NCBI GenBank assembly: GCA_028276475.1
Contig: JAPYWH010000003.1
Span: 22,304 to 86,303 of the forward strand
Source of the DNA: Thermocrinis sp.
GTDB lineage: Bacteria > Aquificota > Aquificia > Aquificales > Aquificaceae
DNA length: 64,000 bases
Reading direction: 5' to 3'
The position numbers and the translations under genes were made by a program. The notes beneath the pieces are model-generated. The model was not told the origin of the DNA, searched no databases, and was given only the letters and a program-made list of their open reading frames with translations. This document shows, one piece after another, positions 1-64,000 of this stretch (its first letter is position 1; the number at the start of each line of letters is the position of its first letter).

Positions 1-1301
1 GTTTGTTCTTCTATTAGCTGTGCTATCCTCTTTAGCTCCTCTGCGGATACGCTAAAGCCCCAGGAGGAGATAATCTGGGCAGCGGTCTCTTCTGTCTTTC
101 CTATAACGCTTGCAGGGCTGTTTATGGCAAAGTATAGCCCCGGCTCCATAGAAACCGCGGAGATCAGTGCCATTATTGCCACAAAGGATTCGCCCAGCAT
201 TGAACCATAACCTACCAGCCTAACGTGGCTCTCTTTGTCCAAAAGCTTTGGTGAGGTTCCGGAGGATATCAAGGCATGAAAGCCCGAGACCGCACCGCAG
301 GCTATGGTTATCATCAAAAAGGGAAAAAGAGAACCCTGCCAAACAGGACCTATGCCTGTGTATGCATACTGAGTTAGGGCGGGCATCTTGACCTCTGGAT
401 TGGCTATAAAAACGCCCAGCCCTATGATGATTATGGTGCCCAGTTTCATAAAGGTGCTGAGGTAATCCCTCGGTGCCAGCAAGAGCCACACGGGCAAAGC
501 GGAGGCAAAAAAACCATAGACCATCAAACCGAAGGCTATTTGAACCTCCGAGAAGGTAAATAGTTTGCTTAGAGTCGGATGGTTTGCCACAAAATTACCA
601 AGCACCAGAGAGAGCATCAAGAGGGAAACACCCATAGCAGTTGCCTGTAGGACCGCACCCGGTCTAATCTTCCACATATAAAGTCCCATGAGCATGGCTA
701 TGGGAATGGTGGCAAAGGAGGTAAAAGCAGACCATGGGCTCATGGCGGTAGCCTTGACTACCACCAAAGCAAGAACCGCCAGCAAGATGATAAGGATGGA
801 GTAAATAACCAAAAGGACCACGAACCCACCGAACCTGCCCAAATACTCCCTTGCGATGGCACCCAAGCTTTTACCGCCCATCCGCATGGATATGGTAAGG
901 ATGAGCATATCTTGGACCGCACCCGCCACCACCGCACCTATGGGGATCCAGATAACTCCCGGTAGATAGCCCATCTGCGCTGCAAGGACAGGACCCACGA
1001 GAGGACCAGCACCGGAGATGGACGCAAAGTGATGTCCAAAGAGCACCCACTTGTTGGTGGGCACATAGTCCAAGCCGTTGTAAAACCTGTGGGCAGGGGT
1101 TGGATTTTGGTCCGAGACTTCAAAAACTTTGTAGGCTATGTAGTAGCTGTAATACCTGTAGCCCAAAATGTAAAGGGAGAGGGCACAGAGTAAAATCCAG
1201 CCCGCACTTACGGGCTCCTTTCTGTAGATAGCTAAGACATAAAAGGCAAAGGCAAAGGTTATGGAGAGGGCAACAAGGATCAGCCTATCCTTTAAGTTCA
1301 T
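1..1301 (-). CDS. cstA: Carbon starvation protein CstA family transporter (3' end beyond window edge)
   Basis: Open minus-strand frame from ATG at 1301 to the window edge: MNLKDRLILVALSITFAFAFYVLAIYRKEPVSAGWI..., with CstA-like YRYYSYYIA, PTNKWVLFGHHFASISGAGPLVGP and GGKSLGAIAREYLG. Missing from the ORF track because it is truncated. Confidence 0.9.
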   Translation of the reverse strand, partial: MNLKDRLILVALSITFAFAFYVLAIYRKEPVSAGWILLCALSLYILGYRYYSYYIAYKVFEVSDQNPTPAHRFYNGLDYVPTNKWVLFGHHFASISGAGPLVGPVLAAQMGYLPGVIWIPIGAVVAGAVQDMLILTISMRMGGKSLGAIAREYLGRFGGFVVLLVIYSILIILLAVLALVVVKATAMSPWSAFTSFATIPIAMLMGLYMWKIRPGAVLQATAMGVSLLMLSLVLGNFVANHPTLSKLFTFSEVQIAFGLMVYGFFASALPVWLLLAPRDYLSTFMKLGTIIIIGLGVFIANPEVKMPALTQYAYTGIGPVWQGSLFPFLMITIACGAVSGFHALISSGTSPKLLDKESHVRLVGYGSMLGESFVAIMALISAVSMEPGLYFAINSPASVIGKTEETAAQIISSWGFSVSAEELKRIAQLIEEQ

Positions 1302-2005
1302 AACAGGTGGGTTCTAAAGAACTCTATGGTCTTTAGCCACACGTCCTTGGCATACTCTTCGTGATAGACCTCCGGTCTTGTGTCGTTAAAGAAGGCGTGA
1401 TCCACGCCCGCATAGATCAAAAACTGGGCATTTACCTTGTTTTCGTTGCACCTTTGAATGGCTTCCATCACCTCTGAGAGGGGTATGAGCGCGTCCATGC
1501 CCGCATGCACCGCAAGGACTGGCACCTTTATCTTTGAAAAGTCAATCTCCGCAAGCCTGTATAGACCGTAGTATGGCACAAGGGCTTTAAAGTCCTCTAT
1601 TCTTGAGCCAAAATACCAAGTGCATGTCCCACCACAGCAGTATCCGGTTGCACCAAACATAAACTCGCCCACCCTTGGCACATAGCCTATGTCTTCCTTT
1701 TTAAAGTATTCAATGGATGCCCTAACCATGTTCTCCGCTTCCTGCAGACGGTTTTGCATAAGGTCCATCATCAGCTTTCCTGCGTCCTCTGGGTTGTCCG
1801 CAGTCTTTCCTTTGTAGAGGTCTATGGCGAAGGCGTAAAAGCCCTCCCTGCCAAAGCGGTCGCATACATCCTCTATGTGTTTGACGAGCCCCCACCACTC
1901 ATGAAAGACCATAATAAGGGGTGCTTGTTCTTGCAGATTTTCAGGCTCTGCCAAATAACCAGAAACTTCTACTCCATTCACATTAAAACTTATCCTTTGA
2001 CCCAT
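1298..2005 (-). CDS. Dienelactone hydrolase family protein
   Basis: VFHEWWGLVKHIEDVCDRFGREGFYAFAIDLYKG...GYCCGGTCTWYF...GVDHAFFND; alpha/beta hydrolase DLH pattern. Confidence 0.88.
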   Translation of the reverse strand: MGQRISFNVNGVEVSGYLAEPENLQEQAPLIMVFHEWWGLVKHIEDVCDRFGREGFYAFAIDLYKGKTADNPEDAGKLMMDLMQNRLQEAENMVRASIEYFKKEDIGYVPRVGEFMFGATGYCCGGTCTWYFGSRIEDFKALVPYYGLYRLAEIDFSKIKVPVLAVHAGMDALIPLSEVMEAIQRCNENKVNAQFLIYAGVDHAFFNDTRPEVYHEEYAKDVWLKTIEFFRTHLL

Positions 2006-2028
2006 GGCAATAACCTCCTGCCTTTGAA

Positions 2029-3402
2029 TTATAACATCTCAAGGGCAGATTTTAGAACTTCCTTTGCTTGCTCTTGGGTGGGCATTTCCACATAGACCCT
2101 GATCAAAGGCTCAGTGCCGGAGGCCCTCAAGAGGAGCCATCCATCCCCCTCAAAGACGAGCTTTAGCCCATCCTTTGTTATGACCTCCTTGACTTTGAAT
2201 CCACCAATCTGGGAGGGAGGATTTTTTATAAGCTCCTTTAGCTTGTTCTTTTTCTCTTCTTCCGCATGAAGGTCATGCCGTAGGTAGTAGGCACTGCCAT
2301 AGGTTTCAAAGACCTCCTCCACTATTTGGGAAAGGCTCTTTCCCTTGGTGTATAGGAGCTCCAAAAGGTTGAGTCCAGAAAAGAGCCCATCCCTTTCGGG
2401 CAAAAAGTGTATTATTCCATAACCTCCGCTCTCTTCGCCACCAAAGATGACCTTTTCCCTAAAAAGGACATCGTTTATGTGCTTGAAGCCCACTGGCACC
2501 TCCAAGAGCTTAACACCCTCCGCCCTGCATATCCGATCCACCAAATAGCTGGTGGAGACAGTTTTTACCACCACGCCATCCTTTAAGCCTTTGTTCTTTA
2601 AAAGGTGTAGCAAAAGAAGGACGTATATGAGTTGGGTATTAACAAAGTTTCCATTTTCATCGCAGAGGGCTATGCGGTCTCCGTCGCCGTCGTTGGCTAT
2701 GCCCACCTTTGCCCCCAAGGCACGCACCTTATCAAAGAGCGGTCCAAGGTATTTCTCTATGGGCTCAGGTGGATGCCCACCAAAGAGAGGATCCCTCTTT
2801 GTCCTTATGCCAACCACGCTTAAGGGTGTGTTAAGGAGTGCTTCCGAGAAGAGCCCCGCCGAACTGCCATGCATGGCATCGTGCACCAAAAGGTCCTCCT
2901 CTTCAAAGAGCCATAAGTTTATGAGTTCTTGGACCTTTTTAATGTAAGGACCTTTCAGGTCTATAAGCTCGGGCTTTTTGTTGTCTACCTTTACCTCCTG
3001 CGTGCGGTTGGCGAGCTCCTCTACCCTTTTTACAAACTCCTCCCTAGCAGAGCCCCCAAAGGATTCCTTTATCTTGTAGCCGTTGTATTTGCCCGGGTTA
3101 TGAGAGGCGGTGATCATCACACCACCGTCAAAGCCCATGTACTTTACTCCAAAGGATACCATGGGCGTCGTGCATTCTTCCTCCGAAAGATAAGCTTCGA
3201 GCCCAAGGGTCAAAAAGACCTTGCATACCTCCTGTGCAAACTCTTTGCTTAAAAATCTTCTGTCGTAGCCCACCACCACCCTATTTTTACCCTCCTCTTG
3301 GAGCACCAGCCCATGGGCGTAGGCTACCTTTCTTACGTTTTCAAAGGTGAATTGTTCTCCTATCACCGCCCTCCAGCCATCGGTGCCAAATCTTATTGAC
3401 AT
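2029..3402 (-). CDS. Phosphoglucomutase/phosphomannomutase
   Basis: RFGTDGWRAVIGEQF, TASHNPGKYNGYK, DGDGDRIALCDENG, RASGTEPLIRVYVE. ATG at 3402 (MSIRFGTDGWR) preferred over the upstream alternative. Confidence 0.9.
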   Translation of the reverse strand: MSIRFGTDGWRAVIGEQFTFENVRKVAYAHGLVLQEEGKNRVVVGYDRRFLSKEFAQEVCKVFLTLGLEAYLSEEECTTPMVSFGVKYMGFDGGVMITASHNPGKYNGYKIKESFGGSAREEFVKRVEELANRTQEVKVDNKKPELIDLKGPYIKKVQELINLWLFEEEDLLVHDAMHGSSAGLFSEALLNTPLSVVGIRTKRDPLFGGHPPEPIEKYLGPLFDKVRALGAKVGIANDGDGDRIALCDENGNFVNTQLIYVLLLLHLLKNKGLKDGVVVKTVSTSYLVDRICRAEGVKLLEVPVGFKHINDVLFREKVIFGGEESGGYGIIHFLPERDGLFSGLNLLELLYTKGKSLSQIVEEVFETYGSAYYLRHDLHAEEEKKNKLKELIKNPPSQIGGFKVKEVITKDGLKLVFEGDGWLLLRASGTEPLIRVYVEMPTQEQAKEVLKSALEML

Positions 3403-3434
3403 AGGCAAAATTTTAACGGAAAATTATTTTTATA

Positions 3435-3508
3435 GTGCCCGTAGCTCAGTTGGATAGAGCGTGGGTCTCCGGAACCCAAGGTCGGGGGTTCAAGTCCCCC
3501 CGGGCACG
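3435..3508 (+). tRNA. tRNA-Arg (anticodon CCG)
   Basis: GTGCCCG...CGGGCAC acceptor; anticodon arm TGGGT-CTCCGGA-ACCCA; T arm GGGGGTTCAAGTCCCCC. Confidence 0.95.
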
Positions 3509-3525
3509 CTTATAATTTAAATAGA

Positions 3526-3599
3526 CGGCCCGTAGCTCAACTGGACAGAGCGTGGGACTACGGATCCCAAGGTTGCGGGTTCGACTCCCGCCGGGCTGG
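3526..3599 (+). tRNA. tRNA-Arg (anticodon ACG)
   Basis: CGGCCCG...CGGGCTG acceptor; anticodon arm TGGGA-CTACGGA-TCCCA; T arm GCGGGTTCGACTCCCGC. Confidence 0.95.
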
Positions 3600-3607
3600 C
3601 TTTTACT

Positions 3608-4948
3608 ATGAAGCAAAGGGAACCTATCGTAGCCATAGCTACCCCCTATGGAGAAAGTGCCATTGGCGTCGTAAGGCTCAGTGGTCTGGGTGTTTTGGAA
3701 AAGGTCTTGCCCTTTGTGGAGCTAAAAGGTAAGCCAAAGCCCAGGTATGCCCATCTGGTAAAGGTCCTTGACACGGAGGGAAATCCCATAGACGAGGGCA
3801 TAATGATCTATTACCAATCTCCCAAAAGCTACACCGGTGAGGATATGGTAGAGTTGTTTTTGCACGGAAACCCTTTGATATTAAAAAGGGTGGTGGAGCT
3901 TTTCCTTCAGAACGGTGTAAGGATGGCGGAGCGGGGTGAATTTACCAAAAGGGCCTTTTTGAACGGAAAGATGGACCTCCTTCAGGCGGAGGCGGTGGGA
4001 GACCTAATATCCGCCAAGTCCGAGCTTGCCCTAAAAAGTGCCCTAAGGCAACTAAGAGGAGACCTCTCCCAGCTTATTGTTCCCCTCAGGGAAAAACTCC
4101 TTAACCTCTGCGCCTTTGTGGAGGCAAGCATAGAGTTTGAGGAACAGGACATACCAACCCTGGGCGAGGAGGAGATAAAAAGCCAGCTTGAGGAAATAAA
4201 AACCAAAATAGAGGAATTGCTTGCCACAGTCCGAACGGGAGAGTTTTTGAGAAAGGGCGTCAATTTGGCAATAGTGGGCAAGCCCAATGTAGGGAAATCC
4301 TCTCTCTTTAACAAATTGCTGGGCACTCAGAGGGCAATCGTCACGGACATTCCGGGCACCACCCGGGACTTTTTGCAGGAGCCTTTGAACCTGGAAGGCA
4401 TACCAATAAACCTCATAGACACCGCGGGCATCAGGCATTCCGAGGACCCAGTGGAAAAAATTGGCATAGAACGGAGCATACAAAAGCTAAACACCGCCCA
4501 TCTTATACTCTTTGTGGTTCAAGCCCACGAGCCCCTTGAAGAGGAAGACCTATACATCTACTCCCTCGTGAAAGATAAAAACCATATAGTGGTTTTAAAC
4601 AAGGCAGACCTTGGCTTTTGGGAGGCACACAAAAAATTATTCCCAAGCTTTGTGCTGGTCAGTGCCAAAGATGGAAGCGGTATAGAAGAGCTAAAGACCA
4701 CCGTCCTTTCCAACTTGGGTGCGAGCGTGGGCGAAGGGCTTTATATTTCCCTGAGGCACGCAGACCTCTTGCAAAAATCCTTGGGTGTTATAAAATTAAT
4801 ATTGGAAAAAAACCTAAAAGAGTTGTCGCCCGAGATCCTAATGCTATATCTCAGAGAGGTTCAGCTTTATTTGGAAGAGCTTTTGGGTGGTATTACGACG
4901 GAGGAGCTTTTGGGAGAGATATTTTCTAACTTTTGCATAGGCAAATGA
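3608..4948 (+). CDS. mnmE: tRNA uridine-5-carboxymethylaminomethyl(34) synthesis GTPase MnmE
   Basis: IVAIATPYGESAIGVVRLSG N-term, GKPNVGKSSLFN, DIPGTTRD, C-terminal FCIGK. Confidence 0.97.
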   Translation: MKQREPIVAIATPYGESAIGVVRLSGLGVLEKVLPFVELKGKPKPRYAHLVKVLDTEGNPIDEGIMIYYQSPKSYTGEDMVELFLHGNPLILKRVVELFLQNGVRMAERGEFTKRAFLNGKMDLLQAEAVGDLISAKSELALKSALRQLRGDLSQLIVPLREKLLNLCAFVEASIEFEEQDIPTLGEEEIKSQLEEIKTKIEELLATVRTGEFLRKGVNLAIVGKPNVGKSSLFNKLLGTQRAIVTDIPGTTRDFLQEPLNLEGIPINLIDTAGIRHSEDPVEKIGIERSIQKLNTAHLILFVVQAHEPLEEEDLYIYSLVKDKNHIVVLNKADLGFWEAHKKLFPSFVLVSAKDGSGIEELKTTVLSNLGASVGEGLYISLRHADLLQKSLGVIKLILEKNLKELSPEILMLYLREVQLYLEELLGGITTEELLGEIFSNFCIGK

Positions 4949-4963
4949 TAAGGAGGTCAAAGG

Positions 4964-6256
4964 ATGGAAGAAAGCCAAGTTCAGGAGAGGAAAACTTACT
5001 CCTACGAAGAGTTAAAGAGGATGTCCTTTGCAGAGCTACAAAGGATCGGCAGGGAGCTTGAGCTGAGGCGCGTCACCGGTCTCAGAAAGGAGGAGCTCAT
5101 AGAGGACATACTCCAAGCCCAAGCCCAGTTGGAGGGTTTGAACTTCGTAAAGGGTGTTTTGGAGATTTTGCCCGAAGGTTATGGCTTTATCAGAAAACAG
5201 GAGAACAATTACATGCCAAACCCTGGGGATGTTTATGTGGCACCCTCCCAGATCAAAAAGTTTGGACTGAGGACTGGAGACCAGATCGTAGGCTTTGCAA
5301 GACCACCCCAAGATAGGGAAAAGTACCAGGCATTAATAAGGATAGAGTCCGTGTGTGGGCTTAGCCCAGACCCAGAGGTGCTCCGGGCAAGACCTCAATT
5401 TGAAAAGCTAACACCCTTCCATCCCACCGAAAGGTTCAAGCTTGAGACCACACCAGAGGAGCTATCCACAAGGGTGGTTAGCCTTATAGCACCCATAGGG
5501 AAGGGTCAAAGGGGTCTAATAGTGGCACCACCAAAGGCAGGAAAAACGGTCCTTCTCCAAAAGATCGCCAAGGCTATAATACAGAACCATCCTGAGGTCT
5601 ATCTCATAATCCTGCTCATAGACGAAAGACCGGAGGAGGTTACTGAGATGAGGAGGATTGTGGGAGAGGGGGCGGAGGTTATAGCTTCTACCTTTGACGA
5701 GCCACCAGAAAGGCACATGCAGGTGGCGGAGCTTGTCATAGAGAAGGCAAAGAGAATGGTGGAGCTAAAGCAGGATGTGGTGATCCTCTTGGACTCTATG
5801 ACACGCTTTGGCAGGGCTTCCAACGCAGTAACTCCCTCCACGGGTAGGGTTCTCTCCGGTGGTATAGAGGCAACCGCTTTGCAAAGACCTAAAAAGTTCT
5901 TTGGCGCTGCAAGAAACATTGAAGAGGGAGGTTCTTTAACCATCATAGCCACTGCCCTCATAGAAACGGGTTCAAGGATGGACGATGTAATTTACGAAGA
6001 ATTCAAAGGCACTGGAAACATGGAGATCCATCTTGACAGAAAACTCATGGAAAGAAGAATATTCCCAGCCATCAACATAGAAAAGTCTGGCACCCGTAAG
6101 GAGGAGCTACTCTTGGAAGAGTGGGAATTGCAGAGGATTTGGGTGCTCAGAAAGTTCTTGGCGACCATGGACCCGGTGGAGGCGATGGAGTTCCTTTTGG
6201 ACAAGCTCAAAAAGTTCAAAACCAACAGAGATTTCCTAAAGGCGATGCACTCTTGA
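4964..6256 (+). CDS. rho: Transcription termination factor Rho
   Basis: [54 protein letters not shown]. Confidence 0.98.
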
Positions 6257-6280
6257 CAATACCATACTAAAGTTTATTAT
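6253..6280 (+). promoter_or_regulatory. Predicted sigma70-type promoter for dnaJ
   Basis: TTGACA (6253-6258), 16-nt spacer, TATTAT (6275-6280), 8 nt before ATG. Confidence 0.55.
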
Positions 6281-6288
6281 AAAAACCT

Positions 6289-7419
6289 ATGCAATCTTCC
6301 AAAAGGGATTACTACGAGGTGCTTGGTGTTCCAAGAAACGCAACCCAGGAGGAAATAAAGAAGGCATACCGGCGTCTTGCCAGAAAGTATCATCCCGATT
6401 TTAACAAGGACCCGGACGCACAGGAGAAATTCAAGGAGATCAACGAAGCCTATCAGGTCCTTTCGGACCCAGAAAAGAGGAAGCTCTACGACCAGTATGG
6501 ACATTCTGCCTTTCAAACTGCTTCCGGTGGTGAATACAGCCAGCAGGCTTGGGGAGACCTTTTTGAAACCATAGAGGACCTCTTTAGGGGCTTTGGCTTT
6601 GAGGAGGTATTTGAGAGAAGGGGAAGAAGGCGTTCTCAGAGAAGACCCATAAAGGGCGAGGATATATACTACACGGTGGAGCTTACCTTGGAGGAAGCTT
6701 ACTCGGGCAAGGTGGTGAGCCTTTCCGTAGTTAGGGATGTTCCATGCCCTGCCTGTGAAGGCTTGGGCTACGACAAGGATAAGGGAGAAAGAACCTGTCC
6801 CACTTGCGGTGGCAGGGGCAGTATATACCAAAGGCAGTTTTTTATAAGCATCTCTCAGACCTGTCCTACCTGTGGTGGAGAGGGAGTGATCAGGGAGCCC
6901 TGTGGTAGATGCGGTGGCAAAGGCACCGTTCCAGAAAGAGAGGAGGTGAAGGTGCGGATGCCTCCGGGCGTGGATAACGGTAGCAGGGTTCTTGTGGAAG
7001 GGAAAGGTCATGCAGGGCTATACGGCGGTCCACCCGGCGACCTTTATTTGCTTGTGAAGGTCTTGCCCCACAGGCTCTTTGAAAGGAGAGGAGATAACCT
7101 TTACTTGGATATAAACCTAAAGCTAACAGAAGCGGTTATGGGAACAGAACTTGAGGTGCCTACCCTAAGCGGTGAGAAGATTAAAGTAAAGGTCCCCGCC
7201 GGCGTGAAAGAGGGAGACACAGTCCGAGTGGAAGGCAAGGGTATGCCAAGGCTCAGGGGTGGTGGCTTTGGAGACCTATTCCTTAGGGTCCATATAGACA
7301 TACCCAAGTTGGGCTTTTGGGAAAAGCACTTTGGAGATGGCAAAAAGGTAAAACAGCTTCTTGAAGAGTTAGACAAACTACTGCCTGAGCCCACCAGATT
7401 GAGGGCAAGACAGCCATGA
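6289..7419 (+). CDS. dnaJ: Molecular chaperone DnaJ
   Basis: [32 protein letters not shown]; zinc-finger [32 protein letters not shown]. Confidence 0.97.
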
Positions 7420-7817
7420 AGAGGGAAGTTAAAAAGAAATACACCATAAGCGTAGTGGCGGAGATGTATAACATACACCCGCAGACCCTCCGCCTTTACG
7501 AAAAGGAGGGGCTCATAAAACCCTACAGAAGCAAAGGAAGAACCAGATATTACACAGAGGAAGACCTCAAAAGGTTGGAGTTTGTGCTTACCCTATCCCG
7601 AGAGCTTGGGGTGAATTTGGCGGGCATTGAAATCATCCTAAGAATGAAAGAACAGATGGAGGAGATGGAAAGACAGATCCAAAAACTCTTGGAGGTCATC
7701 CAGAGAAGCTTACAGGAAGAAGAAAGTGAAGATGTGAGGGCAATAGTGCTCTCCAGCAAGAATGTGGTGGCACGCCTTCGGGATATAATTAACAGGCATG
7801 AGAATAAGGGAGACTGA
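7416..7817 (+). CDS. hspR: MerR-family heat-shock regulator (HspR-like)
   Basis: [46 protein letters not shown]; directly downstream of dnaJ. Confidence 0.85.
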
Positions 7818-8283
7818 CCTACCGGGTATAGGCAAAAAATATGGCGTGTTATTAAAAAGCGGTAAAGAGCTTGTGATAATCATTCACAATACGGGCAGGA
7901 GGGAGGTATATCTTATGGAGGACGAAGAGCCCAGCTGTGTTATAGAGCTAACCGATGAGGAGGCAAAGGAGCTTGGCTTTTTGGTGGCGGGTGCCACATA
8001 CCAGCCTGTTCCCACAGAAAAGATGGAAATGATCCTCCAACAGGTGGTGATGGAATGGGTGAAGGTTCAACAAAACTCAAACTTTGTTAATAAGACCATA
8101 GCAGAACTTGAGATAAGGAGAAAGACTGGCGTTTCCATAATCGCCATAGAGAGGGGAGGGAAGGTGATCCCAAGCCCAGACCCTTACAAGGAACAGATAA
8201 AGGCAGGAGACACCCTGATTGCGGTGGGCACCAGACAGCAAATGAAAGCCTTTTTAGACCTATGCGGAGGATGTAGCACTTAG
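7798..8283 (+). CDS. TrkA-C domain regulatory subunit of K+/H+ antiporter (KhtT-like)
   Basis: C-terminal IAELEIRRKTGVSIIAIERGGKVIPSPDPYKEQIKAGDTLIAVGTRQQM (RCK_C-like); precedes antiporter gene. Confidence 0.8.
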   Translation: MRIRETDLPGIGKKYGVLLKSGKELVIIIHNTGRREVYLMEDEEPSCVIELTDEEAKELGFLVAGATYQPVPTEKMEMILQQVVMEWVKVQQNSNFVNKTIAELEIRRKTGVSIIAIERGGKVIPSPDPYKEQIKAGDTLIAVGTRQQMKAFLDLCGGCST

Positions 8284-8284
8284 G

Positions 8285-9427
8285 ATGCACTCTTACGAAA
8301 TCCTCCTGTGGATAGGACTTCTCTTTAGCCTGCTCTTTGTTTTTGGCTTTTCTCTTAGGTTTTTAAAGGTTCCCTACATACTCTCCTTTATGCTGGCTGG
8401 GCTTGTGGGAAAAGAACTCTTCCACGAAAAAGTAATAGAGTGGGTTACCTTTTTAGAGCATTCCGCGGTGATCTTCCTCTTTTTTTTCATAGGGCTTGAG
8501 TATTCCTTTGAGCGCCTTGGGGCTATGAAGAACATTCTAAAGCCCGGCTTGGCGGACCTTTTTATAAATTTCCCTCCGGTGTTTCTTGTAGCCTATCTGG
8601 CTACCAAGGATTTTATCTTTTCCGCGGTGGTTGCCTCTGCCCTTTACCCTTCCAGCACTGCCATAACCGCCAAGTTACTGTCCGACTACAAAAGGCTCGT
8701 TTTCCCAGAAGCGGAATTGCTCATAGGCATTCTCATCTTTGAAGACCTCATTTCAATAATACTGCTTTCCCTGCTCTCCGGTGGAATTAATAGTGGGCAG
8801 GAGGAGCCTACCTTTCTTTTGCTAAGAAGCGTTCTCTCCCTTTTGGTGTTCTTTTTTGCCTTTTACCTTCTTAGAAACTTAGCCTACAGGACGGTTGGGG
8901 AGATAGATAAGATCTCAGAGGAGACCATATTTCCCTTTTTGATCGTAGGTGCTTTACTCCTGCTGTGTGGTCTTGGAGAATGGATGGGAGTATCTTCCGC
9001 CCTGATTGCCTTCATGCTGGGTGTTGTAGTTCCCGAAGACAGCCTAACTTACAAAACGGTAGAAGAAAGGTTAGCTGACCTAAAAGAGCTCTCTTTGGGT
9101 GTCTTTTTCTTTTCCTTTACCTACTCTGCAAACATAAGCTTTGACCAGAACCTTTATCTTTTGATCGCCTTGGTTTTGCTTTCCTTGATCACAAAGCTCC
9201 TATCCACCTATTGGGGTGCCAGGCTTTATGGGCTTAGCAAGAGGGTTTCCATAAGGGCTAGCCTTTCCTTCTTAGCAAGGGGTGAATTTTCTCTTATCTT
9301 TGCCAGCTTACTTCCCTCCACCCAAGCTTTGGTCTTTTTGGTGGTTTTGACCACATCCATTCTTGGAAGTATAGGTTTTGTCTATGCACCCAAGGTGGCA
9401 TCCGCCTTAGCCAAGTCCAAGGGATAG
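8285..9427 (+). CDS. Kef-type cation:proton antiporter (CPA2 membrane subunit)
   Basis: Multi-TM; VPYILSFMLAGLVGKE, PSSTAITAKLL, EDLISIILL, ARGEFSLIF. Confidence 0.87.
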   Translation: MHSYEILLWIGLLFSLLFVFGFSLRFLKVPYILSFMLAGLVGKELFHEKVIEWVTFLEHSAVIFLFFFIGLEYSFERLGAMKNILKPGLADLFINFPPVFLVAYLATKDFIFSAVVASALYPSSTAITAKLLSDYKRLVFPEAELLIGILIFEDLISIILLSLLSGGINSGQEEPTFLLLRSVLSLLVFFFAFYLLRNLAYRTVGEIDKISEETIFPFLIVGALLLLCGLGEWMGVSSALIAFMLGVVVPEDSLTYKTVEERLADLKELSLGVFFFSFTYSANISFDQNLYLLIALVLLSLITKLLSTYWGARLYGLSKRVSIRASLSFLARGEFSLIFASLLPSTQALVFLVVLTTSILGSIGFVYAPKVASALAKSKG

Positions 9428-10318
9428 GTATTCCCTTACCAAAACTCCCTCCTTTATGCCCCAATCACTTACCACAATTTCCCTTTTACCAAACAAAAAC
9501 ATAGCCCTGTAGAAGACCATAAGTCCCGGGATTATCACCTTTGCCCGTTTAGGCTCTATGTGTGGAAAGGTCTTTACTCTCTCTTCTGCCTTTATATTGC
9601 TGAGGGTCTCCAGCCAAAACATAACATCCTCCAAGGTTAGCTTGGAGCCGTGCACCAAAGAACCTTGATAGGGAAATACATTGTTCTTTATTGCACTTAT
9701 AGTGGTAATTGTTCCACCCAACCCCACCAAAACATCGCAGGGACGGACCACATCCTTTATTAGCTCGTCCAAAAAATTCCTCAAAGACTCCAGCTCGTAA
9801 AGCTTGGGAGGGTCGCTTTCTATAAACTCCTCCGTAAGATTAACTACGCCCACCGGAAGGGACCTTAGGTATTCAACCTCTGTGCCCTTGCCACATACAA
9901 ACTCTGTGGAGCCTCCTCCTTGGTCTATTATGCAAAATTTTCCCTCCGGCTTTAGGGAAAAGGCAACCGCTAAGAAGGCAAGGCTACCTTCCTCCTCTGG
10001 GGTTATTACCTTTAACTCCAAGCCCGTTTCTTCCTTTACTCTCTTTAAGAACTCTTGAGAGTTTTTTGCCCTACGTAGTGCTTCTGTGCCAATTAGGACT
10101 ATTCTTTCTGCCCCATACTGTTTTGCCACTTGTATGTATTTTTTGATGGTTCGCAATGTCTCTTCCATAGGCTCCTCTTGGAGGTAACCGTTCTCCTTCA
10201 ACCCTGTAGCCAAAGAGGTAATGTTGCCCTCTTCGTATATGATCCTGAAAGAGTTGGAAAAGTCTGCTATGCTCAACCTGCAGGAGTAGGAACCTACATC
10301 TATGGACGCAATTTTCAC
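9407..10318 (-). CDS. Ppx/GppA family exopolyphosphatase/pppGpp phosphohydrolase
   Basis: IASIDVGSYSCRLSI, IGTEALRRAKNS, CIIDQGGGSTEFV, GLGGTITTISAI. Confidence 0.9.
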   Translation of the reverse strand: MKIASIDVGSYSCRLSIADFSNSFRIIYEEGNITSLATGLKENGYLQEEPMEETLRTIKKYIQVAKQYGAERIVLIGTEALRRAKNSQEFLKRVKEETGLELKVITPEEEGSLAFLAVAFSLKPEGKFCIIDQGGGSTEFVCGKGTEVEYLRSLPVGVVNLTEEFIESDPPKLYELESLRNFLDELIKDVVRPCDVLVGLGGTITTISAIKNNVFPYQGSLVHGSKLTLEDVMFWLETLSNIKAEERVKTFPHIEPKRAKVIIPGLMVFYRAMFLFGKREIVVSDWGIKEGVLVREYLSLGLG

Positions 10319-10453
10319 TGAAGTAATTATACATCAATAGTCCCTTTACTACTTGACCCATCCTCTTCTGGGCGTAATATTTCAACCTATGGAAAGGGCT
10401 TACTGCAAACATCAGCATGTGTTCCATGTGCCCAAGAAGGAGACGGGGAGCGC

Positions 10454-11287
10454 GTGCTTTTGGTGTTTCTGCTGACACTGGCTTTTATGTTTGTTGAGAT
10501 CGCCTCCGGCTTTATTTTTGGTTCCGTTGCCCTTCTGGCGGACGGCATACATATGGGGACCCACGCCTTAGTCTTTGAAATATCCTTCACTGCCTATATG
10601 CTGGCAAGAAGGTGGTCAAGGGATGTTAGCTTTTCCTTTGGCACTTGGAAGGTGGAGGTGCTTGGAGCATACACCAGCGCGGTGCTTTTAAGTATGATGG
10701 CTTTCCTTGTTCTTATAGAAGCCCTCTCGAAGCTCATAAACAGGGTAGCGGTTAAATATGAAGAAGCCCTTTTGGTTGCCTTTGGAGGATTGTTGATAAA
10801 CTTGATCAGTGCCTTTGTTTTGTCCCACGAGGAGGATCACAAGCATGACTTTAATCTGAAGTCCGCTTACCTTCATGTGCTTACAGACGCATTGACCTCA
10901 ATATTGGCAATAGGTGCCCTTTTGGGCGGCAAATACCTTGGCATGTGGTATTTGGACCCCCTCTCGGGGATCGTGGGCTTTTTTGTGATCATCAACTGGG
11001 CGTATGGACTTCTCAAAGAAACTGCCTGGATACTCCTTGATAGGGAGATGCGCTCCCCCATAGTGCAAAGGATAATTAACAGCATAGAAAGGGATGGCAC
11101 CAGCAAAGTCCAAGATATACACCTCCTCCGGGTCCATCACGACGAGTATGCGTGCATACTTACCATAACCACCACTCAGGACCTTCCTGCGGACGACTAC
11201 GTAAAACGCCTTGAAGAGATAGAAAACCTGGTTCATACTACGGTGGAGGTGGTGTATTGCGTAGATTCTGTTGATAAAAACATATAA
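10454..11287 (+). CDS. Cation diffusion facilitator (CDF) family transporter; possible frameshifted N-terminus upstream
   Basis: MLLVFLLTLAFMFVEIASGFIFGSVALLADGIHMGTHALVFEISFTAYMLARR; HVLTDALTSILAIGALLGGKY; GTG start. A His/Cys-rich N-terminal segment is readable in another frame from 10389. Confidence 0.85.
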   Translation: MLLVFLLTLAFMFVEIASGFIFGSVALLADGIHMGTHALVFEISFTAYMLARRWSRDVSFSFGTWKVEVLGAYTSAVLLSMMAFLVLIEALSKLINRVAVKYEEALLVAFGGLLINLISAFVLSHEEDHKHDFNLKSAYLHVLTDALTSILAIGALLGGKYLGMWYLDPLSGIVGFFVIINWAYGLLKETAWILLDREMRSPIVQRIINSIERDGTSKVQDIHLLRVHHDEYACILTITTTQDLPADDYVKRLEEIENLVHTTVEVVYCVDSVDKNI

Positions 11288-11309
11288 CAATGTTAATATA
11301 TATTGAAGG

Positions 11310-11621
11310 ATGGAGCATTTGAGTGAAGATATTCTTGAAGAATGGGCAGAGCTTTTGAAGGCTTTAGCCCATCCCATAAGGCTGAGGATTCTGGCAACCT
11401 TGATAGAAGGCAGGCAGTGTGTCAAAAACCTTAGCGAGCTCCTCAAAATCTCCCAACCCAACGTATCCCAGCACCTTGGAGTGCTTAGGAACAAAGGGAT
11501 CGTAGGTTGTAAAAGGGATGGTTCCGTAGTTTGCTATTATATTAAGGATGAAAGAGCTTTAAAGATCTATGAAATATTAAGCAAGGAGGTGATAAAATGG
11601 CAGGAAACGTCATCACATTAA
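11310..11621 (+). CDS. ArsR-family transcriptional regulator
   Basis: LLKALAHPIRLRILATLIEGRQCVKNLSELLKISQPNVSQHLGVLRNKGIV winged HTH. Confidence 0.9.
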   Translation: MEHLSEDILEEWAELLKALAHPIRLRILATLIEGRQCVKNLSELLKISQPNVSQHLGVLRNKGIVGCKRDGSVVCYYIKDERALKIYEILSKEVIKWQETSSH

Positions 11622-11923
11622 CCGAAAGCAACTGGCATGCGGAGGTTGTTAGTTCAGACAAGCCAGTTCTTGTGGATTTCTGGGCTCCCTGGTGCGGTCC
11701 CTGTAGGATCATAGCACCCATAATAGAGGAGCTGGCGGGAGAGTTTGCAGACAAAGTGAAGGTTGGCAAGCTAAACACCGACGAAAACCCAAATATAGCT
11801 ATGCAGTATGGCATAAGGGCAATACCCACTTTGATGCTTTTCAAAAACGGCGAAGTGGTTGATACAAGAATTGGCGTTCAACCTAAGGAAGCCATAAGGC
11901 AAATGCTCCTTAGCCACATATGA
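11597..11923 (+). CDS. trxA: Thioredoxin
   Basis: VDFWAPWCGPCRIIAPIIEELA; KLNTDENPNIAMQYGIRAIPTLMLFKNGE. Confidence 0.97.
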   Translation: MAGNVITLTESNWHAEVVSSDKPVLVDFWAPWCGPCRIIAPIIEELAGEFADKVKVGKLNTDENPNIAMQYGIRAIPTLMLFKNGEVVDTRIGVQPKEAIRQMLLSHI

Positions 11924-12855
11924 TCTCCGAGGATATACTGTATGATTGTGTTATAGTGGGGGGCGGTCCAGCGGGGTTGACCGCTGGGCTTTACTGTGCA
12001 AGGGCAAAGATGAACACCCTCCTTCTGGAGAAGGGGACCATCGGGGGACAGATAGCCATTACAGACTTGGTGGAGAACTATCCGGGCTTTCCGGAAGGGA
12101 TAAGCGGTAAAGAGTTGTCCCTCAGGTTCAAAGAGCAGGCGGAAAGATTTGGTTTGAAAATCCACAGGAAGGAAGTGGTAAAGATAGAGAAAGTGAATAA
12201 AGAGATATTCTTGCATCTTAGGACCGGAGAGCTTTTGAGGAGCAAAACGGTTATTCTCTCTGTAGGAGCAAACCCAAGAAGGTTGGGTGTAAGGGGGGAG
12301 GAGGAGTTTTTGAACAGAGGGGTATCTTACTGTGCCACCTGCGATGGTGCCCTCTTTGATGGGGTGCCCATTGCGGTAATAGGTGGAGGAAATTCCGCCT
12401 GTCAGGAAAGCTTGTTTTTAACCCGTTTTGGTAGTGTGGTTTATTTAATCCACCGCCGGGATCAGTTGAGAGCCCAAAAACATCTTCAGGAGAAGGTTCT
12501 CTCCCATCCCAAGATCAGGTTCTTGCCCAACAAGGTGGTGGAAGAGATAAGGGGCACAGAAGCGGTGGAGGGTTTGCTTCTTAAAGATACCCAAACGGGG
12601 GAACTTTCCACCTTGGAAGTGGAAGGGGTGTTTATTTTTATAGGTTTGGAGCCCGCCACCGGCTTTCTTAAAGGTTTTGTCAAAATGGACGATAAAGGAT
12701 ATATCATTACCGATGAGAAAATGAGAACCAATGTGGAGGGTGTGTTTGCATGTGGAGATTGCCGAAGCGGAGCCACCGGTCAAGTGGCTGTGGCGGTGGG
12801 GGAAGGGTGCATAGCCGCCATAGAGGCGGAAAAATACCTACAGGAGGAATTCTAA
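11920..12855 (+). CDS. trxB: Thioredoxin-disulfide reductase
   Basis: VIVGGGPAGLTAGLYCARA; CATCDGALF; GVFACGDCRSGATGQVAVAVGEGCIAAI. Confidence 0.95.
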   Translation: MISEDILYDCVIVGGGPAGLTAGLYCARAKMNTLLLEKGTIGGQIAITDLVENYPGFPEGISGKELSLRFKEQAERFGLKIHRKEVVKIEKVNKEIFLHLRTGELLRSKTVILSVGANPRRLGVRGEEEFLNRGVSYCATCDGALFDGVPIAVIGGGNSACQESLFLTRFGSVVYLIHRRDQLRAQKHLQEKVLSHPKIRFLPNKVVEEIRGTEAVEGLLLKDTQTGELSTLEVEGVFIFIGLEPATGFLKGFVKMDDKGYIITDEKMRTNVEGVFACGDCRSGATGQVAVAVGEGCIAAIEAEKYLQEEF

Positions 12856-12856
12856 T

Positions 12857-13927
12857 GTGAAATACCAGAGAGGATTTGAGGCCCTCAAAGAAGCCAGCAG
12901 ATATGTGTTCCAGCCCGATTTGAGAGATGTATTACTTGTTCTTTTTGGCTTCGTAGCCTCCGTGTTGGTTCTTATCGTTCTTCCTTATACCATCTCAAAA
13001 TACCTTGCCAGTAGGTCTGCAAGGAGGGGGTTTGAGGTAGCTGGAAAGCAGATGGGGCTTAATGAAGAAGAGATAGCTTTGCTATATAGGTGTGCAAGCA
13101 CTTTAGAGGACCAAAATAAAGTCTTTTACAGCAAATATATATTTGAAAGGTGCGCAGGAAAGCTTGTTAAGGAAAGCTCGGATAACATACCCATCATTGT
13201 TAGTGTTAGAAAGAAGCTCAAATTTGAAAATTTACCATGGTTTCTGCCCCTTGCCACCACGAGGGACATAGAGCTCTATCAGACAGGTTTTATTTCATAC
13301 AAAGGAAAGTCATACGGTGCTGCAGTTTGGGAAAAAACAGAGGAGGATCTAAAGATAGCAATTCTTGATAGAACTCCGGAGTTCCCACAACCTGGTGATA
13401 GGGTCAAATTTTCCTTTTTAAGGGAAGACGATGGCAGGTATTACTTTGAAGTGGAAGTTTTGAACACTTACCTTGAAGGTGGAAAAGTGATTTTGGTTAT
13501 TCCTCATACCGAAAAGCTTAGTAAAGTCCAGCTAGGGGATTCCATAAGGTGGAAAGTATCCATCCCTGCACGAGTATTCTTTTTCAACAGGAAGGTGCAA
13601 GCTGAGGAACTATCTCTCATTGAGGAGTTACCTGAGGAATCCTTCTTGGAAGGAACCATAGAAAACATAAGCCCTGGAGGGGTTAGGGTTTGTTTCAAAA
13701 GGCTCGTTTCCGCAAAGGAAGGCGATAGTTTGCTTTTAGAATTTGAATGGAAAAGACAGCTTTTTAAGAACATTTTAGCGGAGATATGGCATATAACGGG
13801 TTCTACCGATAGAACGTGTTTTGGTTTAAAGTTCTTAGCTTTTAAAAAAGATTACGAGGATACTATAAGAAAGCTTATTATAGAAGAACAGAGAGAAGCA
13901 TTAAGGGCTTATAAGATGGATAGATAA
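12857..13927 (+). CDS. Membrane-anchored PilZ-domain-like protein
   Basis: N-terminal TM (VLLVLFGFVASVLVLIVLPY), C-terminal GTIENISPGGVRVCF...GDSLLLEF...GLKFLAF typical of PilZ; GTG start. Confidence 0.6.
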   Translation: MKYQRGFEALKEASRYVFQPDLRDVLLVLFGFVASVLVLIVLPYTISKYLASRSARRGFEVAGKQMGLNEEEIALLYRCASTLEDQNKVFYSKYIFERCAGKLVKESSDNIPIIVSVRKKLKFENLPWFLPLATTRDIELYQTGFISYKGKSYGAAVWEKTEEDLKIAILDRTPEFPQPGDRVKFSFLREDDGRYYFEVEVLNTYLEGGKVILVIPHTEKLSKVQLGDSIRWKVSIPARVFFFNRKVQAEELSLIEELPEESFLEGTIENISPGGVRVCFKRLVSAKEGDSLLLEFEWKRQLFKNILAEIWHITGSTDRTCFGLKFLAFKKDYEDTIRKLIIEEQREALRAYKMDR

Positions 13928-13935
13928 AATGCTTT

Positions 13936-14136
13936 TTATAGCATACTTCTTTTCTTCATAGCCTTTACTATTCTCTTTCTTGCCTGACGTTCCCTTCTCT
14001 TTTTCTTTTCACTTGGTTTTTCGTAGAATTGACGCCTTTTGACTTCCGTAAGTATCCCTTCCTTCTCTACGAGCCTCTTAAACTTTTTAAAAGCCTTCTC
14101 AAAAGGTTCGTTCTCACCTACTACCACAAACACCAA
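13936..14136 (-). CDS. rpsU: 30S ribosomal protein S21
   Basis: VVVGENEPFEKAFKKFKRLVEKEGILTEVKRRQFYEKPSEKKKRRERQARKR. Confidence 0.92.
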   Translation of the reverse strand: MVFVVVGENEPFEKAFKKFKRLVEKEGILTEVKRRQFYEKPSEKKKRRERQARKRIVKAMKKRSML

Positions 14137-14158
14137 CCTTTTTCACCTCCTAATTAAA

Positions 14159-14659
14159 TTATAGCATATTTCCGTGATATTCAGCCTTTGAAGTGGCTGT
14201 TTCCCAAAGCACCACCTTTATAACCTTCACCTCTCCCAAAAGTCCCACCGCCTTCAATTTTTCTTCAAGGAAGTCATAAAAGAACTTGGCAAGGGCTTCT
14301 GCGGTAGGGCAAAAATCTACCGGGAAGAGCTTGAGGGCGCCGTATTTTTCCGCTACCTCTTTGAGCTCCGGGCACATAGGGTCCATTTTATCTATGATGA
14401 AGCTGTGGTCAATGGTGTCTATTAGTTCCTTCAGGGCGTTTTTTACATGGTAGAAGTCTATGACCATGTCCTGCTCGGAGAGGGTGTCAGAGCCCAGGAC
14501 CACTTCCAGCACATAGCTATGTCCGTGCAGGTTTATGCACTTGTTAACTGGGATCTCCTTCCCGACAGTGAAGTCGGCTCCCCTTCCGTAGGTTAGGTTT
14601 TGCTTCCAAACCCTGTGTCCCGCCTCAAACCTAAAGACCTTGGATATTTGCCACTTCAC
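14159..14659 (-). CDS. 6-pyruvoyl tetrahydropterin synthase/QueD family
   Basis: FRFEAGHRV...[13 protein letters not shown]...MVIDFYHVK...DHSFI...[14 protein letters not shown]. Confidence 0.9.
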
Positions 14660-15036
14660 ACGAACTCCTCCATCATCTCCCTTCTTGCCTCTCTTATTCG
14701 GTTATGCTCATCCACATAAACAAGAACAGGCTTAAAGTCCTTCAACTCTTCCTCGTCAAAAAGACTATAAGACGCTATTATGATAATATCTCCCACCGCA
14801 CCAAGCCTTGCGGCAGCACCGTTTAGTCTTACCTCACCCGAATACCTTGGGGCGGGAATCACGTAGGTAGAAAACCTACTGCCTGTATTCACATTGTAGA
14901 CTTCTATCTTCTCGTAGGGGAGTAGCTGGGCAGTTTCCATGAGGCTAACATCCAAAGATAGGCTACCCTCATAGTGCAGTTCTGTGCCTGTTATTCTTGC
15001 CCTGTGTATTTTAGACTTTAGCATAAATCTCTTCAT
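14656..15036 (-). CDS. panD: Aspartate 1-decarboxylase
   Basis: [44 protein letters not shown]. Confidence 0.96.
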
Positions 15037-15084
15037 GGGAGTATAAAAGTATAAGAAAATTCTTTATTCTTTGCAAGGGTATGC

Positions 15085-15248
15085 GAGGCTGTTCTAAAAA
15101 CACAAACCCATTGACACACAAGAGTTTTAAGACTAAAATCTAAACTTGATGTTTGTTAGCCTATAGTTCAAGATTGAACTGAAAAAAATAGGTTAGTTCC
15201 CTTAGAGGTTGGGGGACGGTCCTGATGAGGAATTTTTAGAACAGCCTC
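15085..15248. mobile_element. MITE-like element with perfect 16-bp terminal inverted repeats
   Basis: GAGGCTGTTCTAAAAA (15085-15100) and TTTTTAGAACAGCCTC (15233-15248); 164 bp, no convincing ORF, internal hairpin around AGTTCAAGATTGAACT. Confidence 0.65.
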
Positions 15249-15282
15249 CAGATAAAGGAAAAGGTTAAAGAAAGGAGCAGAA

Positions 15283-15891
15283 CTATCTGTTAGCTTCCTT
15301 TTCTATAATTTCAGCTGTAGGGTTGGGTTTTGCCTCATCTTTAACCTCTACAACCCTTTTTGCAAACAAAAACCTCTGCCTGTAATAGGGCTCATGTATG
15401 CTACTGACCATCACCTGCCCGCCCCTTGTGGCAGCGTGGACCATCTTGCCATCCCCTATGTATATACCCACATGGGATACATCCCGCTTATAGGTCTTAA
15501 AAAAGAGCAGGTCGCCGGGTTTTAATTCCGAGAGGCTAACCTTGTATCCATACTTAGCCTGTGCCCGTGAGTCTCTTGGAAGCTCTATACCGTTTGCCCT
15601 GAAGACCTTTTGAACAAAGCCCGAGCAGTCAAGGGCGTGGGAGCTATTACCTCCAAACCTATAGGGAGTGCCGTAAAAGAGCAAGGAAGACAGCCTTATG
15701 GCGTCAGGGTCTCCCTCAAAGGTTGGTCCATCTCCATACCTTGAAGCGATCTCCCTTAGGCTAACTGGTTTGGATTTAACCTTAGACTTTTTGTGGCTTA
15801 TGCTTTGCCTTTTCTGGGCTTTGGGTTGAGTGGCAAGCACCGTCCCAGTAGCCACAAACAAACACAGGATCGCAAGGATCAGCCTTCCCAT
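15283..15891 (-). CDS. NlpC/P60 family peptidoglycan hydrolase
   Basis: PYRFGGNSSHALDCSGFVQKVFRANGIELPRDSRAQAKYG...LKPGDLLFFKT...VSHVGIYIGDGKMVHA. Confidence 0.92.
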   Translation of the reverse strand: MGRLILAILCLFVATGTVLATQPKAQKRQSISHKKSKVKSKPVSLREIASRYGDGPTFEGDPDAIRLSSLLFYGTPYRFGGNSSHALDCSGFVQKVFRANGIELPRDSRAQAKYGYKVSLSELKPGDLLFFKTYKRDVSHVGIYIGDGKMVHAATRGGQVMVSSIHEPYYRQRFLFAKRVVEVKDEAKPNPTAEIIEKEANR

Positions 15892-15895
15892 CCTT

Positions 15896-16474
15896 TCACC
15901 TCCCTTGGGAGAGTTTCATAAAAGTATAAACCCTCTGGATTAAGGTCAAAAAGGAACCTACTGCCAAAAGGATCAGAGCCAAAAATATCTGCTGTAGAAG
16001 AACGCCTGCCAAAAGAACGACCCACCTTTCTGTCCTTTCAAAAAAGCCCACCCTTAACTCAAAGCCCAGTCCCTCCGCCCTTGCCCTTGCGTAGCTAACA
16101 CCAAAGGAAAAGACCAATACCAAAAGGGAGAGAATAGACAAAACCTTATCTTGGGAGGAGAGGGCTATGGCTATGAATGGTAAGGCGTCAGAAAATCTGT
16201 CGGTTAGAGAGTCCAAAAAGGCACCAAAGGGGCTATTCTGTTTGGTTTTTCTGGCTATGGCGCCATCCAAAGCATCACAGAGGGCCCCCAAGAGCAAGAA
16301 TATAAAGCTAAGAAGATAAGCCTTAAGGTAAAGGAAATAGGAGCCCACCGCCACGAGGAACAAACCCAAGATCGTTAAAAAATTGGGATGCACCTTAGCC
16401 TTGCTGATGGCGTCAATCAAGGGCATAAAGCCCCTCTCAAAGTAAGGTTTTAGCTCCCTCGTCAAATAACTCAT
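15896..16474 (-). CDS. CDP-alcohol phosphatidyltransferase family protein
   Basis: LGALCDALDGAIARKTKQNSPFGAFLDSLTDRFSD (DG..AR...G..LD...D). Start moved to ATG 16474 because the longer ORF runs through tRNA-Ser. Confidence 0.88.
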   Translation of the reverse strand: MSYLTRELKPYFERGFMPLIDAISKAKVHPNFLTILGLFLVAVGSYFLYLKAYLLSFIFLLLGALCDALDGAIARKTKQNSPFGAFLDSLTDRFSDALPFIAIALSSQDKVLSILSLLVLVFSFGVSYARARAEGLGFELRVGFFERTERWVVLLAGVLLQQIFLALILLAVGSFLTLIQRVYTFMKLSQGR

Positions 16475-16488
16475 GGTTAAACCTTTTA

Positions 16489-16576
16489 CGGCGAGGGAGG
16501 GATTTGAACCCCCGGTGGGCTTTGAACCCACAGCGATTTTCGAGACCGCCCCGTTCGGCCACTCCGGCACCTCGCC
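16489..16576 (-). tRNA. tRNA-Ser (anticodon CGA)
   Basis: GGCGAGG...CCTCGCC acceptor; anticodon arm GCGGT-CTCGAAA-ATCGC; long variable arm; GGGGGTTCAAATCCCTC T arm. Confidence 0.93.
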
Positions 16577-16704
16577 TACAAGGTAAGTATTATAATATCA
16601 GCAAGGAGCAAGAACACAAAAAGTCTGCAAAAGCAAGGAACAAAAGGGCATGAGGCATGTGGAGGAGGAGGATTAATGTAAGGGTAAATTCTCAACCGAA
16701 TTAG

Positions 16705-16733
16705 TTGCAAATTATTTTTATGTGCTTTATATT
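16705..16733 (+). promoter_or_regulatory. Predicted promoter for Fur-family gene
   Basis: TTGCAA (16705-16710), 17-nt spacer, TATATT (16728-16733), 11 nt before ATG 16745. Confidence 0.5.
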
Positions 16734-16744
16734 ATTAACTTGAC

Positions 16745-17176
16745 ATGGTGGCGCACCAAAAGGAACGGCTTGAAGAGTTTGTGAAGGTTTGCAAGGAGAA
16801 GGGGTTAAAGATCACCCCCCAGAGGTTGGCGGTTTATGAGATCCTTCTGCGTAGAGAGGACCACCCCACCGTTGAGGAAATTTACGAAGAGGTTAAGGAA
16901 ATATATCCCTTTGTCTCTCTGGCTACCGTGTATAGAACGGTGGAAACTTTGGAAGGGTTGGGCTTTATAAAAAGGGTTGCCTACTGGGGAAGTTCAGTAA
17001 GGTATGACGCAAACGTCCAAGAACACGACCATTTGGTATGCGTAATGTGTGGAACCATACTGGACCTGAAGGCAGAGGCTGGATGCCGGGTGCCCGAGGA
17101 GTTAAACGGCTTTAAGGTATTGTCCCACTCCCTTTATATTTATGGGGTGTGTCCCTCATGCCAGAAGAAGGATTAA
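16745..17176 (+). CDS. Fur/PerR family transcriptional regulator
   Basis: KGLKITPQRLAVYEILLRREDHPTVEEIYEEV...VSLATVYRTVETLEGLG...EHDHLVCVMCGTI. Confidence 0.93.
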   Translation: MVAHQKERLEEFVKVCKEKGLKITPQRLAVYEILLRREDHPTVEEIYEEVKEIYPFVSLATVYRTVETLEGLGFIKRVAYWGSSVRYDANVQEHDHLVCVMCGTILDLKAEAGCRVPEELNGFKVLSHSLYIYGVCPSCQKKD

Positions 17177-17466
17177 AGCGCTACAGCCCCGAGGAGGTCT
17201 TTCAAAAAATACAGGACGAAATTCCCCAATGGAAATACGAGGATGGATACATCTGCAGAGAGATCAACACCAAAAACTGGAAGGAAACGGTCATGCTTTT
17301 CAACGCCATAGCCTACCTGGCTGAAAGCCTGTGGCATCACCCGGATGTGGAACTGGGTTTTAAAAGGCTAAAGATCAAACTAATGACCCACGACGCAAAT
17401 GCCATTACAGACAAGGATTTTAACCTTGCCAAGTTGATTGAAAGGCTCATCAGTTTGTCTTTTTAG
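17149..17466 (+). CDS. Pterin-4a-carbinolamine dehydratase family
   Basis: RREINTKNWKETVMLF-type region; AYLAESLWHHPDVELGFKRLKIKLMTHDANAITDKDFNLAKLIERL. Confidence 0.88.
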   Translation: MSLMPEEGLKRYSPEEVFQKIQDEIPQWKYEDGYICREINTKNWKETVMLFNAIAYLAESLWHHPDVELGFKRLKIKLMTHDANAITDKDFNLAKLIERLISLSF

Positions 17467-18094
17467 CACCTACGCAGAAGAACCCTCCCTCTCTCCAAAA
17501 GCCCTCCCTTATTTCTTGATTTTTCACAGGCTCTTGGTCTTGTGGCTCTTCAAAGAGGGTGGTGCATACTTTTTCAATCCTGAAGCTTGCTTGGGCTAAA
17601 ATGGAGGAAAGTTCTCCAAAGGAGTAAAACCTTGCGTGGGAGTAAATAGGATGTCCCTTCTTTGCCTTTTCTTTGTAAAAGTCCGCCCAAGGGCTGTCAG
17701 AAAGGACAAGCCCAAGCACTAAATATCCATCGTTCTTTAAAACCCTGTGGGCTTCCTCAAAGGCACGCAAGGGCTCTTCAAAAAAGCATACAGAGACCAC
17801 CATAAGGACCAAGTCAAAGCTTGAGCTTTTGAAGGGCAAAGCCTCCGCCCTTCCGAGAACTCCATGGATACCCCTTTGCCTTGCCAACTTTAAAAGCTCC
17901 ATTGAAGGATCCAATCCGTACGGAATCCCTAAGGCTTGAGCAAACCTACCGCTTCCCACTCCCACCTCAAGGGATAAAGAAAAGGGACTTATAACTCTCT
18001 TAAGGCAAGCTACCTCAAGCCTAAAGGCAGAACTTCCAAAGGGTCTTTCGTACCACTGATCGTAGTTTTTGGCGTATTGGTTAAAAATCTCCAT
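17450..18094 (-). CDS. Class I SAM-dependent methyltransferase
   Basis: LEVGVGSGRFAQALGIPYGLDPS; ALPFKSSSFDLVLMVVSVCFF; AHRVLKNDGYLVLG. Confidence 0.85.
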   Translation of the reverse strand: MEIFNQYAKNYDQWYERPFGSSAFRLEVACLKRVISPFSLSLEVGVGSGRFAQALGIPYGLDPSMELLKLARQRGIHGVLGRAEALPFKSSSFDLVLMVVSVCFFEEPLRAFEEAHRVLKNDGYLVLGLVLSDSPWADFYKEKAKKGHPIYSHARFYSFGELSSILAQASFRIEKVCTTLFEEPQDQEPVKNQEIREGFWREGGFFCVGAKKTN

Positions 18095-18116
18095 GTGTGT
18101 TATAATATAACCTTGA

Positions 18117-18191
18117 GGAGCCGTAGTTCAGCCAGGTCAGAACGCCGGCCTGTCAAGCCGGAGGTCGCGGGTTCAAGTCCCGTCGGCTCCG
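18117..18191 (+). tRNA. tRNA-Asp (anticodon GTC)
   Basis: GGAGCCG...CGGCTCC; anticodon arm CCGGC-CTGTCAA-GCCGG; GCGGGTTCAAGTCCCGT T arm; followed by CCA. Confidence 0.95.
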
Positions 18192-18195
18192 CCAC

Positions 18196-18423
18196 TCACT
18201 TTCTCAAAAACCAAAATATAAGGTTAAGGATAAGGGTCAGCAAAAGGCTTATCAGCAGAGAAGTGGCTAAGGGAAAGTAAAAGGTAAAATTGTCCCTCTT
18301 TATGAAGATATCCCCAGGCAGTTTGCCAAAACCAAAGGGAAGTTTTTCAACAAACAGAAGGACCAAACCAAAGACTATAAAAAACGCACCCACAAAGATC
18401 AGCCACTTTCCAAGGTCTGTCAT
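18196..18423 (-). CDS. DUF2905-like small membrane protein
   Basis: LGKWLIFVGAFFIVFGLVLLFVEKLPFGFGKLPGDIFIKRDNFTFYFPLATSLLISLLLTLI. Confidence 0.8.
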   Translation of the reverse strand: MTDLGKWLIFVGAFFIVFGLVLLFVEKLPFGFGKLPGDIFIKRDNFTFYFPLATSLLISLLLTLILNLIFWFLRK

Positions 18424-19466
18424 ACCGCAATCCTCCTCCTGCGAGAGAGAACGAAGGCTATAACCTCTGCCACCGCCCTGTAGAATTTAGGTGGGATCTC
18501 CTCCCCAACCTCCACCACTGGATAGAGGGCTCTTGCCAACTCTTCCCTTCTGACTATGGGAACGCCATGAACGATGGCAACCTCTACGATCCTCTCCGCT
18601 GTCTCACCTTTGCCCTTTGCCAAGAGGATGGGTGCTTTATCTCCCTTGCTGGGGTCATAACGGAGGGCTATGGCTATGTGAGTGGGGTTTGTGATAACAA
18701 CGCTCGCCTTGGGAACCTCCTGAAGCATCCTACCCTTTGCCAACTGCCTCATCCTCCGCCTGATGGCACCTTTAACAAGGGGATTACCCTCTTGCTGTTT
18801 GTATTCCTCCTTTACCTCCTCCTTACTCATCCTGATCCTTCTTTCGTAATCCCACCGTTTGTATGCATAGTCCAAAAGGGCTATAAACAGGGCAATCACC
18901 GAGATAAAGACCACCAACTTAAAGGTGAAGCCCAAAAAACTCCTTATTGCGGTTGAGTTTTCACTGGCAAAAAGGTTAAAGAGTTCCCAAAGCCCAGATT
19001 TAACAAAGAAATAGGCAACGATCATAAGGAGGAAGACCTTCAGCAGGTTCTTTGTAAGCTCAAAGAGGGTGGTCAGTGAGAAAATTCTCTTTAGACCCTC
19101 AAAGGGGTTTAGCCTTTCAAGCTTGGGCTCAAGGGGTTTTATGGTGAAAATAAAACCAAACTGGGCTATGTGGGTAAGAACAACTACCAGAAGGCTTAGC
19201 ACAAAGAAGGGCAGTATAAGGGGAAATATGCTTTCCTTTATTTGAATGAAGATCCTATGGAAATCAACGTGTGGGTTTAAGGAAACACTCCAAAATAGCT
19301 CCAAAACCTTACTAAAAAGCGTATATCCTGTGAAAAAGATCGCTATACTCCCTAAGAGGACTGTGCTTGCGGTGGCGATCTCTACGCTTTTGGCTACATT
19401 ACCCTCCTCCCTGAGCTTTCTTCTCCTATAAGGCGTCGCCCTTTCTGTCTTGTTTTCCTGCGCCAT
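18420..19466 (-). CDS. flhB: Flagellar biosynthesis protein FlhB
   Basis: ERATPYRRRKLREEGNVAKS; VVITNPTHIAIALRYDP (NPTH autocleavage site). Confidence 0.96.
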   Translation of the reverse strand: MAQENKTERATPYRRRKLREEGNVAKSVEIATASTVLLGSIAIFFTGYTLFSKVLELFWSVSLNPHVDFHRIFIQIKESIFPLILPFFVLSLLVVVLTHIAQFGFIFTIKPLEPKLERLNPFEGLKRIFSLTTLFELTKNLLKVFLLMIVAYFFVKSGLWELFNLFASENSTAIRSFLGFTFKLVVFISVIALFIALLDYAYKRWDYERRIRMSKEEVKEEYKQQEGNPLVKGAIRRRMRQLAKGRMLQEVPKASVVITNPTHIAIALRYDPSKGDKAPILLAKGKGETAERIVEVAIVHGVPIVRREELARALYPVVEVGEEIPPKFYRAVAEVIAFVLSRRRRIAV

Positions 19467-19467
19467 A

Positions 19468-20229
19468 TTAGCCTCCCACAGCCCTGCTGAATTTGATTAT
19501 ATACTCCTTTAGGTGGCTTGATAGCAGATAGGATATTAGTGGAAAGAGAAGCACCAAAAGGGCAAAGCCTAAAAACACTTGCATAGGCAGACCAACTATA
19601 AAGACGTTTATTTGAGGGATAAACCTATTCAGTAGGGCAAGGGTTAGGTTTAAAAGGAGCATGCTCAGAACTATGGGCAGGGAAATTCTAACCGCAAGGC
19701 TAAAGCCCTCATAAAAAAGCTTTAGGAACACATCTGGGTTTATGGAATAGAGGTCAAAGGTTCCCAAGGGCACCTTGCTCAGGCTATTGGCAAGGGAGAG
19801 AAAAACTATTTCTGGACCTCCCACCGAAAGGAAAAAGGATGTAAAAAGTAGCATAAAAAACACAGAAAAAACAGAAGCTTGGGGCTGTTGGGGAAGGAAA
19901 AGGGTGGCAATGGATAAACCCATGTTTATGCCTATGATCTCCCCCGCCATCATAACCGCATCAAAGATAAACCTAAGAAAAAGACCACTGAAAAAACCAA
20001 AGAGAAACTCCTTTAAAACTGCAAGAAAAAAGTGTCCTGTGGTAGCAAATTCTATAGGTTTTTGGTTTGTGTATAAAAAGAGCATAAAAGAAAGGGCGGT
20101 AGCAAAGAAGACCTTAAAAGTGTTTGGCAACAGTTCTCTGCCAAAGAAGGGCACCATAAAGAGAAAGGAAATAACCCTAACATGAAGCAAAAAGAGGGTT
20201 AAAAGGCTGTTTAGGTCAAGGGAGATCAT
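19468..20229 (-). CDS. fliR: Flagellar biosynthetic protein FliR
   Basis: Multi-TM; order flhB-fliR-fliQ-fliP; GEIIGINMGLSIA; RFIPQINVFIVGLPMQVFLGF. Confidence 0.93.
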   Translation of the reverse strand: MISLDLNSLLTLFLLHVRVISFLFMVPFFGRELLPNTFKVFFATALSFMLFLYTNQKPIEFATTGHFFLAVLKEFLFGFFSGLFLRFIFDAVMMAGEIIGINMGLSIATLFLPQQPQASVFSVFFMLLFTSFFLSVGGPEIVFLSLANSLSKVPLGTFDLYSINPDVFLKLFYEGFSLAVRISLPIVLSMLLLNLTLALLNRFIPQINVFIVGLPMQVFLGFALLVLLFPLISYLLSSHLKEYIIKFSRAVGG

Positions 20230-20495
20230 CGGAGCCAGACGGGAATATTAACTATGAGCTCCTTTGTAAAGTCCAGCAGTTTGTTTAGCATCCACGCACC
20301 CAAAAGAAGAACGACCACATAGGCCGCTATGAGCTTTGGGATATAGCCGAGGGTCATTTCCTGTATTTGGGTGGCAGATTGAAGAATGCTAACGATAAGT
20401 CCCACAAGGAAGGTAGCCAAAAGGACGGGCGCCGCCAAAATAAAAGCCATCTCAAGCATCTTCTGTCCCATAGAAAGGATCAGGTCTGGGCTCAT
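20226..20495 (-). CDS. fliQ: Flagellar biosynthetic protein FliQ
   Basis: AAPVLLATFLVGLIVSILQSATQIQEMTLGYIPKLIA. Confidence 0.96.
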   Translation of the reverse strand: MSPDLILSMGQKMLEMAFILAAPVLLATFLVGLIVSILQSATQIQEMTLGYIPKLIAAYVVVLLLGAWMLNKLLDFTKELIVNIPVWLR

Positions 20496-21241
20496 TGGTA
20501 GCTCCTTACAAGGGAAAGTATAACAAGTTCCCAGCCGTTAGCCAACACAAAGAGCATGAGTTTAAAGGGCAAGGAGATGATCTGGGGCGGAATCATGAGG
20601 ATGCCCATGGCTATAAGTATGGACGCAACCACCAAATCTATGATCAAAAAGGGTAGGTATAGCAGAAAGACTATCTGGAAAGCTACGCTTATTTCGCTTA
20701 CCATAAAGGCGGGGATCAGCACGCTAAGGGGAATATCTTTTGGTGATCTGATCTTTTCCCTTTCCTCCTTGCTCATACCAGACACATCCAAAAAGACCTT
20801 TATGCTCTCCTTTCTTGTATGCTTAGCCATGAACTCCTTTAATATGTCCGAGGTTCTTTCAAAAAACACCTGATCGGTTATTTCCCCCTTGAGCAGAGGC
20901 TGAAGTGCGGTTTGGTTTATGTTTTCAAAAACAGGCTTCATGATAAAAAAGGTCAAAAAGAGGGCAAGGGATACGATCACTTGATTGGGTGGAACGGTGG
21001 GAACACCCAAAGCCTGCCTTATCAAGGATAACACTATAACGATCCTAACAAAGGATGTTGTCATAATCAGAATGGATGGGGCGAGAGATAGAATGGTCAG
21101 GAGGATCAAGAGCCTTATGGAGGTGTCCAGCTGTCCTGTGCCAACCTTTAGCTCTATGTTTGGCAGTATTTGCTCTTGGGCGTAGCCAAAGCCAACTAAT
21201 AAAAGACTAAGGGCTAAGGTCTTTATAAACAACATCCGCAC
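20492..21241 (-). CDS. fliP: Flagellar biosynthetic protein FliP
   Basis: LAPSILIMTTSFVRIVIVLSLIRQALGVPTVPPNQVIVSLALFLTFF; IDLVVASILIAMGILMIPPQIISLPFKLMLFVLANGW. Confidence 0.97.
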   Translation of the reverse strand: MRMLFIKTLALSLLLVGFGYAQEQILPNIELKVGTGQLDTSIRLLILLTILSLAPSILIMTTSFVRIVIVLSLIRQALGVPTVPPNQVIVSLALFLTFFIMKPVFENINQTALQPLLKGEITDQVFFERTSDILKEFMAKHTRKESIKVFLDVSGMSKEEREKIRSPKDIPLSVLIPAFMVSEISVAFQIVFLLYLPFLIIDLVVASILIAMGILMIPPQIISLPFKLMLFVLANGWELVILSLVRSYQ

Positions 21242-21470
21242 CCCTTTCGCTTACAAGGATTAACATATACACCCCCTTTACCTCAAGCTCCACCAAAAAG
21301 GCACCCCTCATGAGGGGAACAATGCTTAAAACCTTCACATTACCGGACCTTCCTTTAAGGCTCAGCCTTGTTAGAAGAGGATGCAGGTATGGAACCACCA
21401 AGAGTATGAGCACCACCACTATGGCTAAAGATAGCAGAACCTTTAAAAGGCTATAAAAGAGATCCATCAC
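21207..21470 (-). CDS. fliO: FliO-like flagellar biosynthesis protein
   Basis: Small one-TM protein with KVLSIVPLMRGAFLVELEVKGVYMLILVSERGADVVYK; overlaps fliP. Confidence 0.75.
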   Translation of the reverse strand: MMDLFYSLLKVLLSLAIVVVLILLVVPYLHPLLTRLSLKGRSGNVKVLSIVPLMRGAFLVELEVKGVYMLILVSERGADVVYKDLSP

Positions 21471-21940
21471 GACGTCTGAACTACAAACTCAGTAAAGTAT
21501 ATGTTTCGGACGCCACCTTCCACCAGAATAATATTGAGCCTTTTTATGAGCTCTAACCTTAAGGCTTCCCTTCCCTCGGGCGTCCTCACAAAATCCGAGG
21601 TCTTGCTACTTATCACATCTATGATGGCATCCTTGATTATGGGCATTCTTTTATCTACCTCCTGTTTTACCTTTTCGTTGGAAAGCTCCAAGGTTATGGC
21701 TACCCTTGCGTAGGCGTCCGTTCCCTTGTCCGCCAAATTGACGGTGAATACTCCCAAATCTACCATGACTCCCACGTGGGAGGGCGCAACCTTTTCCTCA
21801 CCCTCCTTCTTAGGTTTGTTGAGTAGGAAAAAATAGGCACCTCCGCCCGCAACTGCCAAAAGTAATAAAAGGATAGGTATTAGAAACAGGATCTTTCTTC
21901 CTCCCTTTTTCTCTTCTAACTTTTCTTTTTCCTCCGCCAT
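21467..21940 (-). CDS. fliL: Flagellar basal body-associated protein FliL
   Basis: N-terminal TM, VDLGVFTVNLADKGTDAYARVAITLEL...IKDAIIDVISSKTSDFVRTPEGREALRLELIKRLN; ATG at 21940 preferred. Confidence 0.9.
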   Translation of the reverse strand: MAEEKEKLEEKKGGRKILFLIPILLLLLAVAGGGAYFFLLNKPKKEGEEKVAPSHVGVMVDLGVFTVNLADKGTDAYARVAITLELSNEKVKQEVDKRMPIIKDAIIDVISSKTSDFVRTPEGREALRLELIKRLNIILVEGGVRNIYFTEFVVQTS

Positions 21941-21969
21941 AGCCAAAAACTATTATAAAATCTTTCACG

Positions 21970-23292
21970 ATGGGACAATTAAAGAAGTGGATAGAAGACT
22001 CTTTAAAAGGAGAGTATGAATACGAAGCATACATAGAGAGCACGGAAAAACTTTTGGTGGAAACCTCAAGAGAGAGCTTGGAAAACATTTCCAAGTCAAA
22101 GGAGGTTGGCTTGGGTATAAGGGTCCTAAAGGATTTTAAACAGGGATTTGCATACACTACAGACCTATCCTGGACGGCGGTCTCAAGCTGTGTAAAGAGG
22201 GCAGTGGAATCCTTGGAGCTTACGCCAGAGGATGACGGCTTTGTTCTTAACAAAGGCGAGTTTAAAGGGCAGTTGCAAGCGGATTACGATCACGAGGGAC
22301 TTTCTCTGAGTGTGGAGGACAAAGCGGAGTTGCTTATAAACCTTGAAAGACTTGCAAAGGACTTTGACAGAAGGGTAGTGGGTACAAGAAAGACAAGCCT
22401 GAAGGAGTTTAAAGTGGAGGTTCATTGCTTTAACTCTCAGGGTCTTGAATACAGCTACACAACCACCTACTTTTCCTGCCTTACCTCAGCCCTTGCAGTA
22501 GAAAACGGGGAAGAGGCTATATCCTATGAATACAGGAGCGGTAGATATTTAAAGGACATAGACTTTGAAGAGATGGCTAAGGATGTAGTCTTTAAGGCTA
22601 CTGCCCAGTTGGGGGCGGTCTCTTACGAAACAAAGGTCATTCCCGTTGTCTTCTTCAGAGACAGTGCGGTATCCCTTTTGGAGGCTTTCAGCCCGATGTT
22701 CTTGGGGGATGCCCTCGTAAAAAACAAAACCCTGCTAAAGGGCAAAGAAGGACAAGCAATAGGAAGCCCTCTGCTAACAGTGATAGATGACGGGACCCTA
22801 AAAGGGGGTGTGGGTTCTCTGGACTTGGACGCGGAGGGCATTCCATCTAAGAAAAACATAGTAATTGAAAAGGGAATTTTTAGAGGGTTCTTGCACAGTG
22901 TATATACTGCAGTCAAATGCAATGCCAAACCAACGGGTAATTCGGTAAGATACGGCTATAAAAGCTTGCCCACCTCCGGCATAAGGAACCTTTACATAGA
23001 GAGGGGAACCCACACTCTGGAAGACCTGTTGAGGGCTTACGAGGAGGTCTTTTTGATTTTAGACCTTATGGGTTTGCATACCGCAGACCCCATCTCCGGA
23101 GACTTTTCCCTGGGCGCTTCTGGTATAATTTATAAAAGTGGCAAGAAGGAGAGAGCAGTGAAGGGACTAGTCATAGGAGGGAACATTCAGGAACTTCTGA
23201 AAAATTTAGTGGGAATAGGAGAAGACCTTAGGATGTATGGGCATGTGGGTTCTACATCCTTGCTTATAGAAGCTATAACGGTTGGAGGATAA
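21970..23292 (+). CDS. TldD/PmbA family metalloprotease-related protein
   Basis: GLGIRVLKDFKQGFAYTTDLS; DDGTLKGGVGSLDLDAEGIPSKKNIVIEKGIFRGFLHSVYTA; SGDFSLGASGIIYKSGK. Confidence 0.88.
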   Translation: MGQLKKWIEDSLKGEYEYEAYIESTEKLLVETSRESLENISKSKEVGLGIRVLKDFKQGFAYTTDLSWTAVSSCVKRAVESLELTPEDDGFVLNKGEFKGQLQADYDHEGLSLSVEDKAELLINLERLAKDFDRRVVGTRKTSLKEFKVEVHCFNSQGLEYSYTTTYFSCLTSALAVENGEEAISYEYRSGRYLKDIDFEEMAKDVVFKATAQLGAVSYETKVIPVVFFRDSAVSLLEAFSPMFLGDALVKNKTLLKGKEGQAIGSPLLTVIDDGTLKGGVGSLDLDAEGIPSKKNIVIEKGIFRGFLHSVYTAVKCNAKPTGNSVRYGYKSLPTSGIRNLYIERGTHTLEDLLRAYEEVFLILDLMGLHTADPISGDFSLGASGIIYKSGKKERAVKGLVIGGNIQELLKNLVGIGEDLRMYGHVGSTSLLIEAITVGG

Positions 23293-23294
23293 AG

Positions 23295-23912
23295 ATGAAA
23301 ATATTTCTGTCTCTTACTTTCATGATATTGGGCTTCTTATTGTTTGGATTGGGAATCTACACATCCTTTGAAATATACGCCATAAAGAAGCAAGAAAAAA
23401 TAAACGCAAATTTTGCCAGTTTTATGCTATCAGTGTATGAAGGTAAAGAGCTAAAGAATATAGACTATCCAGACCAAGGATTTTTTATATTTAAACCTGC
23501 CGAAGGAAAGATATACACATATGGTCAGGTATTTCAGAACCCTACGTATGTCAATATGTATTCGTCCTACCACAAAATATTGCCGTCTAAGGCAGAGGTA
23601 TATATATACACCAGAAAATACAATTTTGGAGAATATATAGAAGAAATGCTCAAAAACCCAACATCCCTTGGTATATCCTTGGCTGGATTAATACTATTTG
23701 CAATAGGCATTGTTTATATGCTAATCCCACAAGCCCAGCAGAAAAACACTGAAGTAAAAATAGTTGAAAAAACCTACCCACCGGATTTAGAAAGGAAGCT
23801 AAAGGCTGTTCGGCTGGCTATTGCTACCCACAGGATAATACCAAGGGAAAGTATTGAAGAGGCAAAAAGAATACTTGATAATATATTTAAAGAAATGGAG
23901 GTAAGAAAATGA
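23295..23912 (+). CDS. Two-TM membrane protein of unknown function
   Basis: TM1 IFLSLTFMILGFLLFGLGIYTSFEIYA and TM2 LGISLAGLILFAIGIVYMLIP flank a ~75-aa extracytoplasmic segment; cytoplasmic helical tail. Confidence 0.7.
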   Translation: MKIFLSLTFMILGFLLFGLGIYTSFEIYAIKKQEKINANFASFMLSVYEGKELKNIDYPDQGFFIFKPAEGKIYTYGQVFQNPTYVNMYSSYHKILPSKAEVYIYTRKYNFGEYIEEMLKNPTSLGISLAGLILFAIGIVYMLIPQAQQKNTEVKIVEKTYPPDLERKLKAVRLAIATHRIIPRESIEEAKRILDNIFKEMEVRK

Positions 23913-25303
23913 AAGTATTGATGGTTTCCTTTGACAGAAGTTTAGTAGAACAGCTAAAGAATGCCCTCAGTGAATATGAAGTTATGGATGTTAAAAATGG
24001 GGAGGAGGCCCTTAGTTTGGCAACTCCATATTTTGACGTGATAATTTATGACGCAATATCGGGAGCCCTCTCCGAAGAAGATATAAACAATCTATATCTA
24101 CAGAAATTCAAGGATGCGAAGTTTGTGGTGCTTGTGGATGACCTGTTCCCTATAAATGCTCAAAATCTAAAACCACAAAAAAAGATGCTTATACCAAGGG
24201 AGAGCACCCTTGATCAAATTCTATCTGCTGTTATGGCGCCTGTTCAAGAAACAGAGGAATACCAATTGCCCACCTTAGAGCTTGAAATAGAAACCCACAA
24301 ACAGACTGTGGGAGAAGTAGATGGGGTGATAGAGATAACTCCCTCGCAACAGGAAAGCATACAAAAGCTATTCTTTGAAGAAGAGCTTAAACTTGCAGAA
24401 GCACACCCAGAATCAAAGGAGGAGGTTTCCCAATACATCCCCGAAAGTGCTCATCCACAGAAGAAGGTTGCAGTAGTGTCCTTTGATAGCACCCTGGCAG
24501 ATAGTATTACTCCCTTACTATCTGAAAATTTTGAGCCAGTTGTGGTAAGGTCCCTTAGAGACTTGGAAATTCCTTTAAAAGATGTAGATGGAGTTATATT
24601 TGATGCGATCTCAGGGCTTGCAGCAAAGAGGAGATTAATGGAATTAGCTAAAGACCATGATATAGCTCAAAAGCCCTTTTTAGTGTTGATAGACGAACTG
24701 TTTAACATAAACATAGATGATGTTCCGCTCATAAATAAGCACGCAATTTCAAGGGAAGAGAGCCCCAAGAAAATAGTAGAAAAATTTAAAGAAATCTTCG
24801 TTCCTTTGAAGAAAGAAGAAACAACACTTATTCAAATGCTCGGAGAACTACTTGAGAAGCAAGAAGCTGTGCAGGAAAAAGAAAAGGGTGTTGAACCTGA
24901 GGAATTCCTTCAAATCATTAAAAAACTTGAAATGCCTAGGTTAGAGGAAAGCCCATTGCCTATGGAAGAGTTCGCCTTTAAGGAACAAAAGGAAGAACCT
25001 ACCCCAGTCCCACAAATACCTATAGAGGAGGCTATGCCCACGGTAAGCGCTTCGCAACAGAAGACAGAAAGATTGGAAGATGTATTGAAAGGCGTGTCCT
25101 TGGAGGATATTAAGAAGGTGATAGAGGAAACCATTAAAGAGGAAATCAAAAGAGCCTTTGAAGGTTTTAATCCGAGCGACCTTGTTAGGGAACTCCTCAG
25201 GGAGGAACTCAAAAAGGGTATTGAATCAATACCGTTGGAAGGCATAATCAAAGAGATAACCTACGAGGTTCTTCGGGAAAGGCTCAGAGAGCTTATCACT
25301 TGA
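23909..25303 (+). CDS. Tandem receiver-like domain protein with C-terminal helical region
   Basis: Two internally repeated modules sharing VSFD, (I/V)I(Y/F)DAISG, LVDDLFPIN / LIDELFNIN, (P/S)REE?S; long charged linker and C-terminal amphipathic helices. Confidence 0.65.
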   Translation: MKVLMVSFDRSLVEQLKNALSEYEVMDVKNGEEALSLATPYFDVIIYDAISGALSEEDINNLYLQKFKDAKFVVLVDDLFPINAQNLKPQKKMLIPRESTLDQILSAVMAPVQETEEYQLPTLELEIETHKQTVGEVDGVIEITPSQQESIQKLFFEEELKLAEAHPESKEEVSQYIPESAHPQKKVAVVSFDSTLADSITPLLSENFEPVVVRSLRDLEIPLKDVDGVIFDAISGLAAKRRLMELAKDHDIAQKPFLVLIDELFNINIDDVPLINKHAISREESPKKIVEKFKEIFVPLKKEETTLIQMLGELLEKQEAVQEKEKGVEPEEFLQIIKKLEMPRLEESPLPMEEFAFKEQKEEPTPVPQIPIEEAMPTVSASQQKTERLEDVLKGVSLEDIKKVIEETIKEEIKRAFEGFNPSDLVRELLREELKKGIESIPLEGIIKEITYEVLRERLRELIT

Positions 25304-27035
25304 AAAACATATACTCCTCTTCGTATTGTCCCCAAACGGTGGGAAAGTAATTTTCAAACTTATCTCTGGCTCCCACCATGCTCTTTGGAGTAGCCAAGAA
25401 TATGAGAGGTTGCTCTTTGGCTATTATTCTGTATGCTTGCCTGTATAGCTCAATTCTTTCTTCTCTGTTTAGCACGGAAGAAGCCATGTCAAAGAGTTCA
25501 TCCACCTCTTTCTCCCAAACTGTAGCTGGTGTTCTTTGCCTTGGGTTCCACATATGCAGGGTGCCCGAAGAGTGCCACACGTTCCTGCCAAAGTGTGGGT
25601 CCAAGGAACCAGTGAGACCTATTATTACAGCCTCCCACTGGTAGGGAGGGGTGGTGAGCCTGCGCACCAGAGCGTTAAAATCTACAGGGTTAAAAATTAC
25701 CTTTATACCCAACTTCTCCAGATCTTCCTTTATCATGTTTCCTATGGCTTGTCTTTCTTTGTTTTCTGCATTGGTGAGGAGGATGATCTCCACGGTGTTT
25801 CCCTCTGGGTCCTCAAGCCAGCCATCCTTATTTCTGTCTGAAAAGCCAAGTTCCTCTAAAAGCTTTCTGGCGGTTTTTAGGTCATAAGGGATTTCTGGGA
25901 ACAGTCCCTCGTAATAGTAAGGTCTGTTGGCGGGTGTGATGGGTCCATAAAGGGGCTGTGCCAAACCATTATAGACGAGCAGACTAATTCCAGAGCGGTC
26001 TATTGCCATAGAGATTGCCCTTCTGAATTGGGAGTTTTGGAACCAACGTAGCTTATACTTGGGAATGTCCGCCTGCGGGTTTTGGTTAAAAACAAGGAAG
26101 GTAGTGGATGGAGTAGGTCCCAAGTCAAAAAGGCTGATACCCTTCAAGCGAACTACAGTCATAAGGTCTGTGGGCCTGATGCCATGATAGTCTGCCTTGC
26201 CGGTGGAGAACATGAGCAGGGCTGTGTCTGGGTCTTGGACTATGTATGCTATTTTTCTTTTTATGTATGGTAGCCCTTTGCCCTCTTCGTCCTTTCTATA
26301 ATAGTAGGGGTTTGCCTCATACTCCACCAGCTGTCCTTTTATGTATCTCTTTAGCTTGTAGGGTCCCGTGCCCACGATCTCCTCTGGGTTTGTGCTCACA
26401 TTCCAAGCCTGCATAAAGGTCCCTTCTTTGACAAACTTTTCCAGCTTATGCTTGGGTAAGATGGGACTTGCCAGGATGCCAAGAAAGGGTGCAAAGGGCT
26501 TTGGAAGCCTAAACTCAAGGGTGTATGAGTCTATTGCCCTTACAAAGTTCTCCACATCCCTTTCTTCTCTGAGAACTCCCCTGAGCATGTCTGCAGTAGA
26601 GTTAGGAATGTTTTTGTTGAGATAGACATCCCTGTATGTGAAAACCACATCCTCTGCGGTAAAGGGCTTCCCATCGCTCCACTTAACATCTTTCCTTAGC
26701 TTTACCACATACCTTTTTCCGTCCTCAGAGGCTAAAATGCTTTCTGCCAAGTCAGGCTCATACTCCATAGTTTTTAGGTTCAGCCTTGTTAGCCCACTGA
26801 AAAGGTCCGAGAGCACTGCGGTGGAGCTTGTCTCTTGGGCAAGGGCGGGGTTCAAGGTCTTTGGATCTCCCAAAAGTATGTAATAGAGAGTTCCCCCTTC
26901 TTTGCCTACCTTTACCTCAAACTTGGATGGGTCCACGTTTTTCATGCTCACCGAGTAAGCCTTCGGAGAAGATAAAAGATGAAAGGGCAAAAAGGCAAAG
27001 AACACAAAGAGAATGGCGTAAAAGACCTCCCTCAT
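25296..27035 (-). CDS. ABC transporter substrate-binding protein (peptide/solute, SBP_bac_5)
   Basis: GGTLYYILLGDPKTLNPALAQETSS; YVVKLRKDVKWSDGKPFTAEDVVFTYRD; VGTGPYKLKRY. Confidence 0.93.
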   Translation of the reverse strand: MREVFYAILFVFFAFLPFHLLSSPKAYSVSMKNVDPSKFEVKVGKEGGTLYYILLGDPKTLNPALAQETSSTAVLSDLFSGLTRLNLKTMEYEPDLAESILASEDGKRYVVKLRKDVKWSDGKPFTAEDVVFTYRDVYLNKNIPNSTADMLRGVLREERDVENFVRAIDSYTLEFRLPKPFAPFLGILASPILPKHKLEKFVKEGTFMQAWNVSTNPEEIVGTGPYKLKRYIKGQLVEYEANPYYYRKDEEGKGLPYIKRKIAYIVQDPDTALLMFSTGKADYHGIRPTDLMTVVRLKGISLFDLGPTPSTTFLVFNQNPQADIPKYKLRWFQNSQFRRAISMAIDRSGISLLVYNGLAQPLYGPITPANRPYYYEGLFPEIPYDLKTARKLLEELGFSDRNKDGWLEDPEGNTVEIILLTNAENKERQAIGNMIKEDLEKLGIKVIFNPVDFNALVRRLTTPPYQWEAVIIGLTGSLDPHFGRNVWHSSGTLHMWNPRQRTPATVWEKEVDELFDMASSVLNREERIELYRQAYRIIAKEQPLIFLATPKSMVGARDKFENYFPTVWGQYEEEYMFFK

Positions 27036-28162
27036 AGCACTCTGCCCAACACTTCATCCACCTTTTTGTAGCCCCACTCTACCGCTTGGATGATCTCCTC
27101 TACGGTTTCTGGGTCTCTTATGCTAACAGAAGAGAGCACCTCCTCCACCAATGGGACTATTTTATCAAAGCTTATGCGTTCCTCCAAAAAGAGCTCCACC
27201 GCCCTCTCGTCCGCACCCAAAAGCACGGGCACATAAACACCTCCCATCCTTGCGACCCATTCACACAGGGACAAAGCCCTGAACTTTTGCCTGTCCACCC
27301 TTTCAAAAACTATGGGAGAAAGCTCAAAAAGGCTAACCTCTCTGAAGGGATTGTCTCGCCTTTCGGGATAAAAAATGGCGTTCATTATAGGAATTTTCAT
27401 GTCGGGCGGAGAAACCTGAAAGAGAAAACTGCCATCTCTTAACTTTATGGCTCCATGCACCAGGCTCTTGGGATGGATCACCACCTCTATAAGGTCTGGG
27501 TCCAAACCAAAAAGTGCCTTAGCCTCCAAAAGTTCTATGCCCTTGTTCATCAAAGTGGCAGAATCTACTGTGATCTTCTGTCCCATCTGCCAGGTGGGAT
27601 GATTTAGGGCTTGGGCGGGTTTTACCTTTGAAAGCTCCTCAATGGGCGTGTCCTTGAAGGGACCACCGGAGGCGGTAAGATAGACCTTTTTTATCTCTTT
27701 CCTGTCTGTCATTGAAAGCAGTTGAAAAAGGGCGTTGTGTTCGCTATCCACGGGCACCACATTTTCTGACTTTTCTCTGATTAACCCATCCAAACAGACC
27801 ACAGATTCCTTGTTGCTGGCAAGTAGCATCTTGTTCTTTGAGAGCACAAGAAAGGTAGGCAAAAGCCCATCTATGCCCGAAATGGCGTTCAAAACCCTTT
27901 CAGATTCCTCCACAACAGCCAGCAAACCCTCTTCACCTTTCAAATACACACACTCCCTCGGGAGACTTTCAAGCCAATCCTTTTCGGGCTCCTGATAGGA
28001 CACCACATACTTAGGCTTAAACTCCCTTGCCTGATTTAGCAGTTTATCCGATGCCCTCCTTGCCACCAAACCCACCAGTTCAATATCCTGCCTGTATGCC
28101 CTAACCACATCTAGGGCTTGCGTGCCCACCGAGCCAGTAGAACCTAATATGCTCAGTTTCAT
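27032..28162 (-). CDS. dxr: 1-deoxy-D-xylulose 5-phosphate reductoisomerase
   Basis: MKLSILGSTGSVGTQALDVVR; ASNKESVVCLDGLI; PVDSEHNALFQLL; TASGGPFKDTP; HPTWQMGQKITVDSATLMNKGIELLEAKALF. Confidence 0.97.
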   Translation of the reverse strand: MKLSILGSTGSVGTQALDVVRAYRQDIELVGLVARRASDKLLNQAREFKPKYVVSYQEPEKDWLESLPRECVYLKGEEGLLAVVEESERVLNAISGIDGLLPTFLVLSKNKMLLASNKESVVCLDGLIREKSENVVPVDSEHNALFQLLSMTDRKEIKKVYLTASGGPFKDTPIEELSKVKPAQALNHPTWQMGQKITVDSATLMNKGIELLEAKALFGLDPDLIEVVIHPKSLVHGAIKLRDGSFLFQVSPPDMKIPIMNAIFYPERRDNPFREVSLFELSPIVFERVDRQKFRALSLCEWVARMGGVYVPVLLGADERAVELFLEERISFDKIVPLVEEVLSSVSIRDPETVEEIIQAVEWGYKKVDEVLGRVL

Positions 28163-28219
28163 CATTGGGATATTAATTATACGAGCTTCCTTTAACTCCA
28201 CAAGGTTCATCAGGAACCT

Positions 28220-29236
28220 TTACGTAGACCAAAAGGCTTTTGCTTTGCTTAGGGTTTCCTCCCACTCCCTCTTTTCATCCGAATCATACACAATACCCGA
28301 GCCCGCGTAATAAGAAAGCTCTTGCCCAATGCCAAAGGCTGTTCTGATGAGAACGCATAGGGTAAAGTCTTCATTCCAAACAAAGCCTGCGCACCCGCAG
28401 TAATAGTCCCTCGGATGGGGCTCCAAAGCGTCTATTAGTTCCACCGCCTTTTTCTTTGGTGCGCCCGTCACCGAGGCAGGGGGAAATGTGTTGAGTAGAA
28501 TCTCCTCAAGGTCTTTGTCCGTCTGTGCCACCACAGTGGAGTGCATTTGGCACAGGGTTGTGTATTTTTCCACCTTAAAGATCTCCTCTACCTTTACACT
28601 GCCCACCTTTGCCACCCTTGAAAGGTCATTTCTCATCATATCAAGGATCATCAAATTCTCTGCCTTATCCTTTTGGCTATTTTGTAAAGCGTCTTCACTC
28701 TCGGCGGTTCCCTTTATGGGCTTGCTCTTTATTAGCCCTCCCTTTTTCTCCAAAAAGAGCTCCATTGAACCGCTTAGGATGTAAAAGTCTTTCAGGTCAA
28801 GAAAAAAGGCGTAGGGGGTAGGTTGCCTTTCAAAGAATTTCAAGAAGAGGTCCAAGGGATAACCTTCCAGTTTAAAGTCCATCCTCGTCGAAAGGTTAAG
28901 CTGATAGACTGTGCCCTTTTCAATCTCCTCTTTTAACCTTCTGACTTTCTCTATGTACTCCTTCTCGTTCAAGGAAAAGCCCTTCAGGCTCAGTTTAAAA
29001 GGCTTGGGTCTTAGTTCAAACTCAACAGGTTCTCCCGCCTCCACGAAAACAATGGAAGGGAAAGAGGATGCCTTTACCTTTACACCAAGGGTCTCTTCTG
29101 AGAGCTTATAAGAGATGACTACAAAACCCTTTCTTTCCTTTAACTCCAAAAGGGAGTTGAAAAACTTCACTTCCTTGATGGGAAATTTATAAAGTTTGTT
29201 AGACTTTCCTAAAAATCCGCCCGATGCTAAGAGCAT
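28220..29236 (-). CDS. pabB: Chorismate-binding aminodeoxychorismate/anthranilate synthase component I
   Basis: KGTVYQLNLSTRMDF; ILSGSMELFLEKKGGLIKSKPIKGTAES; MILDMMRNDLSRVAKVGSV; FPPASVTGAPKKKAVELID. Confidence 0.88.
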   Translation of the reverse strand: MLLASGGFLGKSNKLYKFPIKEVKFFNSLLELKERKGFVVISYKLSEETLGVKVKASSFPSIVFVEAGEPVEFELRPKPFKLSLKGFSLNEKEYIEKVRRLKEEIEKGTVYQLNLSTRMDFKLEGYPLDLFLKFFERQPTPYAFFLDLKDFYILSGSMELFLEKKGGLIKSKPIKGTAESEDALQNSQKDKAENLMILDMMRNDLSRVAKVGSVKVEEIFKVEKYTTLCQMHSTVVAQTDKDLEEILLNTFPPASVTGAPKKKAVELIDALEPHPRDYYCGCAGFVWNEDFTLCVLIRTAFGIGQELSYYAGSGIVYDSDEKREWEETLSKAKAFWST

Positions 29237-29725
29237 TCAAAGGTTCTTCTGCCAAGCTTGAACCATCTCTGGGTCTATATCCACCAGAATGACCTTCTTT
29301 AGGCTCTTGGGTTTGAAGTTTTTTATTTCCTCAAGCATTGCCTTTGCGGAGAGTTCCTTGGGAAGTCCGCCCACACCCGTGCCCATTCCGGGCATCGCCA
29401 AGGTCTCAAAGCCCAAGCGGTCCGCCAACTCTAAGCTTGCCCTCACCGCCTTCCTCACCTTTTCCTCCGAGCTGTCCATGGCGGGCTTTTCCATGGTGGG
29501 CGCGTGGATCACTCCTTTGAATTTTAGCTTGCCTGGGGTGGTAAGCACTGCAGAGCCAACCGGAATGGGTGCCTTTTGCACCGCCTCCTTTTCTATCTCC
29601 TCTCCTCCAAACCGCTTTATCACACCCGCCACACCACCACCCATAAGTCCCAAGGAGTTGGCGGGATTAACGATCACATCCGCATCCACTTCAAGGATGC
29701 TACCTTTGATTACTTCTATTTGCAT
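29237..29725 (-). CDS. Macro (ADP-ribose-binding) domain protein
   Basis: DADVIVNPANSLGLMGGGVAGVIKRFGGEEIEKEA; TLAMPGMGTGVGGLPKE. Confidence 0.9.
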   Translation of the reverse strand: MQIEVIKGSILEVDADVIVNPANSLGLMGGGVAGVIKRFGGEEIEKEAVQKAPIPVGSAVLTTPGKLKFKGVIHAPTMEKPAMDSSEEKVRKAVRASLELADRLGFETLAMPGMGTGVGGLPKELSAKAMLEEIKNFKPKSLKKVILVDIDPEMVQAWQKNL

Positions 29726-29743
29726 GAGATTTAAAATTTTAGC

Positions 29744-31780
29744 ATGAACATTACCCAGGGATGGGTGCTTTTGGCTTTTGTGGTGATACTGGGTGCCATA
29801 ATTTTGCCCATTCCTGCCCTGCTTCTTGATGTGCTTTTGGCATTAAGTATAACTTTTTCTTTGACGGTTTTAACGCTTACCGCCTTTATAAAAGAGCCTT
29901 TGGAACTTTCAGCCTTTCCCTCTATACTGCTTTTGGGAACACTCCTTAGGCTATCTTTAAACATTGCCGCAGCAAGAAGGATTCTACTTTACGGTCATGA
30001 GGGCACCTCTGCTGCGGGGCACATAATAGAGGGTTTTGGTAAGTTTGTTGTGGGTGGGGATGTAGTGGTGGGCTTGGTGGTATTTTTGATCTTCATAGTC
30101 ATAAACTTTGTGGTTATTACAAGGGGTGCGGAGAGGATCTCAGAGGTGGCAGCGAGATTTACCTTGGACGCCATGCCCGGAAAGCAGATGAGCATAGACG
30201 CGGACCTCAACGCCGGGCTGATCTCTGAGGAAGAAGCCCGTAGGAGAAGGGCACAGTTAGAGCAGGAGGCATCCTTTTACGGTGCCATGGACGGTGCCAG
30301 CAAGTTCATAAGGGGAGACGCCATTGCCGCATTGATAATACTCTTTTTGAGCTTGGTGGGCGGTCTTATAGTAGGCATAGTCCTTAAAGGCATGCCTTTT
30401 TCCGATGCGGTTTCTACCTATACCTTGCTAACGGTGGGCGAAGGTCTCGCAAGCCAAATACCCGCTTTGATGCTTTCCACTTCTGCAGGTATAGTGGTAA
30501 CAAAGTCCTCCTCCAAAGATCAGCTGGGAAATGTTCTGCTTCAGGAGTTTTCCAAAGAACCCAGGGTGTTCCTCTTTTCCTCTGCCCTCCTGACGTTTAT
30601 AGGGCTCATTCCGGGATTTCCTAAGGTTCCCTTTTTCTTCATGGCTGGGCTTTTAGGAGGACTTTACTATCTGCTGAAAAAGAGCCTTCAGGAAAGGGAG
30701 CTAAAAGAACTGGAAAAGCTTTTGGTGGAACAGAAAAAACCACCCGAAAAGACGGAAGAGGAGGTCATCACACAACCGGAGACCCTTGCCTTTGAGATAG
30801 GCTATGGGCTTGTGCCCTTGGTGGATGAGTCTCAGGGTGGAGACCTTCCAGAGAGGATAAAATCCATGAGAAAGCAAATAGCCCGAGAATTTGGTGTGGT
30901 AGTTCCTTTGGTGCATATAAGGGACAACCTAACCCTCAGACCCTATCAATACAGAATACTCATAAGGGGGCTTGAGATCAGTAGCTACGAGGTAATGCCA
31001 AACAGATACCTGGCAATAGACTTGGGAAATGTGAGAGGGAGCATTGAGGGTGTGGAAACCTACGAGCCTGCCTTCAACTTAAAAGCCTACTGGATCACAG
31101 AGGACATGAGAGAAAAGGCTCAAAGGCTGGGCTATATGGTGGTGGATGTAAGCACCGCCATAATTACACATCTTTCTGAAGTAATAAAGAGAAACCTTCA
31201 CGAGATCCTTGGTAGGGGTGAGGTTATAGAACTGGTGGAGAACCTCACCAGGAAGTATCCAAAGGCTATGCAGGGGCTCGTGCCGGATGTGATACCCATC
31301 TCTATTCTACACAGAACACTGCAGAACCTTTTAAGCGAGGGCATCCCAATAAACGACCTTCTAACCATAGTGGAGACCTTGGCAGACTATGTGGAACAAA
31401 CAAAGGACCCAGACCTGCTTACTGAATACGTCAGGCAGAGGCTTGCAAAGAGGATCACAAGGCTATATCTAACGGACAATGTCCTTTACGCACTGATAAT
31501 CTCTCCCAGGTTGGAGGCAAAGCTCAGTGCATTCTTGCAAGAGGGAAAGGAGGAGGAGTTCCTTGACCTGCTTATAAACAAAATATATCCCAAGCTAAAC
31601 CCAGAAATTTCAAAGTTTGTCCAATACCAAGCCAAACCAGTGTTGATAACCGCCACAAACCTGAGAAGGCACATCAAAAAAGTCCTGTCCGCATACCTCC
31701 CCCAACTTGCGGTTTTATCTTATAATGAAATTGACAGGCAGGTAAACCTAAAAGTTCTGGGTGTCGTAGATGAAGATTAA
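29744..31780 (+). CDS. flhA: Flagellar biosynthesis protein FlhA
   Basis: [72 protein letters not shown]. Confidence 0.97.
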
Positions 31781-32882
31781 AAAATTGGTGGTGGACTCCC
31801 TTCAGGAGGCAGTGGAGGAGGTGAGAAATCTCTACGGACCAGACGCCACCATACTATCCACAAGGATCATAAAGAAAAGGTTGATACCCTTTTTGCCCTT
31901 TATCTCCCGTTCCCAATTGGAGGTTACCATAGGCATCCCAGATACAGAAGATTTTTCTAACCATCTTAAAAGCCAAGATAGCGTTTATGAAGAGATCAAC
32001 AAACTAAAAGAAAGCCTAAGGGAGGTGGTTGAATTAGTCAAAAAGCAAAAGGGAGAGACTCCAGAGGAAACAAAACCTATAGAAAGCGAATACTCTCTGA
32101 GGGCGCTAAATCTTATGAACAAACTTATAAACAGAGGTGTTGCAAGGGATGTGGCAAAGGCGATCATTGACGCAGGGAGTGGTTATGACTACGAGTTAAG
32201 GCGTTTGGACTTGAAGGGAGAAACATACGAATCCTTAAAGATGGGTTTTGAAAGCACCTTGAATTTGGTTAGGGATTTTGAAAGTTCCCTACAGGATTTT
32301 AAGATCATAGCCTTGGTGGGCCCAACGGGTGTGGGGAAAACTACAACGGTGGCAAAGCTTGCCTATTACATAAAGGAGCTTGGAAAAAAGGTGGGTGTTA
32401 TAACCATAGACAGCTACAGGGTGGGTGCAGTTCAACAGTTAAAAACATTTATTAGCATTATGGAATTGCCCTTCAGAACCGCAGACACTCCCCAAAGATT
32501 GAGAGAATGCATAGGAGAGCTTTCTTCCATGGATGTTGTACTTGTGGATACTGGTGGAAGAAGCCATTATGATGACATAAAGGTAAAGGAATTGGTGCCC
32601 TTTTTTAACAAACTGCTCACCTTGGAAATATACTTTACGGTAAGCGCCAACATGGACGAAAGGGTCATGGCGGAAGCGTTGGAAAGGTTTAGTGTATTGC
32701 CCATAAAAGGGCTAATATTCACAAAGATGGACGAAACCCTCTACCACGGCTATGTTTTGAACCTTGCTTACCGCACCAAACTGCCCATACTCTGCTGGAC
32801 AACTGGACAGCGGGTTCCGAAGGACCTGGTAATGGCAAACTATGAATACCTTACCAAACTCTTTCTGAAGGTGGAAGAGTAA
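31770..32882 (+). CDS. flhF: Flagellar biosynthesis GTPase FlhF
   Basis: [51 protein letters not shown]. Confidence 0.93.
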
Positions 32883-33715
32883 TGGAACTACAGACCATGC
32901 CCCTGAAGGTTTTAGAGGGTAAGGAAAAACCTACGGGCTACATATCAGTTGCCAGCGGAAAGGGTGGTGTAGGAAAGACAATAATTACCATAAACATAGG
33001 AAGGATCCTTCACTCTAACGGCAAAAAGGTCCTGCTTATAGATGGAGACCTTGGACTGAGCAACATACATCTGATGCTTGGTATAACCCCACCTAAAAAT
33101 CTCTATCACTTCTTTACAGGAAGTGCGTCCCTTGAAGAAGTGGTTGTTCCCGTGGAGGAAGGTTTTGACTTTATCTCAAGCGGCAGTGGTATAAGGGAGT
33201 TAGTAAATATACCCTTTGGCAGGCTAAAGACTTTAATTCAAAGGCTTCAGGACTTTGCAGAAGGGCGCTACGATTGGGTCATCTTTGATACGCCACCTGG
33301 CATACACTCAGACACCGTAGCCATAGTTTCCTCCTCCCAAATACCCATACTGATCACAACTCCAGAGCCCACCGCTATAGCTGATGCCTACGGTTTTATA
33401 AAGGTGATGAACTCAGAAGAGGGTATGAAGGAGTTTTTCTTGATCGTCAACAAAGTATCCTCAGAGGAAGAGGGTAAAAAGGTATATGAAAACATAAGAC
33501 TTGTGTGTCAAAAATTCACAACTGCAGAACCAAAATACGCGGGTAGTGTAAAATACCATCCAAAGCTGATAAAGAACATAATAGGACAGAACCCTTTCAA
33601 CGACGAACTGATAGGAGAACTAACCAGAATATTAAACAGGCTTTCCTTGGTGCAAGCAAAGCCAAAGGAGGGCTTTTGGGAAAGACTTTTAGCAAAGCTA
33701 AAAAGAGGCGGTTAA
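32882..33715 (+). CDS. flhG: MinD/ParA-like ATPase FlhG
   Basis: ISVASGKGGVGKTIITINIGRIL; LIDGDLGLSNIHLMLG; WVIFDTPPGIHSDTVAI. Confidence 0.92.
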   Translation: MELQTMPLKVLEGKEKPTGYISVASGKGGVGKTIITINIGRILHSNGKKVLLIDGDLGLSNIHLMLGITPPKNLYHFFTGSASLEEVVVPVEEGFDFISSGSGIRELVNIPFGRLKTLIQRLQDFAEGRYDWVIFDTPPGIHSDTVAIVSSSQIPILITTPEPTAIADAYGFIKVMNSEEGMKEFFLIVNKVSSEEEGKKVYENIRLVCQKFTTAEPKYAGSVKYHPKLIKNIIGQNPFNDELIGELTRILNRLSLVQAKPKEGFWERLLAKLKRGG

Positions 33716-33725
33716 AATAAATTAA

Positions 33726-34298
33726 ATGCTCAATCACAATGTTTTCATTGCACTTCTACATTTTCCTGCCATGGATAGAGATGGAAAAACCATAATAACC
33801 TCCTTTACCACCATGGACCTGCACGATATAGCAAGACCAGCCAGAGCCTATGAAATAAACACCTTTTACATAGTCCAGCCGGTAGATGCCCAAAGGGCTG
33901 TGATAAAAAAACAGATAGAGTATTGGTCCTCTGAAGAGGGTATAAATACCAACCCAACGAGGGCAGAAACGGTTAGCCTTGTTCAGCTCGCTTACAACTT
34001 GGAGGAGGTTATAGAGGATATCCAAAACAGAAGGGGAAGAAAGCCAAAGCTTGTGGGCACAGACGCAAGAACCTATCCAAACACCGTAAGCTATGAGTTT
34101 TTAAAAAGGGAGATAGAAAAAAGACAGGAGGACTTTTTAATCCTTTTCGGCACAGGTTATGGCATTCCTCCAGACCTTATGAGGACCTTTGACTACATAC
34201 TGGAGCCCATCCACGGTGCAGGAGATTGGAACCACCTTTCGGTGAGAAACGCCTGCGCCATAATACTGGATAGACTTTTTAGTAAAAACAGGTGCTGA
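33726..34298 (+). CDS. Putative RNA methyltransferase (SPOUT-like, Aquifex-type family)
   Basis: [44 protein letters not shown]...[29 protein letters not shown]. Confidence 0.75.
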
Positions 34299-34299
34299 C

Positions 34300-35379
34300 A
34301 TGCTATACCATCTATCCTTCTATCTAAAGGACTTCTTCTTTGGTTTTAATGTTTTCAAATACATAACTTTTCGGTCCTTTTTGGCTATAATGCTTGCCTT
34401 CTTTCTAACCCTACTGCTAACGCCCATTTTCCTAAAGAAGCTAAAAGCCCTTCAAAGACTCTTTAAGGGTTATGTGCGGGAATACACACCGGAGGGACAC
34501 ATAATCAAAAAACTGGTGCCCAACATGGGCGGATTGGTGATACTTATATCCGTCCTTCTGTCCTCCCTCCTTCTCATGCGGCTGGACCTTGCCTACTTTT
34601 GGGTGATCTCCCTTTGCATTCTTGGCTTTGGGCTCATAGGTCTTTGGGACGACTATACCAAGCTAAAGAACAAAAAGGGTATATCCGCAAGGGCTAAGTT
34701 CTCCGCCCAGGTGCTTGTGGCATCCTTAACAGCCTTTGCCCTCTATAAATTTACAGAGGTAGGCACAAAGCTTTACTTTCCTCTTTTTAAAAACCTTCAG
34801 ATAGATTTGGGGCTTTTTTATATACCCTTTGCGGTTTTGGTGATTGTAGCCACATCTAACGCGGTAAATCTTACCGATGGACTTGACGGGCTTGCGGTTG
34901 GACCTGTTATGACCACCGCCGCATCCTTGGGCATAATAGCCTACGCAGTAGGGCACGCAAACATTGCCAAGTATTTAAACATTCCCTATGTGCCCTATGC
35001 GGGAGACCTTGCAGTTATTTGCTTTGCCATAGTAGGTGCTGGACTTGGCTTTTTGTGGTTCAACGCTTATCCAGCCCAGCTATTTATGGGGGATGTGGGT
35101 GCCTTAGCCCTTGGCGCGGGACTTGGGGTAATAGCCCTCGTAGCAAAGGCGGAACTCATTCTGCCTATAGCGGGAGGGATCTTTGTTTTTGAAACCCTGA
35201 GCGTGATCCTTCAGGTGGCATACTTCAAACTTACAAAGGGAAAAAGACTCTTCAAAATGGCACCCTTCCACCACCATTTGGAGCTTTCGGGCATTCCAGA
35301 ACCCAAAATCGTAGTCAGACTCTGGATCGTCTCCATTCTGCTCAGCGTCTTGGCGGTGGCAACCCTAAAGCTGAGATAA
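34300..35379 (+). CDS. mraY: Phospho-N-acetylmuramoyl-pentapeptide-transferase
   Basis: [70 protein letters not shown]. Confidence 0.97.
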
Positions 35380-35859
35380 AAGCCCTTCTACCAAAGCATC
35401 GGGCGGTTTGTCTGCTTTTAGTCTGATATGTGCCAGCCTATAAACCTTTTCCCTCTCCTCCATTAAGACCCTTAGGTAATCCAACCCTCTCTTCAAAAGA
35501 GGTCTACCCTCTTGGTGGGCACACCTTTGCAAAAAGGTTTCAAAGTCTAAATCCAGCCATACCACCAAGCCCGCAGACTTCATTTTTTCCATAGCGGTAG
35601 GGTTCGCGCCAAGTCCTCCTCCCGTGCTGACCACAATCCTTTCTTTTTCCAAAAACTCCTCCAACACACTCCTCTCAATGCTTCTGAAGTACTCTTCTCC
35701 TTTGCTTTTAAATATCTCTTCTATGCTTTTGCCCTCCCTCTCCTCTATAACTTGGTCTATGTCCCAAAAGGTGTAGCCAAGCTTGTCCGCCAATAGCTTT
35801 CCCACTGTGCTTTTTCCACTGCACATAAAACCTACTAAAAAAATACGGACAAGTCTCAT
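35365..35859 (-). CDS. aroK: Shikimate kinase
   Basis: [44 protein letters not shown]...VVSTGGG. Confidence 0.92.
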
Positions 35860-36653
35860 AGAAAGCTGTCTAAAATGGCTTGCATCTGTGTAGTGAGCAA
35901 GCCCAAAGTTTGAAGTTGAAATGCCACCTCTTGCCCTTTTGCTTCTATCAGGTCCTTTAATCCTTCACCAAACTTTTGATAAAAGCCGTCTTTGTCCTTG
36001 TAGTCATCGCACATCTGAAAGAGAAGCCCAAAGTTCATACCTACTCTTTCCAAATCATTGACAAGCTCATCCCTCTTTGCGACCAGACCTCCCAACATAA
36101 AACAGGCGGAAAAAAGCTCTGCGGTCTTTTTAAGGCTTATATGTTCAAGTTCTCCCAATTTTCTAACATCCATCACCTGCCCACCCACCATACCCTCGGC
36201 ACCCGCCTTTTTGCTAAGAAGCTTTATCATCAAAAGGAGCCTGTCTGCCTCTAAGGTTCTAAAGTTATCTTTATCAGAGAGCACCTCAAAGGCTAAGGTT
36301 AGCAGGGCATCCCCCGCAAGAAGCGCCAAATCCTCTCCAAAGACCACATGGCATGTGGGCTTTCCTCTTCTGTATTGGTCGTTGTCCAAAGGGGGCAGGT
36401 CGTCGTGTATCAGGGAGTAGTTATGAATAAATTCAACAGAACAGCCAACGGTTATAGCATCCTCAAGGTCTCCGCCAAGGGCTACAGCCACCGCACACAC
36501 GATCAATGGTCTTAGTCTTTTACCTCCCTGAAGGGGATAATATGCCATAGCGGACTGTAAAATTGGCGGTTCAATGCCCTCAAGAAACTCCTGTAGCCTT
36601 CTCTCTAACCTCTGCTTCCAGTTTATCAGCAGATTTTCACCGATCAAGTTCAA
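35856..36653 (-). CDS. ispA: Polyprenyl synthetase (farnesyl/geranylgeranyl diphosphate synthase type)
   Basis: YPLQGGKRLRPLIV; SLIHDDLPPLDNDQYRRGKPTCHVVFGEDLALLAGDALL; GQVMDV; CDDYKDKDG. Confidence 0.93.
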   Translation of the reverse strand: MNLIGENLLINWKQRLERRLQEFLEGIEPPILQSAMAYYPLQGGKRLRPLIVCAVAVALGGDLEDAITVGCSVEFIHNYSLIHDDLPPLDNDQYRRGKPTCHVVFGEDLALLAGDALLTLAFEVLSDKDNFRTLEADRLLLMIKLLSKKAGAEGMVGGQVMDVRKLGELEHISLKKTAELFSACFMLGGLVAKRDELVNDLERVGMNFGLLFQMCDDYKDKDGFYQKFGEGLKDLIEAKGQEVAFQLQTLGLLTTQMQAILDSFL

Positions 36654-37087
36654 TTATTTAGCTCCCTGCCCCTGCAAGACCTACAGGAGCTAACATGTTC
36701 CTGTCTCCTATCCAACACCCCTTCCACCAGCATGGGCTTCGGAAGAGATAGACCCCTTGATGGAGTTCTGCAAAGGATAGGGAAGGGGACGTCTGCCCTT
36801 CCCCTCTCAGGATTCTCTCCATCGGTTCCTTTATCTGTGGGATATTGCCTGTTCTTTCTGGTGGCAGAGTTTATATTCCAAGCGGGTAAGGAGTTAAATT
36901 TTTCTTGGGTCAGCTTGTATATTTCGTTATCGGTTTTTCCCTCTTTCAGCCTGTTGTGTATGAAGTGTATGATTGAGGACCGAGGACGCATTAGCTTTAT
37001 AACTTTTTCCCTCTCTTCCTTTCTTTCAAAGATTAGCTTAAAGCTTAGGGTGATGGGTAATGGCATGATATGATTATACAATAACAA
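36650..37087 (-). pseudogene. Truncated/decayed IS200/IS605-family TnpB (OrfB) remnant
   Basis: N-term MPLPITLSFKLIFERKEEREKVIKLMRPRSSIIHFIHNRLKEGKTDNEIYKLTQEKFNSLPAWNINSATRK resembles a thermophile TnpB N-terminus and then loses similarity; no catalytic domain; hairpins nearby. Confidence 0.6.
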
Positions 37088-37172
37088 TCTCTTACGGGTT
37101 ATAAGTGCAAAGCGTTAGGCTTGTGGAGGGATAGAAGGCTACTTATTGGAAACAATGTTATAATCTATTGCC

Positions 37173-38267
37173 ATGCGTCTGTTTGTGGATAGGGTGGAGC
37201 TGGAGGATGTGCTTACAAAGGCAAAATCTGCTACAGAAAAGAAGTCAGCCCTTCCTGTTCTAAACAACTTTAAGCTGTTAGCAACAGAAGATCGGCTGAT
37301 CATTTACGCCACAGACCTGGAAAACTTCTTGGTTTTGAACCTGCCCGCAAGGGTGGAGGTGCCCGGAGAGACCTCCGTCAACGCAGACAAGCTAACATCC
37401 ATAGTTAAGAGCTTGTCCTCCGCCGAGATATATATGGAGCTGGAAGAGGATAAACTGATTATCAAAGGAGGAAAGAGCCAGTTTAAGCTGGTTTGTGGGG
37501 ACCCTTCCGAATTTCCCGAATTTCCTGAGGTGGTTTGCAAGGATGCTATTCCAAGCGGGTTGCTTTCAAAGGGTATATCCAAGGTAGAGTATGCAATCTC
37601 CAAAGAGGACACAAGGTATGCCCTTCAGGGCATGTATGTGGGAAGCAAAGAGGGAAGGCTTCACTTTGTGGGTTCTGATGGACACAGGCTTGCCCTCTAT
37701 ATGCCCGAGGGTGTTTCCTTTGAGGAGGAGCTTTTGCTCTCTCGTAAGAGCCTAAAGGTCTTAGAAAGGCTTTTAAAGGACACTATAGGTTCTGTGGAAG
37801 TGGGGAAGGACGAGAACTTTGCCCATGTGAAGGGAGAAAATTGGTCCCTCTCTGTTAGGCTTTTGGAGGGAGAGTATCCTGACTACATGGCAGTTATTCC
37901 TACCGACTACAGGTTAAACGTGCTACTTGATAGGGCTGAGTTTGAGAGTGCTCTAAAAAGACTCTCTGCAATAGCATCTGCCAGCGCCTTTCCCGTGAAG
38001 CTCTCATTCTCCTCTGAGGTCATCTTGATGGAAATCTCAGAGCCCGAGTTTGGTGAGGGCAGTGATGAGGTTCAAATTGAGAGCCTTTCCGCTGTTGAGC
38101 CTATGGACATAGGTTTTAACGGAAAGTATCTTTTAGAAGCCCTTGGAGGGTTTGATTCAGACAGGGTGTATCTAAAGGCAATAGACGCAGACAGCCCTGT
38201 GATCCTTGAGAGCGCAAACTTGGAAAAGGATCCCTATCTTTGTGTAATCATGCCAATGAGGCTTTAA
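37173..38267 (+). CDS. dnaN: DNA polymerase III subunit beta (sliding clamp)
   Basis: KSALPVLNNFKLLATEDRLIIYATDLE; FVGSDGHRLALY; LLEGEYPDYMAVIP; C-terminal MPMRL. Confidence 0.95.
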   Translation: MRLFVDRVELEDVLTKAKSATEKKSALPVLNNFKLLATEDRLIIYATDLENFLVLNLPARVEVPGETSVNADKLTSIVKSLSSAEIYMELEEDKLIIKGGKSQFKLVCGDPSEFPEFPEVVCKDAIPSGLLSKGISKVEYAISKEDTRYALQGMYVGSKEGRLHFVGSDGHRLALYMPEGVSFEEELLLSRKSLKVLERLLKDTIGSVEVGKDENFAHVKGENWSLSVRLLEGEYPDYMAVIPTDYRLNVLLDRAEFESALKRLSAIASASAFPVKLSFSSEVILMEISEPEFGEGSDEVQIESLSAVEPMDIGFNGKYLLEALGGFDSDRVYLKAIDADSPVILESANLEKDPYLCVIMPMRL

Positions 38268-39669
38268 GGATCGGCTTTCTGTTGGCTTCTGCTTCCTTTA
38301 TTCTTCTGACCGGTGTCCTTTTTGGGCTGGTTTTTACCTCCTCCGGGTCCTGCTGGAGTATTTCCTTTATAGCGCTGGCAAAAGCCCTTAAGGTTCTTGG
38401 GCTCTCTGTTTCTGTGGGTTCAATCAGGAGTGCATCCTTGACCACGAGGGGGAAGTAGACGGTAGGTGCGTAAAAGCCTTTGTCCAAAAGGGCTTTAGCT
38501 AAGTCTGTGGGGCTTATGCCTGTTTTTTGCATAGAGAAGACAACTTCGTGCATTTTGGGTGAGCTTGGGTATGGGTCCCACAAAACATCCTTAAGAAGGC
38601 TGTATAAATACCTTGCGTTCAAAACTGCATGCTTTGATACTTTGTCTATATCCTTGCCGTAGGACAGGATGTATGCCAGAGCCCTAAGCATCACACCCAC
38701 ATGTCCGTAAAAGGTAAGCATCTTACCCACGCTTTTGGGAATGTCCCAATTGAGGTAATATCTTTGACCGTCAAACTCCACCTGTGGCACAGGTAGGTAG
38801 GGCTTTAACCTTTCTGAAACTCCCACGGGACCAGCACCCGGACCACCCCCTCCGTGGGGTGTGGAGAAGGTTTTATGGAGGTTAAAGTGCATAACATCCA
38901 CCCCCCAAGTAGCTGGCTTTGCCATACCGACTAAGGCGTTGAAGTTGGCACCGTCCATGTAAAGGAGCGCATCCCTTTGATGTAGGGCATCCGCAAGCCT
39001 TTTGACCTTTCTCTCAAATATGCCCAGGGTGTTTGGATTTGTTAGCATAAGCCCTGCGGTTCTGTGGTCAAGCTTTTTTATAAAGTCCTCCCAGTCTAAC
39101 TCTCCGTTTGAGTCGCTTTTTACACTTGCCACCTCCAAACCGCATATGCTGGCAGAAGCTGGGTTTGTGCCATGGGCAGAGTCTGGCACCAATATTCTGT
39201 TTTTGTGGGTATTTCCTCTGTCTCGGTGATAGGCGGTTATGAGCAGTAAGCCAAGGAGCTCCCCCTGTGCACCGGCGGCGGGCTGAAGGCAAACCTCCGC
39301 AAAACCGCTAAGTTCTTTTAAAAGCTCCTTGAGTTCATACATAAGCTTGAGGGTGCCTTGGACACAATCCTCTGGAGCAAAGGGATGCACCTGTGTGAAG
39401 GCTTCTATCCTAGCCAGTTCTTCGTTGATCTTGGGGTTGTATTTCATGGTGCAGGAGCCAAGGGGCACCATGGTGGTATCTATGGCGTAATTTCTCTGGG
39501 AGAGCTTTGTGTAGTGTCGTATCAGGTCAAGCTCCGAGACCTCTGGAAAGTTAAGATTTTCCCTATAGTATTCACCGAGGTATTTGGCTGAATCTACCGT
39601 CGGCACATCCAACTTGGGTAGCCTGTACCCTTTCCTTCCTTTCTCAGAAAGTTCAAATATCAACCCCAC
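38248..39669 (-). CDS. gcvPB: Glycine dehydrogenase (aminomethyl-transferring) subunit 2
   Basis: GSCTMKYNPKINEELA; PAAGAQGELLGLLL; PDSAHGTNPASASICG; HFNLHKTFSTPHGGGGPGAGPVGV. Confidence 0.95.
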   Translation of the reverse strand: MGLIFELSEKGRKGYRLPKLDVPTVDSAKYLGEYYRENLNFPEVSELDLIRHYTKLSQRNYAIDTTMVPLGSCTMKYNPKINEELARIEAFTQVHPFAPEDCVQGTLKLMYELKELLKELSGFAEVCLQPAAGAQGELLGLLLITAYHRDRGNTHKNRILVPDSAHGTNPASASICGLEVASVKSDSNGELDWEDFIKKLDHRTAGLMLTNPNTLGIFERKVKRLADALHQRDALLYMDGANFNALVGMAKPATWGVDVMHFNLHKTFSTPHGGGGPGAGPVGVSERLKPYLPVPQVEFDGQRYYLNWDIPKSVGKMLTFYGHVGVMLRALAYILSYGKDIDKVSKHAVLNARYLYSLLKDVLWDPYPSSPKMHEVVFSMQKTGISPTDLAKALLDKGFYAPTVYFPLVVKDALLIEPTETESPRTLRAFASAIKEILQQDPEEVKTSPKRTPVRRIKEAEANRKPILKASLA

Positions 39670-39673
39670 CTTT

Positions 39674-40027
39674 CTACCTCTTTTGCGGTTCTTCCAGAGT
39701 TCGTGGCGATCTCTCCGTTAAAGGCTTACAGCTCACTGTGTTTATTATGAAGGTCTCTCCAGATGTCGTGTAGCATCCGTAGGCGTTGTATGGCACACAT
39801 TCATCAGTTTCCGCCACCACAAGCCTATTCCTCTGGGGTTCAAAGGTTATCCTGCACCTTCCACACACCTGAGGTCTAAGGCTCTCCTTCTTTAGCAAGC
39901 TCTCGCAGTTTTCTACGTTTTCTATAATCGTAGTGCGCAGGCTGTATTTATAAAGCCCTTCTTCGCCCGTTCTCACCGTTCCACAGGAGGCAGAAAGTAT
40001 TAACAAAGCTAAGGGTAGCTTCTTCAT
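39674..40027 (-). CDS. Putative small Cys-containing lipoprotein of unknown function
   Basis: MKKLPLALLILSASCGTVRTGEE: signal peptide plus lipobox-like LSASC; several further Cys. Confidence 0.6.
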   Translation of the reverse strand: MKKLPLALLILSASCGTVRTGEEGLYKYSLRTTIIENVENCESLLKKESLRPQVCGRCRITFEPQRNRLVVAETDECVPYNAYGCYTTSGETFIINTVSCKPLTERSPRTLEEPQKR

Positions 40028-40068
40028 GGCTATAAAAGTTTAACAGAAAAGCGTTTAAAATTTTACGC

Positions 40069-41253
40069 ATGCTCTCTCCCGAAGAACAGTTGGGCATTAT
40101 AAAAAGAGGTGTTGTTGAGATCATTGAAGAAGAAGAGCTTTTGAGAAAGCTGAAGGAGGGAAGACCCCTGAGGGTAAAGGCGGGCTTTGACCCAACCGCA
40201 CCGGACCTGCATCTTGGTCATACGGTTCTGCTTCAAAAACTAAGGCAGTTCCAACAGCTTGGACACGAGGTCTATTTTGTGATCGGAGACTTTACCGCCA
40301 TGATAGGGGACCCAACGGGCAGGAGCGAAACCAGACCTCCCCTCTCAAGGGAGGAGGTGTTGGAAAACGCCAAAACTTACGAGCATCAGGTTTTCAAAAT
40401 CCTTGACCCAGAAAAAACTAACATAGTTTTCAACAGCACCTGGCTTTCTGGGCTTGGAACCGAGGGGATAATAAAGCTGGCAGGAAAATACACAGTGGCA
40501 AGGATGTTAGAAAGGGATGACTTTTCAAAGCGTTTTAAAGAAGGCGTCCCTATATACATCCATGAGTTTATATATCCCCTACTGCAGGGCTATGACTCAG
40601 TTTTTTTAAAGGCTGACGTGGAGCTCGGCGGCACAGACCAAAAGTTTAACCTTCTGGTGGGAAGGGACCTGCAGAGGGCTTTCGGACAGGAACCGCAAGT
40701 TTGCATAACCCTGCCACTGCTTGTAGGCTTAGACGGCGTAAGAAAAATGTCCAAATCTTATCAAAACTACGTAGCCATACAGGAAGAGCCAGAAAGTATG
40801 TTTGGCAAGATCATGTCCATCTCAGACGACCTTATGTGGGACTACTACACCCTTTTAACCGACTACACAGAGGAGGAGATAGAGAACTTTAAGAAAAACT
40901 TGCACCCAATGGATGCCAAAAAGAAGCTTGCCCACTTTATAGTAGAGCGTTTCCATGGCAAAGAGCAGGCGGACAAGGCTTTAGAGTTCTTTGTTAAAAC
41001 CTTCTCCGAGAGAGAATTCCCTGAGGATGCCCCCATCATAGAGGTTCCTCATGGTCTTAAAAGGAGGGCTTACGAGCTTTTGTTTGAGCTTGGTATAGAG
41101 AGCTCCAAAAACTCCGCCCGAAGGGTGGTGGAAGGAGGAGGCTTAAGGATAAATGGCACAAAGGTGGAGGATCCAAACCAAGAGATAGAGATAAAAGGTG
41201 AGCTTCGCCTTCAGCTGGGTAAAAAGAGATTTTACAGGGTGGTGCCCAAATGA
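40069..41253 (+). CDS. tyrS: Tyrosyl-tRNA synthetase
   Basis: [70 protein letters not shown]. Confidence 0.96.
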
Positions 41254-42221
41254 GGTTTAACTCTAAGGATATTGCAGACTTGGTGGATGGTTTGCTTTTT
41301 GGTGAAAACTTAGAACTTGTAGGCGTGTCTTCTCTGGAGGACCCAAAGGAGAGAACTTTGATCTTTTGTCCTTCTGATAAGGATGCAGAGAGGGTAAAGG
41401 ATGTAAAAGACGCCACCTTGGTGGTTCCAAAGCCAGTGGAACATCCAAGCTACATACTGGTAAAAGACACAAAGCTCGCCTTGGCTACTGTTCTGGAAAA
41501 GCTATATCCGGAGGAGCATCCCACGGGCATCTCCGAAAAAGCCCACGTGGAAAGCTCGGCGGTGTTGGGAGAGGATGTTTATGTGGGACCCTTTGCCTAC
41601 ATTGGAAAAAATGTGGTCCTTGAGAGAGGTGTAAAGGTTTATCCTTTCAGCTACATTGGAGACCACTCCTTTGTGGGAGAAAATACGGTTATCTTCAGCG
41701 GAGTTCATATTTACCCAAGGACCGTCATAGGAAAGAATGTGCGCATCCACAGCGGGGCGGTCATAGGGGCAGATGGCTTTGGCTATCACATAACCAAGGA
41801 GGGCATAATCAAGCTAAACCATATTGGCAATGTGGTCATTGAGGACAATGTGGAAATAGGTGCAAACACTACCATAGATAGGGCTATGCTTGACAGCACC
41901 ATTGTGGGAAAGGAAACCAAGATAGATAACCTTGTGATGGTTGCCCACAACTGTAGATTGGGAGAGAGAAACCTAATAGTAAGTCAGGTTGGGCTCTCGG
42001 GAAGTGTAAAAACTGGCAGAAATGTCATTCTTGCGGGGCAGGTGGGTGTGGCAGACCATGTAAACATAGGCGACAATGTGCAGGTTGCCGCAAAGTCCGG
42101 GGTATCAAAGGATTTGGAACCCAACAAGATTTACGGAGCAGGCCTGCCTGCTATGGAGTGGAGCAAGTGGAAAAGGATCTACGTTTATCTTTTAAAGCTT
42201 CCGGAGCTCTTTAAGAAATGA
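41250..42221 (+). CDS. lpxD: UDP-3-O-(3-hydroxymyristoyl)glucosamine N-acyltransferase
   Basis: Hexapeptide repeats; [48 protein letters not shown]. Confidence 0.95.
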
Positions 42222-42853
42222 TCCTAAAGGTGATTCCCGTGGGACCTTTAAGTATGAACTGCTCTGTGATAGTGGATGAGAACACAGGGCAGTCGGTGGT
42301 AATAGACCCGGGGGCAGATTTGGGGGCGATTTTAAAGGCATTGGAGGGAACCGCGCCCAAGTATATCCTTGCTACCCACGGACACATAGACCATGTGGGA
42401 CAGGTAAAGGGTTTAAGGGAAAGGTTGGGTGTTCCCTTTTTGGTGCATAAGGAAGACCTTTTCTTGCTCAACGACCCAATATGGAAGGGCTTTGACCTTT
42501 ATGTAGGTGCAGACCTGCCCTGTCCTGAGCCGGATGACTTTTTGGAGGAAGGTATGGAACTTAGCTTTGGAAAGATAAGGTTGAAGGTGCTTCACACACC
42601 CGGGCATACACCCGGACACTGCTGTTTTTACTCAGAGGAAAACCTGCTCATTGCGGGCGACTTGCTCTTTAGGGGTTCCGTGGGGCGCTGGGACCTACCG
42701 GGTGGTAGCTTGGAGGATTTGAAAAAATCCTTGCGTAGGGTAGTTTTGGAGCTTCCGGAGGATGTGCGCGTGATCACCGGACACGGAGAGGAGACCACCA
42801 TAGGAAGGGAGAAAAAGTTCAACCCACTGCTGAGGGAGCTCTTGAACCATTGA
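42218..42853 (+). CDS. MBL-fold metallo-hydrolase (glyoxalase II-like)
   Basis: VIDPGADLG; ILATHGHIDHVGQVKGLRE; HTPGHTPGHCCFY; GDLLFRGSVGRWDLPGGS; VITGHGEETTIGREKKFNPLL. Confidence 0.92.
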   Translation: MILKVIPVGPLSMNCSVIVDENTGQSVVIDPGADLGAILKALEGTAPKYILATHGHIDHVGQVKGLRERLGVPFLVHKEDLFLLNDPIWKGFDLYVGADLPCPEPDDFLEEGMELSFGKIRLKVLHTPGHTPGHCCFYSEENLLIAGDLLFRGSVGRWDLPGGSLEDLKKSLRRVVLELPEDVRVITGHGEETTIGREKKFNPLLRELLNH

Positions 42854-43620
42854 TGGGGCTGTCTGTTTTGATCCTAACAAAAAACGAGGAGAAGAACATA
42901 AAAAGGGCGATCGAAAGCGTGAAAGACATTGCCGACGAAATTGTAGTTCTTGATTCTGGCTCCACCGACAGAACGGTAGAAATTGCCAAAAGTCTTGGAG
43001 CAAAGGTATTTTTCCACCAGTGGGATGGATATGCACAGCAACGCAATAGAGGTATAGAGCTATGTTCAGAGGATTGGGTTTTGGTCTTGGATGCAGACGA
43101 GGAAGTCTCGGAGGAGCTGAGGAATTCCATATCAAAAGCCATATCTTCCCGCACTGCGGAGGTTTATATGGTTTGCAGAAAAACCTATTACCTTGGTAAA
43201 TTTCTTGAGCACACTTGGTATCCCGAATGGAGGGTTCGGCTTTTTAAAAAGGGTCTGGTAAGGTTTGAGGGGGATCTCCACGAGCAAGCCATCTTCAAAG
43301 GAGAGGCACACAAACTAAAGGGAGACCTTTATCATTACTCTTATGAGAGCCTTTACCATCAGTATGAAAAGACCTTAAAGTATGCAAAGATAATGGCGGA
43401 ATCCTACCATAAGAAGGGTAAAAAACTTAGACTTTATAACCTTCTGTTTAACCCACCTTGGAGCTTTTTTAAGGTTTATTTTCTTCAAAAGGGCTTTTTG
43501 GATGGTGTTAGAGGCTTTTTGGTAGCCTTTTCCTCATTTTTTTATACCTTTTTGAAATACATGTTTCTCCTTGAGCTTGAGCTAAAAGAGAAACACAAAG
43601 AGAACCTTTGGAAGAGATGA
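42850..43620 (+). CDS. Family 2 glycosyltransferase (LPS-core type)
   Basis: LSVLILTKNEEKNIKRAIESVKDIADEIVVLDSGSTDRTVEIAKSLGAKVFFHQWDGYAQQRNRGIELCSEDWVLVLDADEEV. Confidence 0.93.
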   Translation: MMGLSVLILTKNEEKNIKRAIESVKDIADEIVVLDSGSTDRTVEIAKSLGAKVFFHQWDGYAQQRNRGIELCSEDWVLVLDADEEVSEELRNSISKAISSRTAEVYMVCRKTYYLGKFLEHTWYPEWRVRLFKKGLVRFEGDLHEQAIFKGEAHKLKGDLYHYSYESLYHQYEKTLKYAKIMAESYHKKGKKLRLYNLLFNPPWSFFKVYFLQKGFLDGVRGFLVAFSSFFYTFLKYMFLLELELKEKHKENLWKR

Positions 43621-43719
43621 TTACCTGCTCAGCACACTTCTCAGCCATCTAAAGGCAAAGCCGGAGAGAAAAAGAACAGTTATCAGACCTATGAAAGCTA
43701 AGATCAAAAACCACTTCAA
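43621..43719 (-). CDS. Putative 32-aa single-TM small protein coupled to fumarate hydratase gene
   Basis: TTG start overlapping the fumA stop (TTGA): (M)KWFLILAFIGLITVLFLSGFAFRWLRSVLSR; hydrophobic core with positive flank. Confidence 0.45.
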   Translation of the reverse strand: MKWFLILAFIGLITVLFLSGFAFRWLRSVLSR

Positions 43720-44564
43720 AGCTCCACCTCCGCATGCCTTGACGCATGGCATTGAATATTCACCGCTACAGGCAAAGACGCTATATGGCATGGATAAAGC
43801 TCCACTTTTACATCAATGGCGGTGGTGGTGCCACCAAAGCCCATGGGTCCCCATCCGATCTTGTTGATCTCCTCAATGAGCTCCTCTTCTATCCTTCTTG
43901 CCACAGAGTCTTGGCTTCTCTCTCCCACCGGTCTGAGCAAGGCTTTCTTCGCGAGCAACGCACAATACTCAAAGTTTCCACCTATGCCCACACCCACCGT
44001 AAAGGGAGGGCACGCATTGGGACCTGCCAGCTTTACCGTCTCCAAAACGAACCTTTTTACTCCCTCCCATCCATCGGCGGGCTTTAGCATTGCCAAGCGT
44101 GAAGTGTTTTCTGAACCCGCACCCTTTGGGGCAAAGATGAGCTTTAACCTATCACCGGGGACAACTTCGTAGTGTATTATGGGTGGTGTGTTGTCCTTTG
44201 TGTTTTTTCTTTCAAAAACCGGGTCATAGACCATAGAAGCCCTGAGGTAGCCCTCCGTGTATGCCTGCCTTACGCCCTCCTCTATGGCATCCCTCAGAGA
44301 ACCTCCCACCACGCAGACATCTTGCCCTATCTCCACAAAAACCACCGCCACACCCGTGTCCTGACAGTAAGCCATCTCCTCCTTTTCTGCGGATTCTGCG
44401 TTTAGCAAAATTTGCCTGAGCACTTCCCTTCCCACTTCAGACTCTTCCCTTTCCAAGGCCTGCTGGAAAGCATGGACCACATCTCTGGGTAATTTATAGT
44501 TTGCCCTAAGGGCAATTTCTTTCACCGCCTCCACTATCCTTTCATATTCAATTTCCCTCGGCAT
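43716..44564 (-). CDS. Fumarate hydratase class I alpha subunit
   Basis: AYCQDTGVAVVFVEIGQDV; EGVRQAYTEGYLRASMVYDPVFERKNTKDNTPPIIHYEVVPGD; AGPNACPPFTVGVGIGGNFEYCALLAKKALLRP. Confidence 0.95.
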   Translation of the reverse strand: MPREIEYERIVEAVKEIALRANYKLPRDVVHAFQQALEREESEVGREVLRQILLNAESAEKEEMAYCQDTGVAVVFVEIGQDVCVVGGSLRDAIEEGVRQAYTEGYLRASMVYDPVFERKNTKDNTPPIIHYEVVPGDRLKLIFAPKGAGSENTSRLAMLKPADGWEGVKRFVLETVKLAGPNACPPFTVGVGIGGNFEYCALLAKKALLRPVGERSQDSVARRIEEELIEEINKIGWGPMGFGGTTTAIDVKVELYPCHIASLPVAVNIQCHASRHAEVEL

Positions 44565-44647
44565 AGCTTATATATTAACGCATCATAAGAAATTCGCAAG
44601 AATGCACCATTTAGTTAAGTCCCACCGACTTTAAAAACTCTTCCCAA

Positions 44648-45583
44648 CTACTGCGTGTGTATTTTTAGCTCATCTATCCTAACCAAGTGCCTTTCTTCTC
44701 TTACTACTCCCAAATATTCAAGTATTTCTCCCTCTTTTCTCAGGTTTTCATCCGAAACTTCAAAATACCCACAAACATAACATACAAAGTTTGTCTTTAT
44801 CTGACCGCATTGCGCACTGCTAAATATTCTATTTCTAATGCTATCCACATAGAAGGCTTCTGAACCTAACCTTTCTTTGGCGAAGTCTAAGAGATTTCTA
44901 AAACCACACACCTCAATAAAGAACTGCAGAAGAGGATGTAGTGGAACGGAACATTTAACCATTATTCCGTAATCGTATCCTTTATCCGCCTCAGCCCATA
45001 TACCTGCCAAACTTGGAGAAGTTTTTATGCTTATAAGTTTATTTGCGTTCTTTATATCGTTTACGTGCCTTTCCCTTTGTGGAGAAATATCCCAGTCCAG
45101 CTCCACATTTACATTGAACTGAGCTTCCAAAAATCTTTTGACCGCAACCTCTCCGAGCTTTCCTACAAATTGATCCACCACTATAGCTTCAAAGCTTCTT
45201 CTTCTTTCCCTAAATCCTTTTTGCATTAGAGTAGCCCTACTCTCTCCTAAAAACATGCTATAAGTGATCTCAATGGAAAAGAATAGTAGCTTAAGAATAT
45301 CAGGATCGTCCATCCGTAATACTACTGTGTTGGGTATGAGATTTTCCTCTAACCACGCTTTTACTTTTAATTCATCTATATATCTTCTTTTCCCTTTTTT
45401 CTTCAGTATGCCATAACTACCGCTAATATCATCGCATCTAAGAACGGACAGTAAAAGCATTGATAAATCTTCTTCGTCAAAGGGAAGTTTATAGTCCATC
45501 TTAAGCTTGGACAAAAAGTTCCTTAAATCTTCTAACTCCTTAAACTTGTTGGGAGAAGCTAAATGTCCCTTCGTTAAGAACAT
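44648..45583 (-). CDS. Putative type II restriction endonuclease partner (PD-(D/E)XK-like)
   Basis: Adjacent to a DNA methyltransferase (5-bp gap, same strand); GKLGEVAVKRFLEAQFNVNVELDWDI...NANKLISIKTS resembles an E...D...(I)xxK core. Confidence 0.5.
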   Translation of the reverse strand: MFLTKGHLASPNKFKELEDLRNFLSKLKMDYKLPFDEEDLSMLLLSVLRCDDISGSYGILKKKGKRRYIDELKVKAWLEENLIPNTVVLRMDDPDILKLLFFSIEITYSMFLGESRATLMQKGFRERRRSFEAIVVDQFVGKLGEVAVKRFLEAQFNVNVELDWDISPQRERHVNDIKNANKLISIKTSPSLAGIWAEADKGYDYGIMVKCSVPLHPLLQFFIEVCGFRNLLDFAKERLGSEAFYVDSIRNRIFSSAQCGQIKTNFVCYVCGYFEVSDENLRKEGEILEYLGVVREERHLVRIDELKIHTQ

Positions 45584-45588
45584 CCAGC

Positions 45589-46827
45589 TTATCTCCTTTT
45601 CAAAACTACTAAATACTCTCTATCCATCCTCTGGTCTTCTATTCCTGTGGCAGGGTTTTTTTCGGTGGAAAACATAACCCTTGATACGATCTTGTCTATG
45701 TAAGTTTTTTCATGCACCCAATCCCCCTTGCTTTCCATGTGTTCTATGACGATCCGATGTATTGGAATCCTCTGTCCTCTTATTTTTGCTGGTCCCACAA
45801 AGATAAACATATAATCCAACACCTTTTTGGACAGTCTTTCAAATATAGAAAGAATTGCAAAAAAGTAATTGTCATAAAGTTCAAGCAAATGTTTTTCCTC
45901 AATAAGTGTTCTGTAGGTATGGTATGTATCAGAAAAAATTTCAACTTTTGGAACATCTCTGTATGGAATTTCTTTCTTTGCTAAGCTACGAATATAGTCC
46001 TCCTTAAAGCCCAGCCAAAAAAGTTCTAACTTTGTAGTCCTTATGTACTCCTGAGCTTGCAGGTAGGGTGGAGAAGTTATTAGGATATTCACAGGTTCTT
46101 CTAAGTCTTCCTCCAGAACATCAACACCTGCCTTTACCTTGCAATGGACCTTTTTGGGATTCAGGCTTTGATACTCCTTTAGCCTTTGCTCCAGATTTCC
46201 GAGTTCCTTTTCAAGTAGGCTATAAAATAGTGCTTTGTAATCTTCCTTTAACAGCCTTTCAACCTTCTCTTTGGCATACTTTGATTTATACAGTTTATGA
46301 ACCTTCTCATCTGCATAAGAGAAATATTTTGTAAGCTTTAGAAGTGGAACTAGCAAAAGCTTTTTAGTGTATTCATCCGCAGCCTGATGGTAAAAGCCCC
46401 AAGCCTTAGAGAGAAGTGAAATAAACTCCACCGGATGCCAGTATTCAAGGTTAGACCAGTCTGGAATAAACTCTTGAGAGTGGGCTTTAATTTTATCAAC
46501 CAAGCTTTTGTCTAAAGGTTTAGGTTCTATCTCACAAAGGGAGTGAAAATATTCAAGCAGTGGGTTTAAGTCCCAAAGTTCATACTCAAGTCCGTACACC
46601 TTTGCGGTATAGCCTACTGTGCCAAACCCTGCAAACGGGTCAAAAACCTTCATGCCCTTTTTAGCATAGTTTTCCATCACAAAGGCGGGCACCTGTGGGA
46701 TGAACTTTGCGGGATACTTGTAAAGTGAAAACACCCCAAAGTTAGAACTTGGGATTTTTAAAACCGCTTTTCGGAGAAGGATTTCGTGTTCCAAAGTCTT
46801 TGACCCAGCCAACAGTTTGCCCAGCAT
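45589..46827 (-). CDS. DNA (N4-cytosine or N6-adenine) methyltransferase
   Basis: VFDPFAGFGTVGYTAKV (motif I) and ILITSPPYLQAQEY (TSPPY motif IV). Confidence 0.85.
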   Translation of the reverse strand: MLGKLLAGSKTLEHEILLRKAVLKIPSSNFGVFSLYKYPAKFIPQVPAFVMENYAKKGMKVFDPFAGFGTVGYTAKVYGLEYELWDLNPLLEYFHSLCEIEPKPLDKSLVDKIKAHSQEFIPDWSNLEYWHPVEFISLLSKAWGFYHQAADEYTKKLLLVPLLKLTKYFSYADEKVHKLYKSKYAKEKVERLLKEDYKALFYSLLEKELGNLEQRLKEYQSLNPKKVHCKVKAGVDVLEEDLEEPVNILITSPPYLQAQEYIRTTKLELFWLGFKEDYIRSLAKKEIPYRDVPKVEIFSDTYHTYRTLIEEKHLLELYDNYFFAILSIFERLSKKVLDYMFIFVGPAKIRGQRIPIHRIVIEHMESKGDWVHEKTYIDKIVSRVMFSTEKNPATGIEDQRMDREYLVVLKRR

Positions 46828-46839
46828 TTAGTAGAAATT

Positions 46840-48681
46840 TTAAACCTCAGACCAAGCCCGTTTCAAATAGTTTTCTACCACCCTTAAAAAGACTTGCCCA
46901 AGCTGAGAGACTTCTGAGACCCTTATGCCAGTGCCCTCAAAGTACTCTTCTATGTAGTTTTTCTCTTTTCCCACACCCACGCCCACTACGGGAAACTTCC
47001 CCTTAACTTCCCTCACAAGAGACCTCAAGGCATCCCCCTTTAGTCCCCTCGTAGGCTCTCCGTCCGAGAAGGCTATGAGTACACCCCTAAAATGGTTCTT
47101 TTTGCAAAAGAGCTCCAGCTCCTCCGAGCCTTGAAGGATAGCCTTTTCTAAGTTGGTACCACCGCCCAAAAGGTTTGGAAGGTTCAAGAGCTTGGATTTG
47201 ATCTGCTTGTAGTCCTCGTCAAAGGACTTTAGGCTAAAAACATCCTCGCTAAAGGCGGATATGGAGAAGGGCATGTTTAAGGCGTTCAGTGTTTCACAAA
47301 AGAGCAAGAGTGCCTTTAGGGCGTTTATGGCTTTGTTTTCCCTCTTCATAGAGGAAGAAAGGTCTATTAGAAGCTTAAAGGCGAGCTTTTTTTCTTGTGG
47401 CACCTCCCTTCTCATAAAAAACTTCCCCCTCTTTATGGGTACCTCCCTTTGAATTCTTTTGTAATCTATCCGCTTGCCGATGGCATAAGAGGATTGCCAA
47501 CCCTCTTCCTCCTTTGGCAAGAACTTTTCAAACTTCCTTTTAAAGGCATCCACATAGATCCTCACATCCTTCAAAAGCCTACTGTAAGTTTTGAATTCCT
47601 CCTCGCTTAAGCCATGCTCTTTTATGTATCTTTTATCTCTATCGGATAGCTCTCCGTAGTTTTTGCTCTTGAACTTTCCCTCCAAAGCGCTGCTTAGATC
47701 CCAAGGCTTTATCAAAAACAGCAAAAAGCCCTTGTGCTCTAAATCTGTCTCTAGGGTTTTGGGCAAAAAGTTTGTTATGAACCTTAGGTCCCTCTCCACC
47801 ATATCTAAGTAAGACATCTGTTTTATGTAATCTCTCATCCACTCAGGGAGGTTTTTAAGATGGGCAAGCACCTTTTCCCTTATATCTTCAGGGATCTCCT
47901 CAGCCCTGAGTTCTTTGCTATTTTGAACCACCGTCTGCAAACTTTCAGGGAGCTTTCTCAAAATATCGGTCATAATCCTACCCTTGTGGGCATCCTTTCT
48001 TACCCTTCCCCTTGCCTCTTCCAAAAGTAGGTCTATGTAGTTCAATGTTTGGGCTTGCTCAATGTATGCCCTGTATCTGCCAAAGATTTCACCCATAAGC
48101 ACTTCGTAGGCGTCCTTGCTTTTGCTCTGCAAATACTGTTGAAGGCTCCTGTAAAGTTCCCTTGAAAGCCCAGAGGAGCCAAGCCAAGCTCTCGCGAACT
48201 CCACCGCAAAGCCCTGATGTGGATATAGATCCCTCAGGTTCTTTAGGATCTCCTCCCACCTTTGCTTTAAGGCTCCCTCTGAAGAAGGATGGCTCCTTAA
48301 AACCTCCTCATCCACCCTCAAAGACTCCAAAAGGGAATATAGCACCAAAAAGACAGTGGGTGGATAGCCAAACTTGAACACCTCCCTTTGTCCCAACCTC
48401 CACAGAAAGAGGTCCGTGTGCAAAAGATAGTATATTTCGTGCCTCACTGAGTTTATGGCATAGTCTTCACTCCTCTTTGAAAGCTCCAACGCATTAAAGA
48501 CTATACCCTTTGGCACCTTTGCAACGGGAGGGATCTCCTCAAGCTCTCCCCTTGCCCACATCTCCAAGAGCGGAACATAAACAGGGTCATATCCAGCCCC
48601 CCAGCCCTCATAAGAGGGTTCCACCATTATGCCAGTTTCTTTCTCCAAAAGATTGGCGATAGCTTTCCACTTGTCCTTCAT
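46840..48681 (-). CDS. VWA domain-containing protein (NorD/CoxE-like)
   Basis: LLIDLSSSMKRENKAINALKALLLFCETL (DxSxS MIDAS); LLGGGTNLEKAI; IAFSDGEPTRGLKG; C-terminal YFEGTGIRVSEVSQLGQVFLRVVENYLK. Confidence 0.85.
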   Translation of the reverse strand: MKDKWKAIANLLEKETGIMVEPSYEGWGAGYDPVYVPLLEMWARGELEEIPPVAKVPKGIVFNALELSKRSEDYAINSVRHEIYYLLHTDLFLWRLGQREVFKFGYPPTVFLVLYSLLESLRVDEEVLRSHPSSEGALKQRWEEILKNLRDLYPHQGFAVEFARAWLGSSGLSRELYRSLQQYLQSKSKDAYEVLMGEIFGRYRAYIEQAQTLNYIDLLLEEARGRVRKDAHKGRIMTDILRKLPESLQTVVQNSKELRAEEIPEDIREKVLAHLKNLPEWMRDYIKQMSYLDMVERDLRFITNFLPKTLETDLEHKGFLLFLIKPWDLSSALEGKFKSKNYGELSDRDKRYIKEHGLSEEEFKTYSRLLKDVRIYVDAFKRKFEKFLPKEEEGWQSSYAIGKRIDYKRIQREVPIKRGKFFMRREVPQEKKLAFKLLIDLSSSMKRENKAINALKALLLFCETLNALNMPFSISAFSEDVFSLKSFDEDYKQIKSKLLNLPNLLGGGTNLEKAILQGSEELELFCKKNHFRGVLIAFSDGEPTRGLKGDALRSLVREVKGKFPVVGVGVGKEKNYIEEYFEGTGIRVSEVSQLGQVFLRVVENYLKRAWSEV

Positions 48682-48687
48682 TCAACC

Positions 48688-50181
48688 CTAAAAATATAAG
48701 CAAACCCCAAACTGAGAAAAGTTTTTCTTTCTTTTGGCGTCCAACATAAACTTAAAGAGCCTTGATTCGGAGCCTTTATAAAGTTCAAAGGTTTTCAAAG
48801 GTGTGCAACGGTCAAAAGAACCAAGCTCAAAGATCACTATTGAACCCTTCTCGGGCGCTTGGTCCCTTATGATCTTCCTCTTTGCATAAAAAGGTAGATT
48901 ATGGTTAAAGTGTCCCACCTGATAGGTTTTTAGCTCACCTTTTGGGTCCAGCCCTATTATAAAACTTCCCAGTTCTCTGTAGTGCCTGTGTTCTTCTAAG
49001 TAAGGAAGGATGGCTCCCAAAAGGAAAAGGTAAAAAACTACCGCACCAAACAAAGGTGCTAGCTTTCTTTCGAAAAGCAGTGCCAAAAGTGGCACCAAGG
49101 AGAGCAAAGCCCAACCCTTGGCAAGGTCAAAGTAAAATACACCCAAAAGGATCACCAACGAAAAGAGAGAACACACAAAGACCGCCCAGAAGCTTTTGAG
49201 TCTTTCCCATGGACCTTCCATCAAAAAGTGGGCGGTAATTATTGCCATGGCAGGATAGGCGGGCATCACATAAACGGGAATTTTTTGCTTTATCAGGCTA
49301 AAAACCAAGAAAAAAGAAAGGGTCCAAACAACCACAAACCTCAGCTCCCTTCTTAGAAAAGCCCAAAGCATGGCAGGGAAGAACAGCACAGAGTAAGGCA
49401 AAAAGCTAATTAGTGTATCCAAAAGATAGAAATAGATCGGGTCTTCTCCTGCATACACCCTTTTAATGTTCTCTGAAAGAAAAACATTAAAAAATTGGCT
49501 TCCATTAACCAAAGCTTGGTATATATGCCACCAAAGACCAAAAAGTAAGGCAAAGGGCGTCAAAAGATAATACTTTTTGTTTAGAATTTCCCTCCGGTCC
49601 TCTATAAGAAGGAAAACAAAAATAATCAACGCTGGCATTACAAAGGCTACTGGACCCTTTACCAGCATGCCAAGGGAAGAAGAGAGAAAGGCAAAGACCA
49701 AAAGGGCTGTGTTTTTTGTTCTGTAATAGCCATACCAGAGGGTCAGAGTAAGGGCAACAAAAAAGGCTAAAGGTATCTCCGGAGATGCATAATGGGCATT
49801 GGCAAAAAATTGCAAAGAGAGAACCATAACAAGAAAGGAAAGCAGGGCAGTTTTAAGGTTTTTTGTCAAAAGCCACGCCAAAATCCCAGACAAAAGCCCA
49901 GTGCCAAGCCCCAAAAGGGCATGAAAGAACCTCAGGGCAAACTCGTTGATGCCAAAGATATAAAAGCCCAAGCTAACCAACCAATAGTTTAAGGGAGGCT
50001 TTTCTAACCTCATCTCCCCGTTGTATATGGGCGTTATAAAGTCCTTTGTTTCTAAAATACGCCTGCTTGCGTCCGCATAAAAGGCTTCGTTGGGTTGCCA
50101 AACCTGAAAGGCACCAAGGTTGAAAAAGTAAATCAAAAGAGAGAGAATGATCAAAAGATAAACAGCCATCCTATATATCAT
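48688..50181 (-). CDS. ArnT/PMT-like membrane glycosyltransferase
   Basis: Multi-TM; AFQVWQPNEAFYADASRRILETKDFITPIYNGEMRLEKPPLNYWLVSL. Confidence 0.88.
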   Translation of the reverse strand: MIYRMAVYLLIILSLLIYFFNLGAFQVWQPNEAFYADASRRILETKDFITPIYNGEMRLEKPPLNYWLVSLGFYIFGINEFALRFFHALLGLGTGLLSGILAWLLTKNLKTALLSFLVMVLSLQFFANAHYASPEIPLAFFVALTLTLWYGYYRTKNTALLVFAFLSSSLGMLVKGPVAFVMPALIIFVFLLIEDRREILNKKYYLLTPFALLFGLWWHIYQALVNGSQFFNVFLSENIKRVYAGEDPIYFYLLDTLISFLPYSVLFFPAMLWAFLRRELRFVVVWTLSFFLVFSLIKQKIPVYVMPAYPAMAIITAHFLMEGPWERLKSFWAVFVCSLFSLVILLGVFYFDLAKGWALLSLVPLLALLFERKLAPLFGAVVFYLFLLGAILPYLEEHRHYRELGSFIIGLDPKGELKTYQVGHFNHNLPFYAKRKIIRDQAPEKGSIVIFELGSFDRCTPLKTFELYKGSESRLFKFMLDAKRKKNFSQFGVCLYF

Positions 50182-50215
50182 AAACCTAAACTTCCCTTAA
50201 AATTTACTCTTGCAG

Positions 50216-51052
50216 ATGGGCTTTTTAGATAGGTTTAAGAAAAAGGATCAAGAGAAAGAGACACTATGGACCAAATGTCCCTCTTGCAAGTCCATACTCT
50301 ACGTGCCAGAGCTAAAGGAGAACCTAAACGTTTGTCCTAAGTGCAACTATCACTTTCCCATAGGTTCAATGGAAAGGGTCAAGTCCTTACTTTCTGACTA
50401 TTCCGTGCTCTTTGAAAACATTCTTCCTACTGACCCTCTGAACTTTAAAGACAGCAAACCATACAAAGAAAGGCTCAGCCAAGCCCAAAAGGAAACAAAC
50501 CTTACAGAGGCGATTGTAGTTGCTCGCGGAAAGCTAAAGGATATAGAACTAATCCTCTGTGTGATGGATTTTAACTTTATAGGTGGCAGTATGGGTTCGG
50601 TAGTGGGTGAAAGGTTCTACAGGGCATGTATGCTAAGCGCAGAGCAAAATATTCCCCTCTTCGCTGTCATAACCTCTGGCGGTGCAAGGATGCAGGAAGG
50701 CATACTTTCCCTTATGCAGATGGCAAAGACCTCCATCGGAGTGGGCTTTTTGAAGGAAAGGAGAGTACCCTACATAACCCTGCTAACAAATCCCACCATG
50801 GGTGGAGTATCTGCCAGCTTTGCCTTCCTTGGAGATATAATCATGGCAGAGCCGGGTGCTTTAATAGGCTTTGCGGGACCCCGGGTAATAGAGCAGACCA
50901 TAAAACAACAGCTTCCAGAGGGTTTTCAGACCGCGGAGTTTTTGCTTGAAAAGGGTATGATAGACATGATCGTGCATAGAAAGGATATAAAAGATACAGT
51001 CTATAAACTCCTTAAGATAGCCACCTACAGGAAAGGATGCCATGCTGTATGA
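50216..51052 (+). CDS. accD: Acetyl-CoA carboxylase carboxyltransferase subunit beta
   Basis: CPSCKSILY...CPKCNYHF zinc ribbon; ITSGGARMQEGILSLMQMAKTS; LTNPTMGGVSASFAFLGDIIMAEPGALIGFAGPRVIEQTI. Confidence 0.96.
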   Translation: MGFLDRFKKKDQEKETLWTKCPSCKSILYVPELKENLNVCPKCNYHFPIGSMERVKSLLSDYSVLFENILPTDPLNFKDSKPYKERLSQAQKETNLTEAIVVARGKLKDIELILCVMDFNFIGGSMGSVVGERFYRACMLSAEQNIPLFAVITSGGARMQEGILSLMQMAKTSIGVGFLKERRVPYITLLTNPTMGGVSASFAFLGDIIMAEPGALIGFAGPRVIEQTIKQQLPEGFQTAEFLLEKGMIDMIVHRKDIKDTVYKLLKIATYRKGCHAV

Positions 51053-51656
51053 AGAAGAGCATCCCTTTGCCATAGCCTACCGGTTGGTGGAGGAGGGAAA
51101 GTTGGACCCTTGGAATGTAGATATAGCCCAGCTTGCAAACCTATACATGCAAGAGATAAGAAAAATGGAGCTTCTTGACCTAAGGGTTCCCGCAAGGGCA
51201 CTTTCTGCGGCAGTCTTTTTGCTAAAAAAACAGGTGGAAGTTCTCTTTCCAGAGCCCAAAAAGAAGAGGGAGAGAAAATACACCCTGGAAGAAATCGTCC
51301 AAATGTTTGAAGAGGAATCTGGAGAGTTAGCACAGCAGGAAAACCAAATCAACACCAATGGAATTGTGGAGGAGCAGATAAAAACCATAAAAAGAAAGCT
51401 ACAGGCTTACAAAAGGGAAGTAAAGAAAAAGGGAAGAACAATACCCATACATGTATCTAAGTTTGAAAACGCCCTGAGAGAGATTGAAGAACTAATAATG
51501 AAAGGTATCAGGAGTTTTTCCTTTTTGGGCTTTGTGGCAAGCAGAAATCCGGTTCCCTATCTTATGGGTCTGATGACCTTATACCAAGAGGGTAGAGTGG
51601 ATGCTTACCAAAGGGAACCATACTCAGACATTAAGGTGGAGGTCTATGAAGCATAA
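51042..51656 (+). CDS. scpA: Segregation and condensation protein A
   Basis: PFAIAYRLVEEGKLDPWNVDIAQLANLYMQEIRKMELLDLRVPARALSAAVFLLKKQVEVLFP; C-terminal FLGFVASRNPVPYLMGLMTLYQEGRVDAYQREPYSDI. Confidence 0.85.
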   Translation: MLYEEEHPFAIAYRLVEEGKLDPWNVDIAQLANLYMQEIRKMELLDLRVPARALSAAVFLLKKQVEVLFPEPKKKRERKYTLEEIVQMFEEESGELAQQENQINTNGIVEEQIKTIKRKLQAYKREVKKKGRTIPIHVSKFENALREIEELIMKGIRSFSFLGFVASRNPVPYLMGLMTLYQEGRVDAYQREPYSDIKVEVYEA

Positions 51657-52299
51657 ACAAATTACTGCGGATGTTTTTTCTTCTGTTAGCAAGCATTACG
51701 ACACTTTTTTGAACCTTATAACCTTTAGCAGGATCAAAGATTGGCAGAGGGTAATGTTAAAGGAAATTGAAGGAGCAAAGACCCTTTTGGATGTGGGCAC
51801 GGGAACGGGAGAGGTGCTTTTGCAAGCAGACCCTCAGGTCCTGAGGGTAGGTATTGACCTTTCCTTAGGTATGTTAAAGGTTGCACACAAAAAGTGTCCC
51901 AATTGCGGTTTTGTTCTTGCAGATGCGGAAAACATGCCCTTTAAAACTTCATCCTTTGACGCCATTACCCTGTCTCTGGTATATAGGCATCTTTACAGCA
52001 GGGATCAGTTATTGAAAGAAGCCAAAAGGGTTCTAAAGCCCGGAGGAAGATTGGCAATTCTTGATATAAACAAGTTTTGGCTTACTCCTTTCTTGGTCTT
52101 TTTCATGAAGTTTCCCATAAAACCTTTGGGTCTCATACTCTTTGGTAGGGAAAAGTGGGAATTTTTTATACACTCATTGGAAAATAGCTTGAGTGAAGAA
52201 GAGCTAACAAGGGAACTTGAACCCAACGGATTTAAAGTGATAAAAACACAAAAAAGGCTGTTTGGTATAGTCTATATCGTCTCCGCCCAAAAAATTTAG
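51646..52299 (+). CDS. UbiE/MenG-like class I SAM methyltransferase
   Basis: [73 protein letters not shown]. Confidence 0.85.
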
Positions 52300-52550
52300 A
52301 CTATTGGAATAACACTGACCAACTTTTTATTCTTTCTTGTTTCAAACTTTACCACACCATCCACCAAAGCAAACAGGGTAAAGTCAGAACCCATGCCCAC
52401 ATTCTTGCCCGGATAGACCTTAGTGCCCCTTTGCCTCACCAGTATGTTTCCTGCACGAACTATCTGCCCATCAAACCTCTTCACACCTAACCTTTTCGAA
52501 TGACTATCTCTACCGTTTTTTGTTGAGCCACCGCTTGCCTTGGATGCCAT
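52296..52550 (-). CDS. rpmA: 50S ribosomal protein L27
   Basis: [65 protein letters not shown]. Confidence 0.97.
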
Positions 52551-52553
52551 CTT

Positions 52554-52853
52554 TCACACCTCCTGTATTTCTTTTATTATAATCTCCGTGTAGGGCTGTC
52601 TGTGTCCTCTCCACCTCTTATAATTTTTCTTAGCCCTAAATTTAAAGACAATAACCTTTCTGTGCTTTCCTTGGCGCAGAACTTCCGCTACAACCTTTCC
52701 CTTTTGAAGGACAACCTCTCCGTTTTCCTTTCCTATTAAAATAGGCTTAAGTTCTACGAGTTCTCCTTGACTTAGGTTTAGCTTTTCAACCTTTAACCTG
52801 TCGCCAGGACTTACCCTATACTGCTTTCCTCCTGCCTCTATAATAGCATACAT
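52554..52853 (-). CDS. rplU: 50S ribosomal protein L21
   Basis: MYAIIEAGGKQYRVSPGDRLKVEKL; KRWRGHRQPYTEIIIKEI. ATG at 52853 has GGAGG 7 nt upstream and is preferred. Confidence 0.96.
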   Translation of the reverse strand: MYAIIEAGGKQYRVSPGDRLKVEKLNLSQGELVELKPILIGKENGEVVLQKGKVVAEVLRQGKHRKVIVFKFRAKKNYKRWRGHRQPYTEIIIKEIQEV

Positions 52854-52860
52854 GTCCATT

Positions 52861-52895
52861 CCTCCGATTTTAAAAGGGGGCTATGCCCCCGGAGG
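52861..52895 (-). terminator. Strong GC hairpin with U-run (terminator/attenuator-like) just 5' of rplU
   Basis: Minus strand: CCTCC-GGGGGC-ATA-GCCCCC-TTTTAAAATC-GGAGG; perfect 6-bp stem with T-run. Confidence 0.7.
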
Positions 52896-52904
52896 TGCTA
52901 ATAC

Positions 52905-53174
52905 TTACTTCTTTTCGCCAGCGGGTTGCTGCTGCTGTTGAGCAGGTTGTTGCTGTTGTTGTTGCTCGCCAGCAGGTTGTTGTTGCTGTTGCTGCTGTTG
53001 TTGTTCACCAGCAGGTTGTTGCTGTTGCTGTTGAGCAGGTTGCTGTTGTTGTTGAGCAGGTTGTTGCTGTTCAGCAGGCTTTTGCTCTCCTGCAGGCTTT
53101 TCCGCAGGCTTTTGCTGGCAAGAAACTGCCAATAGAGCTATGCTTGCCACTCCAAGTAGCAATAACTTTCTCAT
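52905..53174 (-). CDS. Gln-rich low-complexity lipoprotein
   Basis: Lipobox LLAVSC19 then (Q)n-PA(GE) repeats: QQKPAEKPAGEQKPAEQQQPAQQQQQPAQQQQQQPAGE... Confidence 0.75.
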   Translation of the reverse strand: MRKLLLLGVASIALLAVSCQQKPAEKPAGEQKPAEQQQPAQQQQQPAQQQQQQPAGEQQQQQQQQQPAGEQQQQQQPAQQQQQPAGEKK

Positions 53175-53297
53175 TCCATTTACCTCCTAATGAGTTTTGT
53201 TCTTAATTATATAGCAATATTCAAAGGGCTGTCAAGTTTTTTATAAACTACATTGCACATGATAGAATACTTGTAACAAAAGCACGGGGATGAAAAC

Positions 53298-54302
53298 ATG
53301 CTAGTTTATGTTTTTGAAACCAAGGAGTGGGAAAGAAGGTATCTTACGGAAGTAGTAAAGGATATTGAACTGAAATTTTCAGAAGACAGGCTTAACAAGG
53401 ATACAGTGCATAAATATAAGGATGCTGAAGTGATAATCGTGTTTGTAGATTCACGAGTGGACAGGGAGGTTATAGACCAGCTTCCAAAGCTCAGGCTTAT
53501 TATTACAAGGAGCACAGGCTATGACCATATAGATGTAAAGTATGCAATGGAGAGGGGCATTGTAGTTTGTAATGTGCCAGATTATGCATCCATCACAGTG
53601 GCAGAATACACAATAACCCTTATGCTTGCCCTTTCAAGAAGACTGAAAGAGACGGTGCAGAGAACTTCAAGGGGAACTTTTTCTCGGGAGGGGTTATCTG
53701 GCTTTGACCTTTCTGGTAAAACCTTAGGGGTTATTGGGACCGGTAGGATAGGGAAGTATGTTATAAAGCTTGCCCATGCCTTTGGTATGAGAATCTTTGC
53801 CTACGACTTTGTGGAGGATGAAAGCTTGGCGAAAAACTATCATGTGGAGTATGTGGAGCTTGAGAGGCTTTTGAGGGAATCAGACATAATAACAATCCAT
53901 GTGCCGTACACTCCTCAAACCCACCACCTTATAAATGCGAGTAATATAAACCTTCTTAAACCCACCGCTATGCTAATAAACACCGCTAGGGGTCCTGTGG
54001 TGGAAACAAAAGCTTTGGTGAAGGCTCTGAAGGAGGGGAAATTGCTTGGGGGCGTTGCCTTGGATGTTTTTGAAGGGGAAGAAGCCCTCATAGAGGATGC
54101 TTATCTGGATGGAAGTTTTTCTTCAGAAACTTTGCAAAATTCTCTCTTGGTTTCCTATCTTGCCAAGCAAGAAAGAGTCATAATCACACCCCATAACGCA
54201 TACAACACTAGGGATGCCCTCTTTAGAATGCTCAGCACCGTGGTAGAAAACCTAAGGGCTTTTTTGGAAGGAAAACCGAAGAATGTGGTCCATGATCATT
54301 GA
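53298..54302 (+). CDS. D-lactate dehydrogenase-like 2-hydroxyacid dehydrogenase
   Basis: RSTGYDHIDVKYAMERGIVVCNVPDYASITVAEYTITLML; GVIGTGRIGKYVIKLAHAFGM; LINTARGPVVET; ITPHNAYNTRDA. Confidence 0.92.
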   Translation: MLVYVFETKEWERRYLTEVVKDIELKFSEDRLNKDTVHKYKDAEVIIVFVDSRVDREVIDQLPKLRLIITRSTGYDHIDVKYAMERGIVVCNVPDYASITVAEYTITLMLALSRRLKETVQRTSRGTFSREGLSGFDLSGKTLGVIGTGRIGKYVIKLAHAFGMRIFAYDFVEDESLAKNYHVEYVELERLLRESDIITIHVPYTPQTHHLINASNINLLKPTAMLINTARGPVVETKALVKALKEGKLLGGVALDVFEGEEALIEDAYLDGSFSSETLQNSLLVSYLAKQERVIITPHNAYNTRDALFRMLSTVVENLRAFLEGKPKNVVHDH

Positions 54303-54363
54303 AGGATTTTTCCAGCTTTTCTGAATTTCTCACCTAAGTTTTTTAGGCTATAATTATATTACA

Positions 54364-55785
54364 ATGCCCGCAAGAATTCGCTATGAGGATAGAAACCCTG
54401 AGCCTCTGCTGGCGCCCCAGGAGAGGGTAAAGACCTTCAGGGAGTACGCCCTTGGGTATTCGGTCTCCCTTGCCTTGGACGAGGCAAACAGATGTCTGCT
54501 ATGCAAGGATGCAGACCAAAGGTGCATAAAGGCTTGTCCCGCTGGTATTGATATACCGGGATTTATAAAAAAGCTCTCGGAAGGGGACCTCTTTGGTGCC
54601 TACAGGGTTATCGTGCAGTCTAATCCCTTTCCCTCTGTGTGTGGTAGGGTGTGCCCCCAAGAGAGGCAGTGTGAGGGCTCTTGCATACTGCATTACGACA
54701 CGGTAAGAAACAGAAAAAACAAAGGCTTGTCTGTTAGCATAGGAGCCCTGGAGAAGTTTGTGGGGGACTTTGTGCGTATATCGGGCGTTCAGTTGGAGCA
54801 AAGGGCAGAGTCCACCGGAAAGCGGGTTGCCATAGTAGGTGCAGGTCCCAGTGGTTTAGCCTGTGCATACGAACTTTCTATACTTGGGCACAGCGTGGAT
54901 GTTTATGAAGCCCTTCCAAAGGCTGGGGGTGTGATGACCTATGGCATACCTACCGCCAGGTTGGACAGGAGTATATTAGATTGGGAAGTGGAAAGGCTTA
55001 AAAGACTTGGGGTGCGTTTCTTTTTTGGATGGGTTGTGGGCAGGACAGTTAAGTTGGAGGAGCTTTTGGAAACATACGATGCGGTGTTCTTGGGAGTTGG
55101 TGCGGGAAGGGGAAGCCTTGGCATAAAGGGAGACCACCTAAAGGGCGTCTATTCTGCCATTGAGGTCTTAACCCGGGTGGGTCTGTTAAAGGCAAACGAG
55201 TTTCCTCACTCTGCCACGCCGGTGGAACTTGGTAAACGCACTGCCATAATAGGTGGAGGCTTTACTGCTGTGGATTGTGCCATAACCGCCCTAAGGCTTG
55301 GGGTAGAGACTCACGTGCTATACAGAAGAACGCGAGAAACATCCTCCGCAAGGGATGAAGAGTGGGACCACATAGCCCAAGAAGGTGCCATTTTACATTG
55401 GCTTACTCAACCGGTGGAAATTTTAGGTGATGAAGAAGGAAAGGTAGTAGGTGTCAAGTGTATAAAGATGCGACTTGGAGAACCAGACGAGAGCGGAAGA
55501 CCCAAACCAGAACCCATTCCCGGTTCCGAACACATAATAGAATGCGATTCAGTGATCTTTGCCATAGGACAAAAGGCGAACCCAGTAGCCTACGGAGAGA
55601 TCAAGGGCTTGGAGCTAACTCCTTGGGGCACCGTCAAGGTAGATGAAGAGTTTAGAACCAGCATAGAAGGTCTTTTTGCAGGTGGGGATGTGGTGAATGG
55701 GGGAGATACAGTGGTAAGGGCGATAGCCCACGGCAGAAAAGCTGCAAAATCTATACACAGGTATCTTATGGAGGTGAAGAGATGA
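54364..55785 (+). CDS. Glutamate synthase small subunit-like NAD(P)-binding oxidoreductase
   Basis: CLLCKDADQRCIKACPAGIDIPGFI; VCGRVCPQERQCEGSC; VAIVGAGPSGLACAYEL; FAGGDVVNGGDTVVRAIAHGRKAAKSI. Confidence 0.9.
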   Translation: MPARIRYEDRNPEPLLAPQERVKTFREYALGYSVSLALDEANRCLLCKDADQRCIKACPAGIDIPGFIKKLSEGDLFGAYRVIVQSNPFPSVCGRVCPQERQCEGSCILHYDTVRNRKNKGLSVSIGALEKFVGDFVRISGVQLEQRAESTGKRVAIVGAGPSGLACAYELSILGHSVDVYEALPKAGGVMTYGIPTARLDRSILDWEVERLKRLGVRFFFGWVVGRTVKLEELLETYDAVFLGVGAGRGSLGIKGDHLKGVYSAIEVLTRVGLLKANEFPHSATPVELGKRTAIIGGGFTAVDCAITALRLGVETHVLYRRTRETSSARDEEWDHIAQEGAILHWLTQPVEILGDEEGKVVGVKCIKMRLGEPDESGRPKPEPIPGSEHIIECDSVIFAIGQKANPVAYGEIKGLELTPWGTVKVDEEFRTSIEGLFAGGDVVNGGDTVVRAIAHGRKAAKSIHRYLMEVKR

Positions 55786-56210
55786 AAAAGGTAGCCATAA
55801 TTCTTGCGGTGGTTTTGGCAGGCTTTTTTGTGTTCAGGGCTTGCGGAACAAGCCCAGAGGAAGCCTCAGAGGGCACAGTAAAGGAGTTCATCTCTGCAAT
55901 AAAGGACGGTGATGGCAAAGAAGCGGTAAAGCTACTCTATCCACCCTTCAGAGATGCCCTCATGCAGGATGTAAAAGTGCCTCTGCAACTTACAGAAATG
56001 AAACCCTCCGAGATGCTTGCCTGTGTTTTAAGTTCCATGGGAGAAAACATTAAGAAGATTAAAGTCTTGGATGTCAAAGCCATAGACGATAAGCACGGAG
56101 AGGTTATAGTCAAGGTAATAGACAAAAACGGAACGGAAAAGATATTGGCTTTTATCACCATAAAGGACGAGAAAAAGTGGAAGATCGCCAGTATATCCAA
56201 TGTTAAATGA
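55782..56210 (+). CDS. Small exported protein (DUF4878-like)
   Basis: VAIILAVVLAGFFVFRACGTSPEEASEGTVKEFISAIKDGDGKEAVKLLYPPFR...KWKIASI. Confidence 0.6.
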   Translation: MKKVAIILAVVLAGFFVFRACGTSPEEASEGTVKEFISAIKDGDGKEAVKLLYPPFRDALMQDVKVPLQLTEMKPSEMLACVLSSMGENIKKIKVLDVKAIDDKHGEVIVKVIDKNGTEKILAFITIKDEKKWKIASISNVK

Positions 56211-57151
56211 AAGTCCTTCTGTGGCAAACTGCCTACTTGGGGGATGTGGTCCTTGCCACATCCCTTCTTAGAATTCTAACAAAAAGGTTTCAAAAGGTCG
56301 GCTTTGTGGGCAGACCCTTCATAAAGGAGCTGTTAAAGGGATACGATGTGGAGCTTATCCCATTCAACAAAGGATTTTTAGAGTCCTTCAGGATAAAAAA
56401 GACTATAAGATCATACGATGCAGTCCTTTCTGCCCACAGGTCTATGCGAACAGCCCTCATTCTTTACTTCTCTGGCATACCCTTAAGGGTAGGTTTTGAT
56501 AAATCTGAGCTTGCCTTTTTGTACACTCACACAGTTCCCCACCGGTGGGGCATGCATGAGGTAGAAAGAAACGCACAGCTTTTGAAACCTTTGGGTATTG
56601 TTCCAGAACCGGAAGAACTCTATCCGAAACTTTTTGTGGAAGAGGAAGAGGTTAAAAGCGTAATAGAAAAATTCCAACTTCCTGAGGAGTACGTAGTATT
56701 ATCGCCCTTTTCTAATTTTTCACTAAAGGAGTGGCATATAGACAATTGGTTAGAATTAGCTAAGGCTATAGGAAAAAAAGTAGTAGTGGTAGGCACGGGA
56801 AAGGATATGGAAAGGGCAAGGGTTTTTGATGCATACGCCATAAACTTGGTGGGTAAAACTTCTTTGAGGGAGCTTATGGCGGTTATTTCAAGGGCAAAGC
56901 TTGTGATCTCCTGCGATTCCTCCCCGGTGCATATAGCCAATGCTTTAGATGTGCCAGCTATAACCATTTATACCTCCACTTCCCCCATCTACGGCTTTTA
57001 TCCCCTAAAGGGTACGTACCTTACTCCAGAGCTTGCCTGTTCTCCTTGTTCGCCCAACCCAAAAAAGTGCAAGACAGGAACCTATGACTGCGTAAGGGCA
57101 GTAAGCGTGAAAAAGGTCCTTTCCCTCTGCCAAACCTTTATTACCGACTGA
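56207..57151 (+). CDS. ADP-heptose:LPS heptosyltransferase family
   Basis: LLWQTAYLGDVVLATSLLRIL; KEWHIDNWLELAKAI; DSSPVHIANALDVPAITIYTSTSPIYGFYP; ACSPCSPNPKKCKTGTYDCVRAVSVKKV. Confidence 0.92.
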   Translation: MKVLLWQTAYLGDVVLATSLLRILTKRFQKVGFVGRPFIKELLKGYDVELIPFNKGFLESFRIKKTIRSYDAVLSAHRSMRTALILYFSGIPLRVGFDKSELAFLYTHTVPHRWGMHEVERNAQLLKPLGIVPEPEELYPKLFVEEEEVKSVIEKFQLPEEYVVLSPFSNFSLKEWHIDNWLELAKAIGKKVVVVGTGKDMERARVFDAYAINLVGKTSLRELMAVISRAKLVISCDSSPVHIANALDVPAITIYTSTSPIYGFYPLKGTYLTPELACSPCSPNPKKCKTGTYDCVRAVSVKKVLSLCQTFITD

Positions 57152-58191
57152 ACTAAACCTATCATTATCAAAGATGCAAAAAGGTTTGAAGTTCCGTAGC
57201 TAACAAAGGGCAGGGCTATACCCTTAGGTGGCAAAAGGTTGGATGCCATAGCCAAATTCCACAGAAAGGCAAGGGAAAAGTTCATGGCTGTCCCAAAGAG
57301 CAGGAGCTTTCCAAAGGGTTCATTCACCTTAACAGAATAGTAAAACAGCCTGCCCACCAGCAAGGCATAGAGCAAAACCACCATCATCACACCCAAAAAG
57401 CCCATCTCTTCTCCGATGATGGAAATAACATAGTCTGTGTCTGCCTCAGGAAGTGCACCCATTTTTTGAATGCCTTTACCTATGCCCACCCCAAAGGGAC
57501 CACCCTTAGCAAGGGCGTAAAGGGACTGTATGATTTGATAGCCAGTATCCTCCGCGTCCGCAAAAGGGTCAATCCACGCAGATAACCTTTCGGATACATA
57601 ACCCTTCTTTAGCAAAAAGAAGCTAAAAAAGCCTACGAGGGCAATGGCAGGTAAATAAAGCTTGTAGGGTATCCCACCCACATACATAAGGCTGAAAGAA
57701 AGAAGGAGTATAAACAAAGCACCACCTTTGTCCGGCTGTGAAACTAAAAGAATGGCGTGTAAAAGGACTATAAAAAAAGCCCAAGAAAAGGTCTTTATGC
57801 TTCTCAAAGAGCCCTTGCTAACTATGTAATAGGACAGAAAAATAATTATTGCTATCTTTGCAAACTCCAAAGGTTGCACACTGCCACCAAAAAGCCACCG
57901 ATCCACTGCCTTGCCGGAGATCAGTTTTTTTACAAGAACAGTGAATAGGGAAACCAAAGAAACGCCCACCAAAAGATATACATACTCTCCTTTAAACAAC
58001 CTTTTGTAATCAATTTTAGCAATGTAAAAGGAAAACAAAAGTCCCGCAAAAAAGACCATAAACTGTAAGACCGGTCTTTTTAGTGTTTGAACATCAAACT
58101 CCGAAGCGGAAAGCACGTTGGCGCTTATTATGGCGGTCTCCCCCATCAAAAAAAGCAAAACAACCGAGTAAAAGATCCATCTATCGGGCAT
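57082..58191 (-). CDS. FtsW/RodA/SpoVE family protein
   Basis: SLMYVGGIPYKLYLPAIALVGF; GYQIIQSLYALAKGGPFGVGIGKGIQKMGALPEADTDYVISIIGEEMGFLG; PKGIALPFVSYGTSN. Confidence 0.92.
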   Translation of the reverse strand: MPDRWIFYSVVLLFLMGETAIISANVLSASEFDVQTLKRPVLQFMVFFAGLLFSFYIAKIDYKRLFKGEYVYLLVGVSLVSLFTVLVKKLISGKAVDRWLFGGSVQPLEFAKIAIIIFLSYYIVSKGSLRSIKTFSWAFFIVLLHAILLVSQPDKGGALFILLLSFSLMYVGGIPYKLYLPAIALVGFFSFFLLKKGYVSERLSAWIDPFADAEDTGYQIIQSLYALAKGGPFGVGIGKGIQKMGALPEADTDYVISIIGEEMGFLGVMMVVLLYALLVGRLFYYSVKVNEPFGKLLLFGTAMNFSLAFLWNLAMASNLLPPKGIALPFVSYGTSNLFASLIMIGLVQSVIKVWQRERTFFTLTALTQS

Positions 58192-59254
58192 CGCTTAGTA
58201 TTTTATATAGGTTTGAAAGGTAGCATTCTTTGACCTGCTTTGCAAAATCTTGCAGGTTAAAGTCTGGATAAGCAAGCCTTCCCTCTAAAATCTTCTTTGC
58301 TACCACCACCGCTTCCTGAGGACTTGCCACATTAAAACCTAAATTCTTTGAAAGGATAAACTCTTCCAGATCCTTCACCTTGTGGGTGTAAGGACCAAAC
58401 AGGACAAACTTTCTGTAATAGGCAGGTTCCAAAAGATTGTGCCCTCCCACACCATTGGCAAAGGTGCCACCCACCAAGGCTAAGTCTCCAAGGGCATAAA
58501 GATAAAAAAGCTCACCCAAGCTATCTACCACAATAACCTGACAGTCTTCCCTGTTTTCGCTCTTTAAACAAGGTTTGAACTCCTTAAGCCCTTTCATAAA
58601 TACATCCACCTTTGATAAATGCCTTGGCACCACCACCAGATTGACTTGACCCATCTCCTCTAAAAGCCTTCTGTAAAACTCCTTCAAAAAGGGAAGCTCC
58701 TGCGGATGGAAGCTACCCGCCACTACTGTCTTTCCCTCCCGCAGTGTTAGGGAGACCCTTGTCTCTTCCCTTTCTAAGACCACCTTTAAATTACCGCAGG
58801 CTATTGCATTAACCCCATAGCCCTCAAAGATTTTTCTGTCTTTTTCCGTCCTGCATAGGATCAGGTCAAACTGCCTTGCAAGTGTCCTTTCCCAAAAACT
58901 ACCCTTTGCGTAGGCGTTGAGCAAAACCTTCTTTGCCTTTACCCCTTTTAACAAGAAATACCAAAGCTCCCTTTCCATGATCAAAAGGGCGTATGGATTT
59001 GCCTGTTTTTCAAAGAGTTTCACAGAAAGGGGATTGTCCAAAGGTAGCGGGTGCAGGGCGTCGTAAAAACCTTCTTGAGTTTTCAGAAATTTCCTTGCCC
59101 TGGGAGAAAAGTAGGTGAGAACTATAAAAAAGTCCCTTTTTAGCGGTCTCAAGATGGGTTTGGCGGTGTTGAACTCACCCACGCTGGCACAGTGAAACCA
59201 AAGGACGGGTTTTGTGGTGTTGAACTTTAGCCTTGGAAATATTCTTTTAAGCAT
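58181..59254 (-). CDS. waaA: 3-deoxy-D-manno-octulosonic acid transferase (KdtA/WaaA)
   Basis: PVLWFHCASVGEFNTAKPIL; FVLTYFSPRARKF-like; HPLPLDNPLSVKLF; LLNAYAKGSFWERTL; GGTFANGVGGHNLLEPAYYRKFVLFGPYTHKVKDLEEF. ATG 59254; the longer ORF runs through tRNA-Pro. Confidence 0.92.
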   Translation of the reverse strand: MLKRIFPRLKFNTTKPVLWFHCASVGEFNTAKPILRPLKRDFFIVLTYFSPRARKFLKTQEGFYDALHPLPLDNPLSVKLFEKQANPYALLIMERELWYFLLKGVKAKKVLLNAYAKGSFWERTLARQFDLILCRTEKDRKIFEGYGVNAIACGNLKVVLEREETRVSLTLREGKTVVAGSFHPQELPFLKEFYRRLLEEMGQVNLVVVPRHLSKVDVFMKGLKEFKPCLKSENREDCQVIVVDSLGELFYLYALGDLALVGGTFANGVGGHNLLEPAYYRKFVLFGPYTHKVKDLEEFILSKNLGFNVASPQEAVVVAKKILEGRLAYPDFNLQDFAKQVKECYLSNLYKILSDAR

Positions 59255-60599
59255 CGGGGCGAGGGGACTTGAACCCCCGACCTTCGGCTCCCGAAGCCGA
59301 CGCGCCACCACCTGCGCCACGCCCCGTCATGAAACCCAAAATCTTTTCACGCCATTCTTGTGCCAAAAATTTTACCTTTTCTTGGTCTATGGTCTTTAGC
59401 TCTCTTTTTTCCATAAGAATTTTTCCCTTGCATACCACCGTGTCAATATCCTCCGCATTGGCACTGTACACCCACTGGGAGATGGGCTCATAAAGAGGTT
59501 GCCAGTGTGGTGCATCCGCATTAACCAGTATAAAGTCTGCGTCGTAGCCTTCTTTTAGCCTTCCCCCTTTTATGCCAACCGCACGAAAGCCGTTTTCAGT
59601 GGCGATCATCAGAGCGGTCTGTGCATTCATCGCCTTTGCATTAAGGCTTGCACCCTTTTGCAGTTTAGCCATCAAGGACATTTCCTCGTGCATGTTGAGG
59701 TTATCGTTGGAAGCGGCACCGTCGGTGCCAAGGCACACATGAATGCCCCTCTTAACATAATCCCAAATAGGTGCTATACCCGACGCAAGTTTTAGGTTGC
59801 TCTCTGGACAGTGTAGCACTTTAACTTCCCTTTCTTTGAGTATTTCCCTCTCCTCTTCTGTGGTCCATACCACATGGGCACAGAGCCATCTTTGGTCCAA
59901 AATGCCCAACTTTTCCAAGTGCATAACGGGTGTGTTTCCGTAAGCCTCTTTTATCCTCTCCACCTCCTCTTGAGTTTCCGCCAAGTGGGTGTGAATATAA
60001 ACATCCTCCTCCCTTGCGGTTTCATAAACTTTCCTCAGTGTGGAAGTTCCGCAGGTGTAGGGTGCGTGAGGGCAAAGAACGGGGAAGACAAGTTCTTCTC
60101 CCTTGAAAGCCTTCACAAACTCCTTTGCCCTTTTTATGTATTCCTCTGGCGTTTTTGCCACTTTGGTGGGAAAGTCAAGGATGCCAAAGCCAAGACCAAC
60201 TCTCACTCCCACCTCTTTTGCCACCTCCCCCACCACCTCTTCAAAAAAATACATGTCCATAAATAGGGTTGTTCCGCTTCTTATGCCCTCCGCCAGGGCT
60301 ATAAGGGTGCCGTCTTTAACAAACTCCGGAGAGACAAACTCCCCCTCCAACTTCCATATAACCTTCTGTAGCCAATCCATGAGGGGCAGGTCCGCACCGA
60401 GCCCCCTCAAAAGGGTCATGGGTAGATGGGTGTGCATGTTTGCAAAGGATGGGAAAAGTAGCTTTCCCCCTGCCCTTAGGACCTCTTTAGCGGGCTTTTC
60501 CTCCTCCCCAAGGTAGGCGATCTTACCATCCTTTATGCCCACGTTCAACTTTTTTCCAAGGGAGACTACAAAGGCGTCCTCTACAAGAAGGTCAAACAT
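59247..60599 (-). CDS. Amidohydrolase (MTA/SAH deaminase / cytosine deaminase-like)
   Basis: LLFPSFANMHTHLPMTLLRGLGADLPLMDWL; YIHTHLAETQEEVERI; GTDGAASNDNLNMHEEMSLMAKL. The reading frame continues through tRNA-Pro before stopping. Confidence 0.9.
   Translation of the reverse strand: MFDLLVEDAFVVSLGKKLNVGIKDGKIAYLGEEEKPAKEVLRAGGKLLFPSFANMHTHLPMTLLRGLGADLPLMDWLQKVIWKLEGEFVSPEFVKDGTLIALAEGIRSGTTLFMDMYFFEEVVGEVAKEVGVRVGLGFGILDFPTKVAKTPEEYIKRAKEFVKAFKGEELVFPVLCPHAPYTCGTSTLRKVYETAREEDVYIHTHLAETQEEVERIKEAYGNTPVMHLEKLGILDQRWLCAHVVWTTEEEREILKEREVKVLHCPESNLKLASGIAPIWDYVKRGIHVCLGTDGAASNDNLNMHEEMSLMAKLQKGASLNAKAMNAQTALMIATENGFRAVGIKGGRLKEGYDADFILVNADAPHWQPLYEPISQWVYSANAEDIDTVVCKGKILMEKRELKTIDQEKVKFLAQEWREKILGFMTGRGAGGGASASGAEGRGFKSPRPDA
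59254..59326 (-). tRNA. tRNA-Pro (anticodon CGG)
   Basis: CGGGGCG...CGCCCCG acceptor; anticodon arm TCGGC-TTCGGGA-GCCGA; GGGGGTTCAAGTCCCCT T arm. Confidence 0.94.
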
Positions 60600-60604
60600 A
60601 ACTC

Positions 60605-61576
60605 TTAGTATATCACCCCCGCACGGAGTATATCGTGCATGTGGACTATGCCAATGGGTCTTTTCTCCTCATCCACCACAATGAGGACGGTTATCTTGCG
60701 GTCCTCCATTCTCCTTAGGGCTTCCGCTGCCAACTCTTCCATCCTGGCAGTTTTGGGATTTGTGGTCATGGCATCCTTAGCCAAGCTGTTGTTTAGGTCC
60801 CCACCCCGGTTTATGAACCTTCTAAGGTCCCCGTCGGTGATTATACCCACAAGCCTTCCCTCCTCATTTACCACTGCTACAGCCCCAAAGCCCTTGCTGG
60901 TGATCTCTACAACCACCTCTTTCATTGAACCTGTTTCTTTAACAATGGGCACCTCTTCCCCCGTATGGCAGAGTTCTTTAACTAGCTTTAGCTTTCTACC
61001 CAATGCACCCGCAGGATGTCTGAGGGCAAAGTCCTTCTCTGTAAAACCCCTGAGTTCTAAAAGCACCATAGCCAAAGCGTCCCCCAAAACCAGGGCGGAC
61101 GTGGTTGAAGTGGTTGGCGCTAAGTTCAGGGGGCAGGCTTCCTTGGAAACCCCCAAAAATATATGCACATCCGAGTGCTTTGCTAAGGTGGAGTTTGGGT
61201 TGTTGGTAACGGATATGAGCTTGGTGCCCAAGAGCTTTATGTATGGAAGAAGTGCCAAAACCTCCGCAGATTCTCCACTGTTGGAGAAGGCTAAAACCAC
61301 ATCTTTACTTTCCACCACTCCCAAATCTCCATGAAGGGCTTCTGAGGGATGAAGATAGTGGGAGGGAGTGCCCGTGGAAGATAGGGTTGATGCGACCTTT
61401 TGGGCTATGTGTCCCGACTTTCCAACGCCCGTGGTTATAACCTTTCCCTCACAGTTCAGGATAAGCTCAACCGCCCTGACAAAGGAATGGTCTAACCGTT
61501 CCGAAAGTTTTGAGAGCTCTTGCGCCTCCTCCTCTATTACCCTTTTAGCCTTACGGATGATCTCCTCAGAGTTCAT
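60605..61576 (-). CDS. kdsD: D-arabinose-5-phosphate isomerase (KpsF/GutQ; SIS plus CBS domains)
   Basis: [60 protein letters not shown]; two CBS domains. Confidence 0.94.
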
Positions 61577-62103
61577 TCACCCTTTTTGTAGTTCTCTATA
61601 CCCTCTTTGATCTCCTCTATGGCGAACTGCACACCTTTGAACCCTTCCACCTTTACCCACTTGCCCGGTTCCAGCTCCTTGTAGTGTTCAAAAAAGTGCT
61701 TGATCCGGTCCAGCAGTGCCTTGGGTAAATCATCCACGCTCTTTATCTCGTCAAAGGTTGGGTCTATCTTTGAGTGGGGCACCGCTATAAGCTTTGTATC
61801 CACACCCTCTTCATCCCTCATCTCCAAGCCACCTATAGGTCTGCACCTTATCACACTGCCGGGTGCCACGGGATACCTTGATACCACCAAAACATCCACC
61901 GGGTCCCCATCGTCCGCCAGGGTCTGAGGAATAAAGCCGTAGTTGAAAGGATAATGCATGGCTGTAAATAAAAACCTATCCACAAAGACCGCACCCGTCT
62001 CCTTGTCCAGTTCATACTTTATGGGGCTGTCTTGGGGGATCTCCACAACCACATAAATGTCCTCTGGTGGGTTTTTACCGGCGGGTATTTTCTTTATTTC
62101 CAT
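61573..62103 (-). CDS. ppa: Inorganic pyrophosphatase
   Basis: [61 protein letters not shown]. Confidence 0.97.
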
Positions 62104-62166
62104 CTTTCCTCCTCCGAGAGCAATATTATACCCTAACGCAGAATTGTGATATAATTTTTAATCTGA

Positions 62167-62239
62167 GCTGGCGTAGCTCAGCAGGCAGAGCGCGGGATTT
62201 GTAATCCCGCGGGCGTGGGTTCAAGTCCCACCGCCAGCT
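62167..62239 (+). tRNA. tRNA-Thr (anticodon TGT)
   Basis: GCTGGCG...CGCCAGC; CGGGA-TTTGTAA-TCCCG. Confidence 0.95.
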
Positions 62240-62248
62240 TCAGGCTCA

Positions 62249-62332
62249 GGAGGGGTGGCCGAGCGGCCAAAGGCAGGGGACTGTAAATCCCCCGGGCTCC
62301 GCCCTGCGCAGGTTCGAATCCTGCCCCCTCCA
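62249..62332 (+). tRNA. tRNA-Tyr (anticodon GTA)
   Basis: GGAGGGG...CCCCTCC; loop CTGTAAA; long variable arm. Confidence 0.94.
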
Positions 62333-62337
62333 CTTTA

Positions 62338-62409
62338 GCGGGCGTAGCTCAGTGGTAGAGCAGCTGCCTTCCAAGCAGCAGGCCGCGGGTTCGAGTCCCG
62401 TCGCCCGCT
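62338..62409 (+). tRNA. tRNA-Gly (anticodon TCC)
   Basis: GCGGGCG...CGCCCGC; GCTGC-CTTCCAA-GCAGC. Confidence 0.95.
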
Positions 62410-62422
62410 TTTGCAAACAAAG

Positions 62423-62497
62423 AGCCCAGGTAGCTCAGCAGGCAGAGCACACCCTTGGTAAGGGTGAGGTCGCCGGTTCAAGTCCGGTCCTGGGCTT
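62423..62497 (+). tRNA. tRNA-Thr (anticodon GGT)
   Basis: AGCCCAG...CTGGGCT; CACCC-TTGGTAA-GGGTG. Confidence 0.94.
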
Positions 62498-62516
62498 AAA
62501 ATCAGGAGGTTATAGC

Positions 62517-63734
62517 ATGGCAAAGGAGAAGTTTGTAAGAGAGAAGGAGCATGTGAACGTGGGAACCATAGGGCACGTAGACCATGGCAAATCTACCTTA
62601 ACTTCTGCCATAACCTGTGCCCTTGGTGCAGGCGTTCTGCCGGGCGGTAAGGCAAAATGCATGAAATACGAAGAGATAGACAAGGCACCCGAAGAAAAAG
62701 AAAGAGGCATCACCATCAACATAACCCACGTGGAGTATGAAAGTGCCAAAAGACACTATGCCCACGTGGATTGCCCAGGGCACGCAGACTACATAAAGAA
62801 CATGATCACGGGCGCTGCCCAGATGGACGGTGCCATCCTTGTAGTATCCGCCGCCGATGGACCCATGCCCCAAACAAGGGAACACGTCCTGCTTGCAAGA
62901 CAGGTTAACGTTCCATACATTGTAGTCTTTATGAACAAGTGCGACATGGTGGATGACCCAGAACTATTGGACTTGGTGGAGCTTGAAGTGAGGGAACTAT
63001 TGAGTAAATACGAATTCCCTGGGGACGATGTGCCAGTGATAAGGGGTTCCGCCTTAGGAACTCTGCAGGAGTTGGAAGCAGGAAAGCCAGACAAGTGGTG
63101 CAATGCCATAGTGGAACTTTTGAACGCTATGGATGAATACATACCCACACCCGTGAGGGAATCAGACAAACCCTTCTTGATGCCCATAGAGGACGTATTT
63201 ACCATTTCAGGTCGTGGAACGGTGGTGACAGGAAGGGTAGAAAGAGGAACCCTAAAGCCCGGTGAGGAAGTGGAGATAGTAGGACTTAGGGAGGAGCCAC
63301 TAAAGACAGTGGCAACATCCATAGAGATGTTTAGGAAGATCCTTGATGAGGCACTTCCTGGGGACAACATAGGAGTGCTGTTGAGGGGAGTGGGTAAGGA
63401 TGATGTAGAAAGAGGTCAGGTTTTGGCAAAGCCGGGTAGCGTGAAGCCTCACAAGAAGTTCAGGGCACAGGTGTATATTCTCACCAAGGAAGAGGGAGGA
63501 AGGCACAGTCCGTTCTTTGTCAATTACAGACCGCAGTTTTACTTTAGGACTGCGGACGTGACGGGAGTGGTGGTGAAGTTGCCCGAAGGACAGGAGATGG
63601 TAATGCCCGGGGACAATGTGGAGCTTGAGGTGGAGTTGATAAAGCCCATAGCTATGGAGGAGGGATTGAGGTTTGCCATAAGGGAAGGTGGTAAGACCGT
63701 TGGTGCGGGCGTTGTTATAAAAATACTTGATTGA
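62517..63734 (+). CDS. tuf: Elongation factor Tu
   Basis: [81 protein letters not shown] upstream. Confidence 0.98.
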
Positions 63735-63744
63735 GGTGTGAAGG

Positions 63745-63903
63745 ATGGCAGCGGTAAGAGAAGTTGTGGTTTTAGCATGCACTGAGTGTAAGAGGAGAAA
63801 CTATTCCACCACAAAGAATAAGCAAAAGAAACCCCAAAGGTTGGAGCTTAGAAAGTATTGCAAGTGGTGTAAAAAGCATACATTACACAGAGAGGTGAAA
63901 TAG
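63745..63903 (+). CDS. rpmG: 50S ribosomal protein L33
   Basis: Translated directly: [52 protein letters not shown]; follows tuf, not in ORF track. Confidence 0.93.
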
Positions 63904-63975
63904 GGGCACTAGCTCAACTGGCAGAGCGCGGGACTCCAAATCCCGCGGTTGGGGGTTCGAGTCCTCCGTGCCCCG
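63903..63975 (+). tRNA. tRNA-Trp (anticodon CCA)
   Basis: GGGGCAC...GTGCCCC; CGGGA-CTCCAAA-TCCCG; tuf-rpmG-trpT context. Confidence 0.94.
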
Positions 63976-64000
63976 TATGGAGAAAAAATGGAAAGGATAA

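Follow-up and report, generated by a model that had tools for sequence, protein, structure and literature searches.

The nearest precedent for the locus described here comes from Alphaproteobacteria, where the tRNA-Sec gene (selC) is nested in selB, an arrangement that was termed the first of its kind in bacteria (Mukai 2021, PMC8124441). It was proposed that processing leaves a nonstop mRNA and, downstream of it, a leaderless one, so that the products are alternatives to each other (PMC8124441). For nested tRNAs in other bacteria we searched papers with open licences, and the selB/selC report was the only one found. In mitochondria of Armadillidium vulgare, a tRNA-Lys is nested in cox1 (Doublet 2015, as cited in PMC8124441). 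The accessible sections of a paper on Aquificales ncRNAs do not report the tRNA/CDS overlaps that are the subject of this study.

A tRNA-Pro gene within the 3' end of an amidohydrolase gene

The window is the whole stretch of 64,000 nt of a Thermocrinis genome (G000) that was analysed. On its minus strand, an ORF of 450 aa (59247–60599) shows a profile match to Amidohydro_1 (E 8.8e-77). The closest NCBIfam models are TRZ/ATZ hydrolases and MTA/SAH deaminases, every one of them under its cut-off, and we refer to the gene as a TRZ/ATZ, S-methylthioadenosine/SAH-deaminase-like amidohydrolase. ARAGORN and Rfam both place a tRNA-Pro(CGG) at 59254–59326 on the same strand. It comprises 73 nt without an encoded CCA, ends in the discriminator A73 at 59254 and displays a full cloverleaf with a CGG anticodon; its score of 61.2 bits (E 8.8e-12) against the Rfam tRNA model is above the Rfam threshold. 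As the original prediction had stated, the entire tRNA is nested in the 3' coding end of the amidohydrolase: all 73 nt are open in frame, with 424 codons upstream of the tRNA and 26 reading through it. The protein ends in ...EKILGF-MTGRGAGGGASASGAEGRGFKSPRPDA-stop, in which M is the final pre-tRNA codon and TGRGAGG... is encoded by the tRNA. The stop codon (TAA, 59249–59247, minus strand) does lie beyond the tRNA 3' end and finishes 7 nt past it.

The next gene, waaA (kdtA, lipid IV(A) Kdo transferase; 58181–59254, minus strand, 357 aa, PF04413), also begins where it had been predicted to, with an ATG at 59254–59252 whose A is the discriminator base of the tRNA. The amidohydrolase stop and the waaA start overlap by 8 nt (ATGCTTAA, 59247–59254, minus strand). 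Each of the two genes is present in a single copy in G000. The waaA product matches PDB 2xci (E 1.4e-88), and its N-terminal LKRIFPRL aligns with LKRFFPKE of this solved homologue; in other genera, WaaA either has a short N-terminus or starts at an ATG that lies some residues ahead of the LKR.FP stretch. Among the first 27 codons, the only ATG, GTG or TTG besides the start is a GTG at codon 25, which falls within the conserved FHCASVGEF motif. A waaA start downstream of 59254, which the original prediction had named as a possible objection, is ruled out: there is no usable codon ahead of this motif, and three other genomes of the genus use the same ATG. Another candidate waaA start, a GTG at 59320 within the tRNA, is preceded in its frame by a TGA immediately ahead of the tRNA; it is less likely, as the peptide that it would add is nothing but translated tRNA and has no equivalent in the WaaA of relatives. 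No Shine-Dalgarno sequence was found upstream of waaA, where the sequence is tRNA only. The rodA/ftsW-type gene that follows (57082–58191, minus strand, overlapping the waaA end by 11 nt) is likewise devoid of an obvious one. The overlap and the missing Shine-Dalgarno sequence suggest that waaA would be translationally coupled to the amidohydrolase.

An open frame across a tRNA is not rare in itself. In G000, 49% of the tRNA-frame combinations are open across the entire tRNA; the run-through of the amidohydrolase is therefore unsurprising once the upstream stop had been lost. What goes beyond chance, judging from the sequences compared, is the retention of the arrangement across species and its recurrence at other tRNAs.

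Conservation, origin and further overlaps

Three other genomes of the genus (G001, G002 and G003, the last a single contig) carry the same open frame, the tRNA-Pro(CGG) and a waaA ATG that always begins on A73. The comparison with relatives thus confirmed the arrangement, and a sequencing error hiding a stop codon upstream of 59326, or an assembly artefact, is ruled out by the agreement of the four genomes. Relative to G000, the tRNA is identical in G001 and G003 and 96% identical in G002. The amidohydrolase stop in the relatives is TAA, TGA or TAG, at the corresponding position or one codon further on (7–10 nt past the tRNA), and the overlap with waaA is 8 nt in three genomes and 11 nt in G002. 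Within the genus, the pre-tRNA part of the amidohydrolase displays a dN of 0.016–0.13 against a dS of 0.20–2.8. Between G000 and G002, the amidohydrolase dS is 2.8, the waaA dS is saturated and dN/dS is low; given these synonymous distances, we consider the arrangement to be old. In G005, the amidohydrolase-tRNA part is present up to the contig end, consistent with the same arrangement. G006 is fragmentary, and in G004 the amidohydrolase, the tRNA and waaA lie apart.

Outside the genus, close homologues of the tRNA with a CGG anticodon occur in many other Aquificaceae genomes. Four of the g11 genus have an amidohydrolase whose stop is immediately adjacent to this tRNA-Pro, and their waaA is located elsewhere. 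In the incomplete genome G010, the amidohydrolase ends 1 nt ahead of this tRNA, and no waaA was found. Since these two other Aquificaceae genera stop 0–1 nt before the tRNA without an adjacent waaA, the most plausible reading of the Thermocrinis state is that waaA arrived later at the tRNA and that the old amidohydrolase stop was lost. In the ancestor, this stop would have been next to the tRNA-Pro. In either order, waaA would have become attached to the 3' end of the tRNA, where A73 supplied the missing base of a new ATG, and the amidohydrolase stop would have shifted from before the tRNA to just past the new waaA start.

Other tRNAs of G000 are also embedded in coding sequence. A tRNA-Gln(TTG) lies wholly inside ispE (contig C45, 12968–13040, L115), whose stop is found 18 nt past the tRNA and is followed by a gene that we take, by inspection, to be prs. 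All seven genomes of the genus (7/7) display this run-through. In 18 Aquificaceae genomes from seven other genera, the ispE stop is formed by U8A9G10 of the tRNA-Gln, and the spacer between ispE and the tRNA differs by whole codons. This pattern suggests that the frame from ispE into the tRNA is kept; a 1-nt deletion relative to the other genera accounts for the Thermocrinis run-through frame. A tRNA-Leu(TAA) is likewise fully enclosed in the 3' end of a class-IV aminotransferase gene (pabC-like; contig C67, 66547–66631, L136), a nesting that is present in G000, G001 and G003; in G000 the aminotransferase TGA overlaps the dcd ATG. The tRNA-Gln(TTG) and the tRNA-Leu(TAA) are the only genes found with those anticodons in the G000 assembly. 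In addition, a gene that we take to be pnp, again by inspection, ends at a UAG inside tRNA-Thr(CGT) (contig C56, 12151–12222, L112), as is the case in three genera (also L232 and L303).

We scanned the tRNA neighbourhoods of seven genomes (G000, G007, G029, G011, G015, G048 and G051). Run-through was found only in G000, at 3 of 39 tRNAs, and at none of the 130 tRNAs of G007, G029 and G011, the 43 of G015, which has HARP only, or the 74 of G048 and G051. Stops inside tRNAs, a few of which may belong to spurious ORFs, were seen in G007, G029 and G011 and in the RNase P RNA genomes G048 and G051; G015 had none. The scan thus revealed no enrichment that would support HARP or the ligase (see below) as the cause of nesting.

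An HU/IHF-like gene has a stop that abuts tRNA-Pro(GGG) in G000 (contig C16, 10829–10901, L135). Several genera show similar spacing, and the stop of G051 falls inside that tRNA. At L352 (G011, contig C1, 1271524–1271617), the first base of a tRNA-Sec is the last base of the upstream ORF stop codon. The window also contains a tRNA-Thr/Tyr/Gly/Thr cluster (62166–62497) directly upstream of tuf, whose frame stays open when traced back through the final tRNAs of the cluster; this is the ordinary tRNA-tuf arrangement. An ORF running past tRNA-Val at L116 was discarded as spurious, because a -10-like box belongs to that tRNA itself and no recognisable protein is encoded in the frame.

Transcription, processing and competing explanations

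The amidohydrolase and waaA are part of a minus-strand run that begins with an inorganic pyrophosphatase-like gene (ppa, named by inspection; 61573–62103) and continues with a SIS-CBS protein gene of the KpsF/KdsD type (60605–61576), the amidohydrolase, waaA and rodA; the successive gaps are -4, +5, -8 and -11 nt. A perfect TATAAT box is located 9–17 nt upstream of 22 of the 39 G000 tRNAs. At tRNA-Pro(CGG) there is no -10 box, the best hexamer being no better than 72% of random spans. The TATAAT box is also absent at tRNA-Gln and tRNA-Thr(CGT), tRNA-Leu(TAA) is preceded by TAAAAT, and the remaining box-less tRNAs are mostly later members of tandem clusters. The tight operon gaps and the missing box make it likely that amidohydrolase, tRNA and waaA are co-transcribed, and the tRNA-Pro(CGG) is probably derived from operon RNA. 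A weak TTGACA-16-AAAAAT site is found about 93 nt upstream of the tRNA. Promoter-like sites are no commoner than in shuffles (6 vs 5.1), and the bases of this site code for a conserved protein motif. A short transcript of the tRNA alone is therefore unlikely, and no candidate for a promoter of its own exceeded chance. Even given such a transcript, any longer mRNA would still contain the tRNA. The region folds with an ordinary energy (z 0.38). Of the proline codons, CCG is the rarest in the window ORFs (4.5 per 1000 codons, against 9.7–17.6 for the others), and low output of tRNA-Pro(CGG) would therefore suffice; G000 also contains tRNA-Pro(TGG) and tRNA-Pro(GGG).

As for processing enzymes, the protein-only RNase P HARP (PF08745) was detected in 24 of the 25 Aquificaceae genomes tested, including G000. 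None of these 25 contained an RNase P RNA (RF00010), which is present in eight other genomes of the order. The RNA ligase Rnl3 (PF18330) occurs in 32 of 37 Aquificaceae genomes, again including G000. Unlike most of the family, genus g10 (G015, G022, G028 and G034) has no detectable Rnl3; HARP is present in the two g10 genomes tested, G015 and G022. HARP and Rnl3 are known to co-occur widely, and their link in bacteria is unexplained (PMC12153264). tmRNA was found in G002, G003, G004 and G006 and not in the assemblies of G000, G001 and G005, where its absence is probably a gap; Lechner et al. report tmRNA in the Aquificales studied there (PMC4227106).

The operon RNA probably serves two purposes, with the pool of transcripts being split between translation and tRNA excision. 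ppa, the SIS/CBS gene, the amidohydrolase, tRNA-Pro(CGG), waaA and rodA would be transcribed as one RNA. On uncut copies, ribosomes would translate the amidohydrolase through the tRNA, terminate at the TAA directly behind it and begin again at the waaA ATG that overlaps this stop, a restart that we infer because waaA has no Shine-Dalgarno sequence of its own. On other copies, the tRNA would fold first and be cut out, its 5' end generated by HARP and its 3' end by a 3' tRNase. These copies would give rise to tRNA-Pro and to two mRNA fragments: an amidohydrolase part without a stop, to be discarded or rescued by tmRNA, and a downstream part lacking the waaA start. The locus would thus divide its transcripts between a low-demand tRNA and two enzymes. 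The original prediction that the same transcript cannot give the tRNA plus intact mRNAs holds for each RNA molecule: the tRNA, a stop-bearing amidohydrolase message and a start-bearing waaA message cannot all come from one. It does not extend to the locus, whose transcripts can be divided, and the arrangement persists in the genus. Nor is the conflict peculiar to the tRNA-Pro locus, since ispE and tRNA-Gln display the same across the family.

It is possible, if rather unlikely, that we are looking at tolerated drift in a compact genome, in which tRNA-adjacent stops are lost by mutation, half of the frames run through and the resulting overlaps are merely harmless. Most of the tRNA would then stem from a short transcript whose internal promoter has gone unrecognised. 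The high proportion of open tRNA frames in G000 fits this explanation, as do the stops within or just before tRNAs in the RNase P RNA genomes (G048, G051) and the single-nucleotide deletion behind the ispE run-through. However, the waaA start codon exists only on uncut RNA, the tRNA has no -10 box, and three different stop codons have been kept just past the waaA ATG. Drift covers the origin of the arrangement, but not the expression of waaA; it differs from a split transcript pool mainly in promoter and purpose.

There would be no conflict at all if the tRNA-Pro(CGG) were a dead or rarely used copy and its sequence served only as the amidohydrolase tail. tRNA-Pro(TGG), which is present in G000, could read CCG by wobble. 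This explanation is nonetheless very improbable in view of the full cloverleaf, the score of 61 bits, the CGG-anticodon homologues throughout many other Aquificaceae genomes and the 96–100% conservation of the tRNA in four species while synonymous sites saturate.

Finally, HARP and a 3' tRNase could remove the tRNA and Rnl3 could seal the flanks, giving tRNA and mRNA from one molecule. The A at position -1 would replace A73, regenerating the waaA ATG and joining amidohydrolase and WaaA in frame (...TTTCATGA joined to TGCTTAAAAG without the tRNA). Cut ends of this kind carry a 3'-OH and a 5'-phosphate, both enzymes are present in G000 and most of the family, and position -1 is A, with TG after A73, in all four species. 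However, position -1 is A at most G000 tRNAs, which makes the regenerated ATG weak evidence, and the product would be an amidohydrolase-WaaA fusion. G007, G011 and G029 have both enzymes and no run-through tRNA, the only three cases in the scan being those of G000. Genomes with RNP RNase P, too, have stops inside tRNAs, which means no enrichment. We know of no case of such tRNA excision with mRNA rejoining. Ligase-mediated rejoining is chemically possible, but the distribution of nested tRNAs does not support it and we regard it as scarcely credible; if true, it would explain why HARP and Rnl3 co-occur in bacteria.

Comparison with known systems

A CDS overlapping a tRNA is usually rejected by annotation pipelines, and tRNAs nested in coding sequence may therefore be a largely hidden class. 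The genes involved here are housekeeping genes, and the overlap of ispE with tRNA-Gln is kept across a bacterial family. Such loci offer natural genes in which to test how ribosomes and tRNA-processing enzymes compete for a single RNA and what becomes of the stop-less messages. They also provide natural substrates for studies of how the protein-only RNase P and its companion ligase act together.

Among described arrangements, coupled overlapping genes of the ATGA type resemble the Thermocrinis locus in that the upstream stop overlaps the next start without a Shine-Dalgarno sequence, but in Thermocrinis the coding path crosses a tRNA immediately ahead of the overlap. In mitochondrial tRNA punctuation, too, tRNAs in a polycistronic RNA set the mRNA ends. 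There, excision frees usable mRNAs, whereas in Thermocrinis it would destroy a stop and a start codon. The tRNA-Lys in cox1, as far as the cited account describes it, is likewise a complete tRNA in a coding region in direct orientation, with a similar either-or outcome hypothesised, but it belongs to an organelle with other processing machinery.

As in selB/selC, a whole same-strand tRNA occupies the 3' end of a CDS, the stop of this CDS shares bases with the next start codon, and the proposed either-or outcome is alike. The architecture is shared and the family is not, as here a tRNA-Pro(CGG) lies in an amidohydrolase gene rather than a tRNA-Sec in selB. selB/selC pairs a specialised tRNA with its own elongation factor and has a proposed role in homeostasis, whereas the Thermocrinis cases concern sense-codon tRNAs (Pro, Gln and Leu) in unrelated metabolic genes, three of them in a single genome, in the presence of a protein-only RNase P. 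Furthermore, the last base of the tRNA itself belongs to the downstream start codon. The selB/selC kind of arrangement is thus extended to sense-codon tRNAs, to unrelated genes, to several cases per genome and to a tRNA base that forms part of a start codon.
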